Below, piece by piece: positions 1 through 64,000 of a stretch of DNA of 64,000 bases; the first letter of the stretch is position 1; every line of letters starts with the position of its first letter. The DNA lies in the NCBI RefSeq assembly GCF_029867415.1, contig NW_026705396.1, positions 248,001 through 312,000 of the forward strand. The letters are read 5' to 3'. The position numbers were made by a program, and so were the translations under genes. This stretch comes from Vicia villosa (Eukaryota; Streptophyta; Magnoliopsida; Fabales; Fabaceae). The notes under the pieces were generated by a model that did not search any database, was not told the DNA's origin, and saw only the letters and a program-made list of their open reading frames with translations.

Positions 1-359
1 TTGACGAGGGATTATCATCCTTATATCTCCACTGTTTAGGAATTGAAACAATGTCTGTACATCGTCAGCATAGTCCATTCAAAAGCATACTGTATGAGGT
101 TGCGGTATCATTTTCGTCATCCTCCCTCAAAAGGCTTACAGCTTAGCAGGAGGTGAATAAACACAAAACATATGCAGAGTAAATACACAATTTAAAATGA
201 GTGATAGCGAAATAATTTATTCAAGACAAACATATGCAATGCACTGATGTTGATTATTAAAACAGATAATGTCTATCATGAGTCGAATGTTTAAATAAAC
301 AGGAAAGAAATTGCAAATTGAAGTAGAACTAATGATCCAAAAGTGCATCCTTCTAGACG

Positions 360-1172
360 TTAATTAGGCTTGTCATGACTAGGCTTGGAAGCTCTAACCA
401 CCACAAGAGTCTTAGGAAGATTGAACTCAACTTCACCAGCATCGATCATGTCTTGGATCTTATTCTTCAGTGTCCAATAGTTATTAGTGTCATGTCCAGG
501 ACTATTAGAGTGATATGCACACCTTGTATTAGGATTATAACGAGAAGATGAAGTACTAGGATTCCTCGGAGGGTTTTTCAAAGTAATCAATTCTGACTTT
601 AACAAGTGTCGTAATGCCTGAGCCAATGACATATTGATCTGGGTGAATTGACGCTTAGGAGTGTCTGACTTCCTTTGTTGTTATGGAACTGCCCCAGCGG
701 ATAGGTTGCGTTCATTACGACCTTTCGGGTTGTGCACAACATTAGCCCTAGGAGATTTCTCAGGTGAGTTGAAACCAATGATCGTTTCATCAATTAAGTC
801 TTGAATCTTGTGCTTCAATTGCCAACAATCTTCTGTATCATGACCAGGACTATTTGAATGATAAGCACATCTCGCATGGTACTTGTACCCAGGAGTAGGA
901 TTAGCAGGAAATGAATATAGAGGCAATAGAGTTATCAAGTTCTGATTGAGCAGTTGTTGCAGAACTTGAGACAACGGCATGTGCAGTGGAGTAAATGATC
1001 GCTTAGGTTTGGATTTCCGATTATCTTTACTACCTTGAAGCTTATGTTGACTCCTCTCTTTCTTGATCAGAAGTGTCTTTAATTCTTCTTGCCCCTTGGC
1101 CAAGTTAAGGATCATCTCTTGGAACTGGTTGTTCTGAGCCTGAAGATTTTTGACTGATTGCTCGAGATCCAT
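360..1172 (-). pseudogene. Ogre-2 gag, internally deleted, with a duplicated CHHC-like motif
   Basis: The reading frame begins MDLEQSVKNLQAQ, a coiled-coil-like gag N terminus, at 1172. It lacks the large central retrotransposon-gag domain that Ogre-1 retains and jumps to a basic segment and the post-gag motif CAYHSNSPGHDT..CW followed by LKHKIQDLID, typical of Tat-lineage gag. A TAA at 681-683 interrupts the frame. The same frame then continues into a second copy, CAYHSNSPGHDTNNYW...LKNKIQDMID, in which the last Cys is Tyr, and stops at 360-362. Gag would package element RNA, but this copy is probably non-functional because of the deletion and the stop. A recent tandem duplication of the motif and an ancestral two-motif gag are both possible. 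Confidence 0.75.
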
Positions 1173-2326
1173 GATGCTGAAATAAACAGCGAGGAAGGAT
1201 GAAAGACCTATTGTAAGAAACCTGCTATGCGATGTTATGAATGCAAATGCAATATTTTCAAGGATCTTTAGGAAATTTAGTTTGCAACATTTAGACATTA
1301 GATCAATCACAACTTTGTCTGAAGAATTTTGACTGTCGTCTTGGAACGTCATTCCTTGAGAATAAAGCTCACCATATCGAGTGGGTCATCGCCTCTGATT
1401 CGGGATACCTCTGAATTTGAAGGTATATGGCTAGAGGAAAATAAATCTTCTTGCCCCTTGATAGGTACAATGTCTCTAATTTGGAAGACAAATGGCCAGA
1501 GGAAAGTAAATCCTCTTGCCCCTTGATTAGGAATTCAGTCCTTGATAAGAGCACCTGAAGCTGTGCACCCTAAATTCCTAAGATCCTTGAAAGGGTTAGT
1601 TAACATGCAATGTTATGATGTCATGATGTTATGCGAGTGCAATGCATCAGGTATATCGTAAGATAATAAGGACAAACAAATCCTACAGACGAAACCTGCA
1701 AGGAAAACAAAGGTTAGTAGAAAACACAAACAAGTCACACAAGTGTCCTTAGGTTTAGAGGCTTGCGTGAAGTCCATAGGTAAGTATCCTCCCCACTGAA
1801 GTTTAGTTGGTTCAACCTGTCCTAGAATAGTAATTGGGTTCTATTGTGCTCATATCCCTGATCTTTCTCGCGGGCATTATCTCAACATGGCACTCGATCG
1901 GCCAGCCAAAAACATCCCTAGAGTCCAATCTCAATGAGTGTAGCATCGAGTATCAACCGGCTTCAGTCAGGAATCCAAAGCCAGCCATCTCGCTACTTCC
2001 TATATGCCAAAGTCAAGTTCAACTAAGGTTCTAAGGGCGAATTAGTGCTTATGACACCATACGGTAGCCAAACGTCTCCTCGATCATGTTCAAGGGCCAT
2101 CAGGACAAACCAAAGCGTCGCACTAACGGTGGCCATCAGATCAACCATAACGATACATGTCGTATAGTCTCCTTGGTCTATTGCCACATACCTAAGGTAC
2201 ACTAGACTCGGGTGTAGGATCTTTCACACAACAGAATACCCAAAACAACTTTTAGAATATAAATCAAACAAATCAAACAATTAAAGTGATCCTAAACTTT
2301 AAGGTAACCCCTATTTTTCGAAAGTA
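1173..2326 (-). other. Leader (5' UTR) of Ogre-2, no gene seen
   Basis: This 1.15 kb stretch separates the primer site from the gag start. Open frames on either strand are short, lack recognisable motifs and look fortuitous. I see no ORF1-like sequence. Confidence 0.5.
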
Positions 2327-2344
2327 TCCCTAGCAGAGTCTCCA
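2327..2344 (-). other. Primer-binding site of Ogre-2 (tRNA-Arg type)
   Basis: Four bases inside the LTR the minus strand reads TGGAGACTCTGCTAGGGA. This is close to the TGGCGACTCTGCTGGGGA signature of Tat/Ogre primer sites, which is assigned to tRNA-Arg in the literature. Two or three substitutions are visible. Confidence 0.75.
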
Positions 2345-2348
2345 GTTC

Positions 2349-5300
2349 TGTAATACGGTGAACTGACTTTATCGAAATGTCGCGGTAAGCAAGAGTCGCC
2401 ACCGACTTTTATTTTATCCAAATTAAATAGAAAGGCTAAAAGAACAGAAAAAGAACTTTTATAAGATGTTGAGTTCGGGGGGTAGGTTATACAAAGGGAA
2501 GGTGTAAGGCACCCTTTGCATCCACAGTTTTCCATGGGCTCTTAATTTCTTAGCTCACTTTTTGTTTTTCAAAATGATTGAATTATTTGAAAAGTAGGGT
2601 GTGAATAGAAAAAGATTCGTTAAGGACTTTAGCTTGTAAATAAGCGTATCCTTGTTTGGAAAGTATTTGAGAAGAGTGGGAAAGATAGATTTGAATTTAA
2701 ATTTGAAAAAGAGCAAGCAATTAATAGAAACTACCCTTAAATTAGAAAAAAAGGTCTTTTAGCCTTTCAGGGCTATCCATACCATAGGAGGGTAGGAAGT
2801 CCTTGTATTGGAGGTTGAAGGGTCATCGAAGTTATCGTTCGCCATAAGACTGTCCTTGCCATAAAGAGGGCAAGTAGCCTAAGGGAAGGATATAATAGTC
2901 ATTAACTTTTTAGGCATCATGCGAGGATACCTTAGCAATTGGGACAATCATCTTATTTCCGAGGCAGCTTCGAGGGAGTTTCAATAACTTTAAAGGCAAC
3001 ATTTGCTTTAGGTATCCTCGGAATCGAGGGACTTGACTATTTTAAGGCATAATCAATAAGGCAACAAGGCAACAGTAATAAGGCAACAAGGCAACCAGAG
3101 GGATTACCCTAAAGGTGCGTGTGTGGCACAATCAGGTGGTTAATTCAGATATTTTATCTTATAATTAGTGATCTAGATTCAGTTCAAGGCTTGCACTCCC
3201 TAAGATTACTAACCACGCAGTTTAAAATTGCAGAAATTAAAAACAGAAAAATATAAAGTCCTACGCTATTACAATAAACACCTGCGGGGAAGGGGAATAA
3301 AAGGCAGAAAATAAGAGGAAACAATAATTAGTAAAAATCTTGAATTCCTTGATCTTCCTCGAACTCTCGATTGACTCTGAAAATTAAAAGGGAAAAAATA
3401 TGGGTTAGTGTAGGAGGGAATCATTGACTATTTGGGGCAAACCCTATTCTAGGCAAAAAAGCAAAATAGAAATTAAAATGATATTTAAACAAAGAAAGAG
3501 TTAGAAACTTAGCTTTTGATCTGATGGCGCGTGGCTGAAGGATCTTGATTAATCCTGAAAATTAGCCACGAAGAAGAAAAATGTTAGTGCATTAAAAACC
3601 TCAACAATTATAACGTGACAGATCAAAAATTAGAATGGTAATAATTTAGGCAGACAAATAAACAGGCAAGGCAAAAGGCAAACCCTGAAAGGGCTAAAAG
3701 TTAACCAGAGTTAATAGAAGAAATAGGTAAAAAGCTAGACTAGGGTTAACGGGCAACACCTACCAGAATGAGATTCTTAGAGTTAGGGGCAAAGGTCAAA
3801 GAAATCCTAAGGTTATACCTACGGACTAAGGTTTAAAATTATACCAAAATTAATCTAGTAAAAACCTAAATCCTAATTTGAAATAATTGAAAAAAAAAAA
3901 GAATTATGTAAAACAAATAATTTTAATGTTTAAATAATAATTAAAAGTTATTTTGTAAAAAAAAAAGTTGAACATTCGATTAAATATCATAATTATATGA
4001 TCTTTATTTATTTATATGATTTTTAGAAAAAAAATAAAATAACTAATAATGATTTATAATTTTTAAAACGATTGATATAAGAAAAATGCAATTAATTATA
4101 TATAAAAAAAAGTTTAGAAATCTTAGCTCTGGATCCTGTGTGAAGGCTTTATGATGGACCATGGTGGAACTGCAGTTTCTTGGGCGTACGATTTGGCACC
4201 ATGGAGATCCAACGATTGACATTTGAGAGTGCATCGTGAGCCATGTGTAGGAAGGATGCGCTGGATCTGAGAGTGAATCATTAGAAAAAATTATATGTCG
4301 TATGCCTGGTTCGAACCCAGGTTGTAATGGTTGCAAGTCTTCTTCAAATAATATATATAAAGTTTAATTCAAATGGGAAATTGAAAATAAAAGTCAAGTG
4401 TGGGCCCCCCTGTGATTACGCTGCAGCCAATTATTGGTGGAGAGAGGAAGTTGAAGGTTTGACCAGCCAATGAGAAGCAACGCGCGTGGGAAGAGAGAGA
4501 GCATGAAGATAGACTGGCCAATGAGGACAACCCAACGCACTATCAACAATTCATGGATACTATTCATCATCCCTCACCTTGTTTCCTGCGGATTTGCTTG
4601 TGGAATCTGTTGCGGTTTTACCTGCGACTTTTCCCACGATTTCAAAGGCAGCCATTGCTATATTTTGAAGCTTGCAAAACAAAGATTAAACACAGCGAGA
4701 AGCAACCCAGATCCCCTAATTCAAGGGCTGCGAGTTCAATGGAGTGCTTAGTTTGGCACGAAACTATCTGGAACCATGAAAACGAGTTGCATAGTGGTTC
4801 TTGCCCTAACAATGGTGTTTTGCGTTTTGGACGCTAAAGCTTCACATGAATGATCCAGACCTCTTCTATATCAAACCAAAAGCTCATTAAAACGATTAGT
4901 TAGCATTAAACCATGATACAGTAAGAGCTACGAAAAATCAATTTATGCATGAACATGGTGAACGTGATATAAGCATTATAGGTACTATAGAGACTTGAGA
5001 ACGATGCAGTCTTACCCTTCCTCACCTCAAGAATAAGTTAAGATGGTTGGCTCTCGTTGAAAGTAGCTGCACCTTGTAAAAAGAATTTGCACCTCTCTTG
5101 AATATTTTTTTTTGCACCTTTGGAAACCCTAGCCCTTGCTCAATTTTTCGTCCCCTTTGGCCTTCAATGAGTCACCTATATATAGTAGACTAAATTAGGT
5201 CAAGGAACTTGGAAGGAATTTATATATTTGGAGTGAATGGAATTTGATTGAAAATATGCATTAAATCTTTCTAAATTTGGCCAAATATGATCTTAATCTT

Positions 5301-6362
5301 TGCAAGCTTGAGGAGCACGAAATTTGATTGATTTTTGGAGTTAATGTTGATTGGATTTGATTAGAACCATGAGCCAAATTAAATCTTTGATTTTTCCCTT
5401 GATTTATTTGATCTTCATCATTTTTTAAATGAATAAAAATCCATAATAAATCAAGTAAATTCGTGGCAATTGGACTTTGGGCTCTACATATCATGAGGAT
5501 GGAGATTGGGCCAAGAAAGATTGGGTCTCTTTGCAAAAAAAATCCATTTTGAGGCCTTTTATTTCACATTTTTCTTCTCAAAATTTCCCAACTTTGACAA
5601 GGCATATCTCCCTCAATTTTTAAGGTATGGAAGAGTTCTAGGACTCTTTGGAAACCTCAAGATGTCCTCTACAAGCCACTTTGGAAGATTTTTTCCATTT
5701 GAGGATTTTATCTTGATAATATTGGCTTTGACAAAAAACTGCTTTTGGTTGACTTTCAAAAAGGACCTATAATATTTTGATCCATATATCTTAAATGAAG
5801 CATTTTCGGCCTTGGCTTATGAGAGACAAAATTGTAGAGAATTCAATTTCCTTCATAATCAGCTTTGGATGGGAAATTTATGATGTTCCATGTAGGAGTT
5901 ATGGCTGGTCAAAGTTCAGTTAACTTTCTCCTATGAAAACCCTAATTTAGAAACTTTTGATTTTGTTGATTTCTGATCTTTTCTTGATGAACCATGATCA
6001 ATCCTTGGTCAAATGATGAATGATACTTCATAATGAGGATGTTTACAAAAAATCAGAAGTTTTGACTGTGGTTTGACCATAGTTTGACTTTTAGGTTAAC
6101 TAGTCGATTATTGATCGTTTGGGCCGTTGGGTGAGCAATCTTTTGAATCAGAGCTTGAAAATTGGCATGAGGATTTTTGAGGCATATGAGAGGTTATGAG
6201 GTCCACTTGAATTGTTAGAACTTGATTTTTCTTGAAGAGAAGCAAAAACACTAGTTGTAGGTTGTTTGTTTACGAGAGTGTGTATCCACTTAGATATCGA
6301 GCTGGTGATACTTGGATGAGCTTGAGTATAAAAATGTGGTTGGAAAATTTTGGGGTATGACA
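2349..6362 (-). repeat. 5' LTR of Ogre-2
   Basis: On the minus strand the LTR starts TGTCATACCCCAAAATTTTC (ending at 6362) and ends in CCGTATTACA (2349). Its 3' part is clearly related to the solo LTR at 32326-35259: both contain the TGTAATACGGTG end, the AGTCGCCACCGACTTTTATT-like block and the phrase CTATCCATACCATA. A TATA-like CTATATATAG lies at about 5173-5183 (minus), which would give a U3 of about 1.2 kb and a long R/U5. The extra length over the solo LTR (about 4.0 versus 2.9 kb) may include inserted sequence. Confidence 0.8.
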
Positions 6363-6515
6363 AACACCATCAGATGGAGCATATTTCACATTCAACTCAT
6401 GAGGACTATCTGCTATTCTAGTATCAGAAAGACGAGTCTGTTCAAGAATTTTGGCAATATGCTTGGATTGAGAGAGAAGATAGCCTCTAGGAGAGTAGGC
6501 AACTTCAATTCCTAA
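6363..6515 (-). pseudogene. Copia-A reverse transcriptase, downstream fragment
   Basis: The minus strand encodes a stretch containing YSPRGYLLSQSKHIAKILEQ and APSDGV, the conserved segment of plant Ty1/copia RT that follows the LCYFLG motif. The upstream half of the domain ends at 24369, exactly at the target-site duplication of Ogre-1, and the frame is continuous across the removed insertion. The fragment is cut on the other side by the Ogre-2 LTR. It belongs to the same element as the integrase and RT at 24369-26122. Confidence 0.88.
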
Positions 6516-7323
6516 TGTAGCAACCTGCCCTAAAAATTTAGATTTTAGAGTCGCCACCTATTCTACCAGGGCGAATAGGAAACCCTACGAAGTTTTAGAG
6601 ATCTAAGCAAGTTATTATAATTAGGTCAAGGGAAGGTGTTAGGCACCCTTAACCCTTTCCTATGGTTTTTTCTAGGGTAATGTTTGTGACTTAAAAATGT
6701 TAAGGTAAGGTTTATGCTTTCAAGGGTGAACGGTAAGATTCAAACCTAATTGGAGTTTTGGGGAAGGGGAACAGTGGCCAGGTTGGGTTTGACCCGGTTC
6801 ACTACCCCTGATCCATACGACCTGGACCCAACATGCTTGGTTAAACTGTTTTGGGCCCAATACCACTACCGGTCCAACAACCATAATTTAGTCCTTCCCT
6901 TTAATTAATTAAATCAATAGTATATAATTAATCAATTTAATTAATAAACTAATTAATCATGTAATAACCGATAATAATAATAATAGACAAATAATATTAA
7001 TTTAAACATCAATTAATAATAACAATACTACCACCCCAATAAAAATAAATTAAACCCAACATCTAATTATGATTATAATAATAACAATCGAAATAAAAGT
7101 AGACTATTAAAACGATCAAAACCTTATAGTTAGATGGATTGGGCCAAATGATTGGGCCAAAATACTTGTTAATTATACATCTAAATTTAACTAAAAAGGT
7201 TTTATAAGAGGGTGGGTTTAACAATAGATATGTTAAACCCCGTGACTCCTTTTTTTGGGTAAATCCTTAAGGAATTAATTTTAACCAGACGTAAATTGAT
7301 CAGGTAAATTCTGGGGTATGACA
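6516..7323 (-). repeat. 3' LTR of Ogre-1
   Basis: It is bounded by TGTAGCAACC at 6516 and GGGGTATGACA ending at 7323, so on the minus strand it starts TGTCATACCCCAGAATTTAC. It matches 23578-24368 along its whole length. Compared with that copy it carries an extra segment near 7146-7160 and scattered substitutions. Minus-strand polypurine tract sequence directly abuts it. Confidence 0.93.
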
Positions 7324-7336
7324 GCTGCCCCTATTT
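7324..7336 (-). other. Polypurine tract of Ogre-1
   Basis: The minus strand reads AAATAGGGGCAGC directly before the 3' LTR. It is the plus-strand DNA primer site of the element. The same AATAGGGGCAGC precedes the plus-oriented LTR at 14997. Confidence 0.85.
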
Positions 7337-7510
7337 AATTATCTTGGATCGAATGGCGTGAGAATACGTATGTCTCACGCTTTTCGGATCAAAGAGTTAT
7401 TAAATAATGGAAGACCCCTAAGTTTACCTTGTACTCACGTGTGGAAGCAGAGAATCGTCCTGCTAAAGCCTGAGACTTACATAGCGAGGACTTGCAGTTC
7501 ATTGTGTGAA

Positions 7511-8145
7511 AATGATTCACTTGCTATAGTTCTAGCAAATTCACCTGCGTAAAAGGATTCACTTGCTATGGTTCTAGCAAGTTTACCTGTGTAAAAGGAT
7601 CCACTTGCTATGGTTCTAGCAAGTTTACCTTCATAAAAGGAATTACTTGCCATGGTTCTGACAATTTTACCTGCGTAAAAGGGATTACTTGCCATGGTTC
7701 TAGCAAGTTTACCTGCGTAAAAGGGATTACTTGCCATGGTTCTGACAAGTTTACCTGCGTAAAAGGGATTACTTTCCATGGTTCTGACAAGTTTACCTGC
7801 GTAAAAGGGATTACTTGCCATGGTTCTGGCAAGTTTACCTGCGTAAAAGAGATTACTTGCCATGGTTCTGACAAGTTTACCTGCGTAAAAGGGATTACTT
7901 GCCATGGTTCTGACAAGTTTACCTGCGTAAAAGGGATTACTTGCCATGGTTCTGACAAGTTTACCTGCGTAAGAGGGATTGACTTGCTATAGTGCTAGCA
8001 AGATCACCTGTGTAAGAAAGATTAACTTGCTATAGTGCTAGCAAGATCACCTGTGTAACAAAGATTAACTTGCTATAGTGCTAGCAAGATCACCTGTGTA
8101 ACAAAGATTAACTTGCTATAGTGCTAGCAAGATCACTTGTGTAAA
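7511..8145 (-). repeat. 42-43 bp tandem array in the Ogre-1 3' UTR
   Basis: About 15 head-to-tail copies of a unit containing TTGCCATGGTTCTGACAAG and TTTACCTGCGTAAAAGGGAT. The middle copies are 42 bp and nearly identical; the right-hand copies (about 7975-8145) are 43-bp variants with TTGCTATAGTGCTAGCAAG. The array lies between integrase and polypurine tract. Tat/Ogre elements are known to carry hypervariable tandem repeats at this position, and these can seed satellite DNA. Open frames across the 42-bp units exist only because 42 is divisible by three. Confidence 0.93.
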
Positions 8146-9023
8146 AGTTGTATTGTAAATTCATATACACCATGTATATGCATGTAATCCTGTTGTTTGT
8201 ACAATGTAGATGTATGAAACGTTTGTATATGAGTAATGTTTGATAGTGTGATGATCGTACGCATGTATAATCATTGCAGATGCACGATGTTTGGGTGTAA
8301 ATGTTGCACGTATGTATGTTAATGTGTATGTATGTATGATGATCCCAAAGTTTTATCTCCTCATAGCCCATTGAATTTGTTTAACCCTGCTTGGCCTTGC
8401 GCCACGACCTTGCTTGTGCCGGTTTGTAATGTTTATGCGTAGAATGTTTCCGAGCGGGGCTTCGGGTTTTGGTCTCCTTTTGCACCATTAGTCCTAACCC
8501 AATCCACTAGAACCCTTTGACCTTTTGAATTGTCTTAGATGTTTTGAAATGCGTGGGATGTTTATTCAGAATAAATCCGAGTTCGGATTGTATTTGAATG
8601 ACCCGCTAATAATATCCTTTGTAAAAGAGTCGTGATAGATCAGAGTGATCGTGGCGTGGGGCGTACGTTACCCTCCGGAGGTTTCGTAGTTTCGTTTCGT
8701 CGCTTTTGTATTAAAAATTTTGTAAGTTCCACATAATAAATCCAAGTTAAAGTTTATGAAAATAATTTATCCTTTGCAAATGGTATTGAAATGATGAGAA
8801 AGCACGGTATGAAAAAAAAAAGAAAGCTTTTATTGATATTGCCTTAAATCCGCGAATGTACAAGGTGTGAAAAGAAAATGACAAATAGAAATGATATTAG
8901 TACTGTTGTTGCTCCTTTGTTATCGAGGGTCCCAGTAATCCTTTGCCTTTAGAAATGGATGATTGCACGAATCCTTATCCTTTGTAGTTTGCATTCGGCT
9001 CATAGCCTATGATCCTGCCTTTG
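8146..9023 (-). other. Ogre-1 3' UTR between integrase and the tandem array
   Basis: No gene is recognised. The stretch includes TGTATG/TATGTA-rich sequence (8150-8340) and otherwise unremarkable non-coding sequence. It lies downstream of the integrase stop and upstream of the polypurine tract. Confidence 0.5.
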
Positions 9024-10460
9024 CTAGGCGTAATATTTCTTGACCGCATCGGAATTAATTGGATGTGGTAATTCATCCTCGTCCATTGTAGTGAGGACAA
9101 GTGCTCCTCTTGAGAATACCGTCTTTATGGCATATGGTCCTTCGTAGTTAGGTGTCCATTTTCCACGGGCATCGAGTCGAGGTAGCATGATTTTCTTGAG
9201 AACGACATCTCCTTCTTTGTAAGTGCGAGGACGGACCTTTTTATCGAACGCCTTTTTCATCCTTTTCTGATAGAGTTGCCCGTGACACAAAGTTGTCAGT
9301 CGCTTTTCTTCAATGAGATTAAGCTGATCAAAACGGGTTTTTACCCATTCTGATTCTTCTAACTTTGTGTCAGCCAGGACTTTTAATGAAGGAATCTCCA
9401 CTTTGATAGGGAGGACTGCTTCCATACCATAAACCAAAGAGAAAGGTGTTGCTCCTATGGATGTGCGTACCGAGGTTCTATAGCCGTGCAGGGAGAAGGG
9501 AAGCATTTCATGCCAGTCCTTGTATGTTCTCACCATCTTTTGTATTATCTTTTTGATGTTCTTATTCGCAGCTTCGACAACGCCATTCATTTTAGGCCTG
9601 TATGGTGAAGAGTTATGATGTTCAATCTTGAAATCCTCGCACAGCTCCTTCATCATATTGTTATTTAGATTCGAGCCGTTGTCGGTGATAATCCTGTTTG
9701 GAACCCCATACCGGCAGATGATGTTATGCTTAATGAACCGGGTGACTACATGTCTTGTCACGTTGGTGTAAGAAGCGGCTTCAACCCATTTGGTGAAGTA
9801 ATCTATGGCAACCAATATGAATCGGTGTCCATTAGAAGCTTTCGGTTCGATCATCCCTATCATGTCAATCCCCCACATTGCAAACGGCCACGATAAACTC
9901 AGGACGTTCAACGAATTAGGCGGCATATGTATTTTGTCAGCATAGATTTGGCATTTGTGACATGTTCTTGCGTATTGAAAACAGTCGGCTTTTATTGTCA
10001 ACCAGTAATATCCTGCTCGCAGTATTTTTCTCGCCATTGAATGTCCATTTGCATGGGTTCCGAAGGTTCCTTCATGTACTTCTTTGATAATCTCCTTGGC
10101 CTCATTTTTATCCACACACCTTAGTAATACCGAGTCATAATTCCGTTTGTATAGGACATCCCCACACAGGAAGAACTTGGCTGCTAACTTCCTTAGTGTC
10201 TTTTTGTCAATCGTAGAGGCATTCTCCGGGTATTCTTGTTTCTCCAGGTACCTTTTTCTATCATGGTACCATGGTTTATCATCAGGCTGCTCCTCGATTG
10301 TGAGACAATAGGCCGGCTCATCGAAGTGTCTAAGCGTTATTCGTGGTTCGTGGTTTGGCCAGTTCACTTTGAACATGGAGGAAAGTGTTGCCAGTGCGTC
10401 AGCCATTTGATTCTCCTCCCTTGGGATGTGAGTTAAAGTGATTGTTTCAAATTCAGCCAT
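9024..10460 (-). CDS. Ogre-1 integrase with the C-terminal end of RNase H (open)
   Basis: This 478-residue open frame is the best preserved part of Ogre-1. Residues 1-30 are the end of RNase H, with the last catalytic Asp in ENQMADAL (residue 21). An HHCC zinc finger follows (H129, H136, C167, C170, in CHKCQIYADK). The integrase core triad is present with canonical spacing: D199 in WGIDM, D260 in ITDNGS and E296 in NGVVEAANK, which is D,D-35-E. The C terminus has the GPY-like segment GKWTPNYEGPYAI. No chromodomain is seen, as expected for the Tat lineage. The enzyme would insert element cDNA into chromosomes in the nucleus. It is normally cleaved from a polyprotein, so ATG 10460 is only the first Met after a stop, not a real start. 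Confidence 0.9.
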   Translation of the reverse strand: MAEFETITLTHIPREENQMADALATLSSMFKVNWPNHEPRITLRHFDEPAYCLTIEEQPDDKPWYHDRKRYLEKQEYPENASTIDKKTLRKLAAKFFLCGDVLYKRNYDSVLLRCVDKNEAKEIIKEVHEGTFGTHANGHSMARKILRAGYYWLTIKADCFQYARTCHKCQIYADKIHMPPNSLNVLSLSWPFAMWGIDMIGMIEPKASNGHRFILVAIDYFTKWVEAASYTNVTRHVVTRFIKHNIICRYGVPNRIITDNGSNLNNNMMKELCEDFKIEHHNSSPYRPKMNGVVEAANKNIKKIIQKMVRTYKDWHEMLPFSLHGYRTSVRTSIGATPFSLVYGMEAVLPIKVEIPSLKVLADTKLEESEWVKTRFDQLNLIEEKRLTTLCHGQLYQKRMKKAFDKKVRPRTYKEGDVVLKKIMLPRLDARGKWTPNYEGPYAIKTVFSRGALVLTTMDEDELPHPINSDAVKKYYA

Positions 10461-11045
10461 TAACTCTAGTATGAGGTCCCGGTATGGGATTAGTTTTGCA
10501 TCTCGAGTATCCCATTATTTATTGACTTGGTGGATCACCAATGCTTAATCCCCATAAACCTCGAGAAGTTTAATCCTTATATCAATTGCAGCTTCTAACC
10601 CCAATATGCACGCTTCGTATTCTGCAATGTTGTTAGTGCAGTCAAAGCATAATCTCGCAGTGAAAGGTAGGTGACGATTGTCAGAAGATGTCAAGACTGC
10701 CCCTATACCATGTCCTAGTGCATTTGAGGCCCCATCGAACATAAGTGTCCACATTTCCCCTAGTTCAGGTCCTTCGTCGGGTCCTGGTATTTCGTAGTCC
10801 TTTATCACCATAATGTCTTCGTCAGGGAAGTCGAATTTCATAGATTGATATTCTTCGAGGGGTTAGTGGGCAAGATGTTCTGCCAGTACACTCCCTTTTA
10901 TTGCTTTCTGAGTGACATATTGTATGTCGTATTCTGACAGTAACATTTTCCACCTTGCAATTCTTCCTGTGAGAGCCTGCTTTTCAAACACATATTTCAA
11001 AGGATCCATCCTGGATATCAACCATGTGGAATGTGTCAGCATATA
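10461..11045 (-). pseudogene. Ogre-1 RT connection and RNase H, broken by stops
   Basis: Continuing from RT, the minus strand encodes a segment containing HSTWLISRMDPLKYVFEK and, further on, RARW-like IARWKMLLSEYDIQY, the classic Ty3/gypsy RT-RNase H connection. The RNase H core follows, with FDGAS (first Asp), NNIAEYEA (Glu) and VYGD (Asp). Stop codons interrupt it at the RT boundary (TAA where CAA is expected), near 10865, just after VYGD at about 10545, and again near 10517. RNase H would degrade RNA in RNA:DNA hybrids during reverse transcription. This copy cannot make an intact polyprotein. Confidence 0.85.
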
Positions 11046-12485
11046 TTACCGTAGACGTTTGGAGGCCCATGCTAGGGCACAACATGTCTTTTCCAATGGT
11101 AAATATCGAGATTCGCAATCCGTGAATTTCTTGCTAAGATAGTAAAAAGCGTGCTCCTTTCTGCCTGTTTCATCTTGCTGCCCCAGTACACATCCCATAG
11201 ACCTTTCGAGGACTGTGAGATACATGATTAGTGATCTCCCTGGTACGGGAGGTATGAGTATCGGTGGCTCTTGTAAGTAGCTCTTTATAGCTTCGAAGGC
11301 TACTTGACAATCGTCATTCCATTTGATTGGCTGATCCTTCCTTAGTAGCTTGAATATAGGCTCACACGTGGCTGTTAGATGTGAAATAAACCTTGAGATG
11401 TAGTTGAACCTTCCCAAAAACCCACGAACCTCTTTTCCTGTCCTCGGGACGGGCATTTCTTGTATAGCCTTCACCTTGTCGGGATCTACTTCTATGCCTT
11501 GTTGGCTCACAATGAATCCCAATAACTTTCCTGACCTCACACCAAATGTACATTTATTTGGGTTTAACCTCAGCTTGAATTTCTTTAAGCGTTCGAACAA
11601 TTTCTGCAGGTGTGTAATATGCTCCTCCTCTGTACAAGACTTAGCAATCATATCATCCACATATACTTCGACCTCCTTGTGGATCATGTCATGGAACAGT
11701 GTGACCATGGCTCGTTGATATGTTGCCCCTATGTTTCGTAATCCAAAAGGCATTACCTTGTAGCATAAGGTGCCCCAGGATGTCATGAAGGTTATCTTCT
11801 CCATGTCTTTGGGAGCCATTTTGATTTGATTATACCCAGAGAACCCATCCATGAAGGAGAAAACCGGAGCTTGTGCTGTATTGTCCACCAACACATCTAT
11901 ATGTGGGAGTGGAAAGTCGTCTTTCGGACTTGCTTTGTTCAGATCCCTATAATACACACACATGCGTACTTTCTCGTCTTTCTTAGGAACTGGCACTATG
12001 TTAGCAATCCATGGTGGATAGTCAACTACGGTAAGAAATCCTGCGTCGAACTGTTTGAGTACCTCTTCTCGGATTTTGTTATCCATGTCAGGGCGAATTT
12101 TCCTACGCATTTGTCTGACTGGTGCACATCCTTCTTTGAGTGTTAATCTATGTACGACGATATTTGTATCCAACCCTGGCATGTCACGGTATGACCAAGC
12201 AAATATTTCTGCATACTCATGGTGGAGCTTGATTAGCGTTGCTTTCCTTCCTCGTTCAGTGTTGCCCCAATTTTGATTTCCCTGGGTTCTTTATCCGTAC
12301 CCAAGTTTATGATGTCAATGGCCTCCTGAGGAAGGAGCATGCTTTTGGATTCTCTGTCTATTAACCTTGACAATTCTTCCAGAAGTTCATCGTCTTCCTC
12401 ATCCCCTTCCTCGGACTGATTAGCAAGAGCCTCAAGTTTGTATTGAGTTACAGCAGTATTATTATCGGTAGTGTTAAAAGGTGAT
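11046..12485 (-). pseudogene. Ogre-1 reverse transcriptase (Ty3/gypsy type)
   Basis: The main open block (11046-12182, 378 residues) contains the RT fingers and palm: YRDLNKASPKDDFPLP, the first catalytic Asp in FSFMDGFSGYNQI (D112), MPFGLRN, and the catalytic pair in YVDDM (residues 174-177). The LGFIVSQQGIEVDP and FLGRFNYISRFI motifs follow. CVDYRDLN has become CVYYRDLN. Upstream, the coding sequence continues on a shifted frame to about 12485 through an acidic stretch and EAIDIINLGT, typical of the Ogre RT leader, so one frameshift lies near 12235. With the terminal stop at 11046 this enzyme is inactivated despite an intact active site. Confidence 0.88.
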
Positions 12486-12870
12486 CTGCACGTGTTTTAT
12501 ATTTTTCTTTTAGTATGCAGATACGGATGTGTTTTTGTGAAAAGTTTATTTGTCATTTTGAAAAGAAATAAATGCAAGAAGAGACAATGTTTTCAATACC
12601 AAAATGCAAACGACAATTTTATTAATAAACCTTAAAATTGAAAGTAAATAGGGCCCTTACAAACCAACTTTATGCTTCGGGCGAGGCATGAGCGTTATTG
12701 TCTTTATTGAAAGAAAAACATAAAAGCCAATTACTTTGAAATGAAAACTATCTCCGGTATCTCCAAGCTTGTCCAATTCTGAAGCTGCTATCCTGATCTG
12801 ACACTTCAGATGAAGTTAGATGTTCCCTCCTTAGAGCCCTTGTTGGATATCATAGCTACGTGTTCGTACC
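12486..12870 (-). other. Probable Ogre intron between protease and RT
   Basis: Between the end of the gag-protease frame and the RT leader there is a stop-rich, AT-rich stretch. The minus strand reads CACGTGCAG|ATCACC at the RT side, an AG acceptor from which the RT frame opens (first base 12485). Ogre elements are described as having an intron between protease and RT, so the position fits. The donor is not pinned down and the acceptor lacks an obvious pyrimidine tract, so limits are approximate. Confidence 0.45.
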
Positions 12871-13894
12871 CGCCTGTCATGAAAGTCTGCATAATCGGGG
12901 GGAATCATTGTTCCTCCTTCGCAGCGCTTATGATCTTCGATGGTTGATATCCTAACCCCAAGTGATCCTTTTTCTCCATGATTTCCGGCACCTTGCCCCA
13001 GCCTTCCATATCCACGTCTTGTAGGTCTCTCCAAGATGTTACCGCCCTTCGTATTTTCTCTACGGGTAGTGTGACCGCAGTTGCAATCTCTAGCGCCTGG
13101 AATGCAGTTTCTAATGCCCCTTCTCCAACCTAGATGTATTTGTATGAATCCAAGTTGCTGACAAATATATCTTCTTCTCCATTGAAAGTTACTATGGAGT
13201 TTCCATCCACAAATTTTATCTTTTGATGGAGAGTGGATGTGACTGCCCCAGCTTCATGAATCCAAGGACGCCCTAGTAGGCATGTGTAAGCTGGTTCTAT
13301 CTCCATTACTTGGAAGTTGATACAGAAGGTATGAGGACCAACTACAACCGGTAGGTTTACTTCCCCAAACACTGGAATTTGTGATCCATCGAAGGCTTTA
13401 ACCACTAGACGACTGGGTCTGACAACAAGACCTTCCAACGCTATCTTTTCGAGGGTTGCCTTTGGCATTACATTTAGTGATGAACCTGTATCAATCAGAA
13501 CCCTAGATAGATGAGCTTTTCCATATTGTATAGAGATGTGCAAAGCTTTGTTGTGCGCTTTTCCTTGCGGAGGTAACTCATGATCACTAAATCCCAGACA
13601 TGCCCCATCGGTGAGATTAGCTACCATCCCATCGAATTGATTCACAGTGATGTCTTTAGTTACGTGGGCGGCGTTTAGAATCTTCATCAAAGCGTCTCGA
13701 TGCTTCTCGGAGTTTACCAGTAGTGATAGGAGTGATATTTTGGATGGTGTCTGTTGGAACTGATCCACCACCCTATAATCACTTTTCTTGATCAAAGCCA
13801 AAAATTCCTCAGCATCCTTATCAGTGGCTTCTTTATCCTTAGGAGTTGTTTCAACACTTGGCCCCATCGCAGCTTGATCACTAGTTTGTGTCAA
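12871..13894 (-). pseudogene. Ogre-1 aspartic protease and gag-pro tail
   Basis: The open block 13130-13894 (254 residues) has the retroviral-type protease active site LIDTGSSLNVMP (catalytic Asp at residue 135), a flap-like region, and the CLLGRPWIHEAGAV motif shared by Tat/Ogre proteases. The reading continues after a single TAG (near 13131, in SYKYI*VGEGAL) to about 12870, where VPEI and GLGYQPS-like Ogre tail motifs occur. The enzyme would process the element polyprotein. A further gag-pro piece at 13902-14177, with a PYPLDKMKTIPWEYN segment, lies upstream in another frame. The start is arbitrary because the region is part of a polyprotein. Confidence 0.85.
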
Positions 13895-14984
13895 GTTTCC
13901 ATTAGACTCCGCTACGGGTCATGCCCCCAGGTCCCAAGATGTTTGAAACAGAAGTATTAGCACCGTGATTGTATTCCCAAGGTATTGTTTTCATTTTGTC
14001 CAAAGGATATGGAGCTCTGTTCTTTCTAGTCGGGATGACCCTAGTATGCTCTTGTGAGGGTATCCGCAATGGTGGTTTAGAACACGGGATGATTAATGGC
14101 TTCCTTGTTGTTGCACCCCACTGAGTTTCTTTCATCAGCAGAGATTCACATGCATCCTCAGCAGAATTTGTTCTCATCTAGGATTTCCCCAGCGGGATGC
14201 GTCCTACACAAGCAAGTTGGTCACTCCCCATCAGAGTTGTCTTCGTGACTTGCCCTTATCTTCACATCCCCAGGGTGTTGAGAATTTGCTTCTCCAACGA
14301 AGTTTCCAGGGTCTTCCCTAAGCAGTTAATTGGGATTCCTGATCCCCAAGCAGGGTTTATTCCCCAAACAGAGCTCGCGTATAGATTTGATCGTCTCTAG
14401 CAGATTTCTGATCCATCTTTGCCAGCTCACAGTTTGTGGCTTCTGGTCACTCATCTTGTCCTCCCCGCAGAGTTATATATTCTCTCAAGGACTGCTTCAG
14501 CAATTCAGTGCTCCTGCGCTGTCTCCCTAAGCAACGTTCAAATCATGCATCATTCGCATTGCATTCTCAAAGCGTATAACGTCTTCCTTCTCTGGAACGT
14601 TATTCCATAAACATTCATACATGCACCATGCATAAATCATATCATATCTGTTTCTTTCTGCAGGAAAGTTATCAAGATACAAATGCCTCCTAGAGAGCAA
14701 CTCGCCTAATCATTACAGGCGCTCATCCTGATGTTTAAATCAGAAGAAGTTTGTCTCCCTCTCCCTGAAATTGTCAGATCAAATGAAGGCTTACTTATTC
14801 TCGATGCTCAGATCAATTGAAGTTTTTTCTCCCTGCTTGCGGGGTGGTACATTCCTTCTTGTTACAAGATGGAATCTTCTATTGATCAAGAGCGCAAATT
14901 TTCGAGTTCATTTTGGTATTCAATCTCCTTCCACCTCAACGGTTTGAAATTTTCATTTCTCACTCGCCAGGTTCAAGAAGTTTG

Positions 14985-14996
14985 AATAGGGGCAGC
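14985..14996 (+). other. Polypurine tract of the plus-strand Tat fragment
   Basis: AATAGGGGCAGC directly precedes the LTR start TGTTGCACCCC. It is identical in core to the Ogre-1 tract on the other strand, which fixes the orientation of this fragment as plus. Confidence 0.8.
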
Positions 14997-15907
14997 TGTT
15001 GCACCCCAAAATTTGCCCTTTTTATTTGAGCTATAAGTTAATAATGACGTTTATTTCGTCATTTAAAAATTGAAGAAAAATAATAAAGAGTTTTCATGGG
15101 TTTATGAAGATAAGGTGTGAAAAATGGTTTAAACAGTATAAATACGAGAAAATTCACAAGTCCTATTTGGAAGGTGATATGAGCTAAGTTCTCGCGTAGG
15201 TCCTGATCGTTTCGACGATATCTACAACTTTCGTGTTCGGCTTGGAAGCCAATTCTTTGAGGAAGGTCGCCAGATTTGCAAATTACTTGAGGTTTCGTAG
15301 TGAAAAACAGTGCTGAATGTAGGGTTTCGGACCTCGGGAAATTCATATCTCCTAATCCGCTCGTTGGATTTGCTTGAAAATTTAACTGGAGCTCCGTACC
15401 ATCATTACTAAGATTTCATATGTTCGGACCGAAGGCCAATTATGCACGGAAAATTCCCAGAATTTTAAGGATCGTCGCGTTGTTTCGGTAAAAAGTGTGT
15501 TTTCGAGTATGTCGCGCCGAATTCGAAAATTCATAACTCCTTCGATTTTTATCGTATGAAGTCCATTCCGGCGGCATTTTCTTGGAAATTTCGTTAGCTT
15601 CGATTCTTCGTCACACATGCCTGTTCAGATTCTGAGCCGAAGATAGGGTTTTATCGAGTTCTTTGAGCGGTACTCACAAAATTCTGCACAGTCGCACCAG
15701 ATGAATCGACGTTTCTCGTCATTCAAATGCGTGTAATTTCTTCATCGCTTATCGGGTTGAGACGATTCTCGCGGCGACGAGTCACAAATTTGGTCATCTT
15801 CGCAGCGGCATTAGTTTCGTTCCGAAATTCAGAGCCGAACCGAGTTTCCTTAAAAACGAGCCAAAATAAGACGCATTGAGGGCAATTTGGACATTTCGCG
15901 TTGACAA

Positions 15908-15915
15908 TATATAAA
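15908..15915 (+). promoter_or_regulatory. LTR TATA box
   Basis: TATATAAA followed some 25-30 bp later by an A/C-rich start region, within the plus-oriented LTR. This is the likely core promoter of the truncated Tat element. Confidence 0.5.
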
Positions 15916-16821
15916 CATTTTGCTCTTCACAAATCAAAGGAGGATTCTCATAACTTCAATTTCACCCAAAAGATCAAAAACACTTTCTCTCAATTCTCTC
16001 TCAATTTTCTTGGATCAAAACCACAAAAACTCACAAAAACTTCATCAATTCAAGATCAAATCTCAAGAACAAATGAAGATCAAAGCACAAATCAAGATCT
16101 TCTCCTTTGATTGAAGTGTTGCGCGTCTCTCTCCCTATCAAAGGATCTCACGCACCACTCTCTCCCTCACATCTCTTGGATTTCGTTCGTGTTCGCGTCG
16201 TGTTCGCGTTCGTGTTCATCCGATCTCATTCTCTTCATTCGATCCGGTAAATTCACTACAAACCTTGCTAGATCATTGATTTTGTTGCTTAATTCGACAT
16301 TGATCATGATGATTTTTGATTGTGGATGATGGATCTATGACAATTGATGATGATAATTGCTTGTTGATTGATTGATTTGTGTTGATCTTGATTATTTGAT
16401 TGAATTTGAAATTTATCGTTGAATTGTTGATGATGCCACATGCATGTTGCTTATGATCCAAGAAATTGCATGCTAAGTGTTCAATGATTTGAATGTGTGA
16501 AGCATTTGTGCTTAATTTTGAGTTCTAGCATGTGATGATTGATTGTGGAATGATAATTCATGATGCCTACGCTAAATTGATGCCATTTGAGGTTTGATAA
16601 CGATTACTCTTGATGATATAATCACAATGCTTACGATTCAATTCTTGCATGCTAATTGTTCGATGGAACGTTTAATTTTGCTCTTAAAGACCAATCAATT
16701 TGCTGAATAATGTGTTTGCTCTTGGCTCATAGCATTGCATGTTTAATATTTGCTTGTATGCTGAACATTCATGAAAAATGGCATCATGTTTCCTTGCGAG
16801 AAAATTCAATTTTTGGCATTT

Positions 16822-16985
16822 GGCACTGTTAGGTCGACCCAGGATGAGTTTAGGTCGACCTAAAACCTTCATTTTCGATTCTGGCACTGTTAGGTCGACC
16901 CAGGATGAGTTTAGGTCGACCTGGAGCTATTTCTTTCGTTTCTGGACCTGTTAGGTCGACCTAGGTCGAAGGTAGGTCGACCTAC
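16822..16985 (+). repeat. Palindromic AGGTCGACCT repeat block in an LTR
   Basis: Three consecutive units of about 60 bp, each beginning CTGTTAGGTCGACC (with GGCACTG or GGACCTG in front) and ending with a second AGGTCGACCT. Six GTCGACC cores are arranged in pairs. They lie downstream of the LTR TATA box, so they would be transcribed. Confidence 0.7.
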
Positions 16986-18783
16986 TTTTGCTCCCTTTAC
17001 TTACTAACTTCAATCTTTCATATCTTTTTACTCGTAACTCCGATTTGTGCGTTCTTTATATCATTGGAAAGCTTGTGAAACGTGCTATCTTGTGAGATGA
17101 TTGACATTGATTGATTATGGTTTATTCATCTTTGTTTTCCCCTTGATATTTTGTTGTTCATTTCATATTTGCATTAGTTATTCATTTTCTTTTAGATTAG
17201 AATGCAATAACGCAATTCCGATTGCGATGTTTTGTTATCTCTAACTTGTGTCCTAGTGTGCAAGGCTCTTGGATAGTCACCGACCGGCGCTTATTGCTTG
17301 AGTGTTCCGCTTTACTCGCAGAACACGATCCCTATTCACTTGTATCGTGTTCTCATCCGGGAGACACGTTCCTATTACTTTATACTTGCTTGTTTGGTTT
17401 GCTTGTTCCTCTTGCAGGTCTATTGTGATCATGCTCGGCGCATATGTCGACCTTTGTGTGCTTTCATGGCTAATCGGTGTGCTGATCATTTGCTTTTGCT
17501 TTGCTAGCTCGCTCGCGGGATCCTAGTTTCCTCGCTTTGCTTCGCTGTAGTTTATGGATCATCATCCGTTTGGTATTGATCCCGTTTCATTTTATTTCTA
17601 TTGCACTTTATCGCTTTCTCGCATCATCCAATAACATGAGAAGTAGGACCTAGACATTCATCTGGCCAAGCCCTCGAAAGAGGCTTTGTTTTTGTTGGTG
17701 TGTTTATATTTGTGCTTTGCGGCAGGGAGTCACGGTGTAATAAGTCCTATATGGCACTCCGTTAAGTCCTCATGGAAGGCACGCGGAAAGGGTTAGCAAT
17801 CAACCCCCGCCTAGTCTCATCGAGTCCGTTCATTATGCGCATGCTACGCGTGGCTCGCTTCTGAACCTGCACAAGATCTTGTTATCGAGTATGTCAGGAA
17901 AAGGGTTCATGCAGCCGGACCCCCGCCTTTCTTATAGCTCGCGTCGCTCGACGTTGATGCTCGGTGTACGCACGTACGTTTTCCTTTACGATCCGTGACG
18001 GCTTGGTTGCTGAGAGGGGTCCGCCCTCTTGTCTATGGCCCGATCATTTTCGCGAGGTCTAATGCTTGGTTGACTTGGGTTGAGCTGCTCCCCTTGGCTA
18101 TGGCGGGACCGCTTTTCTACCATTCGGTCAGTACCGTTGGTTTGTTTGCTTTACGAGCGGATGCTCGTTTGTGTGATATTATTGTATGCTTCCCCTTTTC
18201 TCGTAGGTTGATAGCTTAGCTTAGACATGTACCCTTTGTATGATAACATTAGGTAGCAAGCTTTCCCCCTTAGTTTAGGTTTTCCTCATGCATTCTTTAA
18301 AACACAAACCACACTCTTTGATTTTCTTTTCTTAAGAACTTGTTATTTCCGCTCCATTCCCAAGCATAAGTCTCCAAAGGTCTAGCAGCGGAGTGTGAAT
18401 GTAACTAGTTTACCTAAAAAACACAAAACAAACAGAAATTAGTTAGCCGAGCTACGGTACCTCTGATTCCAGAAAAATGGATACGTAGGCAGCGGGGTAG
18501 GGCCCGTGCGAGTATAACTCTTTCTTTTCCCTACATTTTGCATGCATTTTAGTCCAGATTAGCGTAGATTTGTTACACACCCATAGGTTTAGACATAAGC
18601 GTGGATACCATCGAGTACGATGGGCGCGTGGGGTGCTAACACCTTCCCCTCGCGTAACTGACTCCCTCACCCTTTTTCTCTGGTCGTGAGACCGTTGTTT
18701 TGTTTTTGTGGTTTGCTGGCATTCCCTTCCTTTTCAGGATAAATATGTTAGTGGCGACTCTGTTAATTTTCGCAGTAGCGACA

Positions 18784-20517
18784 CTTGTCCCTTGGCTGAG
18801 TATCATCAATGGCTCGTTTCTATCCACCATAGCTACATATTCCTCCTCGGAGTTTTCCTTCAGCTGAATCAACCCTTGATCCATGAGTCTTTGTAGAGTG
18901 TCTTTGAAAGCTTCGTTATGTTCTTAGATGAACCCCTTTATAAGTAGATACCTCTTAAGTGCATCTATGAACTTATTTGTTGAACCAACTCTTGCTCAGT
19001 AACGACCTCTATCGCATTAACGGCCCCATCATGGTGGGGCATAGGATTCGTCTTCACGTTGGGTTTATCAAAGGTAATTGTCCCTGACTCTATTAAATCC
19101 TGAACCTTATGCCTGAAGGCCCAACATTTTTCCAATGTGTGTCCGGGAGAATTAGCATGGTATTCGCACCTTTCGTTGGCATTGTATTTGGGCATAACCT
19201 TTCCTGGAGGATAGGTGCCAATGGTTTGATCTCTACTAATGACTCGCTTATCAAGTATCTTAGTATTTCGCTCTTGGACGTAGGCAAAGGATCAAATTTC
19301 CTTTGAGGGCCTTGAAACCTATTCTGCTGTTATGGAAATGACATGGGAGGTCTAGGTTCTTGATGCACTACTGCATTGGTCTCCCCTTCCTTCTTTTTTG
19401 CGAAGGTTGGGGTGGGTCTCTTTGAGTGATAAGAACCTGAGGATGCCCCTTGTATTTTTCTGTTCTTAATCCCATTTTCAATCCTTTCACCAATAACCAC
19501 CAAATTTGAGAATCCTGAAGATACGCTTTCGACCATTTTATCGTAGTATGGTCCTTGCAAGGTGCCCATAAACATGTCTACCGGTTCTTTTTCCATCAAG
19601 CGAGGTTGGACTCGAGAAGCCATTTCTCGCCATCTTTGGACATACTCCTTGAATGCTTCATCCTTCTTCTGTGACAAATTTTGTAGTTGCATCCGGTTGG
19701 GTGCCATATCCAAGTTGTACTTATATTGCTTTAAGAATGTGTTAGCAAGGTCATTCCAGCTTCGGATATGGGATTTCTCCAACTGCATGTACCAATCAAC
19801 AGATTCTCCGCTTAAGCTATCTTGGAAGAAGTGTATCATCAGCTTTTGATCGTGGGCATAGGCAGCCATTTTTCGTACATACATGCGCAAGTGGTTCCTC
19901 GGACATGTGAGGCCTTTGTATTTCTCAAAGTTGGGAACCTTGAATTTGTGCGGGATAGTCAAGTCTAGGACTAAGCTCATTTCGAAGGTATCCACATTGA
20001 AGACATCGTACCCTTCTACTGCCTTTAACCTTTCCTCCATTGCCTTAATTTATCCGTTATCCTTAGACTCTTCTCCAGAATTAGGGGAAGTTTGCTTGTG
20101 TTGAGGTACCTGGTTTGGTTTATCCATATCACCATATTGTAGATCCAAGTAGTCGTCCTCCTTAGGAGGGTTGTTGACAGGGATGCGAATTGTGCGGGAT
20201 ACCCCTTCCTTCTGTGTAGTAGGGATGAATCCTTCTTGAGAAGTCTCTCCTTCCTCATGGGATCTGATGACTCTCTTGGAAGAACGGGCATTCATTCTAT
20301 GAGGATCACTACTTGGAATGTATCCTAACAGCGGGTTGCCATCATCCGGTATGTCCTCGGATTGATCCTGAGTTTCCTTAGCCTTTTCCTGTTTATACAT
20401 GAGATCTTTCATGAAACTCAGCATTTGGGTCATTCCTCCCTTAATTTCCTCCACAGTACCCTTCAGTTGAGTCACTTCTTCACGAAGGGCGGCTTGATTC
20501 TGCTCTAGTTATTCCAT
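18784..20517 (-). pseudogene. Ogre-1 gag
   Basis: Gag starts at ATG 20517 with ME*LEQNQAALREEV, a coiled-coil N terminus whose third codon is TAA in place of a probable CAA. The central retrotransposon-gag domain (19330-20040 block) contains GLTCPRNHLRMYVRKM, WNDLANTFLKQYKYN and EYVQRWREMASRV. A frameshift leads to the post-gag CHHC-like motif CEYHANSPGHTLEKCW with KVQDLIES at 18965-19195, then a degraded tail (RLMDQGLIQL, EPLMI) to the junction with the plus-strand Tat fragment. At least three stops and one or two frameshifts are present. Gag would form the virus-like particle. The last 120 bp before 18784 are weakly supported. Confidence 0.85.
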
Positions 20518-20886
20518 TGCTTTCTTCCTTTGAGACCTAGTCTGGTACGGCGGTATGGTTGCTTGATTATCTTCTCCAATGACGTGATTGGAGATAAAGA
20601 CAATTTCCTTCTCTTAATGTTTTTGAAAAACAATTTGAAATGATATGCATGTCATGAATGTTATGTTTATGTATATGTTCATGTCTTATCCACATTTATT
20701 ATTTTATTAAAACATTTTAATATAATCCTTTTGGTGAATATTGTAGGAGCAATGAGTAATGCGAAAGTAAACACACTTTATTAATTGAAAAACTTGAAAA
20801 GGAATTACAAATTCATTGTTGAGTTACAAATAGAAACTGAAAATTAAACACCCAAAAAATAAATGCAACAAAGAAATAGTAAATGT
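20518..20886 (-). other. Spacer between Ogre-1 ORF1 and gag
   Basis: About 370 bp of AT-rich sequence with ATG/CAT-rich words and no open frame of interest. The position corresponds to the gap between ORF1 and gag-pol in Ogre elements. Confidence 0.5.
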
Positions 20887-22801
20887 CTAAGAACGCCTTT
20901 GGATATCCGCTTTGAACTTGTCCACCATATCCCTACAAAGCTCCATGAATTCCTTCACTACCTTGGGAAGAATGACGGGAGAAGATTCCGCTCTTTCCAA
21001 ACTCTTCGGAATGTCTTGGATTAAGTCATTACACAAGAAGACTAGCTTGAGAAGCTTAGGAACCATACTCACATGCTCACTCATCGTAGAAACAATTGTA
21101 TATTGCCTTTTCCAATACTCCTTTTCATCCCTTGCTTCTTCAAATAGCTCTCTTTGCTTTACAAATACTTCCCTAAGTGAGGCCAAAGCTAGAAGTGCCC
21201 TTTTGTTCTCATCGGTGCGTTGTACAAGTGCTTCTTCTGTGGTTAATCTCCTTAAGCGTTCTTCTTGTCCAGAATTACGGGCTTCTTGAAGGTCATACTT
21301 GAGATCCCTTATTTGCACTTCTTGATATTTGGTCCTATCAGTCAATTCAAAGACTACAGCTTCTCAATTTTCCTCGGACTCCTTTTTGTCATGGGAGGCT
21401 TTTTCGTAATACCTTCTCCACTTTGCGATTTCCACACTTGCTTGTTCTAACCTTTCGTTATGTGCAATTAAGTTGAAGTTAGCACTTAGGACACCTTTTG
21501 TTTCACGTTTCCTTTTACCCTTTTTCTCTTTCGTTCTCTTCCTTAATGGTTTGAAGCTCTTGGCTCTTCTCTTTAAGGTCGAAGCGCAGTTGACTCTTTT
21601 TGTTGGTCAGTTGATGTACGTGAAGCTCTAATTTTTCTTTTTCCTTTCGGGACCCCTCTAGGGCAGCCCTGATCCCTTCTATCTCTTCAATGGATAGAGG
21701 AACAAGATTAGGAGAATCAGGCTTGTATGCTGGATCCAAGATGAATGGAAGTAAAATCTTTCCGACCCTTTCCTGAACCCATTTAGTGTAAGGCTCCTTA
21801 GCTGTGACATTCTTCGGCCCAAAGTTCTTTGTTTGAACATGTCTCCAAGCTTGGATTACTTTCTTTAATGTTCTAAGATCACCTTTTCCGTTGTCATGCA
21901 AAATCAATTCCTCCACTTGTTGTTTGGAGGGTTCATCATCCATAGAATGGCCCAATTGGCGCCATGCTAGTACGGGGTTATAATTAATACAACCTAAAGT
22001 TCCCATCAGAGGCACATTGTTAAATTCTCCACACTTGTAAATGATCCTTTCGGAGTTCAACTTTCTTGCATACCAGAAGATAGAATCTGCTTTGAGAGCC
22101 CTTAGTTTTTGGGACCACTCATGTCTATTCAACTCTTTGATCAAATAACTAGCTTTGTAAAGGTGAGAAGTCAACCAAGAGTACAATAAATGAATGCAAC
22201 AAAATAACATCCCCTTTTTCCTTTCACACCGAGCATGGATGGCATAGTAAATGTTAGCAAGAATGGTGGGAGTCGGATCCTTATCAAAAATTCTAAAGGA
22301 TGTAAAAACATGAATTGCAGCAGGATGAACATAATCAACGTTTTTAGGTAATAAAACAACACCAAAAATTAAAAGAGCCAGAAAATATCCGCAAATGTCC
22401 CATTGTTTCTTTTGAGCATAACATAAAGCTTGAGACTCTAAGTAGGATCTTTTAATCCCATGTACATCCCCATCAGTCTTGTAATTAGATTCCAAATCCG
22501 TAGTGGGCACTCCTAAGACTTTGGCCTAGTCAGAAATCTCAACTTCTTTCCCAATTCCTGTGTAAAATTCCTTTTTAGTCCTTGAAAATCCTAGCATAGC
22601 ATCCATCTCTTCCAAGGTTGGAGCCAATTGAAAATCTTGAAAAGTAAAACACCTGAGCGGCGGATCATAGAACTGAACCAGAGCGGTCTTCCTCAGAGCA
22701 TTTGACGGCATTTTCTCCTTGATTATTTTTAGCTTCCTGATATCGGGGATTGAGATGGTGAAGCGGATGATGGGCTTCTTAGTACTCATTTTCCTGAACA
22801 T
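20887..22801 (-). pseudogene. Ogre-1 ORF1: plant-mobile-domain-like N terminus plus coiled coil
   Basis: ORF1 upstream of gag is diagnostic of Ogre. The frame starts at 22801, opens with basic residues and reaches PLRCFTFQDFQLAPTLEEMD, which resembles the opening of the plant mobile domain/DUF7745 fold. A TAG (in EISD*AKVLGV, plausibly from CAG) separates this 91-residue block from a 331-residue block (21515-22510) containing KRSYLESQAL, CGYFLALLIFG and NPVLAWRQLG. After a frameshift near 21515 a charged coiled-coil segment (RDLKYDLQEARNSGQEERLR) runs to 20887, with one more stop. The role of ORF1 in Ogre is not established. The assignment to the mobile-domain clan is from motif resemblance only. 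Confidence 0.75.
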
Positions 22802-23556
22802 TCACCAAAAGAATTTATTTTTTATTTTTTTTATTTTATTCATGTGGATAAGACATGATGAAGAAATGCATATGATGAATGATGAATGCAAACAATTATA
22901 TGATATAAAAAATAATAAAAACATATAATTAAACACATAAGCACATAAGCCCTAAGTTCATAGGTTCGACGTAACGGCTTAGGGAGTCTACCATTCCCCT
23001 TGGTATGTTCTAAAAAGGGTCTCATGGGGTCGTTCGTAGCCTCTGAGACTTTTTGTCTCTTTGGATTTTAGAACAACTCATTTGTCCATGAGGTTCGAAT
23101 TTTAGAGGTAGGTTCTCAGAGAGATCGGCCAAATACCCAGTCCTGCCCTCAACAAAGTCAAGCCTCGTTTTAGACATTTCCGAATATTCAACCCACTCTG
23201 AGTGGAATTATCATTAAGACTCGTAGGCGATGCAAGTCTCCTCTGGTCTTAAAGATAATTCCCACACTTATGTTTTAACGCAGTTTTATATATATCTCAT
23301 CATGCAATAAATATAATATTTCACATAAACAGTTAAACAAATATTTATTTAAATAACCGTAAAAAATAGAAAATAAACCAGAATATTATAAAAATATAAT
23401 GTAAAAAACCTAAACCTAAACCCAAAACCCTAAAAAAAACCTTCAATCCTAAAACCATAAACCAATCCTAAAAATTAGCCACAAACCCTAAAAATTTAAA
23501 ACCATGCCCTAAACCTTAATCCCAAACCTAGGAGCATAATAATTCACCAATTGTGT
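22802..23556 (-). other. 5' leader of Ogre-1
   Basis: Non-coding sequence between primer site and ORF1. It includes a degenerate AACCCTAAA-like stretch (23405-23530) that superficially resembles telomere repeats but is irregular. I see no gene. Confidence 0.55.
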
Positions 23557-23575
23557 GTCCCCAGCAAAGTCGCAA
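23557..23575 (-). other. Primer-binding site of Ogre-1 (tRNA-Arg type)
   Basis: The minus strand reads TTGCGACTTTGCTGGGGAC two bases inside the 5' LTR. It is very close to the Tat/Ogre TGGCGACTCTGCTGGGGA signature and fixes the element orientation as minus. Confidence 0.85.
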
Positions 23576-23577
23576 GC

Positions 23578-24368
23578 TGTAGCAACCTGCCCTAAAAATT
23601 TAGATTTTAGAGTCGCCACCTATTCTACCAGGGCGAATAGGAAACCCTACGAAGTTTTAGAGATCTGAGCAAGTTATTATAATCAGGTCAAGGGAAGGTG
23701 TTAGGCACCCTTAACCCTTTCTTAAGGTTTTGTCTAGGGTAATGTTTGTGGCTTAAAAATGTTAAGGCAAGGTTTATGCTTTCAAGGGTGAACGGTAAGA
23801 TTCGAACCTAATTGGAGTTTTGGGGAAGGGGAATAGTGGCCGGGTTGGGTTTGACTCGGTCCACTACCCCTGATCCATACGACCTGGACCAACATGCTTG
23901 GTTAAACTGTTTTGGGCCCAATACCACTACCGGTCCAACAACCATAATTTAGTCCTTCACTTTAATTAATTAAATCAATAGTATATAATTAATCAATTTA
24001 ATTAATAAACCAATTAATCATGTAATAACCGATAATAATAATAGACAAATAATATTAATCCAAACATCAATTAATAATAACAATACTACCACCCCAATAA
24101 AAATAAATTAAACCCAGCATCTAATTATGGTTATAATAATAACAATCCAAATAAAAGTATACTATTAAAACGATCAAAACCTTATAGTTAGATGGATTGG
24201 GCCCAAATACTTGTTGATTAAACATCTAAATTTAACTAAAAAGGTTTTATAAGAGGGTGGGTTTAACATTAGATATGTTAAACCCCGTGACTCCTATTTT
24301 TTGGTAAATCCTTAAGGAATTAATTTTAACCAGACGTAAATTGATCAGGTAAATTTTGGGGTATGACA
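23578..24368 (-). repeat. 5' LTR of Ogre-1
   Basis: It is bounded by TGTAGCAACC and GGGGTATGACA and matches 6516-7323 end to end, apart from scattered substitutions and short indels. It is followed on the right by the CCTAA target-site copy at 24369-24373 and then by Copia-A RT. Confidence 0.93.
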
Positions 24369-24988
24369 CCTAAGAAGTAGCACAGAGTGCCTAAGTCCTT
24401 CATCTTAAACTGTTTTGCTAACTCTAATTTCAAATCATAAATTCCATCCATATCATCACCTGTAATAATCATATCATCAACATATAGTGAGAGTAAAATA
24501 CGACCATGATAAGTAGTCTTGACAAATAAAGCAGAATCGTGATCACTAGAGCGAAAGCCAATAGATGTAATCACAGTGGTAAACTACTCAAACCACGCTC
24601 GTGGAGCTTGTTTCAATCCATATAATGCCTTCTTCAACTTACACACTTCCCCTTGATTATCAGAAACACCTTGTGGGGGTACCATATAAAATTCCTCTTG
24701 GAGATCACCATTTAGAAATGCATTTTTAACATCCATTTGAGAAATATGCCACTGACGAACAGATGCAACTGCAATAAGAGTGTGAATAGTAGTCATCTTA
24801 GCAATAGGAGCAAAAGTTTCTTCATAATCCATACCATATTGTTGAGAGAATCCATTAGAAACAAGGCGTTCTTTGTAACACTCAATTGACCCATCAGACT
24901 TAGTTTTGATCTTGTATATCCAACGAGACCCAATAGCACATTTTCCAGGAGGAAGAGGTACTAATTCCCAACTATCTGTTTTGTGCAA
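24369..24988 (-). pseudogene. Copia-A reverse transcriptase, upstream part
   Basis: The frame contains the Ty1/copia RT hallmarks [46 protein letters not shown] (first catalytic Asp), [15 protein letters not shown] and the catalytic pair in [11 protein letters not shown]. One stop separates the two blocks (near 24582, after PRAWFE). The domain ends at LCYFLG, where the Ogre-1 target-site copy begins, and resumes at 6515. RT would copy element RNA to cDNA; the split and the stop make it inactive. Confidence 0.9.
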
Positions 24989-25096
24989 AGTAGAAAGTTC
25001 TTCTGTTATAGCCTGCTGCCAAAGAGGGTCAAGAATAGCCTCTTTATAGGAAGATGGCTCAGATAAACTGTGGATAGATGTTAGAAAAGAAGCAAA

Positions 25097-26122
25097 TTAA
25101 GTAGAGTAAGTAGAATAGACAAAATCAGGTAACTGAGTAGACTTACGATCGCGAAGGAGATAACGGGGAGGCGGAGGATCAACAGTCGCAGGAGGTTCTT
25201 GGGTAGCCGTGGGGATAAGAGGGAAGTCAGTATCTAAAGTAGCAGTAGTATCAGCCCTGCAATTCTCAAAATTACAATCACTAGAAACATTATCATTATA
25301 ACGAAAAGGAACGATGTGAGTAAGTTTTGAACTGCTAATAATAATAAAATAAGAAGAAAGAGAGTAAAAAGGAATGTGTTCAAGGAAAACAACATGACGA
25401 GAAAAATACAATTTCTTTGCACCAGGATCATAACAATGATAACCCTTTTGGCCATCCGCATAACCAAGAAAAACACATATAGTAGAATGAGAAGACAACT
25501 TGCTACATTCTACTTGTGGGCGAAGAACAAAACAAGTAGAACGAAACACTTTCAAAGAGGAATAATCAAGGATAAAGTTATACAATTTTTCAAAGGGAGA
25601 CAAACCTGATGTGACAGAAGATGGAATTCTATTAATAACATGAACAATAGTAAGAACAGCTTCACCCCAAAATTCACTAGGAATCGAAGCAGACAACAAA
25701 AGAGAACGAGCAGTCTCAATAATGTGACGGTGTTTCCTTTTAGCAACTCCATTTTGTTGAGGTGTATCAGTACAATATGTTTGATGAATTGTACCATTAA
25801 AAGCAAGCAATTCAGAGAATTTATTAGAGGTATATTCACCACCTAAATCACAACGGAAGCACTTTATAACAACATTATGCTGAGTCACAAAACATACAAT
25901 AAATTTCAAAAATTCAGAACGATTTTTCATAAGATAAACCAAATAATAACGAGTATAGTCATCAATAAACGAAATATAATATCTAGATCCACCCTTAGTA
26001 AGAAGCGATGATGGACCCCATACATCAGAGTGAATTAAATCAAACGGTGCATATGAAATGGAAACACTTTTACTAAATGGCAAAGCTGAAAATTTAGCAA
26101 GTTTACAACCAAGCGTTTCCAT
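25097..26122 (-). pseudogene. Copia-A integrase, catalytic Glu replaced by Lys
   Basis: The frame begins just before the core domain: D33 in HSDVWGP, D92 in CDLGGEY, and at residue 128, exactly 35 residues after D92, the expected catalytic Glu of NGVAERKHR is Lys (AAA instead of GAA). FWGEAVLTIVHVINRIPSS and the C-terminal CVFLGYADGQKGYHCYDP motif are intact. The N-terminal zinc finger is missing because of the deletion that joins it to gag. It is 341 residues long and is followed after a stop by a degraded linker to RT. It is catalytically dead. Confidence 0.9.
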
Positions 26123-26157
26123 GTAAGGATCATATAATTACTAACATCCCATGTTTC

Positions 26158-26340
26158 CTACTCTTTTGCATATTTTGCTTCATCCTTTTTATTTGTAGGT
26201 TTAACGGAGGTTCCATCAACATACCTCCACATCCTTTTTCCTTTCAAAAATTTTTTCATTACGTAACTCCAATAAGAATAATTTCCTCTATTGAGTTGGA
26301 CACTGACAGACTGAAGAGAATCATTTTTATCATTACTCAT
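26158..26340 (-). pseudogene. Copia-A gag N-terminal fragment
   Basis: Sixty residues from ATG 26340, with QLNRGNYSYWSYVMKKFLKG and MWRYVDG, the start of a plant copia gag (the UBN2/DUF4219 type, where L.G.NY..W is conserved). It lies about 380 bp inside the primer site, the expected place. The rest of gag is deleted. Confidence 0.8.
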
Positions 26341-26718
26341 TGTAATTAATTATGAAGTAACAAAAACACCACAATTAAGGAAAATATCAAATAAAATTAG
26401 TCCCAAAAAAGAATATTGTCACGTCAATGCATCAAAAAATACTCCTTCTCCCAATTATCAATTTTTTTATCAATCATACCATTATGAAACAAGTACCAGT
26501 AACTTAATAAACAACATGAATGATGACGTCATGGATATTTTATAGGAACAATATGAGAAAACAAGTAAACATTACCAAACCATTAGTAAATTTTGGCCAA
26601 CACCGTAAAGCCAACCATCAGAAGTTTTCGCTCAAAATACAGTACCGTCAACACTTCAATAAATCAACACCGAAAAAAATATGTGGCCACTTTGATTGCA
26701 GATCCAAAATTAAACCGA

Positions 26719-26732
26719 GCTCTTTGATACCA
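26719..26732 (-). other. Copia-A primer-binding site (initiator Met tRNA type)
   Basis: The minus strand reads TGGTATCAAAGAGC directly after the LTR, one base longer than but otherwise matching the canonical TGGTATCAGAGC of Ty1/copia elements. Confidence 0.85.
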
Positions 26733-26990
26733 TGTTAACAATAGTAAACATATACAAACATAGAGAATGAGAAAAACCTGTTGATTTAGGGTTCCAAAAT
26801 AGAATGAACACAAAATTGAAGAATAAGGGTTACACCAGAGTATAAATATTAAATGCTAGAAAAGACTAAACTACCCTTACAAAGATACAATAAAATAATA
26901 TGATATTATTATTAATAATAATAATATCTATCAATCATGAGTGCAATCAAATCCATTTCCTTCATTTTCTCCGTTTCCTTTTTTTTAACA
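26733..26990 (-). repeat. 5' LTR of Copia-A (258 bp)
   Basis: On the minus strand it runs from TGTTAAAAAAAAGG (26990) to TTGTTAACA (26733), with TGTTA/TAACA ends. A TATA-like ATTTATAC lies at about 26840. The expected target-site copy on the right would be TACTG (26991-26995); the other copy is not in the window. Confidence 0.75.
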
Positions 26991-27885
26991 TACTGATGCC
27001 ATGGCGTTTGCCATGGGTCATGCCGGTCTCCATGGCCTGTAGGTTACGCAGATTTAGGCTTTTGGTCTTTTGGTGGTTTGGGCTTTTTCTTGGAATTTGA
27101 AGGTGTCTTTAAGCACTTTTTGGGGTGTATGAAATGTATTTTTGGGACTTGCTCATATTTTGATGCATCATTTAAAAATTTGGAAGTATTTAAACAAAAA
27201 AATGCTAGAGAAAATAAAATATCAAAATTAAAAATTTCAAACAACGAAAAGAAAATAAATAGATGCAATAGATGCAAAGGTGGATCTAAATACGATAAAA
27301 TCCATATTCAACGTAAAATTTAAAATAAAGGACAGTGAGATTCACGTGACGAAAGAAATTTTAAAAAAATCATGATGAAAAAGAGATAAAGCTAATAATG
27401 GTAAAATAAATAATGAGAAAGAAATAAATGCCATGAATGTATCTAGATGAACCGGTGTGAGTGACTCTGAGCCCGATGTAGACAAGAGGCTCGAACTTCT
27501 ACGAGCTCGAGTCGAACCCGTCCGGTCTCCTTGTGGAGAATTTCTTTCTCGTGAGCATGCACTTCATTGTCCATCTTTATCTGGAAAGTAAGATCATCAA
27601 TTGTATTATGAAGTGTAGTTATCTTCTTGTGCATGACATCGAGCTGTTAATCAATGCTAGGTCTTAGCAGATTCAGATTAGAAGAGGGTTTGCGTATTGT
27701 CAAAGTTCTCTACTAATATTTCCAGGTTTGATTTATAGGGATATTGCAGGCCCTCGAAATACCTATAGTGGCCATTGTAGGGATAATTTGGGCAATTTAT
27801 TATAAGGTGTGTCTTAGTCTAGACGCTGTAATAACAAGGTTACGAAATTTGACGTAATTAGTCACAAGAAATGGTGCCAAAAACT
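26991..27885 (-). other. Unassigned repeat-like remnant next to the Athila-like LTR
   Basis: The left part contains CATGGCGTTTGCCATGG, a short palindrome. A 63-residue frame at 27443-27634 (minus) is coiled-coil-like (MHKKITTLHNTIDDLTFQIK) but unidentified. At 27861-27880 the minus strand reads TTGGCACCATTTCTTGTGAC, a decayed match to the Athila/Cyclops primer site TTGGCGCCGTTGCCGGGG. The region is therefore probably the internal start of that element. Weakly supported. Confidence 0.35.
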
Positions 27886-29466
27886 TGATCGGTGCTTTAC
27901 GCAAGTATACGAATTGTATCGAAGTAATATAAATAATGTCGAACCCACAGAGACCTAATGCTCAATCTATCGTTTCTATCGTACAGTGTTTATATAAGGC
28001 TAATAAAATAGGATTTGAAGTTGCGCAAAATAAAGTAAATAAAAGACTTAATTTAAATTAGGAAAAGAAATGTTGGAATATGGATCTCATCAATTTGCTG
28101 ATACTCTTGGTGTTCATAAACTAAGTATCCATGGGATTATATTTTTTATTTTGAAAAGAACTAATTGAATGGGAACTTCCGCTACCGCGTATTCAGAACC
28201 GAATTTTACCCTCTAAATTATACCATCCATTGTCACGGTGGATGGCGCATATTGCATTAAAAAAATAAATCCTTTTTAAATAATTAGACTCTTAACTTGA
28301 TCGAAAAGTGCTTCTGATTGGAAAATGATACCTTAAAGGGTATATGATATTCACATCGGCAAACCATACCTTAAACTTACAAACGCGTCCGAAAATATGT
28401 TTAATAGTATTTATTAATTAATTACTAATTAACTTAGATCTTTTGTACCAGAAGACTTTCGATCTTACCCGACTTATAAAGGTTTCTACTTTCGGAGCAC
28501 CCAACAAATTATGGTTTAGAAAAGTTCTAACTAAAACCAAAACAATCCCGATAGAGTTCCTTAATTGACAAATGTTTAGAGTACAGTCAAACCGACGCTC
28601 CTCACATTCCAACAAATATAAATTAGCTTGACATAATTATAAAAATTAACAAAGCAGTTGATTTGCAATTGGGATTAAACATGCTAAGTGGTTTGATTAA
28701 GACGAAGAACGTGTGAGGAAAGTAAAGTACAAAAAATAAAGCAAGGGGAGAAATGCGGAATATAATAAGAACCTGCTCCGAACGGAGGCTTGAATCTGGT
28801 ACAAAGGAAATAACTTCGGGAATGTAAATGCGAGAAGATTAAATTGGCTTCAAAGTAAATGTGTGTGAAATAAAATACTGGAATAAAATGCTCCAAGCTC
28901 TGGGACACGATCAATTGCTATAACCCTCCGATGTAAAGGAATAAAGCTCTACAAGTGTGAAAGTATATGGCTTATGGTACTAATCTTGGATACCTCAAAG
29001 TGAGAAAATAAAGTCCTATTTATAGAGAAACTAAGACCTTAATATGTTGAACCAACTGTTGGATTCGTGTGCTATTTTTTTTTTAGAGAAAAGAGGGAGT
29101 GGGAGGATAAGTCCATATCCAATTCAACTGAAGCGCCTTTTAGCCTGCTGTGACCGACACATCTCCATGCCGAACAACATGCTCACACAATGGGCAAGAC
29201 TAGGTCTTCTGACTATTGAGAGGTGGACCACTCGTGGCTACCTGCATGGTGAACGTCATGAATGCAATCAACCCCGTTTCCTTCTTTTTTCATCGGTTTT
29301 GCTTCCTTTATTCTCACACGAGTCATAAACAGTGAAATACTTGAAACATACATAAATACCAACATAAAAGAAGAAATTAAAGGAAAAGTGACAATAAAAC
29401 ATGCACAATTTGAGTTAAATAAGCGATGGAGTCACGTGTTATCAAACAATATCATAATTAATAACA
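27886..29466 (-). repeat. Probable Athila/Cyclops-like gypsy LTR
   Basis: It ends on the primer-site side with TTGCGTAAAGCACCGATCA (minus) and contains the phrase CTCTGTGGGTTCGACATTAT, which I associate with such LTRs. Its far end may be TGTTATTAATTATG at 29466. No gene was found; frames at 28418-28914 and 29044-29328 lack motifs. Boundaries are approximate and no duplication was found. Confidence 0.4.
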
Positions 29467-29489
29467 TAAGAGAGAAGAAGTCAGATTGC

Positions 29490-31020
29490 CTCTAACCTTG
29501 CAATTGGTGCAAAGGTTTCAGAGAAATCTATACCTTTCCGCTGACTGTAACCTTGAGCTAAAGTCTATTCTTGTTCCTTACCACTTCTCTTTGCTCATTT
29601 AGTTTGTTTCTAACACCCATGTTGTTCAAATAATGTTCTTCTGATTTGGTCTAGGGACCAAATCATAAACATCATTCCTCTGGAATTGATTCAGCTCTTC
29701 TTGCATAGCTACAATCCACCCATCATCTAATAAAACTTCATCTATAGAAGTTGGCTCAATCAAGGAAATAAATCCTACCATAGATTATCATATCTGAATG
29801 CTGATCTAGTTCTCATAGGGATCATCTTTATTCTCAAAGATCAGCTCTTCTAGATGAGAAGCTTTATACTTGAAAGACCACTTGGGAAGAGTTGAAGCTT
29901 CTGAACCATTTTGGGCTTCTTCATAACTTGCACCATTTGGGTGAGCTTCTAGGTGAGCTTCAGAATATGGGTTAGCTTCTGGTACACCAACATCTGAGCC
30001 AGCAGCTTTTGAGCTCTTAACTTCTGAAGGTCCGACTTTTTTATGATCTTTAAAAACCTGAATTTTTGCAAAACTTTTAACAAGCTCTGACCTTTTATAG
30101 TCAGGATGTTGTCATCAAATTTGACATGTATAGACTCTTCAACCATTCTGGTTTTAGATTTATACACTTTGTATGCTTTGGAGCATTCATTGTACCCTAA
30201 AAAGACACCCTTTTGAGCTTTAGCATCAGATTTCTTCAAATAGACTTTATTGTTCAGGATGTAACATGTACAACCAAACTAATGAAATTAAGATATGCTT
30301 GTCTTTATTCCCTTAAACAATTCATATGATGTTTTATTCAGAAGTAGTCTGATATAGATTCGATTTTGAACATAACAAGAAGTATTAATATCTTCTATCC
30401 ACAGGTACTTTGGAATATGATTTTCATGGATCATGGTTCTAGCCATTCGTTTCTTGCGAATACTTGTTCTTTCTTTCTACAAACCCATTTTTCTATTGAG
30501 TTCTAGGAGAATAGAACTCATTGATAATTCCATGTTTTTCGCGAAAAGTTTCAAACGGCTCGTTTTTAAACTCACCACCATGACCTCTTCTTACTTTTAA
30601 AATATTTGATTCCTTTTCAGACTATATTTGTGTGCAAAAGATGTTGAATACCTCATATGATTCATCTTTAGATCTAAGGAATTTAACCCAACAGGACCAA
30701 ATAAATCAATGTGAAGCAATTTTAAGGGTCTAGAGGTAGAGACAATATTCTTAGATTTAAAAAAAGTTTTATTAATCTTTCCTACTTGATATGCTCCACA
30801 AAGAGCATCTGAGTGATAGTCAAGATCTGGCAGCCCTTTAACAAGTTGAAACTTGCTAAGTTTGGAGATTAATCTCCACTTAGCATGACCTAACCTTTTA
30901 TGCCAAACCCATTTCTCATCACTCACTGACACAAGGCAAACTACCTTTTGATTTGTCAATTCAGAAATATTAATTTTATAAACATTTCCCTTCCTCTTTG
31001 TCAAGTAGAAAGGAACCTTG
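29490..31020 (-). pseudogene. Sirevirus-type Ty1/copia integrase and RT start, degenerate
   Basis: From 31020 leftwards the minus strand shows the gag-pre-integrase motif (KWVWHKRLGHAKWRLISKLS, then LCGAYQVGKI with the second zinc-finger Cys as Tyr), the integrase start LLHIDLFGPV, then after an internal deletion GGEF, SPRTQ, NGFVERKNK, a degraded C terminus with KGVFLGYNECSKAYKV, and finally an AQGYSQ..GIDFSETFAPIA-like RT start near 29500-29560. Many stops and frameshifts are present. The family resemblance is to legume Sireviruses (SIRE/Maximus). RT is cut at about 29490 by the Athila-like LTR block. Confidence 0.75.
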
Positions 31021-31370
31021 TTTGCAGAAAGTTAATTCTTTCTGAGTATGGGATGTTTTCAACAATCAGAATCGGTATATCATTGAATTTCTTAGTATTG
31101 CTCAGTAGGAACTCTTTCGTGTAAAGAAGAGTGAAATGCTCATTTCCTAAGTCTAATGCATGAAGGTATTCATATAAGAAGCTCTGGAGAAAACAATCAG
31201 AAGCTGCTGGTATGCTCAGGGGCTCATGTTAATTAAATCAGTTTATGAATTCTTGATATCAAAGCTGATGAAAGCTTTAGAAGACAAATATCTAAAGCAA
31301 ATCAACTGCATCAGCAACAACAATCGAGTGACTAATCCATGTGTCATCTAATTCTCTCAATCTTACTTTT

Positions 31371-31391
31371 ACACACACACACACATACACA

Positions 31392-31472
<81 letters not shown>
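31371..31472. repeat. (CA)n followed by (TA)n microsatellite
   Basis: About 77 bp of mostly perfect CA dinucleotides, interrupted by three CATA variants, run directly into about 25 bp of TA. The reading frames across it are artefacts. Confidence 0.97.
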
Positions 31473-31474
<2 letters not shown>

Positions 31475-31745
31475 TATTGTCAAGAAAAGCCTAATTCCAT
31501 TTTGTCAATTCAAGAGTACTATTGAGATTTTCTAGGTTACTCATCAAGGGAGTATAACCATTACGCACATTAAATGACACATTAATCAATGCATTTTATA
31601 TTAGAAGTAGTTGAAAAATCATCATTTTTCGCTGAATCTTTATCACGCTTACGTATTAAGTTATCGCGTTTCATTACTATTTAAACTCATTATTCCTCTA
31701 TCACTCCTTTATTGTTCCAACTCCAAAATCTTCTTGCTTCAAATT

Positions 31746-32325
31746 ATGTATCACCAAATAACCATGGATTCCCAATTTAAAGTATCTAGTGAAATGGTCA
31801 AATACACTCTACCCAAATCGCCTCCTCATCTTCTTCAAATCAAGCAAGTACTCTTGGGTGTTGATCAAAACCTAATGAAAGAATAATCCTATGATATTCC
31901 TTAAGTCACTCTGAGCATTGACTTGGATTCATTGCAAGTTCTATGTGAACCCTTAACTGATTTTCAAAACCTGAAAGATAATGGGTTCAACCTTTTAGCT
32001 GATGTAATCTTTCAACTATGGGAAAACTACTTCAATCGTCTCAACGATCCAGTTTACCCTCATCTTGTGAAAGATTTTTTGGGTTAATGCAAAAACATCT
32101 ATTTACCAAGTTGTCTCCTTTGTCAAAGGAAAGAAGATCATAATCAATGAACAAAGCATTGTAAAACTTCTTAACCACATTGGAGAAGGAAAGAGATATT
32201 ATGATGCAGTACAAAAATGGTCGAATTTATTTGAAGTGAATCGAACCATTTTCAAGTCTCAACGAGTTTCCAAGAATGATGGTCTTCATGATCATCTAAG
32301 AATCTGGGCCAAGATTCTGGTGTCT
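31746..32325 (+). pseudogene. Sirevirus envelope-like ORF, 5' part
   Basis: The frame starts with ATG at 31746 (or 31764) and, with stops and shifts, encodes motifs of the envelope-like protein carried by some plant Sireviruses: LWENYFNRLNDPVYPHLVKD, then LLNHIGEGKRYYDAVQ and HLRIWAKILVS. The reading is interrupted after IWAKI by a solo Ogre LTR and resumes at 35260. The function of these proteins in plants is unknown. The ORF is on the plus strand while the neighbouring Sirevirus integrase and gag are on the minus strand. Nonsense codons around 31886 and 32090 show it was decaying. Confidence 0.65.
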
Positions 32326-35259
32326 TGTAATACGGTGGGAGAACTGACTTTTTTAAATGTTGCGGATAGCAAGAGTCGCGACTGACTTTTATTTTATCCA
32401 ATATAGAAAGGCTAAAAGAACAGGAAAAAACCTTTTAAAAAGATTTTGAGTTCGGGGGGTAAGTTATACAAAGGGAAGGTGTAAGCACCCTTTGTATCCA
32501 TGGTTATCCATGGGCTCTTAATTGCTTAGCTCACTTTGTTTTCAAAATGTTTGAAAAGTTGAGAAAAAGTTTGAATAAGAACTTTAGCTTGTAAATAAGC
32601 GTAGTCTTTTTGAATTTGATTTGAAAAGGAGTGGGAAAAGATTTTGAATTTGAATAGAGTAAGCAATCGGGAGCACCTACCCTAAGTTTAAATTTTTGTT
32701 CTTTCAGCTTTTCAGTTTGAAAGGGCTATCCATACCATAAAGAGGATAGGGAGTCCTTTCATTGGATGTTAAGGGTCATCGAGGAAATATCGTTCACCAT
32801 AAAACTGTCCCTACCATGTAGAGGTATGTAGTCTTTAGGGAAGGATATAATAGTCATTTAGGCAACAGGCGAGCATACCTTAGCAATTGGGACAATCATC
32901 ATTTAAACCGAGGCAACATCGAGGGACAAGATCATTTTCGTTAAGGCAACTTCGAAGGGACATATGATCTTATGATGATTTATGAACTGAGGGCAACATT
33001 TGCTTTAGGTATCCTCGGAATCGAGGGACTTGACTATTTTAGAATCATAATAATAAAAAGGCAACAGGAAACAAGGCAACAAAAAGAGGTTACCCTAAAG
33101 GTATGTGTGTGTCACAATCAGGTGATTCAATTCAGTTATATTTATCTTATAATTTAGGCAAACTAAATTTATTAGCAGGCTTGCCACTCCCTAGATTACT
33201 AACCACGTAGTATAAAAGCATAATTAAAAGGTCTTACGGGTGTTCAAAAAAAAAAAAAGGTCTTACGTTATTACAATAAACTCATGTGGGCAGAAAAATA
33301 AAGGCAGGAAAATAAAATCCTAAATCTATTACAATAAACACCTGCAGAGGAAAAATAATAGAAACCCTAAACTATTACAAGGCTTTGGGGCATATACAGA
33401 AATTAGGCAAATGAATAAAATAAACATAATAAAAGGCAAACCCCAAATGGGGAACAAGTTAACCATAGTTAATAGAATAAATAAGGCAAGGCAAAAAGGC
33501 GAATGAAAATAAAAAGGCAAAAAATAAAGGAAAATTAAAAGGTTTTTGAAAACAACAGGACGAACCCTGATTTTTAAAATATTTATAATAAAAAGGGTTA
33601 GTAAAAACAGTGATTAATAGTCATGATGAAAAATAGTTAACCAAAAATAAAATCAGGGTTTGAAAACCTAAAAATAATTAATTAACCTAAAATTAAATTA
33701 ATTAGCCTAAAAATAATTATTAGCCTAAAAATAAATTAATTAGCCTAAAATAATTATTAGCCTAAAAATAAATTAATTAGTCTAAAAATAAATTAATTAG
33801 CCTAAAAATAATTATTAGCCTAAAAATAAATTTATTAGCTTAAAAATAATTATTAGCCTAAAAATAAAGAATGTGATAAAATTCTAACCATAATTCATGA
33901 AAATGGACAACATCTACTTATTATATATTTTAGGGTTAATGGTTAAAAAAAGATTTTACCAAGGTTTTCAAGGGCAATGAGGCAAACAAATAAGTGTAAG
34001 GAAGAATTGACACCTGATCCCTTTGGCCAAAGGAGGTACCTGCAAAAATAATAATAAGAATAAGAATATTAGTAATAGTAATAGTAATAACACAAGAAAA
34101 GAATTGGGGTTTAGAAAATTAAATTATGGACAAAATTACGAATAACCTTGATTTGGTCAAATACCAAAAGGTTTTTGGCCAAATATGAATAACCTTGATT
34201 TGGCCAAATACCAAAAGGTTTTTGGCCAAAAAAGCAATTGGGGTACCATCCACTTGGTCAATCCATAGAAAACCTGTTCATAAACCAACGCAATGTTACG
34301 GTTAAGAAAACAAATGGAAAAATAGAAAAGTGATTAAAATAAAATCAAAAAAATATAAAAACCTGATTATAAATCAAATAAAAAAAAGAACACGAAACTA
34401 CAATTTTTTTTAGATTTTTTGAAAATATGAAAATAGAAATTAAATCAAATCAAATAGAAAACAGAGGAATTTGCGATTTTTGAGGGTCGAAGTCCTTTAG
34501 AATTTTATTCTAAAGAAGTATTGTTCTACGATTTTTTTTCAGAACTTCTGGAAAAAATTCGGAGCAAATCGAAACAGTAGTTTCAGAATTCGACTGATAG
34601 GCTGGAAAATTTATTACTGTGCTGCAACCGAAATTACAACCCTGAAGAAGGAGAAGTAGGAGAAAATATTTTTTGCGTTTGTGAGAAGAGAGAGATTCGG
34701 AGTAAGGGTTAGAATTGTTAGTCTCTAATGTATAAATAATATTAGTATTTATATGGAAAATATTAGGTTAAAAAACAATGGGCTTGGACTCTAAAAAAGA
34801 TTTAATTAGTAATAAAAATAAAATTCTAATAACTATTAATTATAATACTAAATAATAATAATAGCTAACTAACTATAATATAATTAGAAATAAAAATATA
34901 AAACTAATAATAACTGAATTAAAACTATAATAAAAAAGTAACTTCTAAAAACTTTATATATTTTTTGTAATTTTTGAATATATTTTACTAAAAGGAGTAT
35001 AAGAATTAAGATTTAAAGAAAAAAGATGTTTTAAACTTCCTGATAAAAAAGAAGAAAATTATAACTAAAGAAGTTAAAAAAAATAATAAAAAATGGAAAA
35101 AAAGTTAGAAAATAAAATAAACGTTAGAAGTGAGATTCGAACCAGGGACCTTTCGGTCGTGCGTTTTTTGCCCTCAAATTATTATCGATTGCGCTACGTC
35201 AATTATTTAAAATAAAATGACATAGACAACTATAAGAGGGAAAATTTTGGGGTATGACA
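32326..35259 (-). mobile_element. Solo LTR of an Ogre/Tat element, TSD TGTCT
   Basis: The block begins TGTAATACGGTG and ends GGGGTATGACA, both as in the Ogre-2 LTR (minus orientation). It is flanked by perfect 5-bp direct repeats TGTCT (32321-32325 and 35260-35264). No internal sequence is present, so it is a solo LTR formed by LTR-LTR recombination. Its 3' portion aligns by eye with 2349-4000. A TATA-like ATTTATAC lies near 34725 (minus). Internal frames are spurious. Confidence 0.92.
33660..33870. repeat. AT-rich minisatellite TTAGCCTAAAAATAAATTAA
   Basis: About ten degenerate copies alternating between AATAATTATTAGCCTAAA and AAATTAATTAGCCTAAA words, unit about 18-20 bp, inside the solo LTR. 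The Ogre-2 LTR does not show a comparable expansion. Confidence 0.8.
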
Positions 35260-36009
35260 TGTCTATAATCCTCTCTGAAAGACCAAAGGTGTGTCAGTCT
35301 ATTTACTTGGAGATTGGATATATCTTCTATTCTTTATTACATCAAAAGTCTGTGTAAGCCTTCCTTCCTTTTCTATCACTTGAGAGATAGTGTTAGAACA
35401 ACCATGAATGGAAGTGACAGGAAGAAGAATCACATTCCTCTCGGAAGATTCATCTTTGACCTTATCAGTAAAAGTATTCCAATCAATGAATTTGATGAGA
35501 ATGATCTTGAAAAGAATATTGGAGAACCCTTTAATGCTGTGAATCTGGAAAGTATGGGACTTCTTGAAAAAGTATCTAACCCTCCTGAACAAAAGACTGT
35601 AAATATTAACTATCCAGGAAGAGTCTCAATTGAACCAATATGAATGTTAAGTTAACATTAGAGTCTGAAAGATTTAACTCCATTTGTAAGTTTGTGCATC
35701 TCAGCAGAACTTGTCAAAGAAAGGAAGAAGACTCGAAATGAGTCAGAAATTCCGGCTCTTACTGAAGATCTATCTCGCAAGAAAAGTCTGGCTATTGAAA
35801 CTATGTTTCAAGAAACTGAGTCTTCTCAAAAGAAGAAACCTAAGAAAAAGGAAGTTCAAAAAGTTGATTCTACTTCACTTCTGATCACACAATCTCAAGC
35901 TTTTTCTGCATACGAGTTATCTAATGTTGCTCCATCCAGCACAATTCCCAGTACTACCATTTCACCCATCTCTTAGATAATCATCCTTATTTCCATAACA
36001 ATAAATAGA
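35260..36009 (+). pseudogene. Sirevirus envelope-like ORF, 3' part
   Basis: Directly after the right TGTCT duplication the frame continues from the 5' part with an LEIGYIFYSLLHQK-like stretch, a stop, then the open blocks 35314-35643 (FLFYHLRDSVRTT, HIPLGRFIFDLISKS, GEPFNAVNLESMGLLEKV) and 35692-35976 (Lys/Ser-rich tail). PLGR.I.D and FNA.NL..MG are conserved in the envelope-like proteins of legume Sireviruses. The match is from memory of the family, so moderate confidence. The plus-strand ORF meets minus-strand gag at about 35980-36015. Confidence 0.65.
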
Positions 36010-36735
36010 TTAAGATTCTGTGTCAGGTGATGCGAGAGCCATTAGTGCTAGATTTGCTTCTCATTCATCTATATCTGAACTGCCTTCATTATCAAGTTTA
36101 TCTCATGTTGCCATGAAACTCTTCTTGAATTTATTTCTGAAGTTGTCCTTCTGGAAGCTTCTTTTCTTTGGTTTGTCCTTCTGTAGATCAGGAGAATCAG
36201 CTTTGAAATGACCAGGCTTCTTGCAGTTGAAGCAGTTCTTCTGATCATCATCTTTGTTTCTAGAACTAGAGCCTCTGAAGCCACTACTTCTACCAGAGAA
36301 TATCTTGTTCCTTTTTTCCAAATGTTGAAACCTTTTGATGATGAAGGCTATTTCCTCATCATTATAGTCACTATCAGAAACTTCTTCAATAGACGCTTCT
36401 TCTGATTTCCATACTTTTGAGGATCTGGCAGACCAGATTTTTCAATAATTATCTTTAAAGACACTGATTTATATTTCTTCACGGGCTCATCTCCACTCAG
36501 TTTCATCTCATGGCCTTGAAGGTTACTTATCAGACTTTCCATAATCAGAGTATTCAGGTCTTTAATCTCCTAAATAGTTGTGACCTTTGGCCTGAGTCTA
36601 ACTGGGAAACTTCTTAAAATTTTATTTACATGGTCAGATGTAGTATAACTTTTGTTCAAAACCTGAAGGCATGATACGAGAACTTGAAACCTAGAAAACA
36701 TGGTTTCAATATCTTCATCATCCTTCATTCTATGC
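36010..36735 (-). pseudogene. Sirevirus gag C-terminal half with defective zinc knuckle
   Basis: The minus strand encodes MKDDEDIETMFSRFQVLVS, LRSFPVRLRPKVTTIQE, LISNLQGHEMKLSGDEP and the knuckle CFNCKKPGHFKADSPDLQK, where the fourth zinc ligand (Cys in CX2CX4HX4C) is Ser. FKKSFMAT follows, then a degenerate acidic tail with two TGA codons where Trp/Glu are expected. It is truncated at 36735 by unrelated AT-rich sequence. Gag would bind element RNA. Probably part of the same element as 29490-31020. Confidence 0.8.
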
Positions 36736-37061
36736 CAATTGCAAATTGCAATCGTTGTGACGTCAAATAAATTTATTTAATTAAAAATAGTTGATCATTG
36801 CAGCATGTAAATTGTATCATTTATGACATTAAATAAATTTATATAATTAGAAATATATCGGTCAATATAATTATTGCAATGCAAATTGCGATAATAGTGA
36901 CGTCAATAAATTACACAATTAATAATGTATTGCACCCGTTGTAGCATGAAATAAATTACTCATTGCGTTTTCTTGCAAAGCAAATTATACATTTTGTTGT
37001 TATATTTGAATTTGAATTTTTGCGATGTAAAATAGTTAAAAATATATTTTATTTGACTTTG

Positions 37062-37064
<3 letters not shown>

Positions 37065-37112
<48 letters not shown>
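37065..37112. repeat. (TA)n microsatellite
   Basis: About 24 uninterrupted TA/AT dinucleotides. Confidence 0.97.
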
Positions 37113-37115
<3 letters not shown>

Positions 37116-37716
37116 TTAGGAAATTAATTGAATCGAGAATTAAATTATTAGGTTTAAATTATTATATGATCAAGATTAGTTGTTAAATTATATATAATAT
37201 GAAAAACAAAATGAAAACTTTGATGTGGCTATTGCTTCACCCTGGCTGTGAATATAATAAAATAAAATAAAAAGAAAGGAAGTGAACCTTCCATTCAATG
37301 ACAAAGGCTTCAATATTGATATTTTTCTCAAAATATGGGACTTAGTCAACTTTACTTTGTTTGTCTAGTAAATCATAAAAAAAAAATAAAAAACAATTTA
37401 GATACATTAATACTGACATATCTCTTTATTCTTTTTTTACTGAATTTACATAAATTTTAGCATAATTTAATAATATTATCTTTTATTTCTTTTTACTAAT
37501 TACTATAAAAAAATGATATGTGTACAACCAAAAGAACTGACACCATACGGTATACTTTGCATTTTTCTATGTATAGATGTATTTTTTTAAGAAGACCAAA
37601 ATGATATGAGAAGTAAATATAGCTAAAAAGTAAATGGTAGATAGAAATAGTGGTATACCGTATATATATGGTGTACATACGTATCAATTTGAGTGCTCAA
37701 ATACCACACCCCAATT

Positions 37717-37728
37717 ACTATAAATTAT
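37717..37728 (+). promoter_or_regulatory. Putative TATA box of PMEI-1
   Basis: CTATAAATTATG lies about 45-55 bp upstream of the PMEI-1 ATG. The two paralogues have CTATAAATAAAT at a similar distance. Confidence 0.5.
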
Positions 37729-37771
37729 GAACCATAAAATATAGCTTTCATCATTCATCACAAACCAAAGA

Positions 37772-38326
37772 ATGACAGCCTCAACACATTTGTTCTTGTT
37801 ACTAACAATTTCAATCATTTCTCTTTCTCATGCCATATTACCATCACCATCACCTCCTCCAAATTCCAGCCCCAAATTATATCAAATTGTATGTAAAGAT
37901 TCTGGATCAAAGGATACTGAACAAAAATGTTTGAAACTTTTAGAACCCAACCCTAGAATAACTTCATCAAATGACTATCTTACCCTTTGCACATTATACT
38001 TAGAGATGGCAATAGAAAAAGCCACAGAAGGCCAAAATCATCTCAAAAGTTTGATCAAAGAATACCCTTCTTCTGAAGCCATCAAAAAATGTGCAAACAA
38101 TAATTACAATTTTTTGATTAGTGAATTTAGGATTGCAATACCTCAGTTGACTACAAAACCAGACGGTGCAAGTTGGGAAGCCACATCTGCTTTCTGGGGG
38201 CCTAACTATTGTGATAACAACTTAGCTAGTGAAAAGCTAGTCATTCCTTCTGTTTCTAAACTTAATGATGAAATGAGATTTCTTTGTTTTATGGCAGGTG
38301 TAGCTTTAGATCATCTTGTACAATGA
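37772..38326 (+). CDS. PMEI-1: pectin methylesterase/invertase inhibitor-like secreted protein
   Basis: An intact, intronless 184-residue ORF, normal for the PMEI/C-VIF family (PF04043). Residues 1-20 are a signal peptide (hydrophobic LFLLLTISIISLSHA), followed by a Pro/Ser-rich linker. The four-helix-bundle domain shows the expected cysteine pattern: C41 and C53 (N-terminal hairpin, VCKDSGSKDTEQKC) and C107 and C147 (40 apart), plus extra C73 and C172. Family members inhibit pectin methylesterase in the cell wall or invertases; sequence alone does not tell which. ATG 37772 follows AACCAAAGA, as in the paralogues. It is the only host gene in the window with no visible defect. Upstream and downstream are repeat debris. 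Confidence 0.85.
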   Translation: MTASTHLFLLLTISIISLSHAILPSPSPPPNSSPKLYQIVCKDSGSKDTEQKCLKLLEPNPRITSSNDYLTLCTLYLEMAIEKATEGQNHLKSLIKEYPSSEAIKKCANNNYNFLISEFRIAIPQLTTKPDGASWEATSAFWGPNYCDNNLASEKLVIPSVSKLNDEMRFLCFMAGVALDHLVQ

Positions 38327-38607
38327 GAGATGTGATTTTGTTGTTGTTGGGTTTGTTGGTTATTATTGTATTTGAAGTTTAAACAATATATTATATAAGC
38401 TTATATAAAAATGTGATTCTCATATTCATCAATATTTGTGTTTCTACCTACTCATACTAAGTTGTGTGATCAATAATGCCAATGGTGTTGGACCTCCAAA
38501 AATGTATTTACTTTATATTTATGGATCAGTCGCTAGCAAAAGTAAAATATAACTTCCATTTAATTTTTTTGACACATGTTTAAAAATTTAAATATAAAAA
38601 AACTTTG

Positions 38608-38862
38608 GCTTAAATGCACTTTTGCTCCCCCCGTAAGATAGTGAGTTTTTTATTTTCGTCCCCTTAAATTTTTTTTGGTCTAAGTCCCTATATTTCATTT
38701 TCGCGTTCGTTGTATCCCTAAAATCAAAATTTGTAGGAAAATTCGCAGAAAAATCCACAGGAAACCTGCAGATTTTAACTTTAGAGACAAAATCGCAAGT
38801 AAAAAGTAAGATATAGGGACTCAGACAAAAAAAATTATAGAGATCAAAAGTACATTTAAACA
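38608..38862. mobile_element. MITE-like fold-back element
   Basis: It begins GGCTTAAATGCACTTTTG and ends with CAAAAGTACATTTAAAC, imperfect inverted repeats of about 20 bp around an internal region reading GTCCC/GGGAC on the two arms. The layout resembles the abundant legume MITEs with TTAAATGCACTTTTGGTCCC ends. No clear target-site duplication was found. Confidence 0.6.
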
Positions 38863-39040
38863 AAAAAATTCGCTAATTTACAGAGATTAAAAAGAAATAA
38901 AATTTTATTTTTATTCCTTTTAAAAACTCTGACATTGACTACAAACAAATATTGCGAGTTTAAACTTCCAACTTCCTACTTAGTCATTTTTAAGAAGTAA
39001 AATTTTGACTATTAAACTATTCGACAATAAATAATTAAAC

Positions 39041-39044
<4 letters not shown>

Positions 39045-39091
<47 letters not shown>
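39045..39091. repeat. (TA)n microsatellite
   Basis: About 23 uninterrupted TA dinucleotides in AT-rich sequence. Confidence 0.95.
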
Positions 39092-39093
<2 letters not shown>

Positions 39094-39378
39094 AAAAAAT
39101 AATTATAATATACTAATTTAAATTTTTTATTAAAATATATACAAGATATCTTTCTGACTAAAATATAAGTTAAAGTTAGTGTTTTTAAAATGTTTAAATA
39201 AAAATAAAAACACTTATATTACACTAACTTAAATGTATTTTTTCTTAAATAAGATGACAAGAATCTCTTTCAAATTAATCATAGGCAGTGGTGCACAGAC
39301 AAAAAAAAATTATAAATGAGAAAATAAAAGCATAAAGCGAAAAAATAAAATAAAGGACAATATAATAAAGAGCATAAG

Positions 39379-40385
39379 TGTTAGAACATAGTTTGGGTCT
39401 AATCATATCTTAGAGATTTGATGATAGCAATTAAATAAATTTTGTATAAGTAAATGTGGTACTCAAATTATATGTTTCTCATTTCAGAAGAAGTTCTAAC
39501 TCAAGTACCATCAGAACATGGACTTTATGTAAAGCTGAACAAACAAAGAAAGAAAAGTCACGCTGAAGTTCTAGAAATTCTAATGCATGAAGACTTCTGA
39601 ATGCACCAACCGCTGTAGACAAATTCTGATAGAAGTTATATTCACAAAGTCAAGACAGAAGTTGTGAAGAAAAGGAAAAACAAAATGCAAAGTTCTGATA
39701 CAAGATAAAATACCATTAGAGACATAATGATTAAAAGACGGCTGAAGCATTTATGAGGAACAAATATTAAGAAGCATGCAAAGCAAAATTAACCAAGATG
39801 ACACGCAACATTTATTGCAGAACAACTTACGAGAAAACAACAGACTAAATTTCCAAAGGCTATAAATAGAAGATCTATTTGAAAAAGCAAGATAGAGACG
39901 CTCACTTACAATAGCACATGAGAGAATATTGACGTGAACACTTATGCTAAAAGAAAATATTTTCTTCATGTTATCATACTAAGATTCATATTCATTGTAC
40001 TTAAACTTAGTGAAAAATCACAGTTGTGATAAAGCTTATTAGAAGCAATCTGAAACACTATTGTTAGAAGTTTTACTTGTAATTGTTCCTTGAGAGACCA
40101 GTTTGGTCAGATTTCTCAAGAGGGCTAGGACTAGTTAGTCTTAGAGGTGTTAGTCACTGGCAGTTAGCTTGTGCATTGTACTATTAGTCACACCAGTTGG
40201 TTGGGCAGTTATAATCAGTTTGATTATAGTGGATTAAGTCCTCGTTGAGAGAGGCGAAATCACCTTGACGGGTGGATTGTAGTTTGAGTTCAAACGAACC
40301 AGGATAAAAATATCGTGTGAATTTTAATTTGTGAAAGAAAACCCCTTATTCAAACCCCCCCTTCTAAGTGTTTTCATACCCTTCA
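39379..40385 (+). mobile_element. Solo LTR, Sirevirus (Ty1/copia)-like, TSD ATAAG
   Basis: The 1007-bp block starts TGTTAGAACATAGTTTGGGT and ends CATACCCTTCA, flanked by perfect 5-bp repeats ATAAG (39374-39378 and 40386-40390). A CTATAAATAGAAG TATA box lies at about 39859. The 3' part, with TTATTCAAACCCCCCCTTCT, is what I associate with legume SIRE-type LTRs. No internal coding region is attached, so it is a solo LTR. Confidence 0.85.
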
Positions 40386-40390
40386 ATAAG

Positions 40391-42262
40391 AAGTAAAGTT
40401 AATGGTTAATTGTTAATAGTTAGTTTTTGTAGATCAATGGTGAGTGAATGATGATCTTGGGTTTAAATTCAATGAAAGCTCATCAGAAGATTGATAGAAT
40501 CAAAGCAACTACACGATAAGCTTTCAGAAGTCTTAAACCAACCGAATACAATCTCTTCCATTTTTTATCTTTTTTCAATTCGGGACAAGAAATGTAGCGC
40601 TATGTTAAGCAATCGCCAAGTAACTTATATAAAAGTCACCATACAACGAGGCCGCTCAATAACAATTTGTATGCTAATGCATGCAAGAGAAACGATATGT
40701 AGATCGTTTTCCGAAAGCGATGTTGCACGAAAAGAAAAGAGGTAGCGGTCTCATCTTCAACTAGAACTCAAAAGAATTCCAATGATATCGAAGATTTTCA
40801 TCGACCAAAATAAAAGAGAAGAAAAAGATGGAATCACATTAAAGGTTCCTTCCATCTTCAAATTCAATCACTTAATATTGTGGATTAGGATTTTCGTCCC
40901 ATCAACACCCTAAGTCCATTGAATTTGAAGAGAAATTAGACCTCTAGACTTGCAATTCAAAGTAAACATCAAAAGAAAGGAGTAGGAGAAGAGGAAGTAC
41001 CAAAAACAAGTTAAAAAAAGGAAATAAACAGGATTTTGTCAGCATGAAATCGATTTCATCAGCTGCATTTTTCAAAAACTGTGCAAAACAACAGCTTGAA
41101 ATTAATTTCATCCATAGGGAAGTCGATTTCATCAGTGCATTTTTCAGAAAAAAACAGCATCTAAAGGGAGAAAACTTATTTAAACATAAAACCAAACACC
41201 CTGTGATCTTGGATACAATAGTGCACGGAAATACCATCAAATCACCATCAAATAGCACCAAAGTAACACCATAGATATAACACACATAATCAACAAAGGA
41301 TCACATCTTGAAGAATGGAAGTGGATCTAGAAATTACAAATTGAAATCAACTTCTTCAAGAACAAACACCAACAAGCCTTTATCTACCAATAATGGATGA
41401 AGAAAAAGTGATTGGATGAAGGTTTAGCTCAAAGATTAGTAAGATTTAATGTGAATCTCACTAACTTTTTGTGGAAGAAGAGCTTTGAGTGATTTGGGAA
41501 AGGTTGGGAAGAGAATTTGCAAGAGTGATTTTGGCTCTCAAAAGCTTGTGAAATGAAGGAGAGGAGGCCTCTATTTATATAATTGGGAGTGAGGGTAGTG
41601 GCAAATTGGTAATTGTCCCTTGGAGATTAATTTGAATTTAATTGGTAAGAAATGGGATTAAAATGGGGTTTATGAAGGAAATTAATTATGGTAATGATGT
41701 GGAATATTGGTAATAATAAAAAGTGATCCAAGAAATGATCAAGTGGTGCACATGTCATCAAATGAGGGTGTATGATAGGATTTAATCATGATGAGGCATG
41801 GAATTATGAGATCAAGAATATTCTCCCAAAAAAAACTGCCAAATATCACTAACTTTAGAATTGTTCAATTTTGGCCAAATTTGCTGCATGAAATTGATTT
41901 ACCAAGGAGGGAAATCGATTTCTTCCATGGAAAAGTGAGAATCTGGTGCAAATTGTATTAGGCAAATCGATTTACCCAAGCGGGAAATTGATTTCATCTG
42001 TCAGAAATGATGAAAATGCCTTGTTTAATGGATGCCTTGGCTTGGTTCCTACAAAACACAAACATAAAAAAGGAACAAAGCAATATTTTTGGTATTTTGG
42101 TTGGTATAACATATACAAGCTAAACAAACATAGGTGCTTGATGGTTCCCCTCAGAGATGAAGTGAACACAACACCAAAAATAAAGCTTCAAGAGAAAATT
42201 CTTGATTAATGATTGAGATGCAGATGACGTATGATCTTAGGATAAAAAATTGTGGTATGACA
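40391..42262 (-). repeat. Probable 3' LTR (or fragment) of another Tat/Ogre-type element
   Basis: On the minus strand it starts TGTCATACCACAATTTTTTA (42262), directly preceded by a purine-rich tract. It contains several GAAATCGATTTC-like words (41046-42000) and a TATATAAATAG box at about 41573 (minus). The left limit is unclear. Frames inside it show no motifs. Confidence 0.5.
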
Positions 42263-43432
42263 AATTGCCTCTGATTATTGGCAAATATTAAGTTGTAGGC
42301 GCATGGCCAATGGCGATTTGTTGTTGTGTTGCTGCTAAATTATATTCGTTGTTATGTTGTTGTTTATAATCTTTGTTGTTATTATTATGTTGTGCAGTTG
42401 TTGGTGTAATGATGCTATGATGAAGATGAAAAAATTATGAAGATAAACTTGCGACGATGTGATGATGATGATTTGCCTCTATTTATTGGCAGTATATAAG
42501 TTGGAGGTTTTTCCTCGTTGATGTTTAAGTTGTTGTTGTTGAATTTGCATTTTGTGATGTCGCATTTCATCGAGTCACATACCTGCATTTTGCGATGTCC
42601 TGGATTGGCAAACTGCGATGAAGGCTTATTCCTTGTTTATGCCTCTCTTAATTGGCAATTATTAAGTTAGGAGTTTTGCTCCATTATTAAGTTGGGAGTT
42701 TTGCTCCAATTGTACCGCATGCATGTGCATAGTAACGAGTCGCATTGAGTTGCATCTTTTGAGTTGTTGTGATGACAAACAAGTGGTTATATCATGTTGA
42801 TGTTTTTGTTGTGTTATTACGTGGATAATTTTGTTGTGATAAATGCTGATGATTTGGTTGTGATATTATGTTGATGACTTGTTGTGATAATTGTTGTCTG
42901 AAAGTTGTGAAGCGATGATTTTATATAATCTGATCTAATATATTGTTTATCATACACTCAATTATATGGTTCGATATCTCAACTCTTATGTTTGAATGTT
43001 ACCCCCATGTTTGTAACGTGCAGTTAATCCAAGTGAAGGAGATTTACCTTCATTAGTTCGAGTCGGTGTAGTCGCTCTGATATGTAACACTCGGGGGGGA
43101 TGAACGTGTGTTGTTTTATATGTTGATTTTATATTTAGTTGTTAGATTTTAAGTTGATTACATGGAATACTTGTTGTTTTGAATTTGAACAAAAGTTGTT
43201 ATGCCAATTGAAGTTGATATTGAGATTCCGCTACTTAATTAAAAGTTGTTTATTTTTTTAAAAGAATAAAATATGTTGTTGTTGGTTCATCCGAAATTAT
43301 GTGATATGTATATGATTTAAATGTGATTGATTGCCGTTATTTTAAGTTGAAGTGTAGCATCCCATGTTTTGTTGAAAATTTTATAACTCTGATTCTTATA
43401 ATATTTGTCGGGTAGAAATGGGGTGTTACAAG
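42263..43432 (-). repeat. 3' UTR of a Tat-type element and a chromovirus-like LTR end
   Basis: Near 42265, 42477 and 42640 there are three diverged copies of GCCTCTNTTAATTGGCAATT followed by ATTAAGTTGGGAGTTTTGCT, typical of decayed 3'-UTR repeats. From about 42900 the minus strand reads like a gypsy LTR starting TGTAACACCCCATTTCTACC at 43432. No coding sequence was found. Confidence 0.4.
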
Positions 43433-43480
43433 GGACAAAGGAAGGACTAAGGAAAAGAAGGCGGCTAAAATTAGGTTACT

Positions 43481-44742
43481 ATGAATCTCCTTTCTCATAA
43501 CACCAGAGGAGGTGGCATCAATGCTAAAAGGAAGAGAATTAGTTATCTTATTCAGTCTGGAAACGTTAGTTTGTGTTTTATTTAGGAATCGAAACTTGTT
43601 TCTGTTGATGACTCTCTGGCTTGGTCTATTTGGGGAAATAAGGAGGTGGAGTGGATAACATCAAATTCAAGAGGATCTTCAGGAGATATGATTTTATCGT
43701 GGAAAAAGAATTTTCTTACTCTAAAGTTCAGTTTTATTGGCAATGGTTATGTTGGTATTAACGTTGAGTGGAAAGGAGGGACGTATAATTTTGTTAACAT
43801 TTATGCTCCGTGTAATGCGGGTTTGAGAAGAATTTTATGGAGAAATTTGTTAAGTTGTAAACAAAACATCAATAATGGAGAATGGTGTCTAGAAGGTGAT
43901 TTTAATGAGGTTTGTTTTAAGGAGGAAAGGTTGGGTGTAGGGTCTCAGCACAATTATAGGGACATGGATCGGTTTAAAAGTTTTATTGAAGATATGGATT
44001 TAGTGGATATTCTGTGCGTATGGGGGTTCACTTGGTATAAGGGGAATGGTTCAACCATGAGTAGGCTCGACATATTCTTACTGTCAAGTCAACTTATCTC
44101 TGAGTGGAAAGTTATTGACCAAAGGGTGGGAAATAGAGACATTTTTTACCATTGTCCAATATGGCTTAAATCAGGAAAGATGGGGCTGAAGCCGTTTAGA
44201 CTCAATAACGCTTGGTTCAAACACGAAGATTTCAAGCCTTTTATCGAAGAAGAGTGGTCGAAGATCAACGTTGTTGGTAGAGGAGATTTCTTATTGTTTG
44301 AGAAGTTGAAATGTTTGAAAAATAGAATTAGAGAGTGGAATCATCAAACTTTTGGCTGGATCGACTGAAAGGTAACACAGCAGGTAAAATTATTGATTGA
44401 TTTGGATAGCATGTTGGTGGATAATCATGGTGGTGATATCAAAGAGATTGTGAATAACAAAAGTAGCATGATGGGCAATATTTGGGATTCTCTAAACTTA
44501 AAGGAGACTATGTTACAATTAAAGTCGAGAGAACTTTGGTTGGCCGATGGTGATAAAAATACATGTTTTTTTCACCATGCTATGAAGGAGAGAAATAGGA
44601 GGAACGTTATATCCACGGTCGAAGGGGAAAACGGAATAGTTGAAGGGGTGGAAGAGGTAAAGGAAGTTGTGATGAATCATTTCATGGTTTCTTCAAGGAA
44701 CCCAAGTTGCATAGACCGGTTCCTGAAGGGCTAGTGTTTAAA
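43481..44742 (+). pseudogene. LINE endonuclease domain and linker
   Basis: The frame opens with MNLLSHNTRGGG, the N-terminal Asn motif of plant LINE apurinic-like endonucleases, and continues with ESKLVSVDDSLAWSIWG, NVEWKGGTYNFVNIYAPC, WCLEGDFNEVCF (the GDFN catalytic motif) and GFTWYKGNGSTMSRLDIFL (SRLDRFL-like). A canonical HCP..L is seen as YHCPIWL. Stops occur at 43588 (TAG for an expected Gln) and 44366 (TGA for an expected Trp), after which SRELWLADGDKNTCFFH, the conserved segment before RT, follows. The enzyme would nick target DNA to prime reverse transcription. Confidence 0.88.
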
Positions 44743-44749
44743 AGGTTAA

Positions 44750-46090
44750 GTGATAAAAATAGGTGATGGATCTAGAGACCTTTCTTAGAAGAGGAAGTGA
44801 AGGAGGCTATTTGTTCGTGTGACGGTAATAAAAGTAGTGGTCCTGATGGCTATTCTATTGATTTCTTCAAACAAAATTGGGATATCCTAAAGGTTGACAT
44901 TTTGAGATTTGTGATGGATTTCTATTCGAAGGCCAAATTATCCAAATGTTGTACTTCTTTTTTTCTAATCGTTATTCCTAAGATCCTCAACCCTCAACAC
45001 CTATCGGAGTGTATGCCTATTTGTTTAGTGGGAAGCTTGTACAAGGTATTATCCAAGATTTTGGAAGCTAGGCTTAGAAAGGTGATATGAAGTTTAATTT
45101 TGGGCAATCAATCGGCTTTCATTTCGGGAAGAAATATTACGGATAGAATCCTATTAGTTAACGAAGTTATGGATTTGGTAAAAAGAGTAAAGAAGAGTTG
45201 CATGTTGTTGAATGTAGATTTCGAGAAAGCTTATGATTGAGTGAGTTGGAATTTTCTAAGATTCTTGTTTTCAAAGATGGGGTTCAGAGGTAGGTGTATT
45301 AAATGGATGGATGGATGGATGTGCGTTCACTAGCTCGATGTCTGTGATTGTTAATGGTAGTACAACTAGGAATTTTAAGGTGGAAAGGAGTTTGCGTTAG
45401 CGTGATCCCCTTTCACCTTTCCTTTTTGTGATGGTAATGGAGGTACTTTCAGGGCTTATGAACAAAGCAGTAAGCAGTGGACTTAGGGGATTTAGTTTCA
45501 ATGAAGTAATTGCAATTAACATATTGCAATTTACAGACGACACAATATTGATAGTGTGGATGGTAGTTGCGAGAATCTATAGAGTTTGAAAGCCATTTTA
45601 AGGGGATTTGAATTAATGTCGGGCTTGAGAGTGAACTTCCATAAAAGCAAGCCGTATGGGATTCATGTAAGGGATTGGCTTATGGAAGCGGCATCTACTT
45701 TCCTATCGTGTAATGTTGGTAAACTTTCGTTCAAGTTCCTTGGGGATAAAGTTGGGGATAGTCCAAGGAGAATATCAATGTGGAGTGATTTGATAAAGTA
45801 TATGAAGAGCAAGCTGGTTGTTTGGAAAGGAAAGAATCTTTCTATTGCGGGTCGGGTTATCTTAATAAATTCGGTTTTAAATGCCATTCCCATTTATTCT
45901 CTATCTTTTTACAAGGCTCCCTCAAAAGTATTGCTAGAGTTTCGTCGTATCCAAAGTAATTATTTGTGGCGAGGTTGCGAAAATAAGAGAACGATACATT
46001 GGGTGAAATGGTTAGATGTGTGTAAGCCTCTCAATCAAGGTAGTCTTGGCATAAAAGACGTAGAAGTGTTAGAACATTGCTCTTCTTAAT
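44750..46090 (+). pseudogene. LINE reverse transcriptase, many nonsense codons
   Basis: Motifs in order: SCDGNKSSGPDGYSIDFFKQ, PICLVGSLYKVLSKILEARL, NQSAFISGRNITDRILLVNE, VDFEKAYD followed by TGA for Trp (45238), SLR followed by TAG for Gln (about 45399) then RDPLSPFLFVMVMEVLSGL, the catalytic QFTDDTILI (consensus FADDT), SGLRVNFHKSK and SIAGRVILINSVLNAIPIYS. Several frameshifts lie between 45090 and 45590. The active-site Asp pair is still readable but the protein is broken. Confidence 0.88.
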
Positions 46091-46528
46091 AAGTGGAAAT
46101 GGAGATTATTAAGGGATCAAGATGCGATGTGGAATAAAATTCTAAGGAGTATATACAGGAATTTTGAGGTTAAAGTGATGATTGGAGACAATAGCATTCT
46201 TAATAGTCGAGATTCCATTTGGTGGCGCGATATAGTTACAGCTGATAGTTTTGTAGCTTCTGGACATAATTTCACTTCTATTGTCCGGTGCAACACTAAT
46301 AATGGCGAAGGAACGGCATTTTGGCATTCCATGTGGATGATTAAGCAGTCTTTGAAGGAGGCTTTCCCAGAAGTTTACGAGCTAACAATTTGCAAAGATT
46401 GTAGTGTCGCTGATGCTGGCCATTGGCACGAAGATAACTGGTCGTTGAACTTTTTGGAGCTGGTGAATTATGCAGAAAATGGCGACAGTGAAGTTTGTGT
46501 TGAGTTTGTTAATTTATTGGAGGATTGA
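46091..46528 (+). pseudogene. LINE ORF2 linker
   Basis: The frame 46127-46528 contains GDNSILNSRDSIWWRDI and GEGTAFWHSMW, typical of the segment between RT and the C-terminal zinc-binding domain of plant LINEs (G.G....FW.D.W). It stops where the inserted element begins and the coding resumes at 47117. Confidence 0.8.
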
Positions 46529-47110
46529 AGTTTGACTCGTTTTGACTAGGTAAAATCGAAACGTAAAATCGTTGAGTTTACCTATTTGCTACAATACATT
46601 TGAAATTTGAAATAAAACCTTGCTATTAACTTATTTTCTAAACCCAACATCAGAAACTGAAATAAGTCTGTCTATGTTTATGCACGAAATAAGGTTATTT
46701 GAAGAGAATAAACTTTAATATTTCTTTTGGTTCTACAATACATTTGAAATTTTAAATAAAACTTTGCTATTAACCTATTTGCTAAACCCAATATCAGAAA
46801 CTGAAATAAGTCTGTCTATGTTCATGCATAAAATAAGGTTATTTAAAGTGAATAAAATATTAAAGTGGGAGAAATTTTATTGGGCTGGGATTTTTAAAAT
46901 TTCAAGAAAAAAAGAGAGGTAAAATCAAGTTAAAGAGTAAAATCCAACGATTTTACACGAGTTTACAGATTTTAGAGCGATTTAAATCGTGTAAAATCGT
47001 TACAGTATACGATTTTACTTAAAAACGATTTTACCTGCGATTTAACATCAAATGCCGACCTAGAAACGTAAAATCTAGGAGTTTAGGTTTTAAATCGAGA
47101 TTTTAACAAC
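46529..47110. mobile_element. Small non-autonomous insertion inside the LINE
   Basis: About 580 bp without LINE homology, between two LINE coding blocks. It is rich in GTAAAATCG/CGATTTTAC words near both ends, with an inverted-repeat character, and contains two copies of an approximately 130-bp segment (46581-46711 and 46728-46858). The end TTTTAACAACCTT resembles hAT-type MITEs, but exact ends and duplication could not be fixed. Confidence 0.5.
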
Positions 47111-47116
47111 CTTGGG

Positions 47117-47734
47117 TTGGACAATATGAATAAAGATGAGTATTTGTGGCTGAAAGAGGAAGATGGTAGATTTTCTATCAAATCTTGCACCAACATGCTA
47201 CTTGAAACTTCGGCCCAGACTCGGTCAGTAGAGGTTCAGAAGGTGTTAAACAACCTTTGGGCTATAAAATCTCCTTCAAAAGTTTCAATTTTTGCATGGA
47301 GGCTTATTCTCAATCGGATTCCCACCAAGGACCAGCTTTTGAAACACGAAATTTCAGCGGTAAGTAGCTATTTATCTTGTGTTTTCTGTCGTAATTTGGA
47401 TGAATCAATCGAATACCTGTTTGGTAATTGCACGATAGCGGATAGTATTTGGAACAAGGTTGTGAACTGGCTAGGCATTCATTTGTTGATGACTAAAGAA
47501 GAATTTGTGGAGTTCTTCACTTACTTTAGTAAGGTGGAAAGCAAGTCTAAGAAGACAATTGTAGCCATTGCATGGTTAGTGATGATATGGAGCATTTGGC
47601 TTATGCGTAATGCTATCATTTTTAAAGGAGGAAGCTTTAATTTTGATGATTGTATGTCGACAATTATCTATAGATCGTGGTGTTGGTTGGGTCTAATATG
47701 TAAAATCCCCGATGGTTGTAATTTCTTGACTTAG
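47117..47734 (+). pseudogene. LINE C-terminal zinc-binding RT domain (zf-RVT)
   Basis: The 205-residue frame contains GRFSIKSCTNMLL, LWAIKSPSKVSIFAWRLILN, RIPTKDQLLKHEI, CVFCRNLDESIEYLFGNC and IWNKVVNWLGI, the zf-RVT signature with the C..C...E...H/LF..C pattern; the usual HLF is YLF. It then runs to WLMRNAIIFKGG. It is in place for the end of the LINE. The first Met is not a true start. Confidence 0.88.
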
Positions 47735-47845
47735 AATACTCTACCACTCCTTTATTTTAGAGAGTAGAGGTTTTTCATTTGTAATTTTCGAACAGAGTAT
47801 CCCTTATACTCCTATTAATCGATAACATTGCCTATTAAAAAAAAT

Positions 47846-50089
47846 GAACATGAGAGAAATGGTGGAAGAAAATCCAAATTTAAGTGAATGACATTTCTTA
47901 ATTTTATTCGGAACATATATCAATTTTAAACATGGCAATTGGCAAGAGACAAGAGTGACTAAAGAAACCAAAAACGACCGACATATACACAATTTTAGAC
48001 AATAATTGTTTTGTTTTTGACAATATACTTATATATTTATAATACTAAGTTAATGATTAATTGTATCACATATTGATTCTTGGGCGGTTTTAAGGCCCGG
48101 CTACCCTGGCAACTGCCTAGGCTCTGGCCCAATTATCTTTTGAAATCAGAAGTAAAACAAAAATAAAATGGGCAAATTATATGTTAAAAAAGGGCAAATT
48201 ATACGTAAAAGAAGAGGATTTGGAACATGATATTGGAACATGAAGCTCTATTCTTGCTGATATGATGTACTTGAAAATATCTATCTTTTATTTGTTTATT
48301 TGATTTGATGTGTGTTGTTGATTCATTATGCTGAGAAATTAACCTTGTACCGCAAGTATCTACAAGAAAGGATAACGTACGTGTTGCATTTAGGTGATAG
48401 AGGTGACGCTATTCTTTTGATCAGACCCATATAATACCACATCTTTAACTTCAAAAGGATTAGCATGTTTAGGAATGAATAATACGCTCGATTCTACAAG
48501 AAGAATAATATAAAAGAGTGGAAGAGCCCCCTTTAAATCGGTGTATCGGCATATTTCTCCAAGAAAGGGAGAAGAACGAAGTGAACAGATACAAGATACA
48601 ACACCGTCGAGACTTCAGAACAAGACAACACCAACACCGTCGACACTTCGGAACGCGACAACGCCGATGCCGCCGAGAATTGCTCCGCAGCATCACCATA
48701 GACTCGCCGTCGAAACTCCCTCTCTTTCGGCCACAGCTCCGCTCCGTCATCGATGATTGAGGCCCGCTCTTCCTATCTCTTTCGGGTTTTTACGTTTAGT
48801 TTTCCTCTGTTTGAACAAGAAATTATGCCTATCATGTTTGTTCTGCTTATTTTTCTGTGAAATTTGAGTTACAAAATTGTGAAATTTGGTTATAATGGTA
48901 TGCACACAAAGTGTTTGATCAATTGACTGTATATTATACTACTCATAATATTGTTAAATTTCAAATCATTACTCATTGATTTGATTATCGTGCACAAGAC
49001 TAATTTCTCTACCACCATTTTCATGACTGAGACTTTTATATAATCTACACCATAAGAAAGCATCAATGAAAAATTACATGTTTCTAGATGTTGTCAACAT
49101 GTTTTTAGATGTTGTTGGATTTTTTAAGTCTATATTTCTATAACGACCATGAAAAGTCACAATTTCTAATATCATATTTTCAATAATACACTTTGGTGTT
49201 GCTTCTGTCATATGAATAATTCAAGTTTAAGAATGATAACAAAATATTACTATAATGTATATGTGGTATAAAAATTAATTTATAATGTCTTTTTTGTTGG
49301 CACAACATTAATTCTTTAGAAATTAATTCAGTTAATCTTTTTGATACATAAATCAATCATTGGTTTGAAAGGATGTTTTTATTATATGGATAGTTTTTTA
49401 CAATAGGTTTTACTCTAAATGTATAAATTATGTAATTTTTTATATATAAATCAATCGTTGGTTGATTTGCGGTTTCTATAATTTTGCCCAGACTTTATAA
49501 TTTTTCTGGCTCCGTCACTGTGTTGATTGCACTAATATAAACGCTTTAATATTTGTACCCAAAGAATCAAGAAAACGCGTTCTTTGATCATAAAATATCG
49601 GTCAATATTTTTTAATGGTATTTATTTAAAATATATCATCAGTTTTAATTTTTATATAACAGGATATAAAATAGTACACACAAGAGTATCACAACATGTT
49701 TAAGTGAGTCTTATACGTATCAGTAATTTATTTTATATTTTTTCAACATTATTTTTCAAAAATACACAATCCCTATCATAGTTCCTTAACATATTTTTTT
49801 AAATGAATCTCATCAAAAATTATATCTTATTATCACGAAATTTATTTCTACAAATATTTTACTAATTCCAAATATAATTAAAATTTTTAAAATCTTAAAA
49901 ATTTATAAAAACATGATAATTTAAAGCTTAAAATATCCCTCGTATTAAAGACACCTATTGTTTTTGTTAACATTCAATATATAAAAAATCTTGTTAGGGT
50001 ACAAGTTAAGTAATATAAAAAAGAAAATTTATTATTGAATAATATAATATTTTGAATTTTAAAATAATTTTTTTTACAATTAGTTCTTA
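47846..50089. other. AT-rich intergenic region
   Basis: I recognise no gene here. A GC-rich block at 48560-48770 has overlapping frames of 71-93 residues on both strands with no motif; CCGTCGACACTTCGGAACG-like words repeat. The remainder is AT-rich. A possible transposon end (CTGGCTCCGTCACTG, about 49508-49522) has no partner. Confidence 0.5.
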
Positions 50090-50172
50090 ACTTATGCCAT
50101 AAGTTATAAGTTAGCATTAATCATAAATTAATGATACCAATTGTGGATTTCCAAGTCTATAAATAAATAATG
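50090..50172 (+). promoter_or_regulatory. PMEI-2 promoter, cut off from its gene by the MULE
   Basis: The sequence from ATAAATTAATGATACC to CTATAAATAAATAATG is nearly identical to the stretch directly upstream of PMEI-3 (59880-59932). In PMEI-3 this TATA region is about 50 bp from the ATG. Here the MULE starts 10 bp downstream, leaving the PMEI-2 ATG 7.8 kb away. The TATA box is CTATAAATAA at about 50157-50166. Confidence 0.88.
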
Positions 50173-50181
50173 CCACCCTCA

Positions 50182-50440
50182 GAATTTTTTTTTTTTGAAT
50201 ATCCAGATTTTTAAAAAAAATTTCAAAAATAACAAGTTTTTTAAAAAAATTCCCAAAATGTCATTTTTTTAAAAAAATACCACGTTGTCGCCAGGGGGTG
50301 GCGACAACACTCCTTTTACAAAGAAATCGCCATTGGGCCTGGCGACTATGTGCAAGTGCTTGGTGTTGTCGCCACCCCCCGGCGACAACACCCCCCCTTA
50401 TTTTTTTTTTCAATTTTTTTTATATTATTTTTTTAGCTTT
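50182..50440 (+). repeat. Left terminal inverted repeat of the MULE
   Basis: It begins GAATTTTTTTTTTTTGAATA and includes two GTTGTCGCC...GGCGACAAC palindromes (50284-50308 and 50365-50389). It matches the reverse complement of 57103-57906 once the hAT-like MITE is removed. Confidence 0.92.
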
Positions 50441-50568
50441 TTTTTTAGTTTGGAAAAATAATATCAATAAATTAAAAATTACCAAATACATTAGCCATTA
50501 ATCATAATTAAAAAAGTACATTAAAATTAAAAACAACACAAAATACATTAACGATAATAATAAAATTC

Positions 50569-52952
50569 CTATTGAGCGCCACGTGGACCATGATACGATC
50601 CGCAATCAGGTTGTCTAGTAAGTCGTGTAGAAGGGTCACGAGTTGGTAGTACTCCCCTATTCCTGCAACGCCCCCCTCTATTTGGTTCATCTTGTGTTTG
50701 AGTCGACGGCCCCTCAATGCATTCCGGGTCTACAAAATCTGTGAGCCTTCCTTGACCTCTAGAATTCCCGCTATAGGAAAGGCGGGTGCCCGCGGCGCCG
50801 TCAAAGCTTTGTCTAGGTGGGTTGAAATTTCTCCTAGTGGGTGCGGCCTCGAAGTTTAGTCTTTGGAAGTTGGTGGTGGATTCGGTTTGGTTAAAATAGA
50901 TTGGTTGTGGTGGTGTATTGAAGTTCAATGGTTGGTTGGGGTATTGTGATGTTGGTTGGTCGAATGTGTTGTATGGCGGGTATTCTTCTTGTATGCCTAT
51001 GTCGGGGGTAAGTGGTGGTGATCTGGAAGAGCTCCCCACATGGAGTTCTTGGAAGTGTGATCTGTAAGAGCTCCCCACATGGAGTTCTTGGAAGTGTAGG
51101 TGGTGGGGTTGAGTTTGTGGTTGAGTTTGGAATGGTTGTTGGTGGTGGTATTGTTGGGATTGTTGTTGTTGTTGTTGGTAAATAGGTGTTTGTTGGTTTA
51201 TTGGTTGTTGGTGGTAATTTTGTTGTTGTTGTTGTTGTGGTGGGTAATTTTGTTGTTGGAAATTTGGTGGTGGTTGATGATGTTGGAAATATGGTGGTGG
51301 TTGTTCTTGCTGAAAATTTTGTTGTTGTTGTTGTTATTGTTGTTGGAAAATATGTGGTTGTTGTTGTTGTCCTCCAAAATATGGTTGTTATGCTCGCGGG
51401 TCTGCCAAATAGAAAGGGGCAGACACAATCATTTCGGGATTTGTGATAGATCTGTACCAGTTGACATATTCAGCCGTTGGTTTCATTTCTTCCGGCGCCA
51501 CAGGAAATTGTAGAACAGTGGTGGAACGACGAGCCCATATTGTACGCTGCTCTTTAGCAAACGTCTTCCAATTTTCTACGTACCACTGTTCGCTAACCTT
51601 CGCCAGATGCCAACGTCCCAAAGAGTCAGGCTCAGGGGGGTCAGGGATACCTTGATGCATGCCGAATTGGAGCTTCACACGGTCACTTTGGTGCATCTCC
51701 ACAGTGGTGAACTGTATGATGGGTGGTTTTGCCGTCCAAACAGCCGCCTCTTTAGGGTCGGGTACGTGGTCCAGTCCCAAGTACGGTCTCCAAATAAACT
51801 GCAACGAAAAAAATATTAATTTCAAATTATAAAGATAGTTTATTTTACAAATATATTTAGAAGATGGAAATTTTTAGTGGTATTACATCTTGGGGTCGAA
51901 GTCGATCCAATAGTTGGCGGTAAAAAATGATTTTGTTTACAGGCGTATTGGTGTAATCCAACCCGGTTGCATTAAACCTAAACACATTCAAAAATAAAAA
52001 TCAATATAGTTACAATTAATAATAGAAAAAAATGCACTAATTAAAATAAGATCATTAAGTTACCTTGACGCGTAAGGGAAGACGTAAATGTGCGGATTTT
52101 CAGGGGCTAATACCGGCATTCTCCACCATCCCCATGTTTGTAGCAAGAATGCACATCCATTAAATGTACAACTATCCCTTTTTGCACATTTGCACAAGGA
52201 GCTATAGAGGTATCCCAACACCGCCGAACCCCAATTATACGTCTTAATGGCATCAATGTCCTCAAGTAGACACAAGTACATAAAATTAACACTATTCCCC
52301 GTGCCTTCGGGAAATAGAAACCTACCAAATAACAACATAATATACATTCTAGTTTTTTGTAGTTTACTTTCTTCACTAGAAAATTGATTCAACTGAAGGC
52401 CTTCATAAGCTTGTTGAAGGCCAGCAAGCTTTATACCTTGGCCCCTACCTCTTTGTCGCCCCTCACCCTCTATTAAATCTACACCCAACAATTCGAGGCA
52501 TAGAGTGTTTGGTTGTTGGACATTTCCAAACACAGCTTTTCCATTTGCGTTGAGACCCAATAACATGTACACGTCCTCTAGAGTGACGGTACATTCACCC
52601 ATTGGAAGGTGAAAAGTATGAGTCTCAGGCCTCCAGCGCTCACACAATGCTAATATAAACTTAGTATCGATTGAGGTACGTATTAAGTTCATTACCTTCC
52701 CAAACCCCGCACGGTCAACATAAGGCACAATTCAAGGGTCGGGAGCATTCATCGGTCCCGCACGGGTCCTAAATCTCGTGAAATCCTATAAAAAACGATG
52801 AACCATAAGTATTTGAATGTTTGAAATTAGTAAATTTAATTTAAAAAATTAAGTGTTTAGACCATAAATAAATTGAATTTACTCAAACTTACATAATCGG
52901 TGATGTTTGCAATGGCTCCTCGATGCTCTTGACCCATTGTTAGGAGAGACAT
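50569..52952 (-). pseudogene. Plant mobile domain (PMD) protein gene of the MULE, four exons
   Basis: A spliced frame of 701 codons can be traced: exon 1 52893-52952 (MSLLTMGQEHRGAIANITDY), exon 2 52064-52785, exon 3 51887-51977, exon 4 50569-51798. Donors are GTAAGT, GTAACT, GTAATA; acceptors are ATAG, TTAG, GCAG, and phases match throughout. Exon 2 holds the PMD core (CERWRPETHTFHLP, GECTVTLEDVYMLLGL, WGWWRMPVLAP), exon 3-4 FIWRPYLGLDH and WARRSTTVLQFP. A Gln/Asn-rich and then Pro/Ser/Gly-rich tail follows. PMD (PF10536) occurs in Arabidopsis MAIN/MAIL1 and in transposons; its role in MULEs is unknown. Three stops (TGA in exon 2; two TAA in the Gln-rich tract) are each one C-to-T change from Arg/Gln. 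A CTATAAATAGG TATA box lies about 90 bp upstream. Confidence 0.85.
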
Positions 52953-53040
52953 GTTTGTTGATGATGAAAACTAGTTGTTCTGATGAAAGTTGCTCTGATG
53001 AAAGTTGTTTGGTGATGAAGAAAATGAACAAGTTTGGGAA

Positions 53041-53051
53041 CCTATTTATAG
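53041..53051 (-). promoter_or_regulatory. TATA box of the MULE PMD gene
   Basis: The minus strand reads CTATAAATAGG about 90 bp before ATG 52952, a consensus plant TATA box supporting that ATG as the real start. Confidence 0.65.
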
Positions 53052-53132
53052 CCAAACGAAACACAATTAAACCACATAAATAAATGTGACAAGACAAGTG
53101 CATGCAACGGTTGAACACTTAACTCGAAGCAA

Positions 53133-53280
53133 GTCGCCACCCCCATTGGCGACAACTCTTAAAAATCAATGTTGTCGCCACTCCCACTGGCGACAACTCT
53201 TAAAAATCTATGTTGTCGCCACCCTCATTGGCGACAACTCTTAAAAATCAATGTTGTCGCCACCCCCATTGGCGACCGCC
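53133..53280. repeat. Four 41-bp repeats with GTTGTCGCC/GGCGACAAC palindromes
   Basis: GTCGCCAC starts at 53133, 53174, 53215 and 53256, spaced exactly 41 bp; each unit reads GTCGCCACCCCCATTGGCGA then CAACTCTTAAAAATCAATGT. The same inverted motif is found in both terminal repeats. The array lies between the divergent PMD and transposase genes, about 80 bp upstream of the PMD TATA box, and is a candidate transposase-binding or promoter region. Confidence 0.92.
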
Positions 53281-53289
53281 ATAAATGCA

Positions 53290-53815
53290 TAGGTGTGTAA
53301 GAGATTCCCTAGCCTGCATGCATGCTTGTGTAAGAGGTGGGGACGAGATTCCATTGTGGCATGCATTAGTCTTGTCATGTTTGATTCTTGCATGTATTAT
53401 TGCATGTATTCTTGCATGCATCCTTGTGTAAGAGGTGGGCAAGAGATTCTATTGTGGCATGCATTAGTCTTGTCATGTTTGATTCTGTCATGTATTATTG
53501 CATGTATTCTTGCATGCATCCTTGTGTAAGAGGTGGGCACGAGATTCTATTGTGGAATGCATTAGTCTTGTCATGTTTGATTCTTGCATGTATTATTGCA
53601 TGTATTCTTGCATGCATGCTTGTGTAAGAGGTGGGGACGAGATTCCATTGTGGCATGCATTAGTCTTGTCATGTTTGATTCTTGCATGTATTATTGCATG
53701 TATTCTTGCATGCATCCTTGTGTAAGAGGTGGGTACGAGATTCTATTGAGGCATGCATTAGTCTTATCATGTTTGATTCTTGCATTATTGCATGTATTCT
53801 TGCATGTATTATATG
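53290..53815 (+). repeat. 98-bp tandem array (five units) upstream of the transposase
   Basis: TAAGAGGTGG starts at 53331, 53430, 53527, 53625 and 53723, a period of 97-99 bp. Each unit contains two or more CATGCA (RY-type) motifs plus TTAGTCTTGTCATGTTTGAT. It ends about 110 bp before the transposase ATG. The array stays open in one frame fused to the transposase, but the cysteine-rich translation is an artefact. Confidence 0.92.
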
Positions 53816-53866
53816 AACCACTTCACAAATTTTTTACAACACATTTCTCCCAAACATTTTTTCGTT

Positions 53867-53876
53867 CACATATAAA
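53867..53876 (+). promoter_or_regulatory. Possible TATA box of the MULE transposase
   Basis: CATATAAACT lies about 50-60 bp before ATG 53926, downstream of the 98-bp array. Confidence 0.4.
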
Positions 53877-53925
53877 CTTCACAAACATTTCTCCCAGATA
53901 TTTCTCACAAATACCTATTAAAGTT

Positions 53926-56313
53926 ATGGCATCCACCTCACAATACAAAGTTCGTGTTCATATGAACGGTGAGACTTACCACTGCGACACAAACGGTTTT
54001 CTATTTAGAAACACTAACTCAACACGTTTTGCTCTAAATAGAAAAGCGGATTTCTCTTATCTAAAAAGGAAAATCGAATCCAAAATTAGAGAACCAGTCT
54101 CTCAAATATTTTACCAACAACCCTTAGTTGAACCTAACAACTCGGTCAAGTTTTATCAATCACAGATCACAACTGACATAGAGGTTCAAAACATGTTCCT
54201 TACCCATGAGTATTTTGGTTATGATTATCTGGAACTGTACATAGTGGTTGAACAAATTGTTCCTTCGCAAAATATCCAGTCACAGGTTATTGATCATGTT
54301 GTTGATGACAAACAACAGCCCGAAGATGTCATTGATGAAGAAACTGAAATAAAAGATGTCGTTGATGAGTTGGTGAACCGTGATTCCGAAGATGACGAAC
54401 AAGTTCCAGTACCGGATACACATGCATATTCACCTCCAGCACATTTCACAACACTTAATTTGGGAGAGGATGAGCCATCGTCTGATATGTTCTACAATTC
54501 ATATATGAGGTCAGACGAGGAGTTAAAAGAGGGTGACACGTTTCATTCGAAGGATGATTGTATGTTAGCTATAAAAAACTGGAACTTAGCAAATTGTGTT
54601 GATTTTAAAGCTGAATGCTCAAATCCAGAGAGAGTCACTATTTTGTGCAGAAACCCGGAGTGTGGATACATGTTGAAGGCATCATTCAGAAAGAAATTTA
54701 ATGCGTGGGTGATACATTTGATTTCTCAAGGCCACACTTGCGTCAACACAAATATGGCGCAAGATCATCGGAAACTCAGTCATGACATGATATGTCATAC
54801 CATCATTCCTCTCGTCGAAACTGACCCATCACTGAAGGTGAAGACGATTATTTCCCATTGCGTTTCTGTGTTCAAGTACAGACCTTCGTACAGAAAGGCT
54901 TGGTTAGCGAAGCATAAAGTAATTGAAAAAGTCTACGGCAACTGGGAGGAATCATACCAACAACTTCCTCGCTACCTGGCTGCACTGCAATTGTATTCAC
55001 CTGGGACTGTTACTATATTGGAGACACTGCCGGCACAATCCCAAGACGGAACCCCTCTCGAAGGTAATGGAATCTTCCATAGACTGTTCTGGGCGTTTTG
55101 ACCATGCATCATCGGTTATGGTTTTTGCAAGCCGATTATTCAAATTGATGGAACCTGGTTGTATGGGAAATACAAGGGAACATTGCTGATGGCGGTCGCA
55201 CAGGATGGAAACAGCAACATTTTTCCAATAGCCTTTGCTCTAGTAGAAGGAGAAACAGTTGTTGCTTGTAGTTTCTTTCTGAAGAATCTCCGAGCTAGAG
55301 TTGCTCCACAATCTAATCTTTGTTTGATTTCGGACAGGCATGCTTCTATTGACAGCGCATACAACAATCCGGCAAATGGTTGGCACAACCCCCCGTCTAA
55401 GCATGTCTACTGTATTAGGCATATAGCACAAAATTTTATAAGAGAGATCAAAGATAAATTTTTGAAGAACCACTTGGTGAACGCGGGGTATGCCTTAAAC
55501 CAACCTGGATTTCAATACTACCGCCGAGAAATAGCGTTGACAAATCCAGATGCAGGGAGGTGGATTGACAGCATTGACAGAGCGAGATGGACTAGGTCAT
55601 ACGACGATGGGGCTAGGTGGGGCCACATGACTACAAATCTTGTGGAATCAATGAACGGGGTTATCAAAGGCATACGAAACCTACCTGTAACTGCTTTGGT
55701 CAGTGCTACGTATTTTCGGATGACAACTTTGTTCGCCACAAGAGGTAAGCGGTGGAATTTAGTATTACAAACACAACAGGTATACAGCGATGTCTGCATG
55801 AAATATATACAACAAGAATCTGCCAAGGGTAACACTCATCGAGTGACCGAGTTCGACCGTCATGGCCACACCTTCAGTGTAATAGAAACAATTGACCACA
55901 ACCAGGGGCTTCCACGACAAGAGTATCGCGTCTCGATCCCAGATCGTTGGTGCGACTGTGGCCAATTTCAAGCATATCGCATGCCTTGCTCCCATGTCAT
56001 TGCAGCATGTTCACATACTCACTTTGATGCATTATCTTTGGTATCAGAAATTTACAAGGTATCAACGTTGCTCAACGTATACGACAATTACTTTCCGGTG
56101 ATAGTAATGGAGGCATATTGGCCTGTGTACGAGGGGGAAACAGTTTGGCATAACGATTTAATGTGTCGTAATAAAAGCGGTCGACCAAACAGCAGGCGTA
56201 TTATAACCGAGATGGACTCCACTAAAAAAATGCATAGGAAGTGTAGTATATGTCGTGAGGTAGGACATAATAGGAACAAATGTCCTAATCGTGGATCTAG
56301 CTCCACAACATAG
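53926..56313 (+). pseudogene. MULE transposase (MURA type), one in-frame stop
   Basis: From ATG 53926 (MASTSQYKVRVHMNGETYH) the frame is continuous for 795 residues except for TGA at codon 392 (55099-55101, after FWAF; possibly CGA before mutation). An acidic linker is followed by the MuDR-type zinc-finger region (C..ERVTILCRNPECGY, ISQGHTC). The catalytic core follows: D408 in QIDGTWLYGKY, D470 in LISDRHASI, E574 in NLVESMNGV. A SWIM finger (C676, C678, C688, H690 in CDCGQFQAYRMPCSH) and a C-terminal knuckle (C773, C776, H781, C786) complete it. It would bind the terminal repeats and cut and paste the element in the nucleus. An upstream in-frame extension to 53584 is only the tandem array. 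Length and domain set are normal for a full plant MULE transposase. Confidence 0.93.
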
Positions 56314-56480
56314 TTTTTAGTTGCAATGATATTTGTGATTTACTTTTTCAATGAAATGGACTTTTTTTCATTAATTAGATGGATTACAACAACACAACAA
56401 ACAACACAACAAACAACAAACATTAGGCCTAGAAATAAATTTTTACCTAATAACACAACAACACAAAAAACAATTAAAAT

Positions 56481-56834
56481 CTATGAAATTATAGCGGTTA
56501 AAACAATGTCGTCTGTTCCGTCCATTATTTGTTCAGTATCATGGTCGGTTTTCACATCAACCCACCAACGGATCGTCTCTCCGGTCCTAAGCGACACCCT
56601 TGTTCTAAGCCTCTGAATCCTTTTTATTTCTTCTCCGGGACTGTACTCCCCTTCTAACTGTGCCATCAGAGTCCGCTTTAGGTTGTTGAAGTCGCGGATG
56701 TTTCAAAACGTCACCGCCATAGGAGGTTTGACTGGGGAAAAAATTACATGACCATAACATCTCTTGTATTCCGGCGCCGGCACAGGACGGCTGGATGATG
56801 TTCGTTCCCATGACTGCGGCCTTATGCGAGACAT
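56481..56834 (-). pseudogene. Third MULE gene: small uncharacterised ORF convergent with the transposase
   Basis: From ATG 56834 (MSRIRPQSWERTSSSRP) the frame runs 117 codons to TAG 56481, interrupted only by TGA at codon 44 (56703-56705, one C-to-T change from CGA). Notable segments are RCYGHVIFSPVKPPMAV, YSPGEEIKRIQRLRTRV and GETIRWWVDVKTDHDTEQ; there is no signal peptide, membrane segment or zinc finger. A TATA box (CTATATATAGG, 56907-56917) lies 73 bp upstream on the same strand. It ends 168 bp from the end of the transposase, tail to tail, the position of mudrB in maize MuDR, but I see no similarity to a known family. The function is unknown. Confidence 0.7.
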
Positions 56835-56906
56835 GATCAATAATGTGAAGTGAATATGGAAAAATTGAAGGAGAAAATAATGAAGATTGATTTCATGATG
56901 AGCTGC

Positions 56907-56917
56907 TATATATAGGC
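56907..56917 (-). promoter_or_regulatory. TATA box of the third MULE gene
   Basis: CCTATATATAG on the minus strand, 73 bp before ATG 56834. A GTTGTCGCC motif (56931-56939) lies just upstream of it. Confidence 0.6.
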
Positions 56918-56939
56918 CAAAATATTAAGTGTTGTCGCC

Positions 56940-57165
56940 ACCCAAGGAGGCGACCGGGACAGCTGGATGCAACTAAAAAAATAATATAAAAAATAATAAA
57001 AAATAGTTAAACAAAATAATATAAAAAAATAATGAAAAATAAATAGTAAATAAAAAAATAATGGAAAATAATAATGGAAAAAAATAATGAAAAAAAAATA
57101 GTAAGTAAAAAAATAATATAAAAAAAATTGAAAAAAAAATAAGGGGGGGTGTTGTCGCCAGGGGG
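56940..57165. other. A-rich subterminal region and start of the right terminal repeat
   Basis: It is dominated by AAAAAATAATGAAAAAAATA-like runs up to 57140, then GGGGGGGTGTTGTCGCC of the right terminal inverted repeat, which starts at about 57103. No gene. Confidence 0.7.
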
Positions 57166-57906
57166 GTGGCGACTATAGCTGTCCAAACGGGCTACCCGGC
57201 CCTAAACGGGCCGGCCCTAGTGGGCCTCGGGCTTTTTCGGGCCGGGCCTAAAAAGCCCATTTTTATATGGGCTCTATTTTTACTACCCAGGCCCAGCCCT
57301 GTTCGGGCCTCGGGCTTTTTCGGGCCGGACCCAAAAAGCCCATTTCCAAAATATATATTAAATATTCTCTTTAATTTAAAAAAATAAATTATATTAAGCT
57401 TAATTTTTAAAAAAATATTAAAATTTGTTTTTATATTTCACTATTATAAAATATATTTTAAAGAAATAAAAAAATTTGAATTTTTTAATTAGTATTAAAT
57501 ATTAAATTTTATTAATTAAATATTAAATTTTACTATTTATCGGGCCCATGGGCTACCCGGAGCCCATACGGGCTGGCCCATTTAAGGCCGGGCTTTTTCG
57601 GGCCGGGCTCAAAAAGGCCCGAAACAAAATGGGCTCAAAAAATTAGGCCCAAGCCCTAACATTTTTCGGGCCCCGCGGGCCGGCCCATGGGCTTCGGCCC
57701 ATTTTGACGGCTCTAGTGGCGACAACACCTGTTTTTTGAACGCATGCGCCAGGCCCATTGGCGACAACGTGTTGGGCTTAGTGTTGTCGCCACCCCCCGG
57801 CGACAACGTGTTATTTTTTTAAAAAAAAAGACATTTTGGTAATTTTTTTGAAAAACTTGTTATTTTTGAAATTTTTTTTAAAAATCTGGATATTCAAAAA
57901 AAATTC
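57103..57906 (-). repeat. Right terminal inverted repeat of the MULE, split by a MITE
   Basis: It is the reverse complement of the left repeat, ending GGATATTCAAAAAAAATTC at 57906. It carries GTTGTCGCC/GGCGACAAC motifs at 57151, 57718, 57760, 57783 and 57799. The 542-bp hAT-like element at 57174-57715 and its 8-bp duplication interrupt it. Confidence 0.9.
57174..57715. mobile_element. hAT-like non-autonomous element, TSD GTGGCGAC
   Basis: The element runs from TATAGCTGTCCAAACGGGC to GCCCATTTTGACGGCTCTA, inverted ends of TAxAGCxGTC type. It is flanked by a perfect 8-bp duplication GTGGCGAC (57166-57173 and 57716-57723). The arms are GC-rich with repeated GGGCCGG/GGCCCG words around an AT-rich centre and no coding capacity. 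The uninterrupted sequence is visible in the opposite MULE repeat. An 8-bp duplication is the hAT signature. Confidence 0.9.
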
Positions 57907-57947
57907 CCACCCTCAAGTCATTTGCATCATCCATCATAAATCAAAGA

Positions 57948-58367
57948 ATGGAACATTCACCACTTTTCTTCTTGTTACTCACCATTGCATTGATTTTTAC
58001 TTCTCATGCTATGTCACCAACAAATGAGGCTCAACAACATTGCTTGAAACTTCTCAAAGGTGATTATCAAACATCAGCCAAAAACTATCTTACATTCTGC
58101 AACTTATATTTAGGGTTTGCAAAAGAAAAAGCCATCATAGGTATACATTACTCCAAGAGTTTGGTGAAAGAATACTTATCTTCTTCTGAAGCCATCAAAT
58201 ATTATGAAGTTTTGATTCTAGGGTTTATAGGCGTGACATCTCAGTTGAGTATGGAACCAAATGACGTATTTTGGGATGCCATATCCGGTGAATGGGGACT
58301 CTTGAAAAAAATGTTAATTGTTTTATTTCCTATATTACATGGTGTAGTGATAAACAATCCTCTATAA
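57948..58367 (+). CDS. PMEI-2: PMEI-like protein, decayed and promoter-disconnected
   Basis: A 139-residue ORF with a signal peptide (LFFLLLTIALIFTSHAM) and helix segments clearly paralogous to PMEI-1 (CLKLLKGDYQTSAKNYLTFC, SLVKEYLSSSEAIK). It is shorter and lacks the first hairpin Cys and the C107/C147 pair of PMEI-1, keeping only C32 and C51; the C-terminal helix is replaced by a hydrophobic tail. It is nearly identical to PMEI-3 except for the frame-preserving region after EAIK. The MULE sits between its TATA box (50157) and ATG, so normal expression is unlikely. I call it a probable pseudogene with an open frame. Confidence 0.65.
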   Translation: MEHSPLFFLLLTIALIFTSHAMSPTNEAQQHCLKLLKGDYQTSAKNYLTFCNLYLGFAKEKAIIGIHYSKSLVKEYLSSSEAIKYYEVLILGFIGVTSQLSMEPNDVFWDAISGEWGLLKKMLIVLFPILHGVVINNPL

Positions 58368-58638
58368 TTTGTACTTTATTAGAAAAAAAACACAATGAGA
58401 TATGTGATTTTTTTTGCTATGTTAGGTTATTATTGGGTTTTATCTTTAAACAATTAACATAATATATAAATATATATAAATATGTAAATCTTTTTACTAT
58501 ATAGAGATGTCAAAATGGACGAATCCATATGGGCTGGTCCGTCAGGCACGAAAATTATAAGGTTTGGGTCTTAAAATTAGATGTCATATTTTGTAGGTTT
58601 TTTAGCCCAGCTATAAAAAGCTTGTTACCCGTCACAGC
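58368..58638. other. PMEI-2 3' flank, duplicated downstream of PMEI-3
   Basis: This region and 59111-59395 match 60397-60952 closely. It marks the extent of the tandem duplication. No gene. Confidence 0.8.
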
Positions 58639-59102
58639 CATGGACGGACCTAGGTTGAAGGAAGTGTGGGCTGGTGACCCCACTAAATTTTGAGTAATTA
58701 TTCAAGTATGTTATTACACACTATTATCCACTGAAATACAAGTTTTGTTAAGGTATTATGTGACCCACCTTGAAAACATGTTTCATATTGTGCATTGCAT
58801 TTGATTGAGTTACTGTAATATAATCATAAAACGATTATATTATATAGTAAAATTTTAAAACTTAGAATTATAAGGGATATACAATCTTTCAATAAAGTTA
58901 AGACAATAAAAGAATATGTTATATATTTAATAGTAAATTATAAATAGTAATTTTGATAAATCTAAATATTATTAGAATAGTAAATTATATATTTTAAATA
59001 TTAATATAATTATTATTTTTTAATTTTCATATTATACATTTGAAAACCACTGAAAGAAATATATAATGCCCCCACTATTTAAAATTTCTGGGTCCGTCCC
59101 TG
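58639..59102. mobile_element. hAT-like non-autonomous element
   Basis: 464 bp from CATGGACGGACCTAGG to CTGGGTCCGTCCCTG, with imperfect terminal inverted repeats CAxGGACGGACCxAG. Flanks are GTCACAGC (58631-58638) and ATCACAGC (59103-59110), an 8-bp duplication with one mismatch. The duplicated PMEI-3 flank has the empty site ATCACAAC at 60666-60673. No coding capacity. Confidence 0.88.
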
Positions 59103-59110
59103 ATCACAGC

Positions 59111-59385
59111 TAGCTCATATGGGTCGTAGGTAGCCCATTAGGTCCCATAATTTTAAATTTTAAAAAATATTTATTAATATTTCTATTTTCTTACTCCAAA
59201 ATAGTATATTGATTTTTCTCACCTCACTGTATTTTATCTCTATTATATTCAATCTTTCTCTTTTAAATTATGCATTAGTATAATCAATATTTTTTCATCG
59301 TATATATTAGTTTTTCTCTTATGTTAAATATTCAAGTATTATTTTATATAATTTAGACATATATTGTATTTAAAAACACATTATG
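59111..59385. other. Continuation of the duplicated PMEI 3' flank
   Basis: AT-rich sequence matching 60674-60950 up to TTTAAAAACACATTA, after which the two copies diverge and LINE sequence begins. No gene. Confidence 0.75.
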
Positions 59386-59861
59386 AAGTTGTATGTTGGT
59401 TAAGATGGGGTTTGGAGATAAATGGAGAAAATGGATGGAATTATTGGTCTTTAAAAGTGACATGTCGGTTGTGGTTAATGGGAGTCCCACCAAAGAGTTT
59501 GTTGTTAAGAGAGGTTTAAGACAAGGAGATCCATTATCGCCCTTTCTTTCTGTTATAGTGGCAGAGGCTCTTTCTAGGTTGGTAAGGAAATCAATTGAAA
59601 TTGGAGAATATGAGAATTTAGTGATAAAGCGGAGTTGTAGTGTTAATATTCTCCAATTTGCATATGATACTTTAATGGTAGGCCAAGGGTCTTGGAAGCA
59701 TATAAAGGCTTTAAAAATTGTGTTGAGAGCTTTTGAGATAGTCTTGGATCTTGGCATCAATTTTCACAAAAGCAAGTTGATAGGGATTAATATTTCGCCT
59801 CAATTCTTGGAGGCTGCCTCGTTGTACCTCTCTTGCAAGATTTGTGAAAATTGTCATTATT
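59386..59861 (+). pseudogene. LINE reverse transcriptase fragment between the duplicated PMEI units
   Basis: The open frame (59393-59863) covers the RT palm: KMGFGDKWRKWMELLV, GLRQGDPLSPFLSVIVAEAL, the catalytic box as QFAYDT (consensus FADDT, first Asp replaced by Tyr) and LGINFHKSKLIGI. It is truncated at both ends with no poly-A or ORF1. It is a different L1-type copy from that at 43433-47845, with only similar motifs. It lies exactly at the junction of the two PMEI units. Confidence 0.85.
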
Positions 59862-59973
59862 GATACCCATTATGGATTTTCATAAATTAATGATACCCAT
59901 TGTGGATTTTCCAAGTCTATAAATAAATAATGCCACCCTTAAGTAATTTGCATCATCCATCATAAACCAAAGA
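59862..59973 (+). promoter_or_regulatory. PMEI-3 promoter and empty MULE site
   Basis: It contains ATTAATGATACCCATTGTGG, the TATA box CTATAAATAA (59918-59927) and AATGCCACCCTTAAGTAATT, which corresponds to the MULE target in the PMEI-2 promoter without the insertion. Confidence 0.85.
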
Positions 59974-60396
59974 ATGGAACATTCACCACTTCTCTTCTTG
60001 TTACTCACCATTTCATTGATTTTTACTTCTCATGCTATGTCACCAACAAAGGAGGCTCAACAACATTGCTTGAAACTTCTCAAAGGTGATTATCAAACAA
60101 CATCTGCCAAAAACTATCTTACATTTTGCAACTTATACTTAGGGTTTGCAAAAGAAAAAGCCATCATAGGTACACATTACTCCAAGAGTTTGGTGAAAGA
60201 ATACTTATCTTCTTCTGAAGCCATCAAACATTTTGATTCCAGGGTTTATAGGCGTGACACTTCAGTTGAGTATGGAACCGGATGACGTATTCTGGGATGC
60301 CATATCCGGTGAATGGGGACTCTTGAAAAAAATGTTAATTGTTTTATTTCCTCTATTTCCTATATTACATGGTGTAGTGATAAACAATCCTCTATA
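59974..60396 (+). pseudogene. PMEI-3: frameshifted PMEI-like pseudogene
   Basis: The first 86 or so codons match PMEI-2 (signal peptide LLFLLLTISLIFTSHAM, HCLKLLKGDYQ, NYLTFCNLYLGFAKEKA). After SSEAIK an 8-bp deletion relative to PMEI-2 (near 60230) shifts the frame and it stops at 60285. The rest, including WDAISGEWGLLKKM in another frame, is still recognisable to about 60396. Like PMEI-2 it lacks the second cysteine pair. The promoter is intact and MULE-free. Confidence 0.85.
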
Positions 60397-62129
60397 ATTT
60401 GTACTTTATTAGAAAAAACACAATGAGATATGTGATTTTTTGTTATGTTAGGTTATTATTGGGTTTTATCTTTAAACAAGTAATATAATATATAAATAGA
60501 TAAATCTTTTTTTACTGTATATATATTCATTATTTAGAGATGTCAAAATGGACGAATCCATATGGGCTGATCCGTCTGACACGAAAAATTATAAGGCTTG
60601 GGTCTTAAAATTTGAGCTCATACTTTGTAGGTTTTTTTAGCCCAACCATAAAAAGCTTGTTACCCATCACAACTAGCTCATATGGGTCGTAGGTAGCCCA
60701 TTAGGTCCCAGAATTTTAATTTTTAAAAAATATTTATTAATACTTCTATTCTCTTACTCCAAAATAGTACATTGATTTTTCTCATCTCAATGTATTTTAT
60801 CTCTATTCTATTCAATCTTTCTCTTTTAAATTATGCATTAATATAATCGATATTTTTTCATCGTATATATTAGTTTTTCTCTTATGTTAAATATTCAAGT
60901 ATTATTTTATACAATTTAGACATATATTATATTTAAAAACACATTAAGTTATTGTTTCTTTGATTCGAATAATTACTTTTATGATTTGATATAAACCAAT
61001 TGTCTTGGTCTTTTTGTGGAAGTAGCATCATGTGAGTGTGTGTCTACCCTCTTGCACCAATTAATTATTTTCTCCTTTTTGTCAATGAATGAGAGTGTGT
61101 CACCCATGAGAGAAAAACTTAGAAGAAGTGTGATGAATCACATCTTTTGAATCATCATTATGTATTCTTGTTGTAGAACAAAAATCTAGAGAAATTGACA
61201 AAATTGACCAATCAAGTAATAGAATTAATCAAACTCTGAACAATCACCCAGAACCTAGAAATCAATTTATTTTTACTAAGGACCATGAGAAAACCTAGTA
61301 TGTGTTCTTCATTCACCAATACCTAACTCTTTGTTGATACCTTGTGATTAACCTCCTAGAATGTGGATCTTGTGAATTTTAGATATGTGTGTGTGTGTGT
61401 GTGTGTGTGATTTTTTAGATACTATTCATCATCTTTAAACTTTGTCAAGAACAATTGGTATGGACCTTCAACTCTAAAGATTGAGTATGAGAGGTAGACT
61501 AAAGGTACATTAAGGAATCTAATGTCTTTCCTTGAAGTTGTGTTTTTGTATATTAGGTGAAAGAATTGTTTCTTGGATATGAGTTTTGGTTGTGTGTTTT
61601 TTAGAAAGAGAGACAAGTGTCTCTGTACTCCATTGAAAACTTTGGAGAAACCTTGCGAAGATTGTCTCAAAACAAAAGAGTTGTCCAATTATTTGAGGCT
61701 AATGGCAATCGCTCAAACAAGTCTTTGTTAGATTGGAGGAAATAATGCTGCACAAAGGTAGCTTGGAGCAAATTATTATGGATATCAAGATTATTGGATC
61801 AAGATCATTGAGGACCTTCTATGTAGCAGTTGAGTATCTACATCAATAAAAGGAATTATCATTGAATATGCGTGTAGGCTAATGCAGTGAGGCTATTAGC
61901 GTTCAGATTGATGATAGTTCGTTGTATTAAAATACTTGTATATTAACTCTTAAAAATAGTGGAAACCTTGATTATTTTCCCCCAATGGTTTCAAACCATT
62001 GAAGAGTGGAGTAAGTATAGTGAGAACAGTTTTTGAACCACTATATATCTTTTTTTTACTTTCCTTCATCTCTATCTCTCTTTAATTTCTTCATTCATCA
62101 TATAAAAGTTAAATCATATCATAATTTAG
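60397..62129. other. Intergenic region
   Basis: The left part to 60952 is the duplicated PMEI flank. A (GT)n run lies at 61385-61409. From 61430 to 62050 the sequence reads like an LTR or leader of a copia-type element (TGGAGGAAATAATGC, AATAGTGGAAACCTTGATT), but no ends or duplication are found. No gene. Confidence 0.5.
61385..61409. repeat. (GT)n microsatellite
   Basis: Twelve GT dinucleotides. Confidence 0.95.
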
Positions 62130-62705
62130 ATGTCATATATGCTAGGTCATGCTTGTAGTGATTTATTATATAAGCATATGTCTGTATTCCCTCAAACCTA
62201 TCGAACCCCTCTAGATCAACACCATCTAATGATCACGTGGAATGCCCACAAAGTTAGTAATATGATTAATATTGATGGCAGTAGCTCCGATAATGCTGAC
62301 GTCTTTGATTTTGGTGGTTTGATTCGAAATGTTGATGGTGCTTGGGTTCACGATTTTGCAGGTAATATTGGTTATTCCAACATCCTTCATGTTGATCTGA
62401 TGATGCTATAACTTGGTTTATGTATGGCATGTGAACTTGGCATCAAAGACCTGATGTATCATTGTGACTCCAACTCTACTATCAAGCTTATCTCTGAGTC
62501 TGTTAATGTCTGGCATCACTATGTCGCGAACTTCACAATATTAAAGAGATTCTATCTAAGAAATGACGAGTTCAAATATTCCATACTCTTAGAAGAAGGA
62601 ATGCTTGTACTTATTATCTAGCAATATATGGGCTGATAATGATGCGGTGTACCGGTGTTTTGCTGAAACCTTCTGTAAAAATCATCACTTTTTTACTAGC
62701 TAATG
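62130..62705 (+). pseudogene. RNase H-like (RVT_3 type) pseudogene
   Basis: Two blocks, 62130-62411 and 62424-62621, read as one degenerate domain: INIDGSSSDNADVFDFGGLI (first catalytic Asp), DGAWVHDFAGNIGYSN, HVDLMML where HAELLA is usual (Glu to Asp), ACELGIKDLMYHCDSNSTIK (Asp kept), NVWHHYVANFTILK and EEGMLV; the last catalytic NA.AD.LA is lost. It has at least one stop and two frameshifts. Such domains follow the zinc-binding region of some plant LINEs or occur as orphan ORFs. No RT is attached. Confidence 0.75.
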
Positions 62706-64000
62706 CTAGCAAGGACTTTATTTTTTAATAATTTCTTTTCTTTTTCTTTACCCACTTGTAAAAAAAAATACTTTCATTTTTATTTTATAATTATTTATCT
62801 TTTCTTTTCATGCATGTCATTATATACAATATAGTTACCATAATCTATTTGATTTTTTTTTATTTATAGTCATAGATTTATTTTGTATCCGATGTAATGT
62901 TTTTCTATGTTGTTATAAAACTTGTTTACTATGAAAAAACATTTCAAACTCATAAATAGTTCAAGTTCTGTTTATGTAATGGTTACTTCTTCTTTTTGTT
63001 TCTTAAACAATCTAAATTTGTTTTGGTATTAATATTTCGTTATTTTCTCATGTATACAATGCTCTAATTTTATATTATGCAATTACTATAACTTAATTAG
63101 TTTATTTTATGTAATTACAAATTTGTTACTGGTATTTTTATGTGTTTAAATTTAAAAACCATCTCTCTTCCACATTGTTCGGTCTCTCTTACATTTCCCT
63201 CTAAGTTTCATTCTCTCTCCACCCCATTCTTTCTTTCTTTCATTTTTCTTTCCTTCTTGTCGTTCTCTCTCTCTGCCCAACATTACATCTATCTCCTTCA
63301 GCTTTTCTTCTCCCCTGCATGTCTCATATTAATTAACACAAGGTATCATGCATTTATAATCATCACTATTAATGCTAACTAAATCACATTACATTATTAT
63401 TAGTATTATTATTATTAACATTGTCTTTATTGTTTATCTTGAATATTAATTTGTAAAATTCAACAATGTTTTCATGTTCTTTTTTGGTCTTAACCTTTCT
63501 TTTTTTTGAAGAAAAGAAGCCTGGTAATCTAGAGTAATGTTGTTCGTGACATATTACTTTTTTAGAATGTGCATTGTTGGTAACTTGTTTCCTAGGTTAA
63601 TATTTTTTTAGAAATCGGTTATTTTTTCGCGCAACTGCAAAGACTAATCTCTGCGCTCAATAGAAGGGCTGGTTAAATTTTAAAAAAAATTAACTCTAAA
63701 TTAAAGCGACAATATGTTGGTTATTAATATTATTAATTAATCTATTCCGACAACGAGTAATATTTGTTTAATGATCCTTCTTCTCTTTGCAATGCTTATT
63801 TATGAAATGCTATGTTAAGTACAAGAGAATGTTTCAAATATATTTCCATCAACAACTAAAGAATGCTAAATTTATCCACAAATCGTAACTCAACCAACAG
63901 AAACCGATATTAGGGTTTTGAGTGCATGTTTCTAGTGGTTATTACAATTTCGTCTAATAACAAAAAAATGCTTATATTGTAATAGTTTTGTGAAGATGTT
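62706..64000. other. AT-rich intergenic sequence to the right edge
   Basis: Includes a CT-rich stretch (63175-63300, TCTCTTCC/CTTTCTTTC). I see no gene, repeat end or motif worth naming. Confidence 0.5.

Follow-up and report, generated by a model that had tools for sequence, protein, structure and literature searches.

PMD genes within MULEs, often in antisense orientation, have already been catalogued (Dupeyron 2019, PMC6446971), and counter-silencing by the MULE PMD was proposed earlier (Ikeda 2017, PMC5418596; PMC8616336); the parts of the literature on this proposal available to us contain no test of such a role. Groups 46–50 of the catalogue (MuDR-9_OS, MULE-Monocots, MDR, MUDRAVI2, MUDR) resemble the element described here in being plant MULEs with a SWIM or CCHC transposase, 9-bp target site duplications (TSDs) where given, terminal inverted repeats (TIRs) of up to several hundred base pairs and a PMD gene that is often antisense, but differ, as far as a comparison by description goes, in that their table rows give PMD (FAR1 in one subgroup) and no small third gene (PMC6446971). 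As the entry for MULE-Solanaceae_1 (group 42, PMC6446971) reads 'unknown ORF and PMD (antisens)', an earlier record of the three-gene layout may exist, although its TIR is entered as none and the likeness is one of table description. The PMD-C/transposase fusions of grasses and Amborella (Ikeda 2017, PMC5418596) likewise place PMD in MULEs and come with the anti-silencing idea, but are described as fusion proteins, whereas PMD here is a separate, divergent gene. VANDAL/Hiun elements with VANB and VANC are, compared by description, similar as MULEs that bear additional genes and have motifs repeated outside the coding sequence. In MUSTANG B (MUGB), a short 5' exon encodes PB1 ahead of a transposase of MULE origin (PMC3435246); however, MUGB are host genes with a fused PB1, whereas the PB1-like module proposed here, weakly indicated at the level of the fold, would also be free-standing. 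On the best reading, our element belongs to the known PMD-MULE kind, and an exchangeable cassette is the new part.

The element occupies positions 50182–57906 of the window, i.e. the whole 64,000-nt stretch of Vicia villosa DNA analysed (NW_026705396.1, GCF_029867415.1), and contains an antisense, spliced PMD gene, a MURA transposase gene and a small third gene, ORF3. Its features are as follows:

50173–50181, no strand: left 9-bp TSD, CCACCCTCA, 9/9 against the right copy
50182–50436, plus strand: left TIR of about 255 bp, with 4 copies of GTTGTCGCC
50569–52952, minus strand: PMD gene of 4 exons (52952–52893, 52785–52064, 51977–51887, 51798–50569), PF10536, with a Q-rich tail
53133–53276, no strand: tandem array (41-bp x 3.5) that includes GTTGTCGCC and lies in the intergenic region common to PMD and MURA
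53315–53806, no strand: 98-bp x 5.1 tandem array upstream of MURA
53926–56313, plus strand: MURA transposase gene, PF10551 and PF04434, with one in-frame TGA at 55099–55101
56481–56834, minus strand: ORF3, the third gene, 117 codons, convergent to MURA, with an in-frame stop at 56703–56705
57102–57906, minus strand: right TIR, split by an insertion at 57174–57715, inner border approximate
57174–57715, no strand: nested hAT-like MITE in the right TIR, with an 8-bp TSD, GTGGCGAC, at 57166–57173 and 57716–57723
57907–57915, no strand: right 9-bp TSD, CCACCCTCA, 9/9 against the left copy

This is a real MULE copy, but a decayed one: it has a 9-bp TSD, long TIRs and a MULE transposase domain with a SWIM finger, while in-frame stops interrupt MURA (1), PMD (3) and ORF3 (1). 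The ends agree with an earlier note on this DNA, which had claimed a perfect 9-bp TSD and TIRs of about 255 bp. The flanking copies of CCACCCTCA match at all nine positions; in a control pairing the flanks of different elements, including the window element and its duplicate, the same search reached at best 7/9, in 2 of 70 pairs, and stayed below this in the remaining 68. Cumulative TIR identity was 92% over the first 255 left-arm bases with the nested insertion skipped, and 89% over the first 181. The inserted MITE is probably of the hAT type, because it is flanked by an 8-bp TSD and has an imperfect TIR.

Pfam searches of MURA returned the MULE (PF10551, 2e-15) and SWIM (PF04434, 2.7e-6) domains, both exceeding the curated cut-offs; a CCHC knuckle is visible in the sequence and matches weakly in Pfam (0.26), and the D, D and E residues were assigned by eye. 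The earlier description of this gene as 'almost intact' is generous given its in-frame TGA. The PMD gene is, as the note had proposed, spliced and divergent from MURA, with GT–AG borders at four predicted exons; parts of two exons matched PF10536 at 1.4e-48 and 1.5e-14, both exceeding the curated cut-off, and the spliced window copy carries stops at codons 38, 428 and 446 of 700. The claimed small third gene was also recovered: ORF3 is free of stops in 16 of 20 copies, the window copy being among the four with a stop, and domain searches including Pfam found no known domain in it.

For comparison, 19 loci beyond the window were chosen by ORF3 similarity. All three genes, partly as fragments, were found at 13 of them (14 of 20 with the window, one of them being L011, a duplicate that is almost identical to it), and the TSD was kept at 8–9 of 9 positions in seven of eight distinct copies with both ends, L012 having just 5/9. 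A one-off gene capture, which predicts that PMD or the third ORF is absent from every other copy, is not what these loci display. Among 103 scored MURA loci, at least 56 had PMD within 8 kb, divergent in 56/56 cases, against an expectation of 0.05 (mean of 20 shifts); as the PMD side of this pairing comprised the best 150 matches, the other 47 loci are not thereby PMD-free. Analysis of dN/dS among copies revealed values of 0.43 for MURA_C, 0.54 for PMD exon 2 and 0.41 for ORF3, compared with 0.68–1.12 in shifted frames of the same three, while no clear selection on PMD exon 4 was found by this measure. Between subfamilies W and Y, dN/dS was 0.18 for MURA and 0.26 for PMD exon 2, at dS 0.18–0.32. 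The two genes of the PMD–MURA pair are thus both under selection and keep one divergent arrangement from locus to locus, and the divergent pairs and similar W–Y dS support the suggestion that PMD and transposase move as one unit. What is new is that PMD and MURA diverge jointly and the third gene does not, failing to stay with them over longer times; the former two appear co-inherited, and the third gene appears to behave as a module swapped between MULE lineages.

Relatives of ORF3 in other subfamilies occupy different positions and strands, and also lie beside another MULE transposase, showing that ORF3 belongs to a small, mostly open gene family present in several MULE backgrounds; at L037 a MULE transposase domain was matched at 1.1e-8. 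Four loci with an ORF3 relative (L031, L033–L035) are, judged by eye, presumably OTU-like MULEs, a candidate label; Pfam and PDB sequence searches gave no support for an OTU peptidase in the L033 segment.

An indication of exchange came from a two-gene cassette, ORFa–ORFb, with dS of 0.105 and 0.286 between two elements, Y and Z, whose PMD exon 2 and first 277–281 compared MURA codons are saturated. Identity falls to 50–67% directly outside the cassette, the ORFa–ORFb spacer aligns at 75–85%, and the orientation relative to MURA is inverted in Z. Over three contexts, dN/dS was 0.03–0.11 for ORFa and 0.12–0.20 for ORFb, and 143/150 ORFb and 142/150 ORFa matches were stop-free, these being the best-scoring matches and hence biased to intact copies. 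The history of the cassette thus differs from that of the adjoining transposase. The low dS could instead reflect synonymous-site constraint, or gene conversion in a cassette that kept its ancestral place, as the 95–100% identity of ORFa in all of its best 150 matches might suggest, but the inversion in Z, the drop in identity just outside and the aligning spacer make this rather unlikely. ORFa resembles the N-terminus of the window MURA (score 72, z 10.4, 0/1000 shuffles); its likeness to the ORF3 family is less consistent (0/1000 shuffles for 3 of 7 members), and a PB1-like fold of ORFa or ORF3 is only weakly indicated.

Taken together, we consider the element to be probably a decayed, autonomous-type PMD-carrying MULE with a linked MURA–PMD pair, an exchanged small-gene cassette, an anti-silencing PMD and small proteins that are partners or regulators of the transposase. 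The long TIRs would serve MURA to cut and paste the element, and either MURA or some other factor encoded by the element would recognise the repeated GTTGTCGCC units found in the TIRs and between PMD and MURA; all 16 copies of GTTGTCGCC in the window fall within non-coding parts of the element. Alternatively, the third gene could encode a VANC-like anti-silencing factor with this motif as its binding site and PMD as its partner. The targets of VANC are described as often repeated in tandem and differing among related elements (PMC5735166), and intergenic tandem repeats occur here too (L038 has a 103-bp x 4.9 array upstream of MURA), the array adjoining PMD differing between W and Y as the third gene does. 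However, the four OTU-like loci with an ORF3 relative hold 0–1 copies of GTTGTCGCC and ORF3 lacks a known domain in the searches above, so that we regard this explanation as improbable.

In the nucleus, PMD, whose domain is common to the host MAIN/MAIL1, may lift the silencing that the host imposes on the element, or deflect it. Target choice, the other role suggested in the note, finds no support in this analysis. That it is instead a brake, keeping the number of copies down by bringing in host silencing, would fit the requirement of host MAIN/MAIL1 for TE silencing (PMC5418596, PMC7156037), but the subfamily with open PMD is the one with many near-identical loci, a suggestive point only, and we judge a brake unlikely. 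Finally, that PMD and the third gene are roleless passengers, host pieces transduplicated as in Pack-MULEs, is very unlikely: host gene capture by MULEs is on record (PMC6446971, PMC13317346), detectable PMD or MURA is missing at 6 of the 20 fetched loci and PMD exon 4 lacks clear selection, but the layout is conserved across loci, PMD exon 2 and ORF3 have dN/dS below shifted frames, and ORFa and ORFb are mostly stop-free in their intact-biased sample.

Within the favoured reading of a PMD-carrying MULE with an exchanged cassette, ORFa–ORFb would pass between elements, and the small proteins may be derived from the N-terminal module of the transposase, or have the same fold as this module, and may serve as partners in transposase assembly or regulate it. 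A further, doubtful possibility is that a PB1-like N-terminal transposase module became stand-alone ORF3, ORFa and ORFb as a portable control cassette. Within a single genome this cassette would have passed between distant MULE lineages, changing orientation and place under strong purifying selection, with the PMD–transposase pair remaining linked.

Active relatives, considered plausible in the earlier note, are supported, short of proof, by subfamily Y: among the matches listed, the two small proteins are each 100% identical to the query at 12 loci, 4 of which also share their MURA and PMD scores with L038. Several loci of this young subfamily carry gene sets that are intact and match, which makes the PMD anti-silencing idea testable. 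An accessory cassette whose history is unlike that of the PMD–transposase pair suggests module swapping as one part of MULE evolution, and the small cassette proteins are specific candidates for partners of the transposase. If the portable control cassette is real, it could determine which copies of the transposase come together, as a form of self-recognition or dosage control among transposons.

The earlier note had described the MULE of the window as carrying a perfect 9-bp flanking duplication and terminal repeats about 255 bp long, and this observation was right; MULE, SWIM and PMD (PF10536) domains were all confirmed in the element. From left to right, the following features were read:

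50182-57906, the element (W), comprising
minus strand, PMD gene with four inferred exons
intergenic region with two tandem arrays
plus strand, MURA transposase gene
minus strand, ORF3, a small third gene
57174-57715, nested hAT-like MITE of 542 bp splitting the right TIR, with its own 8-bp TSD GTGGCGAC and TIR TATAGCTGTC/TAGAGCCGTC
57948-58364, open frame with a secretion-like start, beginning about 40 bp to the right of the element

The window copy is decayed, with one in-frame stop each in MURA and ORF3 and three in PMD, yet it has many relatives, some of them intact. The neighboring open frame gave nothing in Pfam, its invertase/pectinesterase inhibitor look being a judgment by eye, and the element may be located in the 5' region of this frame. 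The assembly contains a second copy of this insertion on contig C281, with an identical TSD, an identical flank over the 30-odd bases compared and a MURA_C that is 99% identical to that of the window. This copy does not represent an independent insertion but either a segmental duplication or a duplicate in the assembly, and was excluded from the distinct-copy counts and the dN/dS sets.

Similarity to ORF3 was the criterion for fetching 20 loci, so that ORF3 is present in 20/20 by construction; PMD, MURA and ORF3 were all detected, some of them fragmentary, in 14 (the C281 duplicate counted), while PMD or MURA was undetectable in six (L017, L018, L019, L022, L023 and L026). Among distinct elements with both ends, 7 of 8 showed a duplication matching at 8-9 of 9 positions, compared with a maximum of 7/9, seen twice, in 70 flank cross-pairings used as a control; L012, with both ends known, had no target duplication (5/9 only). 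Pooled dN/dS among copies was 0.43 for the catalytic part of MURA (shifted frames 0.81-0.91), 0.51 for its N-part (0.72 and 0.85), 0.54 for PMD exon 2 (0.99-1.12) and 0.41 for ORF3 (0.68-1.10), while the value for PMD exon 4 (0.63) was inseparable from its shifted frames (0.55 and 0.84).

Subfamily Y is a younger and larger relative. A search with the PMD exon gave 20,262 first-look candidates, of which 150 were scored; all of these matched at 84-100% identity across the entire or almost entire query, and one combination of score and identity (449.7 bits, 85%) was common to 14 of them, including L038. Together with L039, this locus (C1:25985400-25994700) was read as the example of Y. The element has 338-bp TIRs that match at 90.8% and a 9-bp duplication without mismatch, ACATTTAGC; its MURA frame is open over 841 codons, and its PMD frames are likewise long and open. 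Between PMD and MURA, the minus strand carries two small genes, ORFa and ORFb, the latter sharing 47.5% identity with ORF3 of the window, and no further ORF3 match was found in this element. Among the matches listed for 103 scored MURA loci, the order PMD, ORFb, MURA was found in all 39 loci with both PMD and ORFb, and the order PMD, ORFa, ORFb, MURA in all 27 with all three partners; the loci outside the 39 had ORFb only (27), PMD only (17) or neither (20). A score of 909.4 bits was common to 12 of the 103, with open frames of 841-845 codons. Among the matches listed, 143/150 ORFb and 142/150 ORFa were stop-free, 15/150 and 22/150, respectively, matched the query at 100% (counting the query itself), and both genes reached 100% at 12 loci. 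Four of these also combined the 909.4-bit MURA with the 449.7-bit PMD, although equal scores do not prove identical sequence.

PMD and MURA appear to remain together, whereas the third gene departs. The comparison of W with Y gave dS values of 0.316 for PMD exon 2 and, in MURA, of 0.285 for one part and 0.175 for another, versus 1.98 for the third genes (L012 taken for W), which occupy differing locations. In a further element, Z (L040), amino-acid identity to W and Y is 59-60% for PMD exon 2 and 48-50% for MURA over its first 277-281 compared codons, synonymous sites being saturated for both, versus 98% for ORFa of Z and Y (98 codons, a stop in the Z copy skipped; dS 0.105) and 90% for ORFb (dS 0.286). 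The block common to Z and Y covers 1155 bp at 87.6% identity, is inverted relative to MURA, and is bounded by a drop in identity to 50-67%. For 45 of the 49 ORFb matches at 89-92% identity (the group of Z), neither a PMD nor a MURA of the W/Y type was found nearby among the matches listed. Another context, V (L041, C1:162100000-162101900), has the ORFa-ORFb pair in a stretch of 1083 bp with a nucleotide identity of 83.7%, the values for the two genes being 97% (ORFa) and 86% (ORFb). Its 112-codon ORFa frame is common to 16 of 150 ORFa matches, with no nearby ORFb, PMD or MURA among the matches listed. Of the 150 ORFa matches scored, all 94 with ORFb among the matches listed had both genes on the same strand, about 500-800 bp apart; the other 56 had no ORFb among the matches listed.

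Relatives of ORF3 at 60-66% also occur in another repeat (L031, L033-L037). In L037/L033 and L036/L031, which have this repeat in common with L034 and L035, the ORF3 relative lies on the strand of a transposase of a different MULE lineage (Pfam for L037: MULE 1.1e-8, FAR1 only 0.024). The OTU-like region between these two genes was unconfirmed by Pfam or other tools, and PMD was not found in L031 and L033-L035 at E<=0.01. L032 is intermediate, with a W-type MURA fragment and an ORF3 at 74-75%.

All 16 copies of the motif GTTGTCGCC in the 64-kb window fall within non-coding stretches of the element, namely in its TIRs, in the array between PMD and MURA, at a single subterminal position and at another upstream of ORF3. 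The number expected in the element by first-order Markov simulation is 0.02. Counts per locus were 7-14 in 11 other W-type loci tested, three in L032 and 0-1 in the four OTU-like loci; in the Y element, the motif is left only in the TIRs. Tandem arrays lie upstream of MURA in both W (98 bp, window 53315-53806) and Y (103 bp, L038 5184-5685), with units alike by eye. In VANDAL elements, VANC targets are often tandem repeats (PMC5735166).

Dupeyron 2019 tabulates PMD in MULE groups 46-50, often antisense, lists group 42 with 'unknown ORF and PMD (antisens)', and reports PMD and/or DUF in half of the VANDAL members (PMC6446971). Ikeda 2017 describes MULE-captured PMD-C as fusions and suggests anti-silencing (PMC5418596), a suggestion repeated in a 2021 review (PMC8616336). 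According to Nicolau 2020 (PMC7156037), eudicot PMD-C is mainly genic; the PMD set found here is large and TE-borne, and may or may not belong to PMD-C. For an exchange of small-gene cassettes between MULEs, queries without exchange terms retrieved no paper from the open-licence literature, from which we claim no absence. The PMD-MULE association is already known, and the unexpected part of the finding is the small-gene cassette.
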